A stretch of DNA of 41,745 nucleotides from Acidobacteriota bacterium. Lineage in GTDB: Bacteria > Acidobacteriota > Vicinamibacteria > Vicinamibacterales > CAVVIG01. Both the position numbers and the translations under genes were made by a program. The notes beneath the pieces were generated by a model. The model did no database searches, was not told the origin of the DNA, and was given only the letters and a program-made list of their open reading frames with translations. Each line of letters opens with the position of its first letter. Position 1 is the first letter of the stretch. Location of the stretch: contig JAHFUI010000017.1 in assembly GCA_023265175.1 (NCBI GenBank), positions 1 to 41,745 of the forward strand, read 5' to 3'. Shown piece after piece: positions 1 to 41,745 of this stretch.

Positions 1-1287
1 GTCCTTCTTGAACTGGCCGAAGAACGTCGTCGCCTTCGCTCCCCCAAACCGGTTGGCACCGAACGTCACGGAGAGATTCTCGGTCAGCTTGTAGCCGAGC
101 TCCGGTCTCAGGAAGAAGTCTCTGTCGGTTGGACTGTAGGCGCCGAAGACGGACGGCCTCCAAATCTGATAGCGGAGCATCTGGGTCAAGCGCACCGAAA
201 ACACACTCCGAATACGGTCCTGCGAGGAATTTCCCGCGGGAATGGAGCGACGATACGCCTCGAAATCTTTCATCACCTCGCCATACGCCTGAACGCCGAC
301 GGTCCCGTCCCGCCACGGTTGGTACTGATATCCGGCCAGGAACCGCCATTGAGAATTGGGCACGGCCGGGTCGTCTCCTCCTCGGTCGCCCCTGGAATCG
401 TAGTAACCCACCTCCGCGCTGAGAACCCCGCCAGGGAGGCCTCGCTGGAGGCTGACGCCGTAGACGGCCAGCTCGGGGTAGAACCGCGTGAGGAAAATTG
501 GCGTCAGAGAAGGATCGATTCGAACGCTCGGACTGCGCCAAAACCCGCGGTAGGCGTAGAACGACACATCGAAACCCGACACGTGCCGGTAGAGGCGAAG
601 CGCCAGTTCGGTATTCGAAAGGCTCGCAGCGGGTTTTACTTCCTGTTGGCCCACGACGCCCGACAGGGGAACGAAGAAAGAAAACCGTTTCGACGAAGGC
701 GGCGTATCGGACGTGAAGACCGGAACAGCAAGGAAATCCGCGCTGACGGCCTTCGATGACCACCGGCCCCGAGCTCCATCAACGCCGAGCTTCAGGTACT
801 CCATCGGCCTCCCGGAAAAGAACGAGTCCCAATCCTTCGGGAAGACATCATTGATGAAGAGAAGATCCCCCAGGCCCCACGTCACGATCTGACGCCCGAT
901 CCGCAGATCGGCGGCGCCCGCGCCGACGCCTGCATACCCTTCCCGGAGATCGCCTGCGAACGTCCGCGTCACGACGTCGTACAGCACGTCACCCTTTGCC
1001 AGAATCGTGACGTTTCCTGACGCCGTCTTCGCGCCAACGTCGAGGCGCAACCGGGTTTCGCCCAGTACCATATCGCCACCCTCGCCTCCGGCTGGGCGTT
1101 CGCCGGTTGTACGCAACGCGCCGGCGCCCAACAGAAAGCCGTGGATCTCCACGGTATTGGTGGCCTGAGCCGAAGCGGCTTCCTGTCTGAACGCGGCAGC
1201 CGGGTCCGACTGTGCCAGCGCCGGTGATGCCATCATCGAGAATGCCGAAAGCGCCAGCGCGGCTGGTCCCGACGATCGCTTTCCCAT
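1..1287 (-). CDS. Porin-like outer-membrane protein (3' end outside window)
   Basis: I translated this frame by eye from the minus strand: it is open for all 429 codons to the window edge, so the C-terminus is missing. It begins with a signal peptide (MGKRSSGPAALALSAF, cleavage after the ASPALA-Q region). Long stretches of alternating aromatic and polar residues with Gly/Asp turns follow, as expected of a beta-barrel (for example LRIGRQIVTWG and SVTFGANRFG). The QIVTWG stretch resembles DUF1302/alginate-export type porins, but I cannot assign a family. The ATG at 1287 gives the cleaner signal peptide. An in-frame GTG at 1299 would overlap the upstream stop as GTGA and add four residues. It is the last gene of the MMPL-LolA-like-porin set, so it probably forms the outer-membrane part of an export route. 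The substrate is unknown. Confidence 0.75.
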   Translation of the reverse strand, partial: MGKRSSGPAALALSAFSMMASPALAQSDPAAAFRQEAASAQATNTVEIHGFLLGAGALRTTGERPAGGEGGDMVLGETRLRLDVGAKTASGNVTILAKGDVLYDVVTRTFAGDLREGYAGVGAGAADLRIGRQIVTWGLGDLLFINDVFPKDWDSFFSGRPMEYLKLGVDGARGRWSSKAVSADFLAVPVFTSDTPPSSKRFSFFVPLSGVVGQQEVKPAASLSNTELALRLYRHVSGFDVSFYAYRGFWRSPSVRIDPSLTPIFLTRFYPELAVYGVSLQRGLPGGVLSAEVGYYDSRGDRGGDDPAVPNSQWRFLAGYQYQPWRDGTVGVQAYGEVMKDFEAYRRSIPAGNSSQDRIRSVFSVRLTQMLRYQIWRPSVFGAYSPTDRDFFLRPELGYKLTENLSVTFGANRFGGAKATTFFGQFKKD

Positions 1288-1295
1288 GCGAGCAT

Positions 1296-2126
1296 TCACT
1301 GGATCCACTTTTGCGGCGGCGTCTCCAGGGATCGTTCAGTGAAGACCGCGTCTTCGAGTCCCACGTCGTACTCGATGCTGTTGAACGTCACCTCCGTCCG
1401 ATGGCCGCTCTTGACATTGGTCATCGTGCGCTTCACCACCGCGGGGTACTCCTTCTTCGCCTCCCCCACACCGCCCGTGAACACCTGGATGCGATCCGCC
1501 GTGAAGACCCTGGCGAGCTGATTCTGGGCATCGTAGTACTCCTCTTTCCGCGGCAGAAAGCTCTTCTTGTCGATCCAGGCCAGCTTCTTCGTATAGTCGA
1601 TTCCGGTTTTCGGCACGCTCTGGACGAGATAGCAATCGACATCGCCTACTCTGTCCTCGCGCAGCAAGGTGTGCGTGTCCGCGGACACATCGCGGCCCGA
1701 CACATCCTCATAGCTGAAGTCTGATCCTACGAAGCTCGATCGACTGTCATTGGCGGCAATCCGCCGCACGGCATTGATGGCCGGAATGAAGATCCACCGA
1801 TCGTCATCCCGTTCGTAGTACTTCCACACCAGAAGGGCCGTGCGTCGCACGTCACCGGGGTCGTGAAAGTAGATGAAGTATTTCTGGTTCCTACTCTTCG
1901 GATCATTCTTGTGAAGCATGGTCAAGCGCCGCGTGCGTATCTTGTTCGACTCGGAGACAAGATCCATGACCACTCTGGTTTTCATGTCGGCCCCCGCGTA
2001 GTAGAAGGCCTGTTGGGATCGTTCCACAATGTCGGTTCCCGTGAGACCTTCGCGCTGGGCCTGCGCCACGATCGCGCTGAGGATGAGGGAAAGGGTGACG
2101 GCAGCATGTGTGCGTACTGGATTCAT
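1296..2126 (-). CDS. Outer-membrane lipoprotein-sorting-like (LolA fold) periplasmic protein
   Basis: 276 residues with a signal peptide (MNPVRTHAAVTLSLILSAIVAQAQ). The mature protein has the features of the LolA-like proteins that partner MMPL transporters: an R-R-L-T-M-L-H segment, a YFIYFHDPGDVRRTALLVW stretch, a W-I-F-I-P-A motif, and a region giving SFVGSDFSYEDVSGRD. This family is thought to carry hydrophobic cargo across the periplasm, although the substrate is rarely known. The start ATG overlaps the stop of the MMPL gene by 4 bp (ATGA, 2123-2126), so the two are translationally coupled. Its own stop lies next to the porin start. It is probably the shuttle between the inner-membrane MMPL pump and the outer-membrane porin. 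Confidence is high for the family, low for the cargo. Confidence 0.85.
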   Translation of the reverse strand: MNPVRTHAAVTLSLILSAIVAQAQREGLTGTDIVERSQQAFYYAGADMKTRVVMDLVSESNKIRTRRLTMLHKNDPKSRNQKYFIYFHDPGDVRRTALLVWKYYERDDDRWIFIPAINAVRRIAANDSRSSFVGSDFSYEDVSGRDVSADTHTLLREDRVGDVDCYLVQSVPKTGIDYTKKLAWIDKKSFLPRKEEYYDAQNQLARVFTADRIQVFTGGVGEAKKEYPAVVKRTMTNVKSGHRTEVTFNSIEYDVGLEDAVFTERSLETPPQKWIQ

Positions 2127-4468
2127 CGCGAGCCTTTTTTGAAGAGGACCGGGTGGAACAGGTGAATGAGGCCGGGAAGATACACGACGCTCATCAACGC
2201 TGACAGCAACATGATCGCGGCCATCAACACGCCGACCGTGACATACGGCGTGAGGTCGGCGAGGGTCATGACGGCGAAGCCCGACGCGAAGAGCATCGCG
2301 TTCAGGAAGATCCCTCTCCCGGGCCGCGCCACGGTCCAGACGAGCGCTTCGTCAAGGCGGGGGTCCTGACGGTAACGCTGGCGGAAGCGTGCCACGAAGT
2401 GAATGGCGAAATCGATGGCCAGTCCCAGCGAGAGTGTCGAGAGCACGGCGACGGGCATGTCGAAGTCCTTTCCCACGAGCCCGACGACCCCGTAGATGAA
2501 GCCAATGGTAAAGAGCAACGGCAGGCACGCAAGAATGCCCCAAACGAGCGATCGGGTTTGCGCGACCAAGAGGAGCAACACCAGCGCGATGCCCGCGAGG
2601 AAGCTCTCCAGCATCCCCCAGAGGACCTCATGGCTCCAGACAAGATTGAAGTAGGCAATCCCCGCGGGCTGGATCGCCGCGGCACCCGGAAGAGGATGCG
2701 AGCCCAGGTAGGCGTCCGTGCGGTGGATGACGTCTTCCATGACATCAGCGTCCCAACTCTTGAGTTGAACAAAGATATTGGCGTTCTGGAATGGATAGTC
2801 GACGACATTATCGAGATCGCTCGGCTTGGCCGAGGCGGCGAAGAGAAACAGGTATTGCCCGACCTGCTCTGGCGAATCCGGAATGCGGTCAAAGGCCGCC
2901 TCATCGGCGTGGAGGACGCGATTGATTCGCTTGACGTAGTCCACGACCGAGAACGTCTTCCCCACCCGAGGGTTCTTCTCGAGCTCCCGCTGGACGCCCT
3001 CGATGCCGCGAAGCATGTTCGGGTCTTTGATGGCGTCTTCGGCGGCACCCTGCACCGTGAGGTATGCCGTAGAGGTTCCACCAAGGTTCGCGTTCAGAAC
3101 CCGGTCGGCTGTCCGCACCTCGCTCCCGGACTTGAACCAATGGACCATGTTGTTGTTGACGTGAATGCGCGAGAGCCCAACGCCCGCAACGACCAACGAC
3201 GCGAGACCGATGGCGGCTATCGCGCGCGCGCGCCGGATGCAGAACCATCCAAGGCGTGATAACCACCGGCCGTGGCCGAGACCGTCGCCACCCGTGCGGC
3301 GTGTGATGGTCGCGATGTGGTCTTCGCGTAGCAGCATCAGGATTGCGGGCACCAGGGTGAAACTCATGAGGAGGATCACCAACGTTCCGAAAGCGATGAC
3401 CAGCCCGAAGATCTTCACAGGCACGATGGTGGCTGTGGCCAGGGCGGCAAATCCGGCCGCGGTGCAAACGTCAGAGTAGAACACCGGGCCGGCGACAGCT
3501 TTCATCGTTTGGAGCACCGCGCGTCGTTTGTCGGGCACCTCGCGGAAGCGGAAGGCGAATTCGTTGAAAATGTGCACGCTATCGGTCGCGATGGCCATGA
3601 GGAAGACAGGGCTCATCGAGCTCATGATGTGCACCGGGTAGCCAAGCCCGACGAGGAGTCCCATCGACCAGATGATGCCGGTCATCGCCACCGCCATGTT
3701 GGCGGTGATGAGCAGCGTGCTGCGGAACACGAACCAGAGGACCGCACAGAGGACCACTCCGGTAATCGGCGAGAAGACGGCCATCTGACGAAACATCTCC
3801 GTGCCGAACGTATCTCGCGCGACAGGATCGCCAGCCAGGTAGAAGCGGTCATCGCCAGAATCCGAGGGGAGGAGCGTCCGGATCTTATCGGCGATCTCTT
3901 TGCCATTGGCCGTTGGCTCGATGGGCACATAGATCGCGGTGGTCGTCGCGTCGGGAGAGACGATGCGATTGAGGAAAAGAGGATTCCCGAGCAGGGACGT
4001 TCGGACGCGCGCGGTGTCGGCGTCGGATTCCGGAACGTCGTCGAAGACCGGTCCCACGAGCAGTTGGCCGGCCCGAACGGCCACGTTGTCGATGGTCGAC
4101 AAGCTGATGACGTCACGCACGATGACGCCGGGAATCTTCCGGATTTCTCCGGTCAGACGCCGGATGCGAGTGAGACTCTGGCGATTGACGATGCCCCGCT
4201 CGTTGACGATGCCGAGGACAATGGTGTCGGCGTGGAGGGCGAAGTCCCGTTCGACCCGGTCGTTGTGCTGCCGCACGGGAGCTGTCACCGGCAGCATGTG
4301 TTTCGGATCGGTGTCGATGGTGGTTTTGGGAAGCTGGGCGGCGAAGGCGAGCGTCGCACCGATCGTGAGGCCAATCGTCCACCACGGATGGTCCAGCGAG
4401 CACGCCGCCAAGCGAGTCAGCGCTGTGTCAATTCCCCACGTCCTTCGAGGGCCTGCCAGGCCAGCCAT
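2123..4468 (-). CDS. MMPL/RND-family transporter
   Basis: 781 residues in two similar halves, each with one N-terminal transmembrane helix, a large periplasmic loop and a five-helix bundle. The first helix is near residues 30-48 (WWTIGLTIGATLAFAAQL), and the helix bundles lie near 225-375 and 600-775. The loops hold typical RND signatures such as D-T-D-P-K-H-M-L-P and LSTLSLGLAIDFAIHFVARF near the C-terminal bundle. Length and layout fit the MMPL/HpnN-like exporters of lipids or other hydrophobic molecules driven by proton flux. It is first in an operon with the LolA-like and porin genes. A divergent ArsR-rhodanese regulator lies 134 bp away. Substrate is not determinable; hopanoid-like or other lipids are possible by analogy only. 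Confidence 0.88.
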   Translation of the reverse strand: MAGLAGPRRTWGIDTALTRLAACSLDHPWWTIGLTIGATLAFAAQLPKTTIDTDPKHMLPVTAPVRQHNDRVERDFALHADTIVLGIVNERGIVNRQSLTRIRRLTGEIRKIPGVIVRDVISLSTIDNVAVRAGQLLVGPVFDDVPESDADTARVRTSLLGNPLFLNRIVSPDATTTAIYVPIEPTANGKEIADKIRTLLPSDSGDDRFYLAGDPVARDTFGTEMFRQMAVFSPITGVVLCAVLWFVFRSTLLITANMAVAMTGIIWSMGLLVGLGYPVHIMSSMSPVFLMAIATDSVHIFNEFAFRFREVPDKRRAVLQTMKAVAGPVFYSDVCTAAGFAALATATIVPVKIFGLVIAFGTLVILLMSFTLVPAILMLLREDHIATITRRTGGDGLGHGRWLSRLGWFCIRRARAIAAIGLASLVVAGVGLSRIHVNNNMVHWFKSGSEVRTADRVLNANLGGTSTAYLTVQGAAEDAIKDPNMLRGIEGVQRELEKNPRVGKTFSVVDYVKRINRVLHADEAAFDRIPDSPEQVGQYLFLFAASAKPSDLDNVVDYPFQNANIFVQLKSWDADVMEDVIHRTDAYLGSHPLPGAAAIQPAGIAYFNLVWSHEVLWGMLESFLAGIALVLLLLVAQTRSLVWGILACLPLLFTIGFIYGVVGLVGKDFDMPVAVLSTLSLGLAIDFAIHFVARFRQRYRQDPRLDEALVWTVARPGRGIFLNAMLFASGFAVMTLADLTPYVTVGVLMAAIMLLSALMSVVYLPGLIHLFHPVLFKKGSR

Positions 4469-4571
4469 TGGAGATGCTCCCGTCGTGTCGGTTCACGAGC
4501 GCTCGCGCGTCTGCGACCGGAGGCGTCGAGCCGTTCATGCCCAACCCTTGACACCAGCCACTCTACAAGCC

Positions 4572-4592
4572 TAAATTCTATTAGTCAATTTA
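4572..4592. promoter_or_regulatory. AT-rich inverted repeat, candidate operator
   Basis: TAAATT (4572-4577) and AATTTA (4587-4592) form a perfect 6-bp inverted repeat with a 9-bp spacer, inside an AT-rich patch that stands out in this GC-rich DNA. It ends 10 bp before the ArsR-rhodanese start codon and about 100 bp before the divergent MMPL start. This size and placement suit a dimeric winged-helix ArsR-type repressor, so it is the likely operator for autoregulation and perhaps for the MMPL operon. No binding evidence. Confidence 0.5.
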
Positions 4593-4602
4593 TTACTTGA
4601 TT

Positions 4603-5289
4603 ATGCGAGACACCACTCCCGCCCGCCGCTTCACGGACACCATCTACGAGCAGTTCGCCCGCATCGGAAAGGCGATCGCGAGCCCGCGCCGCCTCGAACT
4701 GTTGGACTTGCTGTCGCAAGGTCCTCGGACCGTCGACGCCTTGGCGCGTCTGGCGGCTCAGAGCCTGGCGAACACCTCGCAGCACCTGCAGGTGCTGCGT
4801 GCCGCCCGGCTGGTCGACGCCGACAAGGAAGGCCTGTATGTCACGTACCGGCTCGCCGATTCGGAGGTCGCGAGGTTCTTCCAGACTCTCCGGCAACTCG
4901 CCGAGTCGCGCCTGGCCGAAATCGAACAGACAAAGCGCGCGTTCCTGGAAAGGCGCGGACTGATGGAGCCGGTCGACCGTGAAGCCCTTCTCGAGCGCGT
5001 ACGCTCGGGGAAGGTGACGGTCCTCGACGTCCGCCCGGTCGAAGAATACCGTGCAGGCCACATTCCGCGTGCCGTCTCGATTCCGCTCACCGATCTCAAG
5101 CACCGGCTGGCGGAGATCCCTCGGAATCGCGAAGTCGTCGCGTACTGTCGCGGCCCTTACTGCGTCATGGCGATCGACGCCGTCGAACTTCTACGCGCGC
5201 GAGGTTTCAAGGCGGTTCGGCTGGAAGACGGTGTTCAGGAATGGCGCGCACGGGGCTTCGAGGTTGCGGTCGGCGATCGCGCTGCATGA
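4603..5289 (+). CDS. ArsR-family regulator fused to a rhodanese domain
   Basis: 228 residues. Residues about 10-95 are a winged helix-turn-helix of ArsR/SmtB type (the segment ANTSQHLQVLRAARLV is the recognition region). Residues about 125-222 are a rhodanese domain with DVRPVEEYRAGHIPRAVSI and the active-site loop CRGPYC, in which Cys182 would be the persulfide cysteine. This known architecture links DNA binding to sulfur transfer or thiol oxidation. I chose the ATG at 4603; a TTG at 4597 in the same frame would add two residues. It is divergent from the MMPL operon and is its probable regulator. A second cysteine (Cys187) in the loop could form a disulfide or trisulfide switch; that is inference. 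Confidence 0.87.
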   Translation: MRDTTPARRFTDTIYEQFARIGKAIASPRRLELLDLLSQGPRTVDALARLAAQSLANTSQHLQVLRAARLVDADKEGLYVTYRLADSEVARFFQTLRQLAESRLAEIEQTKRAFLERRGLMEPVDREALLERVRSGKVTVLDVRPVEEYRAGHIPRAVSIPLTDLKHRLAEIPRNREVVAYCRGPYCVMAIDAVELLRARGFKAVRLEDGVQEWRARGFEVAVGDRAA

Positions 5290-5298
5290 GTGGAAGCA

Positions 5299-5724
5299 TC
5301 AGCGGCCGAATGGCGAGAGCAAGGGGATGACGTGCCGGCCTTTTCGACGATATACCAGGAAATCCTTGTCGGTCGTGAAGACCTGGCACGGATCGGCCAG
5401 CTCGGCCATCCGGACGAGACAGGCATCCGCGAGGCTCATCGGCTGGTCGGCATACTTCCGCAGCAGACGCCACGCGTCCGAACGGTGATTGTCCAACACG
5501 AAGTCGAGCCGGATGATCCGCCTCTCCAGTAGACGAAGGAGCGGTTCGGCATCGGCCTTCTCGGATTGCAACACGAACATCGCCTCGGACAAGACCGCTT
5601 CGCAGGTCCACAAGGGATCGAACAGGGCGCTCCAGCATTCGATTGCCCAGCGGTGATGCTGGTCGTTTCGGTTCAGATACGCGACGAGCGGGCCGGTGTC
5701 CAAGAGCACTCTAGTCGCGGCCAT
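5299..5724 (-). CDS. vapC: PIN-domain ribonuclease toxin (VapC-like)
   Basis: 141 residues with the PIN-domain acidic residues in order: Asp9 (LLDTGPLVAYL), Glu47 (CEAVLSEAMFVL), Asp100 (SLADACLVRMAEL) and Asp119 (FTTDKDF). PIN toxins are metal-dependent endoribonucleases that cut tRNA or other RNAs and are held inactive by a partner antitoxin. The start is taken at the ATG at 5724, which removes a basic, non-PIN extension that would run to 5841. It overlaps the end of the upstream RHH antitoxin gene by 14 bp, the usual coupled arrangement. The stop is 9 bp from the stop of the convergent ArsR-rhodanese gene. Confidence 0.85.
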   Translation of the reverse strand: MAATRVLLDTGPLVAYLNRNDQHHRWAIECWSALFDPLWTCEAVLSEAMFVLQSEKADAEPLLRLLERRIIRLDFVLDNHRSDAWRLLRKYADQPMSLADACLVRMAELADPCQVFTTDKDFLVYRRKGRHVIPLLSPFGR

Positions 5725-5935
5725 AGCCCGTGAACCTGCGGGTCGACGCGTCTCTCGCACCGGACACCGACCCGCAGAGGTCTTTGGCCTGATCGTGCAG
5801 GGACGGTCTCCGTCGGCCGAGATGGCGGTCAATGAGATCACGGACCACCGCCGCTCGGGACCGTCCTGTGGCCTCGGCGCGATCCTTCAGCCGCTGGATG
5901 TGCCGGCGATCCAGTTTGAGTGTGACCGTTTCCAT
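5711..5935 (-). CDS. Ribbon-helix-helix antitoxin
   Basis: 74 residues. The N-terminus METVTLKLDRRHIQRLKD is the beta strand and first helix of an RHH DNA-binding domain, and RSRAAVVRDLIDRHL is the second helix. The tail after residue 45 would wrap the toxin. It lies directly upstream of, and overlaps, the PIN toxin, so the pair is a type II toxin-antitoxin module that should repress itself through the RHH dimer. The AT-richer stretch just upstream (5936-5960, containing GGTATTAC) is the likely promoter/operator. No mobile element is visible next to it. Confidence 0.8.
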   Translation of the reverse strand: METVTLKLDRRHIQRLKDRAEATGRSRAAVVRDLIDRHLGRRRPSLHDQAKDLCGSVSGARDASTRRFTGYGRD

Positions 5936-6017
5936 ATGTAGGAATGGTATTACTTCTGTGGCGAACGATCAATACCGCATCGGAGGCGATCATGGTTGTC
6001 GCGTGACGTCAGAGCGG

Positions 6018-6452
6018 CTATCGGTTGTCGTAGCCCTGCCCGATGTAGGTGAGCGGCAGCTCTGTTCGCATGATTACCAGCGTCGACGCGAGCAGAATCG
6101 TGTAGCGCCCCTCGGTGTTTTTCGCGATATTCAAGGGCTGCTGGTACCGCACGTGCCAGTCGTACACTTGGTGCCAGGTGTCGACGCCGACGTCGATGTA
6201 ATCGGGAAACTTCCCGGCCACGCGCAGGAATGTCTTGATCTGGTCCCGTACCTGGTTGATCTCCCAGAAGCTGTCCTGACGCCGCATCTCGTCGCGTAAC
6301 CCCGTAATCGCCGTGGTGACGTTGTCGAGCGCACGTTCGGACGGCGTTTGCAGCGCCTCTACACCACGCGCCTCGACCGCGACCTCAGGCGCCAGCGCCG
6401 CCAGAGCGCTTCCCAACGCGGTCCCGTTCAGCAGTGTTCGTCGGCTCATCAT
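6018..6452 (-). CDS. Tat-exported protein of unknown function
   Basis: 144 residues. The N-terminus MMSRRTLLNGTALGSALAAL is a twin-arginine signal peptide (SRRTLL) with cleavage after an Ala-rich stretch. The mature part is helical (VTTAITGLRDEMRRQDSFWEI and INQVRDQIKTFLRV) and ends with strands YTILLASTLVIMR. I do not recognise the family. It starts 41 bp from the divergent formate dehydrogenase operon. Tat export suggests the protein folds, or binds a partner or cofactor, before export. That, together with its position next to a redox operon, hints at a periplasmic redox accessory role, but no catalytic motif supports it. Confidence 0.65.
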   Translation of the reverse strand: MMSRRTLLNGTALGSALAALAPEVAVEARGVEALQTPSERALDNVTTAITGLRDEMRRQDSFWEINQVRDQIKTFLRVAGKFPDYIDVGVDTWHQVYDWHVRYQQPLNIAKNTEGRYTILLASTLVIMRTELPLTYIGQGYDNR

Positions 6453-6493
6453 CGGCGTTCCTTTCTGTGCTCACGATGTAAGATATTCTATCG

Positions 6494-8563
6494 ATGGATA
6501 TTCTTGATTCCGAGACCCGCGACACGGTTGCGGGCCTGGTCGCCAGGCTGAAGGACAAGCCTGGGGCCCTGCTGCCCATCTTGCACGCCATTCAGGACAC
6601 GCTTGGTTATGTGCCTGCTTCGGCTGTCCCGATTATCGCCGCCGGCCTGAATCTCTCACGCGCCGATGTGCACGGCGTCATCAGCTTCTATCATTACTTC
6701 CGCGACACGCAGCCGGGGCGCCACACGATTCATCTCTGTCGGGCGGAAGCGTGCCAGTCCATGAACGCGCGCGGCCTCGAAGCCCACGCGAAACACCGCC
6801 TGGGCATCGACTTCCACGAGACGACCGCCAACGGGGCGTTCTCGTTCGAGCCGGTGTACTGCCTCGGCAACTGCGCCTGTTCACCGGCGATGATGATCGA
6901 CGGCGAGCTCTACGGCCGCGTGACGCCGGATCGCTTTAACGACATCGTGTCCGAGCGCGGCTCCGCCGCGGTGGAAGAAACGCTTGCTCGTCACGAGAAG
7001 AAATTTCCGGGCGTTTCTTCTACGGCGATCACCGTCTACGTGCCGCGCGATGCCGCCGCGCTCTCCCTCGGCGCCGAGGACGTCGCACGGGCGATTGCGG
7101 CGGAAGCCACCTGGCGTCGCATCGACATTCGGATCGTGCGCAACGGCACCCGTGGCATGTGTTGGCTCGAGCCGCTGATCGAGGTGCAGACGCCGGCCGG
7201 CCGCACGGCATACGGCCCCGTGAGCAGCCGTGACGTGCGCGGCCTCTTCGACGCCGATTTTCTCCACGGCGGGACGCACCCACTCGGTCACGGCCCCGTC
7301 GACGCGATCCCGTACTTCAACAGACAGGAACGGTTGGCGTTTACACGTGTCGGAGTCACCGACCCCGTGAACATCGACGATTACCTCGCGCACGACGGCT
7401 ACAAAGGATTGACCCGCGCGCTTGCGATCGGTCCGGCGGCGATCGTCCAGGAGGTCACCGACTCGGGGCTGCGTGGCCGCGGCGGCGCGGCCTTCCCCAC
7501 CGGCATCAAGTGGAAGACCGTGCTCGACGCACCCGCGAGCCAGAAGTACGTCACCTGCAACGCCGACGAGGGCGACTCCGGCACGTTCGCGGATCGGATG
7601 CTCATGGAAGGCGACCCGTTCGTCCTCATCGAGGGGATGACGATCGCGGCGATCGCCGTCGGCGCGACCGAGGGCTACATCTATCTGCGCGTCGAGTATC
7701 CGCACGCCCGTCGCGCGCTCACCGCGGCGATAGACGAGGCCTACCAGCGTGGATATCTTGGCGCCGACATCCTCGGCAGCGGGCACCGGTTCGATCTCGA
7801 GGTGCGGCTCGGCGCGGGCGCGTATATTTGCGGCGAAGAGACCTCGATGCTTGAGAGCCTCGAAGGCAAACGCGGCGAGGTTCGTCCACGTCCTCCGCTT
7901 CCGGCCATCAAAGGCCTGTTCGGCTGCCCGACTATCGTGAACAACGTGATGTCGCTGGCGTGCGTGCCGATCATTCTCGACAAAGGCGGCGCGTTCTTCA
8001 GCGATTACGGCGTCGGCAAGTCGCGCGGGACGCTCGCGATTCAGCTCGGCGGCAACATCAAGCGCGGCGGACTCATCGAGAAGGCGTTCGGCCTCACGCT
8101 TCGCGAGCTGCTGTACGACTTTGGCGGCGGGAGCGCGTCCGGTCGTCCCATTCGAGCGGTTCAGGTCGGCGGGCCGCTCGGCGCGTTCATGCCGGAATCG
8201 CAGTTCGACACGCCGCTCGACTACGAGGCGTTCACCCATGTCGGCGCCCTCGTTGGCCACGGTGGCGTCGTCGTGTTCGACGACACGGTAGATATGGCCC
8301 GGATGGCGCGTTACGCGATGGAATTCTGTGCGATCGAATCGTGCGGGAAGTGCACGCCATGCCGCATCGGGTCGATACGCGGCGTGGAGGTCATCGACCG
8401 CGTACTCGATGAGCCGGAGGGCGAGCTGAACCTCGCGCTCCTCGAGGAATTGTGCGATACCATGGTGAGCGGCTCGCTGTGCGGGCTCGGCGGCATGACG
8501 CCGTATCCCGTCCAGAGCGCGCTCAAGCATTTCCGGCAGGATTTCGGAAGACGTAGGCGATAG
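6494..8563 (+). CDS. fdsB: NAD-dependent formate dehydrogenase, fused gamma-beta (NuoE-NuoF-like) subunit
   Basis: 689 residues. Residues 1-155 are a NuoE/FdsG thioredoxin-like domain with its [2Fe-2S] cysteines at 82, 87, 123 and 127 (LCRAEAC and CLGNCACS). Residues from about 280 onward are NuoF/FdsB: the glycine-rich FMN/NADH region GLRGRGGAAFPTGIKW (325-340), CNADEGDSGTFADRML, CGEETSMLESLEGKRG, and the C-terminal [4Fe-4S] motif ESCGKCTPCRIGS. It passes electrons from the molybdenum subunit through FMN to NAD+. In many bacteria FdsG and FdsB are separate; here they are one chain. It heads a plus-strand operon with fdsA and fdsD. No strong Shine-Dalgarno is visible before the ATG. Confidence 0.9.
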   Translation: MDILDSETRDTVAGLVARLKDKPGALLPILHAIQDTLGYVPASAVPIIAAGLNLSRADVHGVISFYHYFRDTQPGRHTIHLCRAEACQSMNARGLEAHAKHRLGIDFHETTANGAFSFEPVYCLGNCACSPAMMIDGELYGRVTPDRFNDIVSERGSAAVEETLARHEKKFPGVSSTAITVYVPRDAAALSLGAEDVARAIAAEATWRRIDIRIVRNGTRGMCWLEPLIEVQTPAGRTAYGPVSSRDVRGLFDADFLHGGTHPLGHGPVDAIPYFNRQERLAFTRVGVTDPVNIDDYLAHDGYKGLTRALAIGPAAIVQEVTDSGLRGRGGAAFPTGIKWKTVLDAPASQKYVTCNADEGDSGTFADRMLMEGDPFVLIEGMTIAAIAVGATEGYIYLRVEYPHARRALTAAIDEAYQRGYLGADILGSGHRFDLEVRLGAGAYICGEETSMLESLEGKRGEVRPRPPLPAIKGLFGCPTIVNNVMSLACVPIILDKGGAFFSDYGVGKSRGTLAIQLGGNIKRGGLIEKAFGLTLRELLYDFGGGSASGRPIRAVQVGGPLGAFMPESQFDTPLDYEAFTHVGALVGHGGVVVFDDTVDMARMARYAMEFCAIESCGKCTPCRIGSIRGVEVIDRVLDEPEGELNLALLEELCDTMVSGSLCGLGGMTPYPVQSALKHFRQDFGRRRR

Positions 8564-8594
8564 TCGTTCAAGCGGACCATCGGGTGAAGGTCGA

Positions 8595-9368
8595 ATGTGT
8601 AGGTCACTCATCACAGCAGTCGCTGCGGTGGCTCTTGTCTCCCTCATGCCGGCGCCTGTCGCGGCGCAGTGGCTGAACTATCCGACCGCTGGAATTCCCC
8701 GGACCCCCAATGGCAAGCCGAACCTGTCCGCTCCGACACCGCGGAAGCCGAACGGCCAGCCGGATCTGTCCGGAATCTGGATGGTGCCTGGCCTGAAATA
8801 TCTGATCAACATCGCTGCGGATCTCATGGACGTGCCGTTTCAGCCGTGGGCTGAGGCTGTCTACAAAGAGCGCAGGGAAAACTTCGGCAAGGACGACCCC
8901 AACAACTTCTGCCTCCCTTCGGTCATTCCGGAAAAAATTGCGGTCACCTCTCCGTGGAAGATCGTCGAGACGCCGGGAACGGTGATCATCCTCTACGAGT
9001 CTCGGACCATCTTTCGTCAGATTTTCACGGATGGCCGGCCCCTGCCGAAAGATCCCAATCCGACGTGGCAGGGATACTCGATCGGCAAGTGGGACGGAGA
9101 CGCGTTCGTGGTCGAAACCACCGGCTTCAATGGCAAGGGGTGGCTTGATACGAACGGCCATCCAATGACCGACGCGCTGCGCGTGATCGAACGTTACCGT
9201 CGCAAGGACTTCGGGCACATGGACGTTGAAATCACGATTGACGACCCCAAGGCGTATACGAAGCCGTGGACCATTCACGAAAATCCGGAGCTGATTCCGG
9301 ACACGGAGCTTCTGGAGTACATCTGCGAGGAGAACAACAAGGATCCTCAGCACATCGTTGGGAAGTAG
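8595..9368 (+). CDS. Secreted DLSGxW-family protein inside the formate dehydrogenase operon
   Basis: 257 residues with a signal peptide (MCRSLITAVAAVALVSLMPAPVAAQ). The mature protein opens with two short Pro/Asn-rich near-repeats, RTPNGKPNLSAP and RKPNGQPDLSGIW. It then shows the family landmarks: PDLSGIW, a central cysteine (NNFCLPS), GKWDGDAFVVETTGFNGKGW, and a strand-rich end. Two further members of this uncharacterised family are at 39799 and 40692. It sits 31 bp after fdsB and 15 bp before fdsA, so it is almost certainly cotranscribed with cytoplasmic enzyme subunits although it is exported. I do not know its function. Confidence 0.8.
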   Translation: MCRSLITAVAAVALVSLMPAPVAAQWLNYPTAGIPRTPNGKPNLSAPTPRKPNGQPDLSGIWMVPGLKYLINIAADLMDVPFQPWAEAVYKERRENFGKDDPNNFCLPSVIPEKIAVTSPWKIVETPGTVIILYESRTIFRQIFTDGRPLPKDPNPTWQGYSIGKWDGDAFVVETTGFNGKGWLDTNGHPMTDALRVIERYRRKDFGHMDVEITIDDPKAYTKPWTIHENPELIPDTELLEYICEENNKDPQHIVGK

Positions 9369-9383
9369 GCAGAGTGCGACATC

Positions 9384-12233
9384 ATGTATTCCACTGACTA
9401 CATCGACCAGGGCACGCCGCGCGTGGACAGCTCGAAGACGGTCACGCTGGAGATCGACGGCGTCCCGGTCACCGTACCCGAAGGCACGTCGATCATGCGC
9501 GCCGCGGCGTCGATCGATCGCCGGATTCCAAAACTCTGTGCGACAGATACGCTGAAGGCGTTCGGGTCGTGCCGGCTGTGCCTGGTGGAGATCGAGGGAC
9601 GCAAGGGCTACCCGGCGTCGTGCACCACATATGTCGCCGACGGCATCAAGGTTCGCACCGAGAGCCCGAGGCTCACGCAGTTGCGGCGCGGCGTGATGGA
9701 GCTCTATCTTTCCGATCATCCGCTGGACTGTGTGACCTGCCCCGCCAACGGCCACTGCGAGCTGCAGGACATGGCCGAGGATCTCGATCTCACCCAGTCG
9801 CGTTACGGCTTGAGCGGCGCCAACCATCAGCACGCTCCGACAGACACCAGCAATCCCTACTTCACCTTCGATCCGGCCATGTGCATCGTCTGCTCGCGGT
9901 GCGTGCGGGCGTGCGACGAGGTGCAGGGCACGTTCGCGCTCACGATTCAGGGGCGCGGATTCCAGTCGAAGGTCTCCGCGAGCCAGAACGAGCCGTTCCT
10001 CGCCTCCGAATGCGTGTCCTGCGGCGCGTGTGTCGAGGCCTGCCCGACCGTCGCGCTCACGGAAAAATCGGTGATCGAGCTCGGACGACCGGACCACGCC
10101 GTGACGACCACCTGCGGCTACTGCGGCGTCGGCTGCTCGTTCAAGGCCGAGGTGAAGGACGGGCAGGTCGTCCGCATGGCGCCGAACCGCGACGGCCATG
10201 CAAACCACGGGCACGCGTGCGTCAAAGGCCGCTTCGCGTTTGGGTACGCCACGCATCCGGATCGCGTCACCACGCCGATGATTCGCGGGTCGATCAACGA
10301 GCCGTGGCGACAGGTCTCCTGGGACGAGGCGATCAACTACGCCGCCACCGAGTTCCGCCGGATTCAGGCAAAGTACGGGCGCGACTCGATCGGCGGCATC
10401 CCGTCCTCCCGCTGCACGAACGAAGAAACGTTTCTCGTGCAGAAGCTCGTGCGCGCGGCGTTCGGCAACAACAACGTCGACACCTGCGCGCGTGTGTGCC
10501 ACTCGCCGACCGGCTACGGCCTCAAGAACACGATTGGCGAGTCGGCTGGCACGCAGGCCTTCGATTCGGTCATGAAGGCGGACACGATCATCGTCATGGG
10601 CGCGAATCCGACCGAGGGCCATCCGGTCTTCGCGTCGCAGTTGAAGCGCCGCCTCCGGCAGGGCGCGAAGCTGATCGTCATCGACCCGCGCGAGATCGCG
10701 CTCGTCCGGACGCCGCACATCGAGGCCGATTGCCACCTGCAGGTCAGACCCGGCACGAACGTCGCGCTGTTCAATGCCATCGCGCACGTCATCGTGACCG
10801 AGGGTCTTACGAAGGAAAACTACGTCGCGGACCGCTGCGAGATCGATTCCTACCGCAAGTGGAGGACGTTCGTCGCCGAGCCGCGCAACTCACCAGAGGA
10901 GACGGCTGCGTCCACCGGCGTCGCTCCGGGACTCGTCCGCCGCGCGGCGCGTCTGTACGCAACCGCCGGCAACGGCGCCATCTATTACGGGCTCGGAGTC
11001 ACCGAACACAGCCAGGGATCGACGATGGTCATGTGCATCGCGAACCTGGCGATGGCCACCGGCAATCTCGGACGTGAAGGCGTCGGCGTCAACCCGTTGC
11101 GCGGTCAGAACAACGTGCAGGGATCGTGCGACATGGGATCGTTCCCGCACGAGTTCAGCGGCTACCGGCACGTGGGTGATCCGGCGGTCCGCACGATGTT
11201 CGAGCGCGACTGGGGCGTGGCCTTGCAGTCGGAGCCCGGACTGCGACTCCCGAACATGTTTGAAGCGGCGCTCGACGGCAGCTTCAAGGGCCTGTACGTT
11301 CAGGGCGAGGACCCGGCGCAATCCGATCCGGACACCCAGCACGTGACCGCTGCGTTGGCGGCGATGGAGTGCGTCGTCGTTCAGGATCTGTTCCTGAACG
11401 AAACAGCGAAGTACGCGCACGTGTTCCTGCCCGGTTCGTCATTCCTGGAAAAAGACGGCACGTTCACCAACGCGGAGCGGCGCGTCTCCCGCGTGCGCAA
11501 GGTCATGGAACCGCGCGCTGGCTTCCAGGACTGGGAAGTGACGTGCTTGCTGTCGAACGCGCTCGGGTACCCGATGCATTATCGCCATCCGTCGGAGATC
11601 ATGAACGAGATCGCCCGGCTGACGCCGGTCTTCGCCGGGTTCACGTACGAGAAGCTCGACCGCCTTGGCAGCATCCAGTGGCCGTGCAACGACAAGGCGC
11701 CGGAAGGCACGCCGACGATGCACGTCGGCGAGTTCGTGCGTGGGAAGGGCAAGTTCTTCGTCACCGAATTCGTACCGACGAGCGAACGCGCGACGCGGCG
11801 GTATCCTCTCCTGCTGACGACCGGGCGCGTGCTCACCCAGTACAACGTCGGCGCCCAGACGCGCCGGACCGCGAACGTCGCCTGGGCATCGGCGGATCGT
11901 CTCGAGATTCATCCTCACGACGCCGAAGTCCGCGGCATCAAGGATGGCGACCTGGTCGGATTGACGAGCCGCTCCGGGGACATCGTGCTGCCCGCAGTGG
12001 TCACCGACCGCGTCCGGCCGGGCGTCGTCTACACGACCTTCCATTTCCCGGACTCCGGCGCCAACGTCGTCACGACGGAAAATTCAGACTGGGCGACCAA
12101 TTGTCCCGAGTACAAAGTGACGGCGGTCGAGATCGTGAAAGTCAATCAGCCGTCCGCGTGGCAGAAGCGCCACCGTGAGTTTACCGACCGACAGCTCGAA
12201 TTCCTCAAGGGCGGCGACGTCACGCACGCCTGA
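9384..12233 (+). CDS. fdsA: Formate dehydrogenase catalytic (alpha) subunit, molybdenum
   Basis: 949 residues with the full FdsA/NuoG-type set of clusters. The [2Fe-2S] cluster has Cys52, 63, 66 and 80. The His-Cys [4Fe-4S] cluster uses His112 with Cys116, 119 and 125. Two ferredoxin-type [4Fe-4S] clusters use Cys167-177 and Cys210-220 (CIVCSRCVRAC and CVSCGACVEAC). The proximal cluster is CGYCGVGC at 244-251. The bis-MGD domain follows; the molybdenum ligand is the cysteine in TCARVCHSPTGYG, so this is a Cys rather than selenocysteine enzyme. It oxidises formate to CO2 in the cytoplasm and sends electrons to the FdsG-FdsB chain. FdsD follows 3 bp after its stop. Confidence 0.93.
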   Translation: MYSTDYIDQGTPRVDSSKTVTLEIDGVPVTVPEGTSIMRAAASIDRRIPKLCATDTLKAFGSCRLCLVEIEGRKGYPASCTTYVADGIKVRTESPRLTQLRRGVMELYLSDHPLDCVTCPANGHCELQDMAEDLDLTQSRYGLSGANHQHAPTDTSNPYFTFDPAMCIVCSRCVRACDEVQGTFALTIQGRGFQSKVSASQNEPFLASECVSCGACVEACPTVALTEKSVIELGRPDHAVTTTCGYCGVGCSFKAEVKDGQVVRMAPNRDGHANHGHACVKGRFAFGYATHPDRVTTPMIRGSINEPWRQVSWDEAINYAATEFRRIQAKYGRDSIGGIPSSRCTNEETFLVQKLVRAAFGNNNVDTCARVCHSPTGYGLKNTIGESAGTQAFDSVMKADTIIVMGANPTEGHPVFASQLKRRLRQGAKLIVIDPREIALVRTPHIEADCHLQVRPGTNVALFNAIAHVIVTEGLTKENYVADRCEIDSYRKWRTFVAEPRNSPEETAASTGVAPGLVRRAARLYATAGNGAIYYGLGVTEHSQGSTMVMCIANLAMATGNLGREGVGVNPLRGQNNVQGSCDMGSFPHEFSGYRHVGDPAVRTMFERDWGVALQSEPGLRLPNMFEAALDGSFKGLYVQGEDPAQSDPDTQHVTAALAAMECVVVQDLFLNETAKYAHVFLPGSSFLEKDGTFTNAERRVSRVRKVMEPRAGFQDWEVTCLLSNALGYPMHYRHPSEIMNEIARLTPVFAGFTYEKLDRLGSIQWPCNDKAPEGTPTMHVGEFVRGKGKFFVTEFVPTSERATRRYPLLLTTGRVLTQYNVGAQTRRTANVAWASADRLEIHPHDAEVRGIKDGDLVGLTSRSGDIVLPAVVTDRVRPGVVYTTFHFPDSGANVVTTENSDWATNCPEYKVTAVEIVKVNQPSAWQKRHREFTDRQLEFLKGGDVTHA

Positions 12234-12236
12234 TTT

Positions 12237-12470
12237 ATGAGAGCCGAACGCCTCGTGACGATGGCCAACGACATCGGCGCGTTTTTCGACGCGGAATCCG
12301 ACAAGGCCGAAGCGGCGCGCAACGTCGCGAATCATCTGAAGAAATTCTGGGACCCGCGCATGCGTCGTGAGATTCTGGCGCACTATCGCGAGGGCGGCGC
12401 GGGCCTCAATCCGCTCGTGCGGTCCGCGATCGCGCTGCTGGCCGAAAGCAACGGGCACGATCGTACGTAA
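12237..12470 (+). CDS. fdsD: Formate dehydrogenase delta subunit
   Basis: 77 residues with the recognisable core RLVTMANDIGAFF, VANHLKKFWDPRMRREI and GAGLNPLVRSAI of the FdsD family. This small subunit is needed for assembly or stability of NAD-dependent formate dehydrogenases and contains no cofactor motif. It begins 3 bp after the fdsA stop and ends 12 bp before the ECF sigma factor start, so all four genes are likely to be on one message. It supports the soluble NAD-linked (FdsABGD) assignment of the locus over a membrane-bound formate hydrogenlyase. No fdhD gene is seen nearby. Confidence 0.88.
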   Translation: MRAERLVTMANDIGAFFDAESDKAEAARNVANHLKKFWDPRMRREILAHYREGGAGLNPLVRSAIALLAESNGHDRT

Positions 12471-12482
12471 CCAACTGATCAG

Positions 12483-13058
12483 ATGACCAAATCCTCGATT
12501 GCGGTGGCGTCGATGATCGACCATGCCCGTCAGGGTGACGCGCGGGCGCTCGCGACGCTCATGCCGCTTGTCTACGACGAGCTGCGCCGGCTGGCAATCC
12601 GGTACATGCGCCGCGAGCGGCCAGGACAGACGCTGCAGGCCACCGCGCTCGTGCACGACGTCTACCTCCGGCTGCTGCAGGACTCGCAGCTGTCCTGGCA
12701 GAACCGCGCGCATTTTTTCGGGATCGCCGCACGGTCGATGCGCCAGATTCTCATCGAGCGCGCGCGTACCCGTGGCGCGGCCAAGCGCGGCGGAGGCCGC
12801 GTTCGCGTGACGTTCGAGCCGGGGCTGATTGCGGCGGAGGCGCCAACTCTCGATCTTGAGGCGCTCGACGAGGCGCTGACGCGCCTCGCGACGTTCGACG
12901 CCGAGCTCGCGCGCGTCGTCGAGGTACGGTTTTTTGGCGGCTTGTCGATCGAGGAGACCGCGGAAGCGCTGGATATTTCACCCGCGACCGTCAAGCGCCG
13001 GTGGACCCTCGCGAGGGCCTGGCTGGCCCGCGAGCTCGGAGACACGCCGCGCAGGTGA
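12483..13058 (+). CDS. ECF-type RNA polymerase sigma factor
   Basis: 191 residues of the Acidobacteria/Planctomycetes-type ECF group. Region 2 is near residues 20-60 (LMPLVYDELRRLAIRYM and TALVHDVYLRLL). Region 4 is at about 130-180, with a helix-turn-helix reading SIEETAEALDISPATVKRRW. There is no anti-sigma gene beside it. Its stop overlaps the start of a Ser/Thr kinase gene by 4 bp (GTGA), the typical pairing in these phyla, in which the kinase is thought to replace an anti-sigma factor. It starts 12 bp after fdsD, so it may be expressed with the formate dehydrogenase genes. Confidence 0.88.
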   Translation: MTKSSIAVASMIDHARQGDARALATLMPLVYDELRRLAIRYMRRERPGQTLQATALVHDVYLRLLQDSQLSWQNRAHFFGIAARSMRQILIERARTRGAAKRGGGRVRVTFEPGLIAAEAPTLDLEALDEALTRLATFDAELARVVEVRFFGGLSIEETAEALDISPATVKRRWTLARAWLARELGDTPRR

Positions 13059-14629
13059 CGCACGACGAATGGACACGCGTGCGCGAGCTCTTCGATGCCG
13101 CGCTCACACGCCGGTCGAGCGAGCGCGCGGCCTTTCTCGACGAGACGTGCGCCGGAAGTCCGTCACTGCGCGCCGAGGTCGCGTCGCTGCTCGACGCGCA
13201 CGATCGCGCCGCCGACTTCATCGAAGCGCCGGCGTATGAGGTGGCGGCGCACCTGTTCGCCGACGCGATCGACCACCCGGTGGCCGGCCGCGCTGTGGGT
13301 CCCTACATCATCCGGCATGAAATCGGCCGTGGCGGCATGGGCGTCGTCTATCTCGCCGACGACACACGGCTGTCGCGGCGCGTTGCGCTCAAAGCCATCG
13401 TGCCAGGCACCGGGTCCGACGCCACTCGCCGCGCGCGCATGCGGCAGGAAGCGCGCGCCGCCGCCGCCCTGTCCCACCCCGGGATCGCGACAGTGTACGC
13501 ACTGGAGGAGATCGGCGAGGAGCTGTATTTGGCCTGCGAGTATGTGCCCGGCCGTACGCTGCGGGCGCTGATTGAATCCGAACGGCTGGCGCTGCCGCAG
13601 GTCGTCGATATCGCCGTGCAGCTGGCGCGGGCGCTGGCCGCTGCTCATGCGCAGGGTGTCGTGCATCGCGATCTCAAGCCTGAAAACGTTGTCCGGAGCG
13701 GCGCGGGCGTTGTGAAAGTGCTCGATTTCGGCATCGCTCGAATGGAAAATGCAGCTGGCGCGCGGCTTACTCCCACTGGAGACATGATTGGGACGCCCGC
13801 ATACATGGCGCCCGAGCAGATTCGCCGCCAGCGCGTGGATTTTCGAACCGATCTGTTTGCTCTTGGTTTGCTCGTGTACGAGATGGCTTCCGGATCCAAC
13901 CCGTTCGAGGCCGATACCGCGACGGCCACGATCGCGCGGATCCTCGAGGTTGATCCTCTCCCGCTCTCGCAGGTGTCCGGCACGGGACTTCCTGCGCTGG
14001 ACCGTATCGTCGCGCTCTGCCTGCGCAAGGACGCGGAGAGCCGCTATGCATCCGCCGAGCGGTTGGTTGCCGATCTCGAACACCTCCAGGCGCAGCTGGC
14101 CGAACATCGGGATGACGCACCGGCGGAACTGCCGCGGGCCGGCGGTTCTGCCATCGTCGAATCGCGTACGCGCTCGGCGCAGTGGTGGTGGGAATTCCAC
14201 CAGGTCGCGGTCTCGATGCTGTATGTGTCGATGATGTACCCCGCGTGGCGCGCGCGTGCATGGCTGCCGGCGTCCTGGGGCACCTTCTTCTTCTTCGCCG
14301 TCCTGGCCGCCGTCGCGACTTCAACGACCGTCCGATTACATCTGCGCTTTACCGCGCGGGTCTACCCCGCGGAGTTGGCTGTGCAGCGATCTCGTGCGCT
14401 GGGGTGGACGCGGGTAAGCGACGCTGGCTTTTCCCTGGCGCTGCTGCTCGCCGCCATCGGAATCGAACACGCGCACCCGGAAATCGCCACCCTGCTCGTG
14501 ACGGTCTCCATCGCCGCCGCCGTCGCGTCGTTCACAATCGAGCCGGCCACGACGAGGGCGGCGTTTGCGCAGCACCCTTCGACTTCGACCCTTGAACCAC
14601 CACGAAGGGCACGAAGGACACAAAGGTAG
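13055..14629 (+). CDS. Membrane serine/threonine protein kinase (PknB type)
   Basis: 524 residues from a GTG overlapping the sigma factor stop (GTGA); this start drops 18 unlikely residues. Residues 1-75 are the short helical domain common before these kinases. The kinase domain has the glycine loop GRGGMGVVYL (91-100), Lys113 in VALK, HRDLKPEN (204-211), DFG (224-226) and GTPAYMAPEQ (247-256). After about residue 360 come two pairs of hydrophobic segments (YVSMMYPAW, FFFFAVLAAVA, GFSLALLLAAIGIE and LLVTVSIAAAVASF), so the C-terminus is in the membrane. The last dozen residues (EPPRRARRTQR) are encoded by the left arm of a palindromic repeat. It probably phosphorylates or tunes the adjacent sigma factor. 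Confidence 0.9.
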   Translation: MTHDEWTRVRELFDAALTRRSSERAAFLDETCAGSPSLRAEVASLLDAHDRAADFIEAPAYEVAAHLFADAIDHPVAGRAVGPYIIRHEIGRGGMGVVYLADDTRLSRRVALKAIVPGTGSDATRRARMRQEARAAAALSHPGIATVYALEEIGEELYLACEYVPGRTLRALIESERLALPQVVDIAVQLARALAAAHAQGVVHRDLKPENVVRSGAGVVKVLDFGIARMENAAGARLTPTGDMIGTPAYMAPEQIRRQRVDFRTDLFALGLLVYEMASGSNPFEADTATATIARILEVDPLPLSQVSGTGLPALDRIVALCLRKDAESRYASAERLVADLEHLQAQLAEHRDDAPAELPRAGGSAIVESRTRSAQWWWEFHQVAVSMLYVSMMYPAWRARAWLPASWGTFFFFAVLAAVATSTTVRLHLRFTARVYPAELAVQRSRALGWTRVSDAGFSLALLLAAIGIEHAHPEIATLLVTVSIAAAVASFTIEPATTRAAFAQHPSTSTLEPPRRARRTQR

Positions 14630-14673
14630 AGCACACCCTGATTTCCTTTGTGTCCATGGTGTCCTTTGTGGTT
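14595..14673. repeat. Palindromic 'CCACGAAGG/CCTTTGTGG' repeat
   Basis: A left arm of ACCACGAAGG-CACGAAGGACACAAAGG type (14595-14626) faces a right arm CCTTTGTGTCC...TCCTTTGTGGTT (14645-14673). About 22 of 27 positions are complementary and the loop is 18 bp. It lies at the junction of two convergent genes and overlaps the last codons of the kinase. It belongs with the similar repeats at 15990-16089 and 18041-18101. A hairpin here could end transcription on both strands. Confidence 0.75.
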
Positions 14674-15904
14674 AGTCATCGCCGCTGGAACCCCGTTGGG
14701 GTTGTGTCAGCGCCCTCTGCATCGCCCCCAGCGTGAACTCGAGTGACTCCCGCGGCACGCCGTTGACGAACGGCTTGATGAGCCAGCCCAGTCCGGTTGG
14801 GATGTCGCGACTGAGAGACACCGACTCGCACTGGACGACTGTCCCGTCCTCGTGCTCCTCGAGCGCACAGTAGTTATTGAAGCGCCAGAGAAATCCGCTG
14901 TCGCGCCCCACCGGTTTCTCCCGCTCGTCGGGTGTGCCGGCATCACGGACTTCGGCGATCCGCGTGCTGAAACTGCGCACCTGCATCCGTCCAGCCGTCA
15001 CCGGCAGGTAGCTCACGTCGGACTCGGTATTGAGGATCACGCTCACGATCTTCTTCATGAACAGCTGGAGCGAAACCTTGAAATGCTCGCCATCGCGAGA
15101 GAGCGTTGTGGAGCGGCGCACGGCGGGCCGGTAGACATCCTGATATCTGTCGTACGACTGCATCAGACCGATCACACGGTCGAGTCCAGCGCCAGCCACG
15201 AAGGCCGTGCCGACCCAATGGTGACAAATAGCGTTGCGAAACTGAATCGGACCTTCCGGGGCGCGCGTGTCCATCCGGCTGACAACAATCTCGCCGCGCC
15301 GTACCCGGGCGCCCACTTCGCGGCGCTGGGCATCCGGCAGCCCGTCCATCCAGAGGAAGGACCGGCTGCCATTTCGTTCTTCGTCCATCCGCGCTTCAGT
15401 CAGATGAGCATATCGATCGAATGCGAGCACGGCGTCGGGGCGGAGATCGGCGGCGTGGACAACGGCAATCGGAGCCAGTGAGACGACAAGGAGATCGCAC
15501 GCAAACACGAAGACATCGCTCAAGACGAAATTTACGACCGAGCACATCGTGACGCTGATGAGGTTCGCGGCCAGATAGTGAAGCCGTCCAACCTCTACCA
15601 GCGCTGCGGTGAGGACCGTGTTGCAGACGAGGGAGACGGCGCCGTTGGTCAGGTTGAAACGCACGAACTTCGAGACCAGGCCGAACCCAGTGGTCGGTCG
15701 ATCCGCCCACGTCCAATGGACGTGCCAGCAGAAGTTGTGCAGGATCGTCAGCTCTGTGGCGACTGCAGTGGCGGCAAGATAGTGGAAACCCAGGACATCT
15801 CGGAGTATCGCCACGCATCCGAGTTGAACCAGCAGTCCGACAACGCCGACGGCGTTGAACATCGTCCAGCGCCGCGTCTTCGACATGCAGGGACGGCCCT
15901 CCAT
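14672..15904 (-). CDS. GtrA-like membrane domain fused to an uncharacterised soluble domain
   Basis: 410 residues from the ATG at 15904, chosen because GGGAGG lies 4 nt upstream; the frame is open to 15988. Residues 15-135 hold four hydrophobic helices of GtrA/DPMS type (FNAVGVVGLLVQLGCVAIL, then YLAATAVATELTILHNFCWHVHW, FVRFNLTNGAVSLVCNTV and LISVTMCSVVNFVLSDVFVF). GtrA proteins are thought to help move polyprenyl-linked sugars across the membrane. A fifth segment, LLVVSLAPIAVVHAADL, reads like the signal peptide of a once-separate secreted protein. Residues 155-405 are a strand-rich domain I cannot name (with FVAGAGLDRVIGLMQSYDRY and FLWRFNNYCALEEHEDGT), possibly a START/SRPBCC-like lipid-binding fold. 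The fusion is unusual. Confidence 0.75.
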   Translation of the reverse strand: MEGRPCMSKTRRWTMFNAVGVVGLLVQLGCVAILRDVLGFHYLAATAVATELTILHNFCWHVHWTWADRPTTGFGLVSKFVRFNLTNGAVSLVCNTVLTAALVEVGRLHYLAANLISVTMCSVVNFVLSDVFVFACDLLVVSLAPIAVVHAADLRPDAVLAFDRYAHLTEARMDEERNGSRSFLWMDGLPDAQRREVGARVRRGEIVVSRMDTRAPEGPIQFRNAICHHWVGTAFVAGAGLDRVIGLMQSYDRYQDVYRPAVRRSTTLSRDGEHFKVSLQLFMKKIVSVILNTESDVSYLPVTAGRMQVRSFSTRIAEVRDAGTPDEREKPVGRDSGFLWRFNNYCALEEHEDGTVVQCESVSLSRDIPTGLGWLIKPFVNGVPRESLEFTLGAMQRALTQPQRGSSGDD

Positions 15905-15919
15905 CAAACCTCCCGTGTG

Positions 15920-15938
15920 GCGGCCGCTCTGCGGCCGC
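15920..15938. repeat. Double NotI-type motif, GCGGCCGC-N3-GCGGCCGC
   Basis: Two perfect 8-bp palindromes separated by TCT, just upstream of the GtrA-fusion start. The same pair, separated by GTG, occurs at 39884-39902. Recurrence at two distant sites with the same spacing indicates a dispersed repeat, not chance. Confidence 0.65.
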
Positions 15939-15943
15939 AGCGA

Positions 15944-16122
15944 AGTACCACATTTCGCAATTGCGGTGACGTATTTCATTTGGGCCACAGAGGCACAGAG
16001 TCACAAAGGCGCTCGACGTGCTGCGCGGCGCCGCGTCGAGAGCGGGGTGTTGGGCGTGTCTTTCTCGGTGCCTCCGTGCCTCTATGGCCAAATATGTCAC
16101 CGCATTTATGAAATGGGGGACT
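15944..16122. repeat. MITE-like element with 33-bp terminal inverted repeats
   Basis: The outer arms 15944-15976 and 16090-16122 match in inverted orientation at 27 of 33 positions (both carry the block GCGGTGAC and a following TATTT). Inside lies a second palindrome of GCCACAGAGGCACAGAG (from 15984) and CTCCGTGCCTCTATGGC (to 16089), and a GC-rich centre (GCGCGGCGCCGCG). There is no open reading frame of note. It fills most of the 262-bp gap between two minus-strand genes. Target-site duplication was not evident by eye. Confidence 0.65.
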
Positions 16123-16166
16123 AAGACAGCTCTCTTGAGGCGCACTACAGAAACGTGCTCCATTCG

Positions 16167-16865
16167 TCACGACTCAGGCATTAGAAGATGTCGAGGTGAC
16201 AACGGCTCCGCGAGATAGAGCGCCCGCACGTGTCGAGCGACCGACACGACGACAGTGAAGCCGATTGCGGCAATGGCGATGACCCCTCCCACGTCGAAAA
16301 GACGGTACGATCGTCCGAGGATGTCGACCGTCGGGTCGGACAAGAGGGCCAGCGTTCCGATCGCGAGGAGGAGTCGCAGTTCGGTCGGGCCGATTCCCCA
16401 GAACGACATTCTAAAAACCGTCAGACAGTAGGCCGCCAGGTACACTTCGATCAACAGCATGAACAACGCGATGAGCACGCCCATCGCGACGAGCGGGCTC
16501 ATGTACCCGGATACGGCAAGGCCGGAGACGAGGAAGAGCACCCCGAAACAATCGACGACGTGGTCAACGTAGAACCCGTAGCGCGGACGCTGTTGCCGCC
16601 GAACCCTCGCGATCGTTCCGTCAAGGCTGTCTCCGAACCAATTCATGGCCAAACCGACGATCGCGGCGAACAGGGCGAACCGGTTGAACCGCGCTGCGTA
16701 GTACGAAGCGCCCGTCATCAGCATCGCGAGCAACGCAAGCAGCGTGAGATGGTCCGAGCTGATTCCGCTCGGCAGCCGGACGGCCAGCCATACGAGACAG
16801 CGGCGCTCCAGTGCCGCGGACACACTCATCACGCGCCGGGCCTCGCCAAATTCGGTCACGCTCAT
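16167..16865 (-). CDS. CDP-alcohol phosphatidyltransferase family protein
   Basis: 232 residues from the ATG at 16865, which has GGGAGG 6 nt upstream; ten extra residues are possible upstream. The family signature D-x2-DG-x2-AR-x9-G-x3-D-x3-D is complete: Asp79, Asp82-Gly83, Ala86-Arg87, Gly97, Asp101, Asp105. About six transmembrane helices follow the usual pattern. These enzymes transfer a phosphatidyl or phospho-alcohol group from a CDP-linked donor, as in phospholipid head-group or inositol-phosphate lipid synthesis. The substrate cannot be told from sequence. The neighbouring GtrA-fusion gene on the same strand suggests a membrane lipid or lipid-linked sugar context. Confidence 0.87.
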   Translation of the reverse strand: MSVTEFGEARRVMSVSAALERRCLVWLAVRLPSGISSDHLTLLALLAMLMTGASYYAARFNRFALFAAIVGLAMNWFGDSLDGTIARVRRQQRPRYGFYVDHVVDCFGVLFLVSGLAVSGYMSPLVAMGVLIALFMLLIEVYLAAYCLTVFRMSFWGIGPTELRLLLAIGTLALLSDPTVDILGRSYRLFDVGGVIAIAAIGFTVVVSVARHVRALYLAEPLSPRHLLMPES

Positions 16866-16974
16866 CTCATTCCTCCCGTACCGGGAAACCGTCACATCGG
16901 CACATGCGAAATCGGGTGAGATTTCGGCTCAATCCCGGCGTTTTCGCCTAACTTTTGCTGGCCGAACTTCGTTC

Positions 16975-17003
16975 TTGGGCTGACAAGCCGGATGTGATAG
17001 ATT
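16975..17003 (+). promoter_or_regulatory. Possible sigma-70-type promoter for the M23 peptidase gene
   Basis: TTGGGC (16975-16980), a 17-bp spacer, and TAGATT (16998-17003) resemble -35 and -10 boxes, 3/6 and 4/6 to consensus. They lie in the 237-bp gap between divergent genes, about 100 bp before the peptidase start. The leader that would follow has a small hairpin (GAACCG/CGGTTTC near 17061-17080). Weak by sequence alone. Confidence 0.3.
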
Positions 17004-17102
17004 TCACAGGCTTCAGACGCGGCCGGTTGTCGTGTCCAACCCCTTGTTAACTCGCGGATAGAACCGTTCATTCGGTTTCCCGGACTTGGTTCGTTGGAGG
17101 CT

Positions 17103-18020
17103 ATGCGCGCGCGACGTTACACCGTTTTGATCGCTGACCGCTCGAGCGGCGTCGTCCGCCGCGTGACGATCAGTCTGCGGCCGGTGCTCGCGGCAGTGGC
17201 GGGTGTGCTGATGTTGCCCGTGCTCATTGGCCTCGGCGCCAAATGGAGCGCCCGCGCCGAAACGGAGGAAGTGCGCTCCGTGAACGCCATCCTGCAGGAA
17301 GAAAACGGAAGCTACCGCGCCGCGACCGGCGCCCTGACGACACAGATCCAATCGCTGGAAGGCGTGATCAATGATCTCGGCGCCCGGGCGACGCTCGATC
17401 CGGCACAGGCGCGGGCGATGCAGAAGCTGCCGGCCGTCGTGAAAGCACGCGCCGCCGGCGGAAGCCAGACGACCAGCGCCCTGGTGGCCACCGTGCTTCC
17501 GACCGCGCTGACTTCACCTGATGACACGTTCGGCGTGCTGCGCGATCTGCTCGGCGGTCTCGAAAGCCGGCTGCGGAACGTGCGGAAGGAGGTCGAGCGC
17601 CGCGAAGCGCTGGCGGCCGCGACGCCGTCGCTGTGGCCCGCCCACGGCTGGCTGACCGGCACGTTCGGCGGTCGAAGCGATCCGTTCACCGGCGAGACGG
17701 GGTTCCATCAGGGGATCGATATCTCAACCGATAAGGGGCAACCGGTGTACGCGACCGCGGACGGCAAAGTCGATCTCGCGGCTTACTCCGGCGACTACGG
17801 CAACCTGATCGTGCTGCAGCATGGCTTCGGCCTCGCGACCCGCTACGGACACCTGAGCGGTTTTGCGGTCCAGACCGGTCAAGCCATCAAGCGCGGACAG
17901 GTGATCGGCTACGTGGGCGCCACCGGCCGCGCGACGGGCGCGCATCTGCACTACGAAATCCTTGCGAACGGGCAGCTCCTCAACCCGCTGCAACTGCTCA
18001 CGCAGCCCGCGACCCGATAA
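17103..18020 (+). CDS. M23-family metallopeptidase (LytM-like), membrane anchored
   Basis: 305 residues from the ATG at 17103; GGAGG sits only 2 nt before it, and a TTG at 17094 in frame would add three residues. A basic N-terminus is followed by one membrane helix (residues 27-46, PVLAAVAGVLMLPVLIGLGA), then a predicted coiled coil (EEVRSVNAILQEENGSYRAA and QTQIQSLEGVINDL-like heptads). The C-terminal LytM domain has the zinc ligands His202 and Asp206 (FHQGIDIS) and the HLH motif at 281-283 (GAHLHYEI). It likely cuts peptidoglycan cross-bridges or, like EnvC/NlpD, activates amidases during cell division. An imperfect palindromic repeat begins 21 bp after its stop, and secA follows. Confidence 0.88.
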   Translation: MRARRYTVLIADRSSGVVRRVTISLRPVLAAVAGVLMLPVLIGLGAKWSARAETEEVRSVNAILQEENGSYRAATGALTTQIQSLEGVINDLGARATLDPAQARAMQKLPAVVKARAAGGSQTTSALVATVLPTALTSPDDTFGVLRDLLGGLESRLRNVRKEVERREALAAATPSLWPAHGWLTGTFGGRSDPFTGETGFHQGIDISTDKGQPVYATADGKVDLAAYSGDYGNLIVLQHGFGLATRYGHLSGFAVQTGQAIKRGQVIGYVGATGRATGAHLHYEILANGQLLNPLQLLTQPATR

Positions 18021-18040
18021 CGGCTGACGACACAAACGGG

Positions 18041-18101
18041 ACCACAGAGATCACGAAGAACACAAAGCCTTCGTCTTTGTGAGCTTGGTGTTCTTTGTGG
18101 T
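18041..18101. repeat. Palindromic 'ACCACAGAG/CTTTGTGGT' repeat
   Basis: Arms 18041-18067 and 18075-18101 are complementary at 22 of 27 positions, with a 7-nt loop CCTTCGT. It matches the repeat at 14595-14673 in wording (ACCAC-GA-AGG-ACACAAAG). It may work as a terminator for the M23 peptidase gene or be inert repeat DNA. Confidence 0.72.
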
Positions 18102-18125
18102 TCGATGGGTTCGATGGGTTCGATG
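18099..18125. repeat. Three tandem copies of GGTTCGATG
   Basis: Three exact 9-bp units (18099-18107, 18108-18116, 18117-18125) adjoin the right arm of the palindromic repeat, in the 177-bp gap before secA. A TACAAT hexamer at 18158-18163 is the only -10-like box seen upstream of secA, and no convincing -35 partner was found. Confidence 0.8.
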
Positions 18126-18197
18126 GACACGCCGCGCCGGAGGGTGTTCCTCTCTGTTACAATTGGCGGATTACCCTTGGTCTCGCCCCTCGTGTAG

Positions 18198-22832
<4,635 letters not shown>

Positions 22833-22837
22833 TACAC

Positions 22838-22898
22838 AATGCATAATGCACAATGCGAAATGTCGCGGTAATGCATTCGTCATTGTGCATTGTGCATT
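22838..22898. repeat. Palindromic 'AATGCACAATG' repeat
   Basis: Arms 22838-22862 and 22874-22898 pair at 21 of 25 positions and are made of repeated AATGCA/ACAATG words. It lies between convergent guaB and tsaE and encodes the last six residues of TsaE (EMHNAQ). A second copy of the same family is at 37981-38061. Confidence 0.8.
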
Positions 22899-23308
22899 TC
22901 GATCGTAATCCGCCGCGCCCTGTCCCCGGCGTGCTCAATCCTGACGCGAATCGCCTCGTGAGGCGGTTCTGACAGCTTGTCCGCCCATTCGATCGCCATC
23001 ACGACCCCGCTCGCCAACTCGTCGAGCCCGAGATCGTCGATCTCGCGCGGATCCTCCAACCGATACAGATCGACATGCAGCAGCGGCAGGCGGCCGCCAC
23101 GGTATTCCTGAATCAATGTGAAGGTGGGACTGCTGACCTCCGTTGCACTGACGCCGAGTCCCTCTGCGAGTCCGCGAACGAACGCGGTCTTGCCCGTGCC
23201 CAGATCGCCGAACAACAACACCGCCGCCCCGGGTTCGACCGTGCGCCCCAAGTCACTCCCGAGGGCGGAGGTCTCGGACTCGGAATGTGTGGTGAATGTG
23301 CTCGTCAC
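22880..23308 (-). CDS. tsaE: tRNA threonylcarbamoyladenosine biosynthesis ATPase TsaE
   Basis: 142 residues, the usual length. Walker A is GDLGTGKT (34-41), followed by FVRGLAEGLGV, SPTFTLIQEY and the LHVDLYRL strand with its conserved aspartate, then AIEWADKL. TsaE works with TsaB and TsaD to place t6A at position 37 of ANN-decoding tRNAs. The last residues come from a palindromic repeat, so the gene end has probably been reshaped by it. It lies 21 bp downstream of nnr on the same strand, a common pairing (yjeF-yjeE) in bacteria. Confidence 0.93.
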   Translation of the reverse strand: MTSTFTTHSESETSALGSDLGRTVEPGAAVLLFGDLGTGKTAFVRGLAEGLGVSATEVSSPTFTLIQEYRGGRLPLLHVDLYRLEDPREIDDLGLDELASGVVMAIEWADKLSEPPHEAIRVRIEHAGDRARRITIEMHNAQ

Positions 23309-23329
23309 AGAAGGTCCGGCTAAAGCTCT

Positions 23330-24913
23330 TTAGGCGGACCCGTGATTGCGTTCGACGATTTTGCGTCGCGCCGTGAGCTCGAGGATGGCGTCGCCGAGAT
23401 GGCCGGCCACATCAGCCGCTGTCATCGCGACTTCCCCTTCATCCGCCTCCGCAAGATCGCCCGCCATGCCGTGCAGGTAGACCGCCAGCTTGCACGCCGC
23501 TTCCGCGTCGAGGAGCTGCGCGAGCCACGCCGCAATCATGCCTGTCAGGACATCGCCGGTCCCACCGGTGGCCATGCCTGGATTTCCGGTCGGGTTGATG
23601 AAGATCTTTTCGTCCGGCGTCGCGATGATCGTCCGGTGTCCCTTCAGGACGACGTACACGTGATGCGCCACCGCGAAATTGCGCGCGATCTCGAGCCGGC
23701 TCGCCTGCACCTCGTCGGATGACATGCCAAGGAGGCGCCCCATCTCGCCGGCATGCGGCGTGATGATGACGTCGCGTCCTTCGCGGCCCGCCAGCCGATC
23801 GGGATCGCCGCCAAACGCGTTCAGTCCATCGGCATCGATGACCAGCGGCATCGTTGCGCGGTCGACCAGCCGCATGATGAAACGGCCGGTGGCAGGCGCC
23901 CGACCCAGACCCGGTCCGAGCGCGATCACATCGCGCGAAAGCTCGAGCACGCGCTCGACCGCATCGGGATCGAGGCCCTCGTCGGTCTCGTCGAGCCCCT
24001 CGGTCACGTACTCGGGCGCCATCGCGGCGATGACGGCCTGACAACTCGTGGGCGTGGCGACCGTCACCAGACCGGCGCCCGACCGCAAGGCGCCGACCGC
24101 CGCCAGATGAGCCGCCCCGGTCTTGCCGCGCGACCCGGCCACGACGAGGACACGGCCGTAGTCGCCCTTGTGGCTGTCGGCGGCTCGGGGGGTGATGAGC
24201 TCACGCATGGTCCCGCGTGTGAGCAGCTCCACGCGCGGACCTTCGATCCCGTCGAGCACCTCTGATGGAATGCCGATGTCCGCAATCACAATGTCGCCGG
24301 CGCGCGTTTCCGCGGGCGGCAGCACGAGCGGCAGCTTGGGCGCGGCGATCGTCACGGTCAGGCCGGCTTCGATCGAATCGCCGATGGGGTCCGCCGAGTC
24401 GGCCGACAGACCCGACGGCAGATCGATCGAGACGACGGGAATGCCGGACGCATTGACATCGGCGATGACGCTCTGAATCAGACCGCTGACCGGCGCGTTC
24501 AGGCCGGTCCCGAAGATCGCATCCACGATCAACGTGCAATCGCTCACTTCAGAAAAATGGAGCTCCCACGCCTGGCTGTCATCGATCTCGACCACGGTCA
24601 CGCCCAGGCGACCCAGAATTTCGAGGTTCGTGCGCGCGTCGCCGCGAACCTCCGTGACCCGGCCAAGGAGGAACACCGCCACGTCGCCGCCACGCTGCAT
24701 CAGCGTGCGGGCGACGACGAACCCGTCGCCCCCGTTGCTGCCCCGGCCGCACAAGACCGCCACGCGGCGCTCGAGCAGGTCGCTGTGGACTGCTTCCATG
24801 GCGGCGACCACCTCACGGCCGGCGTTCTCCATCAGCACGAGCGATGGAATGCCGATCTCTTCGATCGTACGGCGATCGGCGGCCCGCATTTGTGTCGAGT
24901 TCAGCACGCGCAT
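23330..24913 (-). CDS. nnr: Bifunctional NAD(P)H-hydrate repair enzyme
   Basis: 527 residues from the ATG at 24913; a longer frame to 25012 adds an atypical leader encoded by low-complexity AT-rich DNA. Residues 1-215 are the YjeF_N epimerase domain (MRAADRRTIEEIGIPSLVLM, SNGGDGFVVAR, DAIFGTGL). Residues 230-520 are the ADP-dependent dehydratase domain of ribokinase-like fold (GAAHLAAVGALRSGAGLV, ITPHAGEMGRLLG, and GNPGMATGGTGDVLTGMI near the C-terminus). Together they convert damaged S- and R-NAD(P)HX back to NAD(P)H. It is first in a two-gene unit with tsaE. Confidence 0.94.
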   Translation of the reverse strand: MRVLNSTQMRAADRRTIEEIGIPSLVLMENAGREVVAAMEAVHSDLLERRVAVLCGRGSNGGDGFVVARTLMQRGGDVAVFLLGRVTEVRGDARTNLEILGRLGVTVVEIDDSQAWELHFSEVSDCTLIVDAIFGTGLNAPVSGLIQSVIADVNASGIPVVSIDLPSGLSADSADPIGDSIEAGLTVTIAAPKLPLVLPPAETRAGDIVIADIGIPSEVLDGIEGPRVELLTRGTMRELITPRAADSHKGDYGRVLVVAGSRGKTGAAHLAAVGALRSGAGLVTVATPTSCQAVIAAMAPEYVTEGLDETDEGLDPDAVERVLELSRDVIALGPGLGRAPATGRFIMRLVDRATMPLVIDADGLNAFGGDPDRLAGREGRDVIITPHAGEMGRLLGMSSDEVQASRLEIARNFAVAHHVYVVLKGHRTIIATPDEKIFINPTGNPGMATGGTGDVLTGMIAAWLAQLLDAEAACKLAVYLHGMAGDLAEADEGEVAMTAADVAGHLGDAILELTARRKIVERNHGSA

Positions 24914-24921
24914 GCGAAGCG

Positions 24922-24952
24922 ATATTGTATGTATTGTAAATGTATTGTATGT
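24922..24952. repeat. AT-rich TATTGTATG word repeats before nnr
   Basis: Three near-copies of TATTGTA(A/T)(A)TG in a row, starkly AT-rich against the surrounding DNA. On the minus strand it gives repeated TACAAT boxes that resemble -10 elements, directly upstream of the nnr start. It may supply the promoter, or be another short phrase repeat at a gene start; both are possible. Confidence 0.5.
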
Positions 24953-25082
24953 CACCTGTTGCATCGGCCTGTTGACGATGCTACCGTCGTCCACTTGATC
25001 GCGTGTCGGCACGCTTCTCGCTAACGGTTTCCAACCGCAAACGGTTCCAATTCGTGAATCGTCATGCCGGCAGGAGGCCGAA

Positions 25083-25607
25083 ATGAATCAAGGAAGACTC
25101 GCCGATCGCGTGGAAGTGCTTGAGCGTAAAGTGGAAAGTCTCGAACAACTGCCCGATCGCGTCGCCGCGCTGGCGGCTGCATTCGACAGGGGTTTTGCTT
25201 CGATGGACTTGCAGTTTTCGCAACTCCGCGTGGAGATGCGCGCTGGATTTTCTGCCTTGCGGGCAGAGATTCGCGCCGGCGACGAAGAGACGCGTCGCGA
25301 GTTGCGGGAAGAAATACGCGCCGGTGATCAGGCGCTGCGGGAGGAGATGCGCGCCGGTGATCAGGCGCTGCGGGAAGAGATTCGCGCCGGTGATCAGGCG
25401 TTGCGGGAAGAGATTCGCGCCGGCGATCAGGCGCTGCGGGAGGAGATGCGCGTCCTCAACCAGGACACGCGCACGCACATGCTCGTGCTGCACGAAGACG
25501 TGCTGTCCCGTCTCGCACTGCTGGGCGAGCAGCCAAATGGCCGACGACGTTCGCCACGCGCCCCCGGCCCGGCAGGCCGCCGCAGCCCGCGATCGAAGAA
25601 AACCTGA
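25083..25607 (+). CDS. Coiled-coil protein with 11-residue tandem repeats
   Basis: 174 residues with a strong ribosome-binding site (AGGAGG, 5 nt before the ATG). Residues 1-45 read as a helical start (RLADRVEVLERKVESLEQL), followed by four full copies and one partial copy of an 11-residue unit of the type ALREEIRAGDQ. The basic C-terminus (RRSPRAPGPAGRRSPRSKKT) could bind nucleic acid or membrane. There is no signal peptide, so it should be cytoplasmic. Eleven-residue (hendecad) repeats favour a right-handed or straight coiled coil. The repeats are nearly identical in DNA, so copy number is probably variable between strains. Function unknown; its reading is supported by the ribosome-binding site. 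Confidence 0.7.
   Translation: MNQGRLADRVEVLERKVESLEQLPDRVAALAAAFDRGFASMDLQFSQLRVEMRAGFSALRAEIRAGDEETRRELREEIRAGDQALREEMRAGDQALREEIRAGDQALREEIRAGDQALREEMRVLNQDTRTHMLVLHEDVLSRLALLGEQPNGRRRSPRAPGPAGRRSPRSKKT
25299..25451 (+). repeat. 33-bp tandem repeats inside the coiled-coil gene
   Basis: Units end in GATCAG at 25331, 25364, 25397 and 25430, followed by a partial fifth unit to 25451. Units 2-4 differ at only a few positions. The period is a multiple of three, so gain or loss of units keeps the frame. Confidence 0.9.
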
Positions 25608-25702
25608 TCCCCTCTGCTCACTGGTCCGCCTCATTAATCAAAGCGGACACGACGTGCGCAGGCGCCTTGCGCCGGGCTTGGCGCAAACGGTACGCTGATC
25701 AC

Positions 25703-26611
25703 ATGGCTGCCATCGTCAACGTCCACGGCCGCATTGTCGATCAGGCGCACGCGGTCGTCTCCGTGTTCGATCACGGATTCCTTTACGGCGAAGGCGTCTA
25801 TGAGACGCTGCGCACGTACGGTGGCGAGCCATTCCTTTTCGAGCGTCACATGCGCCGCTTGCGGACATCCGCGAGCATGCTTGCCCTGCCGATACCGATT
25901 GACGATGCCGAGATCGACGATCGGTTTCGCGCGACGATGCGGGCCGGAGGTCTGGACGGCGGGACGGACAAAGAGGCGTATATCCGGCTGCTCGTGACTC
26001 GAGGGGTCGGCGACCTGTCGTACGATCCGGCGGTCTGTCCAGAGCCGTCGATCGTCGTGATCGTGAAGCCCCAGGTCGATCCGCCACGCGAGGCGTTCCA
26101 ACGCGGCGTGGGCGTCGCGATCGTGTCGACCGTCAGAAATCATCCCGCAACGGTCAATCCACTGATCAAATCGAACAACCTGTTGAACAATGCGCTCGCC
26201 ATGCAGGAGGCGGTTCGGCGCGGCGCCTTCGAGGGCGTAATGCGCAACTACCGAGGTGAGCTCGCCGAGGGCACGACCTCGAACCTGTTCATCGTCAAGC
26301 ACGGCGCGGCGTTGACGCCGCCCCTCGACGCAGGGCTGCTCCCGGGTATCACGCGCGAATTCGTGTTCGAACTTGGCGCCGACCGAGCCGTCCCGGTGCG
26401 CGAGGCCGTCCTGCGAGACGACGATCTGTTCGGCGCCGACGAGGCGTTCCTCACGAGCACGACCCGGGAGATCGTGCCGATCGTCCAGGTCGACAACCGG
26501 CCCATCGGCACCGGCGTTCCCGGTCCGATCACACTCGCGCTTCTCGATGCCTTTCGCCGCAAGGCGCAGGAGCTCACGCGTACCCGTCAAGCGGCGGGCA
26601 CGCGCACATGA
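25703..26611 (+). CDS. Class IV PLP aminotransferase (branched-chain/D-amino-acid type)
   Basis: 302 residues from the ATG at 25703. It has the fold-type IV landmarks: [18 protein letters not shown] near the N-terminus, RLRTSASML, the region around the PLP lysine [13 protein letters not shown], and [15 protein letters not shown] with the catalytic-site glutamate. The products of this family include branched-chain aminotransferase, D-alanine aminotransferase and aminodeoxychorismate lyase. The sequence alone does not separate these. The [12 protein letters not shown] motif and the length are compatible with all three. Its stop codon lies within the 3' end of gcvP, with a 38-bp tail-to-tail overlap. 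Confidence 0.88.
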
Positions 26612-29447
26612 GGTTGCGGTCGCCGTACGGGTTGTTGACGCGCCCCACACTCGGCCAGAATTTGTTCGCGCGGACGAAGGGCAGCGGGAATGCCGCCTGT
26701 TCCCGCGAATACGCGTGCTTCCACTCGTTGGCCGACACCGCGGCGGCCGTGTGCGGTGCGTGCTTCAAGACGTTGTCGTCCGGGTCGGCAGTGCCGTCAA
26801 TGACGGCCTGAATCTCGCCGCGGATCGCGACCATCGCATCACAGAACCGATCGAGCTCCCCCTTCGATTCGCTTTCCGTTGGCTCCACCATCAGCGTACC
26901 GGCCACCGGGAACGACACGGTCGGCGCGTGAAATCCGAAATCCATCAGCCGTTTGGCCACGTCCGTTTCATCGATCCCGCTTGCCTGCTTCAGCGCACGC
27001 AGATCGAAAATCATCTCGTGCGCCACCCGGCCGTTCGAACGCGCGTACAGGACCGGATAATCCTGTTCGAGCCGAGACTTGACGTAGTTGGCATTAAGGA
27101 TCGCATACCGCGTCGCGTCGGTCATGCCGTCGCCGCCCAGCATTCTGATGTAGCCATACGAGATGAGCAGAATGCTCGCGCTGCCCCACGGCGCTTCAGC
27201 CGTTGCACGGATCGCGCGGCGGCCTCCAGTCGTGACCAGCGGATGACCGGGAAGATACGGCGCCAGATGAGCGGCGACTCCGATGGGGCCCATGCCGGGT
27301 CCGCCGCCCCCGTGCGGGATGCTGAACGTCTTGTGGAGGTTGAGATGGCAGACATCGGCGCCGACGGCCGCTGGGCTCGTGAGGCCGACCTGCGCGTTCA
27401 TGTTGGCGCCGTCCAGGTACACCTGCCCGCCGCACCGGTGCACGATGGCGCACACCTCCGGTATCGATTCTTCGAAGACGCCGTGCGTCGAGGGATACGT
27501 GACCATCAGTGCGGCGAGCCGCTCACGATGCTCTTCTGCTCTTGCGCGCAAGTCGTCGACGTCGATGCTGCCGCCGCTGGTGCTCGCCACGACGACCACC
27601 CGCATCCCTGCCATCACGGCGCTGGCAGGGTTGGTACCGTGAGCGGAGGCGGGAATGAGCACGACGTCCCGATGCGCGTCACCACGATCGCGGTGGTAGG
27701 CACGGATCACCATCAGCCCGGTGAATTCGCCTTGCGCCCCTGAATTCGGTTGCAGCGAGACCGCCGCGAGACCGGTAATCTCGCGCAGCGCCGCCTCGAG
27801 ATCGCCAAAGAGCTCGTGGTAGCCGGCGGCCTGCTCGACGGGAACGAACGGATGGAGCTTCGAAAATTCAGGCCATGTGACGGGCAGCATCTCGGATGCG
27901 GCATTCAGCTTCATCGTGCAGGAGCCGAGCGGAATCATCGACGTGTCCAGGCCGATGTCTTTTCGCTCCAGCCGTCGGAGGTATCGCATCATCTCCGTTT
28001 CAGAGTGATGGGCGCTGAAGACCGGATGGCCGAGAAACGCAGACGTCCTGGCGAGCGTCGGTGGATACAAGGGCTCCAGATCGGGTTCCAGATCTTGCCG
28101 CGACAGATCGATGGCTGTGGCCTCGACACCCTGGGCGGCGGCGAACACCGTCGCGATGACTTGCACGCCGGTGGTATCTGTCGTTTCGTCGAGCGCGACG
28201 TTGACGGTCCCGTCCGGTCGATAGCGAAAGTTCATCCGTGACGCGAGTGCTGTCCGATGAAGCCGCTCGACGTTGTCCACGTCGAGCCTCAACGTGTCGA
28301 AGTAGATGTCGTTGAGCTGGCGAACGCCCGCCCTTGCGAGCTCCCGTTCGAGGACCCTGGCCTGCTCATGGACTCGGCGGGCAATGCTCGTCAGCCCCTT
28401 CGGTCCGTGGTACACCGCGTAGAATCCGGCGATATTCGCCAGCAGCGCCTGCGCGGTGCAGATGTTCGACGTGGCCTTGTCGCGGCGGATGTGCTGCTCG
28501 CGCGTCTGCAGCGTCATGCGGTAGGCGCGGTTGCCGTGTGCGTCGATCGACACGCCGATGATGCGGCCGGGAGCCTGGCGCACATGCCGTTCGAGCGTCG
28601 CGAAAAACGCAGCGTGTGGCCCTCCGTAACCCATCGGGACGCCGAAGCGTTGCGAGCTCCCGAACGCGACGTCCGCCCCGATGTCGCCCGGCGGCGTCAG
28701 AAGCGCAAGACTGAGCAGATCGGTGCCCACTGCCACCAACACACCCTCGGCCTTGGCCGTGGCGATGAAGTCGCGCAGATCGTGAGCGCGGCCGGCTTCA
28801 TCGGGCGTCTGAACGAGCGCGCCGAAGGTACGACTGTCGAACGACGCCGAGGAGAGATCGTCCACGACCAGTTCGATTCCGAGCGGATCCACGCGGCCAG
28901 CCAGCACGTCGATCGTCTGCGGAAAACAGGAGTTCGCGACGAAGAACCGCGGTCGACCGCCGGCCTTCGCGACCCGCCTTCCCTGCACGCGGTACATCAT
29001 CGTCATCGCTTCGGCCGCAGCCGTGGCTTCATCGAGGAGCGAGGCGTTCGCGATCTCCATGCCGGTCAAATCGCGCACCATCGTTTGAAAGTTCAGGAGG
29101 CCTTCGAGCCGGCCCTGGGCGATCTCGCTCTGATAGGGCGTGTACGGGGTGTACCAGCCGGGATTTTCAAGGACGTTCCGGAGGATCACGCCCGGCGTGA
29201 TGCAGTCGTAGTAGCCGAGGCCGATGAAGGACTTGAACAATTGATTGCGGTTTGCGAGCCGGCGAAGGTCGCGCAGGTACTGATGCTCGCTCTGGCCGTC
29301 AGGCAGATTGAGTGGACCTGCGAGTCGAATGCCTGCGGGAATCGCTTCATCGATCAACGCGTCCAGCGAGGACGCGCCGATGACCTTCAGCATCGCATCG
29401 CACTCCGCCCGGTCGGGCCCGATATGACGGGACTGGAACTGTCCCAT
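26574..29447 (-). CDS. gcvP: Glycine dehydrogenase (decarboxylating), P protein
   Basis: 957 residues, a single chain carrying both halves that are split as GcvPA and GcvPB in some bacteria. It has [20 protein letters not shown] and [18 protein letters not shown] in the N-terminal half, and the PLP-binding lysine in [20 protein letters not shown] (around residue 705). It decarboxylates glycine and passes the aminomethyl group to lipoylated GcvH. It starts 9 bp after the gcvH stop, so the two are cotranscribed. Its 3' end overlaps the convergent aminotransferase by 38 bp. Confidence 0.97.
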
Positions 29448-29456
29448 GAGCCCGGC

Positions 29457-29831
29457 CTATCTCACCAGGTCGGTGTATTGGGCAGCGTCGAGGAGTGCGG
29501 CCGTCTCGGCCGGGTGACCTAGCTTCACCACAATCATCCAGCTTCCATGGGGATCCGAATTGACCGTCTCCGGCTTGTTCTTGAGCGACGCGTTGATGTC
29601 CACCACCTCCCCGGACACAGGCGAGTACAGCTCCGAGACCGCCTTGACGGATTCGATCGTGCCGAACGATTCGCCCTGTCTCAGGATGGCGCCTACTTCC
29701 GGCAACTCGACATACACGACATCGCCCAGCTGTTTCTGCGCGTAATCGGTGATGCCGACTTTTGCGCGATCGCCGGAGAGCTCGACCCACTCATGATCTT
29801 TCGTGTACTTCAGGCCGGCCGGATACGCCAT
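29457..29831 (-). CDS. gcvH: Glycine cleavage system H protein
   Basis: 124 residues, standard length. The lipoylation site is Lys63 in the motif ESVKAVSELYSPVSG. The N-terminus YTKDHEWVELSGDRAKVGIT and the body QLGDVVYVELPEVG are typical. It shuttles the aminomethyl group from GcvP to GcvT and the reduced lipoyl arm to dihydrolipoamide dehydrogenase. A GGAG lies shortly before the ATG. It is separated from gcvT by a 204-bp spacer packed with GC-rich hairpins. Confidence 0.97.
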   Translation of the reverse strand: MAYPAGLKYTKDHEWVELSGDRAKVGITDYAQKQLGDVVYVELPEVGAILRQGESFGTIESVKAVSELYSPVSGEVVDINASLKNKPETVNSDPHGSWMIVVKLGHPAETAALLDAAQYTDLVR

Positions 29832-30035
29832 CGCCGCTCCTTTATTGATCCGCGTGGGGCCCCACCTTCATTCACTGCGCCGGGGCCCCACCCCCGGCGC
29901 TGTTGCTCAGCGCGTTCGCGCTTCGCAACGGCTCACGGCTGCCACGCGCTGGCAAGACTTCGCCGTCCCTCGGCCTCGCGCGTAGACTCTCGGCCTCGGG
30001 TCATGTTTGCGGAGCACCGCCTCGGCGGCACCCTG
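29832..30035. repeat. Hairpin-rich spacer between gcvT and gcvH
   Basis: No gene is apparent. It holds a perfect palindrome GTGGGGCCCCAC (29854-29865), a stem GCGCCGGGG/CCCCGGCGC with a 6-nt loop (29877-29900), and a longer stem with two segments (29902-29929: GTTGC/GCAAC outside, AGCGCG/CGCGCT inside a TT loop). None is followed by a T-run on the minus strand. The structures may slow or trim the gcvT-gcvH message or mark an insertion of REP-type DNA. Confidence 0.6.
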
Positions 30036-31148
30036 TCAGGGGCGTCGATAAAACGGCATCGGCACGACGCGGGCGCGGGCCCGACGGCTGCGGATGTCCA
30101 CGCCGATCTCGGTGCCAGGCGCCGCGTACGCGATCGGCAGATACGCCATGCCAATGGCCTTCTTGAGGAACGGCGTCTGCGTCCCGCTCGTCACGCGCCC
30201 ACATGTCTCGCCGTTGATGAAGACCTCGTGTCCATGGCGCGCGATTCCGGGATCGAGCATCTCGAAGCCAACCAGTTTCCGGCTGGGCCCCTGGCTCTTC
30301 TGCTCGCGGAGCGCGGCTGCTCCGTTGAAGTCGCCTTTCTTCCAGCCGACGATCCATTCCAGGCCGGCCTCGAGCGGCGTCGTCGTGTCATCGATGTCCT
30401 GACCGTACAACCGCATCGATGCCTCGAGCCGGAGGGTGTCGCGCGCCCCGAGTCCCGCAGGAATCAAATCCACCGCCTGGCCGGCACTGAGAATGGCCTG
30501 CCAGACGCGCTCGGCCGATTGCGGCGGCACGAACACCTCGAATCCATTCTCGCCCGTATAGCCAGTGCGCGAGACAGTGGCGCGCACGTTCGCCACCTCG
30601 CCGTGCGCGAACCGGTAGTACTTCATGCCCGGCAGATCGATCTCCGTGAGCGACCCCAGCACGTCGAGCGCAGCCGGCCCCTGTACGGACAGCAGCGCGT
30701 ACCGCGAGCTGGCGTCCACGGCGACGACATCACCGGCGGTCTTGATCTCGTTGTCGATCCACGCGAAATCCTTCTCGGTATTGGCGGCGTTGACGACGAG
30801 CAGGAAGTGTTGCGGCGCGAGGCGGTACACGAGCAGATCGTCCACGAACGTGCCGCGCGCGGTGAGCAACGCTGAATACTGCGCCTGTCCGACCTGCAAC
30901 GCCGAGGCGTCATTGGACGAGATCCGCTGGACGCCGGCCAACGCGTCCGTGCCGGCGATCTCAATTTCGCCCATGTGACTCACGTCGAAGAGACCGGCGC
31001 GCGTCCGAACGGCCATGTGCTCGTCCACGATGCCGGAATACTCGAGGGGCATGTCCCACCCACCAAACGGGACCATCTTCGCGCCGGCGGCGCGATGGCG
31101 GGCGTGGAGCGGTGTTTTCTTGAGGGAAGTGTCGGTGACCGGTTCCAT
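30036..31148 (-). CDS. gcvT: Aminomethyltransferase, glycine cleavage T protein
   Basis: 370 residues from the ATG at 31148 (MEPVTDTSLKKTPLHARHRA); the open frame continues far upstream, but without T-protein sequence. Conserved blocks include GAKMVPFGGWDMPLEYSGI, LFDVSHMGEIEI, the NDASALQVGQAQYSALL region, and GLGARDTLRLEASMRLYGQD. It transfers the methylene group from GcvH to tetrahydrofolate, releasing ammonia. It is the first gene of the gcvT-H-P set and starts 57 bp after the stop of the preceding secreted-protein gene. No glycine riboswitch consensus is visible in that short gap. Confidence 0.96.
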   Translation of the reverse strand: MEPVTDTSLKKTPLHARHRAAGAKMVPFGGWDMPLEYSGIVDEHMAVRTRAGLFDVSHMGEIEIAGTDALAGVQRISSNDASALQVGQAQYSALLTARGTFVDDLLVYRLAPQHFLLVVNAANTEKDFAWIDNEIKTAGDVVAVDASSRYALLSVQGPAALDVLGSLTEIDLPGMKYYRFAHGEVANVRATVSRTGYTGENGFEVFVPPQSAERVWQAILSAGQAVDLIPAGLGARDTLRLEASMRLYGQDIDDTTTPLEAGLEWIVGWKKGDFNGAAALREQKSQGPSRKLVGFEMLDPGIARHGHEVFINGETCGRVTSGTQTPFLKKAIGMAYLPIAYAAPGTEIGVDIRSRRARARVVPMPFYRRP

Positions 31149-31204
31149 GAACAGAGCGGACGCGTGACAGGAACAGGTAACCGTACTATGGGCTCCCGGT
31201 GTGG

Positions 31205-32647
31205 TCAATGATCCGGGGCAGATCGGACCAAATGCGCATAAGCCGTAGGCTCGGGGCCGTCGGGCGCAACAGTGATCAGCGGCGGCTCGATCGCAGGCGC
31301 CAGGCCGTCGCATTCCGCGCTCAATGCCCACGCGCCCGGCTCGGGCAGGTCGAACCAATAGACGCTCGATGCACCCGTCGCGCGAACAGTCGCGAGGCCC
31401 AGGGTCCCAAGAGGCCCGGTGGCAAACAGCTCGCACATCGCCGGATCGGACAGGCGCACGGTCGCTCGCCTCAGCCCGGAAAGTGTGACGTCGCCGAGCA
31501 CGACCTCGTCGGCGTTGATGTGGCTCGGTACCGCGAAATGGCGTGAGGCATTGTCGGGACCGGCGATTTGAACCGTCCCCGTCCTGTCCAGCGGAAGCGT
31601 GAGGCTGAAGCGGCCGTCCAGCCCGCTGTAGGTGTCCTCGACCAGGTGGTCGCGGGGATCGACGCTCGCCATCCACGCCGTTGGGTCCGGCACGAATCGG
31701 ATGCGTGCGCCGGCGACAGGAAGCGCCCTCTGCAGGACACGACCGGTCAGCCGTGCTGGCGGAGTCAGCCGGATCACGAGCGGCTCGCTCACCACACTGA
31801 CTGACGCGGTTCCGCGACCGCGCGACGGGTGCCTCGCCACGACATACCATGAACCGGCTTCCAACCGATCGAACACAAAGGTGCCGTCGGCGCTCGAGCG
31901 CGCTTTCGCGCGACGAATGAGCACGGGTGGCTGACCAGGCGATCGCCCTCGATCCTCCGACATTGTCAACGGTTCGAAGAGCTCAACGTCGGCACCGTCA
32001 ACGTTCTGGGTCGCACGGTCCTCGACCCGGCCCGTCATCGAAAAAGGAGGCGTCAGCGACACATAGAACGGAACATCGGGTGGACCTGACGCGATCGCCG
32101 GCGTTGACAGACGTTTCGAGGCAAACGCGGCGCCCTCAATCAACACGTACGCGTCGGGGTCGAGCGGTTCTCCGGTCAACCAGAACGCCGACTGCGACAA
32201 CCGGCTCACATGGACGGCCGAGTCCTGGATTGGCGTCAGCCGTTGCGTTTGAGGACGCGCGGCCGAGCGTTCAGGCTTCCAGGCGATGACGCGCAAGTCC
32301 CGAAGGTCGTCCGGCGTTGCTCCTCCATCTTGGACGAGCAAGAGCCGTCCCCACGACGCGATCGTCAACGGCGTGTCGACATTCGCGACGCCGATCGGGA
32401 ACGAGACCAGCCTAGGATCGGCGGCGACGACGACAACGCCCGGCGAACCGGCCGGTAGGCGGCATCTCCAGGTGCTCCGAAACGTCAACTCACAGTTCTG
32501 CTCGCCGGCGATGCCGTCGGCAGGGAGCCACAAGATGCGTGACGGCGGTCCCAGCGACACGGGAATGGGACCAGTCACTTCATAACGGTCCGGCGTCTGG
32601 ATCGCGGCCAAGGCGAGCAGCAACGCCGCGGCGCACCACGTCATCAT
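31205..32647 (-). CDS. Secreted protein with carboxypeptidase-regulatory-like domains
   Basis: 480 residues with a signal peptide (MMTWCAAALLLALAAIQT). The body is rich in beta strands and holds at least two carboxypeptidase regulatory-like (CarbopepD_reg) modules, each with the pattern of TGRV, a V-x-G-A-x-V/I strand, then a D/S-x-x-G-x-F-x-F/L turn: about residues 205-290 (FSMTGRVEDRATQNVDGADV with SADGTFVFDRLEAGSW) and 300-390 (LTGRVLQRALPVAGARIRF with SGLDGRFSLTLPL). Such domains bind or stabilise surface or cell-envelope partners. Its ATG overlaps the ABC ATPase stop by 4 bp. It is the last gene of the ABC operon. Confidence 0.78.
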   Translation of the reverse strand: MMTWCAAALLLALAAIQTPDRYEVTGPIPVSLGPPSRILWLPADGIAGEQNCELTFRSTWRCRLPAGSPGVVVVAADPRLVSFPIGVANVDTPLTIASWGRLLLVQDGGATPDDLRDLRVIAWKPERSAARPQTQRLTPIQDSAVHVSRLSQSAFWLTGEPLDPDAYVLIEGAAFASKRLSTPAIASGPPDVPFYVSLTPPFSMTGRVEDRATQNVDGADVELFEPLTMSEDRGRSPGQPPVLIRRAKARSSADGTFVFDRLEAGSWYVVARHPSRGRGTASVSVVSEPLVIRLTPPARLTGRVLQRALPVAGARIRFVPDPTAWMASVDPRDHLVEDTYSGLDGRFSLTLPLDRTGTVQIAGPDNASRHFAVPSHINADEVVLGDVTLSGLRRATVRLSDPAMCELFATGPLGTLGLATVRATGASSVYWFDLPEPGAWALSAECDGLAPAIEPPLITVAPDGPEPTAYAHLVRSAPDH

Positions 32648-33303
32648 CTTTCACCTCGCGAACGATCGAACGCCTCGAACAGGCGCGTGCTTCGATCGCG
32701 ATCCGCGATCCCGGCGCATACGACCGTTTCTTCTGTGAGGCGGCCGTTCACGAGGAACACACACCGATCGCAGACGCCGGCGAGATCGTGAATGCGGTGC
32801 GACGACACCATGACACCCACGCTTGCGGATCGTTGTGCAAGCAGGGCGGCTGACAGCCATCGACTTGCGTCCGGGTCCAGGCCTTCCCACGGTTCGTCGA
32901 GCAGCAGCAGCGCCGCGTCAGACTTGGCAAGCATCGCTTCGAGACCGAGGCGTTGACGCGTTCCGCGCGACAGGACGCCAAAGGATTGCACAGGCGCCGA
33001 CCCTGCCGCCGGGGATTGCCAGAGGGCGAGCCATCGTCTCGCCGGCACGTTAGGCGGCAGCGTCTGCTCGCCTCCGAAGTAGCGAATGCCCTCATCGCCT
33101 GGAGCGGCTGCGACGCTCACTGATCCAGTCGTCGGGCGAAGTAGCCCCGCACACACCCGCAACATCGTCGTCTTGCCGGCGCCGTTGGGGCCGATGAGAC
33201 CCAGAATCTCGCCCCGATGCACGTCGAGTGTCACGCCGTTCAAGGCGACCCGCCCCCGGTAATGTTTCGAGACGTTGAGGATCTCGGCCGCTCGTGTCGT
33301 CAT
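32644..33303 (-). CDS. ABC transporter ATP-binding protein
   Basis: 219 residues from the ATG at 33303; the upstream open frame is only a shadow. Motifs are Walker A GPNGAGKTTMLRV, a modified signature FGVLSRGTRQRLGL (LSRGT in place of LSGGQ), Walker B ALLLLDEPWEGLDPDA and the switch histidine in VSSHRIHDL. It energises the adjacent permease. Both its ends overlap neighbours by 4 bp (ATGA at 32644-32647 and 33300-33303), so the four genes are translated as one unit. The CcmA/NatA-like type is used for export of lipids, peptides or antibiotics. Confidence 0.92.
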   Translation of the reverse strand: MTTRAAEILNVSKHYRGRVALNGVTLDVHRGEILGLIGPNGAGKTTMLRVCAGLLRPTTGSVSVAAAPGDEGIRYFGGEQTLPPNVPARRWLALWQSPAAGSAPVQSFGVLSRGTRQRLGLEAMLAKSDAALLLLDEPWEGLDPDASRWLSAALLAQRSASVGVMVSSHRIHDLAGVCDRCVFLVNGRLTEETVVCAGIADRDRSTRLFEAFDRSRGER

Positions 33304-34004
33304 GCCGTGTCCTTCAAGATCCCGTCGAACCGCACAATCAGCCAGGCGCCAATCGTCCAGGCGACAAACGCGGATCCAAATACGAGGATGAGCGTGCGAG
33401 CTCCCGCGACTTGCGGGCGCGACACGAGGAAGGCCGGAAACACCAGAATGGCGCCCGCCTTCGGCAGCGCCTCGGTCCACGTCGCGTCGCCCGCCATGAA
33501 CATCTGTTGGAGGGGATGCATCTGGCGCGCGGCCGCGAGCGCAAACAGCAGGGCGAGCCACAGGACGCCGCCGGCGTGACGAACCAACCGCAATGTCACG
33601 GTCCACGCCGCGGCCGACACCCACACGAATGCCGCCAGACCTGAAATCGAGACCGAAGGAGGCCAGTGGCGCGGCCTCGCGACGAGGTCGATGCCGGCGA
33701 GTAGCGCCCACAGGGCGAATCCCGGCGCAGCCGATAGCGCCCAGTGGACCCGCGCAATCGGCCAACGCGATGACCGTCCGGCCAGAATCGAATCGAAATG
33801 CCCGCGTGTGGCGCGTTCGGAGTACCCCATCGACGCGGCGAACATGTGAAGAAACAGTGCCAACCCGATCGTCTGGTCGAGCTCGTCGGGAGCGTTCCAC
33901 GCGAGAAACAGTCCGTAGGCGATGAGCAACTCGCCGACCAAGAGGTGTGCGCGCGTCGGCCGAAGCACCACCCAGAAGAAGCGCCATGGCGCCGGTTGCC
34001 TCAT
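33300..34004 (-). CDS. ABC transporter permease, six or seven helices
   Basis: 234 residues from the ATG at 34004, which overlaps the upstream stop by 4 bp. Hydrophobic segments lie near residues 23-38 (VGELLIAYGLFLAW), 48-65, 90-110, 120-140, 148-162, 182-197 and 203-225 (LILVFGSAFVAWTIGAWLIV). There is no recognisable FtsX or ABC-2 core motif, but the size and position suit an ABC-2-like export permease working with the next gene. It is probably a half-size exporter acting as a dimer. Family call rests on context as much as on sequence. Confidence 0.75.
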   Translation of the reverse strand: MRQPAPWRFFWVVLRPTRAHLLVGELLIAYGLFLAWNAPDELDQTIGLALFLHMFAASMGYSERATRGHFDSILAGRSSRWPIARVHWALSAAPGFALWALLAGIDLVARPRHWPPSVSISGLAAFVWVSAAAWTVTLRLVRHAGGVLWLALLFALAAARQMHPLQQMFMAGDATWTEALPKAGAILVFPAFLVSRPQVAGARTLILVFGSAFVAWTIGAWLIVRFDGILKDTA

Positions 34005-34909
34005 TGCGTGCTGACCTCCACCAACTCTCCGCGAACCGTAAGAATGAGACAGCGAGTGGGGGTCGCCCACACGATGAGCCGCGCGGTGGGAGAGAGCATC
34101 AGTTGGTCCTCCTCGACGCCTCGGTCGTTCACCAGGATCAGCCGCCCGCCGGTGCGCCCGTCTTTTCCCGACGCAGGTGCGGTGGCGAGCAGCCACAGGC
34201 GTTCCGGCCCGACGAGCGCCACGTCCCAGATCGGCGCGGATTGATCGATACCGGAGGCGCGTAATCCGGCGAATCTTCGAAACCGAGCGGACACGCCGTC
34301 GGACACCACGATTTGCGCGTCATTCACAAACCAGCACGGCACTGACGCGCCAGCTGCGATGCCGCAGTTCACAAGATTGTTCGCGAGCTCATCTTCGCGT
34401 GAGGGTGTCGGCCGGCTCCGCAGACCGGGCCAGGTGCGGACATCGAAGGGCTGGCGAGCCGGGCTCGTCGCCAGAACCGGTGCCTCGATCATCGCGGGCA
34501 ACTGCTGGAACAGAAGCCGGTCGCCGGACGCAAACAGTCCAACTCGCGGCAACCGGATATCTTGCCGCTCGCGCACGATTCCATTCGGATCCAATCGCGC
34601 GAGCATTCGCGGAGACGGCAGCGTCCACAGGCTCCCATCGGTCAAACACGCGAGCCCCCACAGTCGATCCTCGGGACGAAGGCCTTGAACATCGTGGACG
34701 CTTACCGTGTGGGCCGTGGCAGAGACGCGAATGAGCTGCGGCTTCTCGGTCAACAACCACGTCGCTCCCTGACAAGCCGCCCGGCCGACGATGAGGGCGC
34801 TTGGAACGACGCCGGCGAACGTCACCGGCTGCTTGTGGAGGGTGCTGGCCATGCCGTCGCTGGGTGAGCACAGCGTCAAGAGCACAGTAATCGTCACAAT
34901 CGTGCGCAT
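34001..34909 (-). CDS. Secreted protein, possible beta-propeller-like fold
   Basis: 302 residues with a signal peptide (MRTIVTITVLLTLCSPSDG). The mature protein is built of short strands with repeated W/L-x-L-T/P-x-P-type blades, for example LWGLACLTDGSLWTLPSPRML and IWDVALVGPERLWLLATA, as in beta-propellers. I see no enzyme motif and cannot name a family. Two cysteines (Cys179 and Cys188 region, NCGIAAGASVPCW) may form a disulfide. Its stop overlaps the permease start. Its ATG is 7 bp after the tail of a terminator-like hairpin. It may be a periplasmic partner of the ABC transporter, for instance a receptor. Confidence 0.65.
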   Translation of the reverse strand: MRTIVTITVLLTLCSPSDGMASTLHKQPVTFAGVVPSALIVGRAACQGATWLLTEKPQLIRVSATAHTVSVHDVQGLRPEDRLWGLACLTDGSLWTLPSPRMLARLDPNGIVRERQDIRLPRVGLFASGDRLLFQQLPAMIEAPVLATSPARQPFDVRTWPGLRSRPTPSREDELANNLVNCGIAAGASVPCWFVNDAQIVVSDGVSARFRRFAGLRASGIDQSAPIWDVALVGPERLWLLATAPASGKDGRTGGRLILVNDRGVEEDQLMLSPTARLIVWATPTRCLILTVRGELVEVSTQ

Positions 34910-34915
34910 TTTGGT

Positions 34916-34945
34916 AAAACCGGGCGAAGCCCGCGCTCCGCCCGG
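34916..34945 (-). terminator. Hairpin with T-tail after the small secreted-protein gene
   Basis: On the minus strand CCGGGCG (34945-34939) pairs with CGCCCGG (34926-34920) and is followed by TTTT (34919-34916). It lies 9 bp after the small gene's stop and 7 bp before the ATG of the next gene. It looks like a rho-independent terminator, or an attenuator for the ABC operon. The T-run is short (four), so leak-through is likely. Confidence 0.5.
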
Positions 34946-34954
34946 CCCTCGCGG

Positions 34955-35182
34955 CTATCGGCCGATGATCGCCCGCCGGACGCAATCGGTGAAATCGAGC
35001 TCACAGTCCAGACCGTTCAACCACAGGTCCAGCCAATCCATCTGGTTCGCGGCTTGGGCGTAGCAGTCCTTCAGTTTCATGAAGCAGCCCGCTGACGCGG
35101 GCCTAGCATCGCTCAAGATGAAGACGGCGATGGCCAGGGCAGGAAGGAACTGAACCAGACGCTTGATGATGGTGTTCTTCAC
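34955..35182 (-). CDS. Small secreted protein with twin CX6C motifs
   Basis: 75 residues starting at a GTG with AAGGAG 4 nt upstream, a strong ribosome-binding site that decides the start (a longer frame reaches 35584). Residues 1-30 are a signal peptide (KNTIIKRLVQFLPALAIAVF, cleaved at the ASA-G boundary near residue 31). The mature chain of about 45 residues has four cysteines at 33, 40, 60 and 67: two CX6C pairs separated by 19 residues, with WLDLWLNGLDC and a DCVRRAI end. The symmetric layout suggests two helices joined by disulfides (helical hairpin). I know no named family. It lies just ahead of the ABC operon and behind the regulator gene. Confidence 0.72.
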   Translation of the reverse strand: MKNTIIKRLVQFLPALAIAVFILSDARPASAGCFMKLKDCYAQAANQMDWLDLWLNGLDCELDFTDCVRRAIIGR

Positions 35183-35194
35183 AGCGCTCCTTTC

Positions 35195-35231
35195 GGGACG
35201 ATTTGTCCGCGACATCCCCAAGGGATGTCGC
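35195..35231 (-). promoter_or_regulatory. Two adjacent hairpins in the leader of the small secreted-protein gene
   Basis: A perfect 10-bp inverted repeat GCGACATCCC/GGGATGTCGC with a 3-nt loop (35209-35231) sits next to a GGAC-N5-GTCC stem (35196-35208), both just upstream of the AAGGAG site. No T-run follows on the minus strand, so it is not a terminator. It could be a riboregulatory leader or a protein-binding operator. Confidence 0.45.
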
Positions 35232-35390
35232 CTGCAGGGTGACGCGCGACCTCCCAGCGTGATACACGCCGCCCGCCTCGCCGACCCCGTTCGCCGGAGA
35301 CACCCGGCGTTTGCGGCGCACGCGTTGCGCGCCGCGAGGCTGCGTCCGGCCGAAGCCAAACGCCTCACGTCTTCCGCGACAGTCCGCTCG

Positions 35391-36902
35391 CTACACGTCG
35401 ACGCTCGCGTCGCACGGCGCGTCCTCGACCGCCGCCGTAATATTTGGTACAGGTAGTACGGGTAGTACAGGTAGTACCGGCGGATCGAGCTTGCCGTCGG
35501 TTTCCCATCCGCCGCCTCCGGCGGCAGAACCGTCACCGGTCTGACAGCGGAGATATCCCTGCAGCGTGTGATAACTGATATCAAGCACGCGACAGGCTTC
35601 GCGCTTATTTCCCTGGCAGCGCTCCAGCACGAGCCGCGCGTACCGGCTGCCCCACGCGCGGAGCGTTTCGCGGCCCTCGATCGACGGCATCAGCACGGCC
35701 GCGTAATCGCCCCGGACGGTCAGCGGCAGATCGTCGAGCTCGATCACGTCCGTGGCGGCCAGGGCCACGGCCCGTTCCATGAGCCGTTCGAGCTCGCGCA
35801 CGTTGCCTGGCCAGTCGTACGCGACGAGGGCGTCGGCGGCGGCGGTTGACAGCCGAAGCGCCCGCGTCGCCCGATGGCGCTCGAGAAAGTACCGTGCAAG
35901 CTCGAGAATGTCGGCACGCCGCTCGCGCAACCCGGGAACCCGGATGTCGACGCCGCTCAAGCGGTAATACACATCCGGCCGAAACAATTGCCGGTCGACA
36001 AGGGGTAGCAGACCGCGATTGGTCGCGGCGACGATCCTGATGTCGATCCGATGCGTGCCGTTGCCACCGACGCGCTCGACGGCCAGATCCTGGATGGCCC
36101 GCAGCAGCTTCGCCTGGGCGGACAACGAGAGGTCGGATACTTCGTCAAGGAAGAGCGTCCCGCCATCAGCGTATTCAAACTTCCCCCGGCGACCCCTCAC
36201 GCCGGTTGCCGTCCGATCCTCGATGCCAAACAGTTCCGCCTCCAGCAGCGTCTCCACGAGGGCAGCACAGTTGATGGCGACGAACGGCCCGTGTCGGCGC
36301 CGACTCAACTCATGGATCTGACGAGCGACGAGCTCCTTCCCGACGCCGCTTTCTCCCTCCAGCAACACAGTGAAATCGGTCGCCGCCACTCGTTCGATGG
36401 TCGACCGCAACGCCTGCATCGCCGGGGTGGACCCAATGAGCGGCGCAGCCCCATCCCGTCGCAGCCTGGGCATCCCGGCCAGTCCGAATCGCGCCAGCCG
36501 ACTGCGGTCACGCTCGATTTCCAGGACGAGCGCGCCGATGTGTGCCGCGACGCCCAGGATCTGAAAGTCCCACTCGCCGAGCCGACATCCGGGATCGAAG
36601 GTCGCTTCGAGAAGGCCCTGCGTTGACGGATCCGCGCCCGCGACCTCGAGCGTGATCGATTCGGCGCCGCCGGTTGCATCCGCTGAGCCGATCCAGCGGC
36701 TCGCGGTTTCACGAAGCTGAATCGAACGGACCGGGACCATCCGCCGGAGGGATTCTTCGAACGCGCCGCGCATGAGCGAGATGTCGCCGCGGGCATCGAG
36801 AGTACGCGTCAGCGACGCCAAGAGCTGTCCGAACGCCTCGCGCCTGTCGCGCCGGCGCGGACCGTAATCGCTCTCTGATCGAGTAGTGGCAGCGGTCATC
36901 AT
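35391..36902 (-). CDS. AAA+ enhancer-binding-type regulator (NtrC-like) with altered L1 loop
   Basis: 503 residues from the ATG at 36902 (AGGAG 4 nt upstream). The N-terminal 150 residues form a GAF-like sensory domain. The AAA+ core has Walker A GESGVGKE (183-190), Walker B GGTLFLDEVSDL (247-258), sensor-type VAATNRG and the arginine fingers of FRPDVYYRLSG (308-314). The C-terminal Fis-type helix-turn-helix is at 418-452. The sigma-54-contacting loop, normally GAFTGA, reads RTATGV, so the critical Phe is Ala and sigma-54 contact is doubtful. The extreme C-terminus (PPVLPVLPVLPVP) is encoded by a 9-bp tandem repeat. It is a good candidate regulator of the downstream small-protein/ABC operon. 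Confidence 0.85.
   Translation of the reverse strand: MMTAATTRSESDYGPRRRDRREAFGQLLASLTRTLDARGDISLMRGAFEESLRRMVPVRSIQLRETASRWIGSADATGGAESITLEVAGADPSTQGLLEATFDPGCRLGEWDFQILGVAAHIGALVLEIERDRSRLARFGLAGMPRLRRDGAAPLIGSTPAMQALRSTIERVAATDFTVLLEGESGVGKELVARQIHELSRRRHGPFVAINCAALVETLLEAELFGIEDRTATGVRGRRGKFEYADGGTLFLDEVSDLSLSAQAKLLRAIQDLAVERVGGNGTHRIDIRIVAATNRGLLPLVDRQLFRPDVYYRLSGVDIRVPGLRERRADILELARYFLERHRATRALRLSTAAADALVAYDWPGNVRELERLMERAVALAATDVIELDDLPLTVRGDYAAVLMPSIEGRETLRAWGSRYARLVLERCQGNKREACRVLDISYHTLQGYLRCQTGDGSAAGGGGWETDGKLDPPVLPVLPVLPVPNITAAVEDAPCDASVDV
35452..35478. repeat. Three tandem 9-bp units GGTAGTACN in the regulator 3' end
   Basis: GGTAGTACG, GGTAGTACA and GGTAGTACC follow one another (35452-35478), preceded by a partial unit. 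They code for the repeated PVL residues of the regulator tail. The period keeps the frame. Confidence 0.85.
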
Positions 36903-36932
36903 GCGACTCCTGACGTGTGTGACCGCGGCCGA

Positions 36933-36948
36933 TCCAAATTCAGTGCCA
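36933..36948 (-). promoter_or_regulatory. Weak sigma-54-like promoter box upstream of the regulator
   Basis: On the minus strand TGGCAC (36948-36943), a 5-bp spacer and TTGGA (36937-36933) match the TGGCAC-N5-TTGCA consensus except that the -12 GC is GG. It lies about 30 bp before the regulator start. The mismatch at a key base makes this doubtful. Confidence 0.3.
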
Positions 36949-37007
36949 CACTGGCTGGCTGATAAACTGTTCATAAAACCACCGCCTCGAGCATTCATGC
37001 GTCGCCC

Positions 37008-37403
37008 TCACGCGAGGTGTGGGGTATCACCTGCCCACTTTGTGAGGCCTGGTCGATTTTCCGGGCCGGGAACGGCATACCCGCCGGGTTCTTCATCGAC
37101 GAACCACGGCAGGTGCCGATCGAACGCGATCGCCCCACGATAGCAGACCGCGTTCGACCGCAATCGAAACACAGCGCATCGAATGACGCGCCCTCGCACA
37201 ACTTCGTGCTGCCGTTCGCCTCGCACCTGAAGATCGACCGATGCTCCCGGCATCAGACGATGGTGCGTTTCCACGAGCGCTCCTCCGGCGGAGACATCGA
37301 TGACTGACACGTCGTATCCGGGACGGACCCGCGCGGACACGATCCCGTGATCTTCAGGACTGGCGTGCCGTCTGGTGCGACGACGATCGGCGGGCGTGGT
37401 CAT
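37008..37403 (-). CDS. PilZ-domain protein
   Basis: 131 residues from the ATG at 37403, which overlaps the stop of the prepilin-like gene by 4 bp. The N-terminus holds the c-di-GMP-binding start RRRTRRHA, the DVSAGGALVET motif (the D-x-S-x-x-G type loop) and the middle strand VRGRVIRC. The PilZ fold binds cyclic di-GMP to control motility, adhesion or secretion. Its coupling to a prepilin-like gene suggests a role in pilus or type II secretion control. The C-terminal 30 residues (FVDEEPGGYAVPGPENR) are not conserved, as far as I can tell. Confidence 0.85.
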   Translation of the reverse strand: MTTPADRRRTRRHASPEDHGIVSARVRPGYDVSVIDVSAGGALVETHHRLMPGASVDLQVRGERQHEVVRGRVIRCAVFRLRSNAVCYRGAIAFDRHLPWFVDEEPGGYAVPGPENRPGLTKWAGDTPHLA

Positions 37404-38059
37404 GACGGCTTCCACTGCTGTGCGCGCGCGTCGAACTTGAGCACGCGCGTTTTTCCCGTTTCGCCGAAGATTCGAATCACGTACTGCGCGTTTCGGCGTC
37501 CGCGCAGATACAGGCTGCCCGATGATGACGTGCCCAAGGCGGTGAACGTCAGGATGTTGCTCGATCCCAACTTGATCGGATCGGTCCCAGGCGGCGCGCT
37601 CCCGGCATCGACCGGCGGCAAACCCGGCAGGACGCCGAAGTCGACACCGACGAACTGGTCCGCAAGCCGTTCCACCGGTCCAATTCGCGGATCCGCGCCC
37701 CCTTGAATGTCGCGCGTTCGAACGCCATTCCCGTTTCCGTCGGTGTAGGACGCGTAGGTGTAGCCGCCAGGTATCTGAACAAACTGCAGCGCGACATCCG
37801 TCGAGCGCATCACGGCTTCCATCCGAGCCTGTTGCAATCGCGTCGACAGGTAGCGCACCGCTCCCGCCGCCCGGAGTTCGTCCACGCTGTCGATCAGTTG
37901 CGCGCCGGCGACCGCGCTCAGCGTGACGCTCAGCGCCAGCGCGAACATCACCTCCAGCAGCGAATAGCCGGACCCATCCGGAATGCACAATGCGGAAATG
38001 CACAACGTGGAATGCGCAGCGCGCGTTGTGGTTGGCATTTTGCATTTTGCATTGTGCAT
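37400..38059 (-). CDS. Prepilin-like protein with GspH/type IV pilin N-terminus
   Basis: 219 residues. The pilin signature GYSLLEVMFALALSVTLSAV begins at residue 31: the prepilin peptidase cuts after Gly30, leaving a Tyr N-terminus and Glu5, followed by a hydrophobic helix. The body (LADQFVGVDFGVLPGLPPVD and NAQYVIRIFGETGKTRVLK) fits a pseudopilin, perhaps GspH. The leader before it is unusually long and low in complexity because it is encoded by a palindromic repeat; the real start may be a TTG nearer the pilin motif. It overlaps the PilZ gene (ATGA). Confidence 0.8.
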   Translation of the reverse strand: MHNAKCKMPTTTRAAHSTLCISALCIPDGSGYSLLEVMFALALSVTLSAVAGAQLIDSVDELRAAGAVRYLSTRLQQARMEAVMRSTDVALQFVQIPGGYTYASYTDGNGNGVRTRDIQGGADPRIGPVERLADQFVGVDFGVLPGLPPVDAGSAPPGTDPIKLGSSNILTFTALGTSSSGSLYLRGRRNAQYVIRIFGETGKTRVLKFDARAQQWKPS

Positions 38060-38061
38060 TC
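37981..38061. repeat. Palindromic 'GAATGCACAATGC' repeat overlapping the prepilin start
   Basis: Perfect 13-bp arms GAATGCACAATGC (37981-37993) and GCATTGTGCATTC (38049-38061), with further AATGC words between them. It is the same family as 22838-22898. It covers the annotated start codon of the prepilin gene and its leader. Confidence 0.85.
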
Positions 38062-38083
38062 CCTTTGGTTCTCCCCTCCTACG

Positions 38084-38431
38084 TCACGGCTGCTGCGGCG
38101 TGACGTGCTCAGGCTTGGCCGCGCCGACGCTGATTTGCGTTCTCAGTTTCAGGAAGTTCTTCTCACCAACGCCGCGGACGTTCATCAACTCCTCGACCTT
38201 CTTGAACGGTCCGTTCTTCTGGCGGTACTCGATGATGCGGCCCGCGGTTTTGACGCCGATGCCGGGCAGCTTTTCGAGATCCGCGACGATGGCGGTATTG
38301 ATGTTGACGGTGCCAACGGCGACCGGTTTGGCCGCCGAACGCGCGGCCGCGGTCGACTGCGACGCCTGTGCCGGCGGCGACACGGCGCACAGAGAGACGA
38401 GGGCGATGACGGACAGCAGTCTTCGAAACAT
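38084..38431 (-). CDS. ComEA-like secreted helix-hairpin-helix protein
   Basis: 115 residues from the ATG at 38431, with AAGGAGG 6 nt upstream. A signal peptide (MFRRLLSVIALVSLCAVS) precedes a helix-hairpin-helix pair: VNINTAIVADLEKLPGIGVK and FKKVEELMNVRGVGEKNFLKL. ComEA-type proteins bind double-stranded DNA at the cell surface during natural transformation; closely similar domains also occur in competence-like proteins without a transformation role. With the downstream prepilin and PilZ genes it suggests a small DNA-uptake or pilus operon. Confidence 0.88.
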   Translation of the reverse strand: MFRRLLSVIALVSLCAVSPPAQASQSTAAARSAAKPVAVGTVNINTAIVADLEKLPGIGVKTAGRIIEYRQKNGPFKKVEELMNVRGVGEKNFLKLRTQISVGAAKPEHVTPQQP

Positions 38432-38490
38432 TCCAGTCCTCCTTGGTGATGGCATCGCGCGACGAATGTCGTCGCGATCGACGCGTAAAG

Positions 38491-38562
38491 GACCCTGGTC
38501 GGGCGGCCTTGAGGCCGATGGAGGTCGAGCCCGGGGTGAAGGTGCTTCGCCAGATCAGGGTC
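38491..38562 (+). ncRNA. Possible structured RNA or structured repeat
   Basis: The 324-bp gap 38432-38755 between divergent genes has no clear coding sequence. In it the segment folds as a three-way junction: a closing stem GACCCTGGT/ATCAGGGTC (9 bp with one G-U pair), an arm CGGGC/GCCCG (38500-38504 with 38529-38533) capped by GGCC-TTGA-GGCC, and a 7-bp stem GGTGAAG/CTTCGCC (38535-38551). The 38453-38477 stretch is another bulged hairpin. It could be an ncRNA, an mRNA leader on either strand, or a repeat. No promoter seen. Confidence 0.35.
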
Positions 38563-38755
38563 GCCCGCTCCCAAGGCAAGGCGCGGTCCACTCGCACCCG
38601 ATCACGCGCGTCGGCGCAATTGGTTGTCTGGCGAGGAGATGCGAGGTGGGCGCGCGCGTGGCGCGTGGAGTGGCGATCGGCGCGTGTTGAAAGTGACGCC
38701 TGCAGTTGCCGCAATGGACCGAACCTTCAGCGCGAGGTCTGCTAGGATCGCACGC

Positions 38756-39802
38756 ATGACACCTGCGATCAGAAGCACGATGGCTATCGCGGCGGTCTGG
38801 TTCTGCGGTGTCGGCGCCTATCTGAACGTCGCCGAGGCGCGGGGTGGACTCCCGGTGCAGCAAGTGCAGCAAGGCCAGCCAACCAGCACCACCGATATTG
38901 GCGATCTCGAGGTGCTCCAGCTCCGTCCCAACTTCTTCATGATCGCCGGCGCCGGCGGTCACATCGGCGTCCAGGTCGGTGACGATGGCGTGGTGGTCGT
39001 CGATGCTGGTTCGGCAACGAGGGCTGACGCGTCCCTGGCGGCGATCAAGAAGCTCACGCCACGGCCCATTCGATACGTCATCAATACCAGCGCCGATCCG
39101 GATCATGTCGGCGGCAACGAGACGCTCTCCAAAGCGGGCCAGACACTGTTCACGGCTCCCGGGTCGATCGCACTGCCAGGCAACTTCCTCGGGGGCGTCG
39201 CATCGATTCTCTCCGCCGAAAAAGTCCTGGAGAGAATGAGTGCGCCGACTGGACGGGCTTCCCCGTTCCCGGTCGGCGCATGGCCGACGGAAACGTTCGA
39301 CTACCCACGAAAGTACATGTACCTCAACGGCGAAGGCATCGAGATCCTGCACCAGCCCGCGGCGCATAGCGACGGCGATGTACTGGTCTTCTTCCGCCGT
39401 TCGGATGTGGTTGTTGCCGGCGACATCCTGGACACTACCCGTTTCCCCGTAATTAACGTGGCAAAGGGCGGCACCATCAACGGGGAGATCGCCGCGCTCA
39501 ATCGATTGGTGGAGCTGGCGATTCCCTCCGTGCCGATCGTCTCGCGGGAGGCCGGCACGCTGGTGATCCCGGGGCACGGTCGCGTGTGCGACCAGCTCGA
39601 CGTGGTGGAATACCGCGATATGGTCACGATCATTCGTGACCGGATTCGGGATTCGATCAAAGCGGGCGTGACCCTGGACCAGATCAAAGCTGCATCCCCA
39701 GCCAGGGGGTACACGCGCAGGTACGGTTCGGATTCGGGCCCGTGGACGACGAACAACTTCGTCGAAGCCGTTTATCGAAGTCTTGTACAGGAGAAGCCAT
39801 GA
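38756..39802 (+). CDS. Secreted metallo-beta-lactamase-fold protein with altered metal motif
   Basis: 348 residues from the ATG at 38756, with a signal peptide or membrane anchor (MAIAAVWFCGVGAYLNVAEA). The metallo-beta-lactamase fold is clear (HIGVQVGDDGVVVVDAGS, HSDGDVLVFF, VVVAGDILDT and IPGHGRVCD). In the first metal motif HxHxDH, the two leading histidines are replaced: INTSADPDHVGG gives Ser112, Asp114, Asp116 and His117. The second-site residues Asp116, His117 and the later Asp and His are kept. A one-metal enzyme or altered chemistry is possible. Its stop overlaps the next gene by 4 bp. Confidence 0.85.
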   Translation: MTPAIRSTMAIAAVWFCGVGAYLNVAEARGGLPVQQVQQGQPTSTTDIGDLEVLQLRPNFFMIAGAGGHIGVQVGDDGVVVVDAGSATRADASLAAIKKLTPRPIRYVINTSADPDHVGGNETLSKAGQTLFTAPGSIALPGNFLGGVASILSAEKVLERMSAPTGRASPFPVGAWPTETFDYPRKYMYLNGEGIEILHQPAAHSDGDVLVFFRRSDVVVAGDILDTTRFPVINVAKGGTINGEIAALNRLVELAIPSVPIVSREAGTLVIPGHGRVCDQLDVVEYRDMVTIIRDRIRDSIKAGVTLDQIKAASPARGYTRRYGSDSGPWTTNNFVEAVYRSLVQEKP

Positions 39803-40725
39803 GCGCCTGTCCAGTAGCGAAGCTTCGCCTCAAACCGCCCGGTAGCGTGTACGTGGCCCAGAGCGGCGAACCTTCGCTACTAGGCGGCCGCGTGGCGGCC
39901 GCACTAAGACAGCTTCTAGTGGCGTTCATCGCCGTGGCATCGCTCGCAACACCGGCGCGGGTGCACCCTCAGAATCGCGGTGCGCCATTGGCCCCGGCGC
40001 CGGCGCCAACGGCGAAGGCGTCGGCGCCCATCGATCTGAGCGGATATTGGGTGGCCGTTGTCAACGAAGACTGGCGCTACCGCATGGTGACGCCAGCGAA
40101 GGGGGACTACCGGGGCGTCCCGATCACGAATGAAGCGCTCAAGATCGTGAACGAGTGGAACCCCGCAGCCGATGAGGTCGCCGGGAACCAGTGCAAGTCG
40201 TATGGCGCCGCCGCAATCATGCGCGTTCCTGGACGCATCCACATCACGTGGCAGGATGACAACACGCTCGGTCTCGACACCGACGCCGGCATGCAGACGC
40301 GGCTCTTCCGCTTTTCGCCTTCCCCGGCCTCGAGGGAAACGCCGACCTCCGGGATCCCCGCCGGGCGGATTCTGCGCGGTGGAGTGTCGTGGCAGGGCAA
40401 TTCGGTCGCGCGCTGGGAACGCTCTGGGGCCGGCGGCGGCGGGAATCCGGCGGGTCCACCGACGCGCAGCGGATCGCTGAACGTCGTGACCACGAACATG
40501 CGAGCTGGATATCTCCGCAAGAACGGTGTCCCCTACAGCGAGAACGCCAGGGTCACCGAACACTTCGACGTGGCCCCGTACCCCGGCGGCGGTCAGTTGC
40601 TCGTGGTCACGACCGTGGTCGAAGACGCCCGGTATTTGACGCAGCCGTTCATCGTGAGCTCACATTTCAAGAAGGAAGCGGACGGCTCCAAATGGGATCC
40701 CACACCGTGCTCGTCAACGTGGTAA
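39799..40725 (+). CDS. Secreted DLSGxW-family protein with a repeat-encoded N-terminal extension
   Basis: 308 residues if translated from the ATG that overlaps the stop of the preceding gene (ATGA). Residues 1-35 are encoded by a hairpin element (39813-39914) and do not look natural; the signal peptide (LLVAFIAVASLATPARV) follows it. An in-frame GTG at 39892 would start just before the signal peptide, giving 277 residues. Landmarks: DLSGYWVAV, NQCKSYGAA, W-QGNSVARWE, LNVVTTNMRAGYLRKNG and VVEDARYL. It is a paralog of the proteins at 40692 and 8595; no function is known to me. Confidence 0.75.
   Translation: MSACPVAKLRLKPPGSVYVAQSGEPSLLGGRVAAALRQLLVAFIAVASLATPARVHPQNRGAPLAPAPAPTAKASAPIDLSGYWVAVVNEDWRYRMVTPAKGDYRGVPITNEALKIVNEWNPAADEVAGNQCKSYGAAAIMRVPGRIHITWQDDNTLGLDTDAGMQTRLFRFSPSPASRETPTSGIPAGRILRGGVSWQGNSVARWERSGAGGGGNPAGPPTRSGSLNVVTTNMRAGYLRKNGVPYSENARVTEHFDVAPYPGGGQLLVVTTVVEDARYLTQPFIVSSHFKKEADGSKWDPTPCSSTW
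39813..39914. repeat. Compound palindromic element at the start of a DLSGxW gene
   Basis: AGTAGCGAAGCTTCGCC (39813-39829) pairs with GGCGAACCTTCGCTACT (39865-39881) at 16 of 17 positions. Next come GCGGCCGC-GTG-GCGGCCGC (39884-39902) and ACTAAGACAGCT (39903-39914). The latter 12 bp also end the right arm of the element at 15944-16122 (16120-16131), and the double NotI motif recurs at 15920-15938. It therefore appears to be one copy of a dispersed family. Confidence 0.65.
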
Positions 40726-41639
40726 CGGCCCGTGGCGACTGTCGCCACGGGCTGCCGAGCCTTCGAACGGCGGTCGCCCTGCTCGTGCTGCTGGCGCCGC
40801 CGATCGATCGGAACGTCTTTGCACAGGCCGAGCTGACCGGATCGTGGGCGCCGAGGAATACGGAAGACATCTCGCGTGACTCGTACTCAGTGGACTATAT
40901 GGGGCTCCCGCTCAACGACGAGGCGCGCATGAGAGCGTTGAGCTACAACGCGTCGCAGCTGGCGATGATCGAACGCCAGTGCGAAGGATGGCCGGCGTTC
41001 TATTTCGCGCAGGGTCCTTTCGGCCTGAGGATCTGGAGCGACACGGAACCGGTCAAAGGCGCCACGATTTCTTACACGATCGGCGCATGGGAAGATCGTG
41101 CGCCGATGACCATCTGGATGGACGGGCGGCCGCACCCGTCCCAGTACGCCGAGCACACGCGCGGAGGCTTCACGACGGGCCGCTGGGAGGGCGACACGCT
41201 GGTCGCCTCCACCACGCACATGAAGGCGGGCTTCCTCCGGAAGAACGGACCGCCGAGCAGCGATCGGGCGTCGATGACGTCGCGCTTCTTCCGTCACGGC
41301 GATATCCTGACCGTGCTGGCGGTGGTCGAGGATCCGATCTACCTGGCCGAGCCACATATTGTGACGAAGAGCTTTCAGCTCGCCCCGGCGCCTCTCTCGC
41401 CCGTCGGTCCACCGTGCGTCTCGGGATTCGAAGGAAAGCGCCCCGGGGAAAGCGTTCCTCACTACGTGCCCGAGAAGAATCCGTTCGTTGATGAGCTCAC
41501 GAAGCTGTTTCACATTCCGAGGGAAGCCGTGTTGGGTTACCCGGAAACGATGTATCCGGAGTACCGGAAGAAGATCAAGGAGACGTACGTGCGTCCAGAG
41601 CCCTGTAAGAGAGATTGCGGCGCTCCGCCGCTTCGCTAG
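40692..41639 (+). CDS. Secreted DLSGxW-family protein, second tandem copy
   Basis: 315 residues from the ATG at 40692, which overlaps the end of the upstream gene by 34 bp. A GTG at 40719 (overlapping the stop region) is an alternative. The signal peptide is TAVALLVLLAPPIDRNVFAQ. Landmarks are LTGSWAPRN, RQCEGWPAF, MDGRPHPSQY, RWEGDTLVASTTHMKAGFL-RKNG, VVEDPIYLAEP and a Cys-rich, basic end (PEPCKRDCG). It is the tandem paralog of the gene at 39799. A perfect 12-bp-arm inverted repeat (40728-40752) lies in its N-terminal coding region. Confidence 0.78.
   Translation: MGSHTVLVNVVTARGDCRHGLPSLRTAVALLVLLAPPIDRNVFAQAELTGSWAPRNTEDISRDSYSVDYMGLPLNDEARMRALSYNASQLAMIERQCEGWPAFYFAQGPFGLRIWSDTEPVKGATISYTIGAWEDRAPMTIWMDGRPHPSQYAEHTRGGFTTGRWEGDTLVASTTHMKAGFLRKNGPPSSDRASMTSRFFRHGDILTVLAVVEDPIYLAEPHIVTKSFQLAPAPLSPVGPPCVSGFEGKRPGESVPHYVPEKNPFVDELTKLFHIPREAVLGYPETMYPEYRKKIKETYVRPEPCKRDCGAPPLR
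40728..40752. repeat. Perfect inverted repeat GCCCGTGGCGAC-T-GTCGCCACGGGC
   Basis: 12-bp perfect arms with a 1-nt spacer, located 3 bp after the stop at 40725 and inside the first codons of the next paralog. It is a strong stem and resembles a REP element; it could also act as a transcript end for the first gene. Confidence 0.7.
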
Positions 41640-41745
41640 AGCGTATTTCGAATACGGCCTATCTTCTGAAGGAGAGCCAGCGCGAGAACCTTCTCGATGT
41701 TCAGATCCGTGAACTCAGGGAAGGACTCGCTGTTTCGCTTAGTCT
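41636..41745 (-). CDS. C-terminal end of an unidentified protein (clipped by the window end)
   Basis: The minus strand is open for 35 codons before a TAG at 41636-41638 and reads protein-like (ESFPEFTDLNIEKVLALALL, then QKIGRIRNTL). It overlaps the convergent stop at 41639 by 3 bp. No family recognised; too short to be sure. A small CGTATT/AATACG stem (41642-41656) lies within it. Confidence 0.35.
   Translation of the reverse strand, partial: TKRNSESFPEFTDLNIEKVLALALLQKIGRIRNTL

What the first reader, a model, noticed from the sequence alone, without database searches (positions are those of the whole stretch)
34955..35182. 75-residue secreted protein with a C-x6-C-x19-C-x6-C pattern
The spacing is symmetric and the mature protein is only about 45 residues. 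This looks like a helical hairpin held by two disulfides, analogous in logic to twin CX9C proteins but with a shorter spacing. The strong SD (AAGGAG) and GTG start make the call credible; the gene is easily missed because a longer shadow frame covers it.
Basis: seen in the sequence. Interest (0 to 1): 0.6.

Follow-up and report, generated by a model that had tools for sequence, protein, structure and literature searches.

The report
Exported twin-CX6C hairpin peptide and cassette
A tiny exported bacterial protein that keeps four cysteines in a fixed pattern belongs to an unnamed family in the Acidobacteriota, and it almost always travels with a propeller protein and usually with a membrane pump, which suggests an undescribed small-protein system of the cell envelope.

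Summary
A 75-aa ORF (35182..34955, minus strand; GTG start, AAGGAG Shine-Dalgarno) encodes a Sec-type signal peptide and a ~44-residue mature part with C-x6-C-x19-C-x6-C. It is a real, conserved gene. About 44 intact homologues from at least three lineages of the phylum all keep both CX6C pairs, while the loop varies (17-20, or 29 residues). The four cysteines are the only invariant columns in a 24-sequence alignment. One stray paralogue lost C1 and C4 together but kept C2 and C3, as expected for C1-C4/C2-C3 bridges. AlphaFold2 predicts a helical hairpin (pLDDT 87.5); the nearest solved shapes include plant alpha-hairpinins.

The gene opens a conserved cassette: peptide, secreted beta-propeller, ABC permease, ABC ATPase, and in the second class a CXXC redoxin. 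Peptide and propeller occur in the same 8 of 162 genomes of the order. In the second class, 27 of 29 first-in-operon copies carry a near-perfect sigma-54 promoter.

No Pfam or NCBIfam family covers it. It works like an alpha-hairpinin or twin-CX9C protein in shape, but is a member of neither. The function (an envelope peptide bound by the propeller, with the ABC pump acting on it) is inferred.

The parts
34955..35182 (-). Gene of the 75-aa exported twin-CX6C protein (GTG start, TAG stop)
   Evidence: translation; homologues; alignments
35090..35182 (-). Predicted Sec signal peptide, residues 1-31, ending ARPASA (hydrophobic core about residues 5-23)
   Evidence: sequence; hydropathy peak 2.06 at residues 5-23; no SignalP available
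34958..35089 (-). Mature 44-residue part GCFMKLKDCYAQAANQMDWLDLWLNGLDCELDFTDCVRRAIIGR, two predicted helices
   Evidence: AlphaFold2 pLDDT 87.5, helices 2-13 and 19-42
35187..35192 (-). Shine-Dalgarno AAGGAG, 4 nt before the GTG
34001..34909 (-). Secreted beta-propeller protein (302 aa), the peptide's constant neighbour
   Evidence: AlphaFold2 pLDDT 82.8, pTM 0.81, all-beta; Foldseek propellers E to 3.4e-9; same 8 of 162 genomes as the peptide
33300..34004 (-). Small integral membrane protein (234 aa), permease of a two-part ABC transporter
   Evidence: hydropathy, synteny; no Pfam hit to the permease itself, role inferred from its position next to the ATPase
32644..33303 (-). ABC transporter ATPase
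   Evidence: PF00005 E 6.7e-17; synteny
31205..32647 (-). Protein with a carboxypeptidase-regulatory-like domain, last gene of the cassette in this order
   Evidence: PF13620 E 2.4e-10; present in all order-level loci not cut by a contig end, and in L070
35391..36902 (-). Sigma-54-activator-like regulator upstream (GAFTGA replaced by RTATGV); flank, not cassette-specific
   Evidence: PF00158 E 7e-58; motif; in 50 of 60 order genomes, most without cassette
30036..31148 (-). gcvT, conserved flank on the other side of the cassette
   Evidence: PF01571 E 7.8e-97

Best explanation
It is a Sec-exported, roughly 44-residue helical-hairpin protein. Two CX6C pairs (i, i+7, hence on one face of each helix) staple the two helices by C1-C4 and C2-C3 disulfides outside the cytoplasm. 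Most likely it is the small ligand or subunit of an envelope complex: it is made together with a secreted beta-propeller that binds it, and a dedicated ABC transporter in the inner membrane acts on it or on the pair (export, release or energy coupling). In the second class a co-encoded CXXC redoxin makes or repairs the disulfides, and production is switched on by sigma-54. Shown here: the gene, the cysteine conservation, the cassette, co-occurrence, CXXC conservation and sigma-54 promoter sequences. Predicted: hairpin and propeller folds. Inferred: disulfide formation, binding to the propeller, and the role of the ABC transporter.
For: Four cysteines are the only invariant columns in 24 sequences, and about 44 intact members keep twin CX6C with loops of 17-20 or 29. 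Stray paralogue lost C1+C4, kept C2+C3. Hairpin model pLDDT 87.5; VIA Z 6.5, rmsd 0.8 A over 38 residues to the Jug r 2 leader, 6.1 to VBP-8, 5.4 to nigellin, all scores that can arise from a common arrangement. Synteny peptide-propeller-permease-ATPase-CpD in the order and in L070, peptide-propeller-redoxin-(ABC) in the second class. Peptide and propeller in the same 8 of 162 genomes. Propellers of the two classes related, E 1.5e-5, probability 79.5. CXXC in 28 of 28 redoxins. Sigma-54 promoter at 9-10 of 10 consensus positions in 27 of 29 first genes.
Against: No disulfide distance could be measured and no expression data exist. The redoxin is missing from the window's own cassette and order. 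The ABC genes are absent next to the peptide in several second-class loci (L105, L110, L148, L155, L156, L160), so the pump is not strictly required. No sigma-54 promoter is visible upstream in the window's order. One genome keeps the cassette with a truncated peptide (L034), and G076 keeps permease and ATPase without peptide or propeller. The permeases of the two classes show no detectable sequence relation.
Confidence: 0.5

Rival explanations
1. It is a bacteriocin or peptide signal: a disulfide-stabilised exported peptide that acts on other cells, with the ABC transporter giving self-protection (as ABC transporters of the lantibiotic-protection type do) and the propeller as an accessory or immunity protein.
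For: Patchy distribution; tandem duplicated and diverged copies in L155, L156, L160; the nearest NCBIfam models of the second-class ATPase include lantibiotic-protection and drug-resistance ABC ATPases, though below their cut-offs; hairpin shape shared with plant antimicrobial alpha-hairpinins (PMC7191063).
Against: Mature peptides are neutral to acidic (mean charge -0.8, range -3 to +2), unlike most cationic antimicrobial peptides. Strong purifying selection in some groups. A fixed chromosomal site between the regulator and gcvT in the order and no mobile-element signature noticed. No peptidase domain on the ABC protein.
Confidence: 0.22
2. It is a thiol carrier or metal-binding protein: the four cysteines bind a metal ion or shuttle electrons with the redoxin, and the ABC transporter and propeller serve metal or cofactor insertion, in the way of NosDFY or the cytochrome c maturation system.
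For: Four invariant cysteines and a co-encoded CXXC redoxin; a cuprous-ion-bound periplasmic helical protein is among the weak structural neighbours (Z 5.0); ABC plus redoxin is a known pairing in cytochrome c maturation (general knowledge).
Against: No other conserved metal ligand such as His or Met; the CX6C spacing is wide for a single metal site; redoxin absent in the window's order; loss of exactly C1 and C4 in one paralogue fits pairing better than a four-ligand site.
Confidence: 0.15
3. It is the small subunit of a quinoprotein-like dehydrogenase whose large subunit is the propeller, as in methylamine dehydrogenase or quinohemoprotein amine dehydrogenase.
For: Small Cys-containing subunit beside a beta-propeller, an ABC transporter and, in one class, a redoxin, which recalls mau and qhp operons (from memory).
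Against: No invariant Trp to carry a quinone cofactor; only four cysteines; none of the cassette proteins scanned matched a radical-SAM or haem family.
Confidence: 0.04

Closest known systems
Plant alpha-hairpinins (vicilin-buried peptides, VBP-8, Jug r 2 leader, nigellin)
   Same: Short secreted helix-turn-helix stapled by two nested disulfides C1-C4 and C2-C3 (PMC7191063); appear among the nearest solved structures to the model
   Different: Their motif is CX3C...CX3C; here CX6C...CX6C with a longer second helix. Bacterial, no detectable sequence relation, different gene context
Twin CX9C / CHCH proteins of the mitochondrial intermembrane space
   Same: Same logic: paired cysteines on two antiparallel helices
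   Different: CX9C spacing, mitochondrial MIA40 import; no sequence match found
NVEALA peptides with 6-bladed propellers of Bacteroidota (PF14055 with PF17170)
   Same: Small exported peptide; second-class propeller matches PF17170. The pairing of NVEALA with such propellers is recalled from memory, a lead only
   Different: PF14055 gives no hit over its cut-off in nine cassette genomes
ResA/TlpA-like thiol-disulfide redoxins (neighbour gene in the second class)
   Same: Membrane-anchored AhpC/TSA-like domain with CXXC
   Different: Below the NCBIfam ResA cut-off; always beside the peptide and propeller here; absent in the window's cassette

Membership tests
alpha-hairpinin | Cys motif CX3C-Xn-CX3C | tested here: not met
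   CX6C-X17-20 or 29-CX6C in all intact members
alpha-hairpinin | Two antiparallel helices joined by a loop | tested here: met
   Prediction only: helices 2-13 and 19-42; Z 6.5 to Jug r 2 leader
alpha-hairpinin | Disulfides C1-C4 and C2-C3 | tested here: inconclusive
   Paired loss of C1 and C4 in one paralogue fits, but no coordinates or chemistry available
twin CX9C / CHCH | CX9C in both helices | tested here: not met
   Spacing is six in every intact member
NVEALA (PF14055) | Match to the profile over its cut-off | tested here: not met
   0 of 9 genomes over cut-off; no PF14055 match listed for 24 members
Methylamine / quinohemoprotein amine dehydrogenase small subunit | Conserved Trp forming the quinone cofactor | tested here: not met
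   No invariant Trp column
C39-processed (double-glycine) bacteriocin | ABC exporter with peptidase C39 domain and GG leader | tested here: not met
   Signal ends AxA, not GG; ABC proteins show only ABC_tran and other P-loop matches
Lipoprotein | Lipobox with L at -3 before the first Cys | tested here: not met
   ASAGC in the window; one homologue (L033) has LAGC, the others have none

The most novel reading that the evidence does not exclude
An undescribed sigma-54-controlled bacterial system in which a stapled hairpin mini-protein is the ligand of a secreted beta-propeller and is driven by a dedicated ABC transporter, that is, a peptide-hormone- or toxin-like envelope system spread over at least two classes of Acidobacteriota.
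Probability: 0.3. Interest if true: 0.75.

Novelty: new variant of a known kind. Interest (0 to 1): 0.55.

Why it matters
Proteins of this size are routinely missed by gene finders, and this one is the first gene of a cassette that recurs across classes of a large, mostly uncultured phylum. Genes with no annotated function (peptide, propeller, permease) become one testable unit. If the disulfide hairpin is confirmed, it is a bacterial counterpart in shape of plant alpha-hairpinins and mitochondrial twin-CX9C proteins with a new spacing (twin CX6C), a compact scaffold with tolerance for loop length.

Tried and rejected
Chance pattern: rejected by the homologues. Spurious ORF or the 209-aa same-frame ORF as the real gene: rejected by start-site conservation and purifying selection. 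Dedicated regulator: the sigma-54-activator-like gene next door is in 50 of 60 genomes of the order, most without the cassette. Loss of sigma-54 in this lineage: PF04552 found nothing in the window's genome, but most relatives with the cassette have it, so the absence may be an assembly gap. A GG-N10-GC box can be picked out upstream in most order-level loci, but it is not meaningful at this G+C. Viral scan empty. The genome-contig scan gave only two records, which name the order. Sequence search of solved structures: nothing significant. Literature searches on the terms used found no description of the family or cassette. Quinoprotein small subunit: rejected on the missing Trp.

Full report
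Observation. The minus-strand ORF 35182..34955 reads VKNTIIKRLVQFLPALAIAVFILSDARPASA|GCFMKLKDCYAQAANQMDWLDLWLNGLDCELDFTDCVRRAIIGR. It has the AAGGAG Shine-Dalgarno and the C-x6-C-x19-C-x6-C spacing as stated. The longer ORF that covers it (TTG at 35584, 209 aa) is in the same frame and simply extends upstream, so it is not a shadow frame. The start at 35182 agrees with the homologues.

Homologues. A search of 149 relatives found seven further loci. L002, L003, L004, L006, L007 and L008 keep the full pattern with spacing 6-19-6; in L005/L034 the gene is truncated at its 5' end. Profile searches then reached other parts of the phylum. Counting distinct intact sequences read gives about 44. All keep both CX6C pairs; the loop is 19 in the window's order and L070, 17-20 in the class of G508, and 29 in G226/G245/G236, which also carry a third cysteine pair. 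In the 24-sequence alignment A7 the four cysteines are the only invariant columns. No Pfam or NCBIfam family matches the window protein, and only scattered weak hits appear among the 24 members. dN/dS is 0.04-0.11 in three close pairs and 0.18-0.71 in the others.

Exceptions. G393 has a stray paralogue (L105 11553-11804), not next to a propeller, in which C1 is Tyr and C4 is Leu while C2 and C3 remain. It is a single event, but it is what nested C1-C4/C2-C3 bridges predict. L104 is a 28-residue remnant with a stop. L157 (G386) has a different, more Cys-rich peptide between two propellers.

Structure. AlphaFold2 on the mature part with 12 sequences gave pLDDT 87.5, pTM 0.54, helices 2-13 and 19-42. 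Foldseek found no significant match, but several of the 23 weak ones are disulfide-stapled alpha-hairpinins or vicilin leader peptides. VIA-align scored the Jug r 2 leader Z 6.5 (rmsd 0.8 A over 38 residues), VBP-8 6.1, nigellin 5.4. Unrelated helical pairs score nearly as high, so this shows a shared arrangement, not relationship.

Cassette. In the window: peptide 34955-35182, propeller 34001-34909, membrane protein 33300-34004, ABC ATPase 32644-33303, CpD-domain protein 31205-32647, all on the minus strand; the last four overlap by 4 bases at each junction. The same order appears in L031, L033, L035, L036 and L037, in L034 with the truncated peptide, and in L032 up to a contig end. L070 from another family has peptide, propeller, permease, ATPase and CpD without the flanking regulator. 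The propeller has no Pfam hit, but its model (pLDDT 82.8, pTM 0.81) matches beta-propellers. Its profile is related to the second-class propellers (E 1.5e-5, probability 79.5), which match PF17170 and NHL. Peptide and propeller are found in the same 8 of 162 order genomes (a ninth, weak peptide hit in G028 at E 0.006 lies in an unrelated frame and has no such cysteines). The genomes are related, so this is not a set of independent events. In relatives without the cassette, PilZ-regulator-gcvT are neighbours or close, which gives an empty site and suggests loss or gain at one place.

Second class. The peptide is followed by a propeller in all loci fetched except L158, then by a membrane-anchored redoxin with CXXC in 28 of 28, and usually by an ABC permease and ATPase, fused, split or divergent. 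ABC genes are missing next to the peptide in L105, L110, L148, L155, L156 and L160. Of 29 first-in-operon peptides, 27 have TGGCAY-N5-TTGC at 9 or 10 of 10 positions, 39-67 bases before the start; shuffles of the same stretch reach such scores at most 1 time in 200. L070 has one at -180. The window's order shows no such promoter, although most of the cassette genomes there have sigma-54. The neighbouring regulator lacks GAFTGA (RTATGV instead) and is order-wide, so it is not proven to control the cassette.

Interpretation. What is shown: a real, exported-type, four-cysteine mini-protein under selection, first in a recurring cassette. What is predicted: hairpin and propeller folds. What is inferred: the disulfides, binding by the propeller, and the transporter acting on the pair. 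I give 0.5 to the envelope peptide-propeller-ABC reading, 0.22 to a bacteriocin or signal, 0.15 to a metal or thiol carrier and 0.04 to a quinoprotein subunit.

Comparison. It works like an alpha-hairpinin or twin-CX9C protein but fails the spacing that defines each. It is not NVEALA. I rate it a new variant of a known kind (disulfide-stapled helical hairpins), in an undescribed gene setting as far as the searches reached.

Noticed in passing
window 35391-36902 (-): Sigma-54-activator-like regulator whose GAFTGA loop reads RTATGV in the window and six of the cassette loci (L031, L032, L033, L034, L036, L037); it is present in 50 of 60 order genomes. It may act without sigma-54.
   Followed up: partly
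L071, L072, L073, L074 upstream of the peptide: Inverted GTAAA-N6-TTTAC-like boxes lie upstream of the sigma-54 promoter in several second-class loci, possible enhancer-binding sites.
   Followed up: no
L155 6320-6795, L156 6110-6585, L160 6089-6555: Tandem pairs of diverged twin-CX6C peptide genes.
   Followed up: partly
L157 2236-2445: A different Cys-rich exported peptide (CTKNFEKCASWCATHGGGAGCSGICEDRYVTC) between two propeller genes, hinting at a wider habit of small Cys peptides beside propellers.
   Followed up: no
L181 (G076): Permease and ATPase sit directly after the regulator with no peptide or propeller detected: a partial cassette.
   Followed up: no
L034 3638-3745 (-): Peptide gene truncated at its 5' end (signal peptide and first two cysteines gone) beside an otherwise intact cassette.
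   Followed up: partly
window 38084-38455 (-): Small exported ComEA-like helix-hairpin-helix protein, conserved upstream of the regulator.
   Followed up: no
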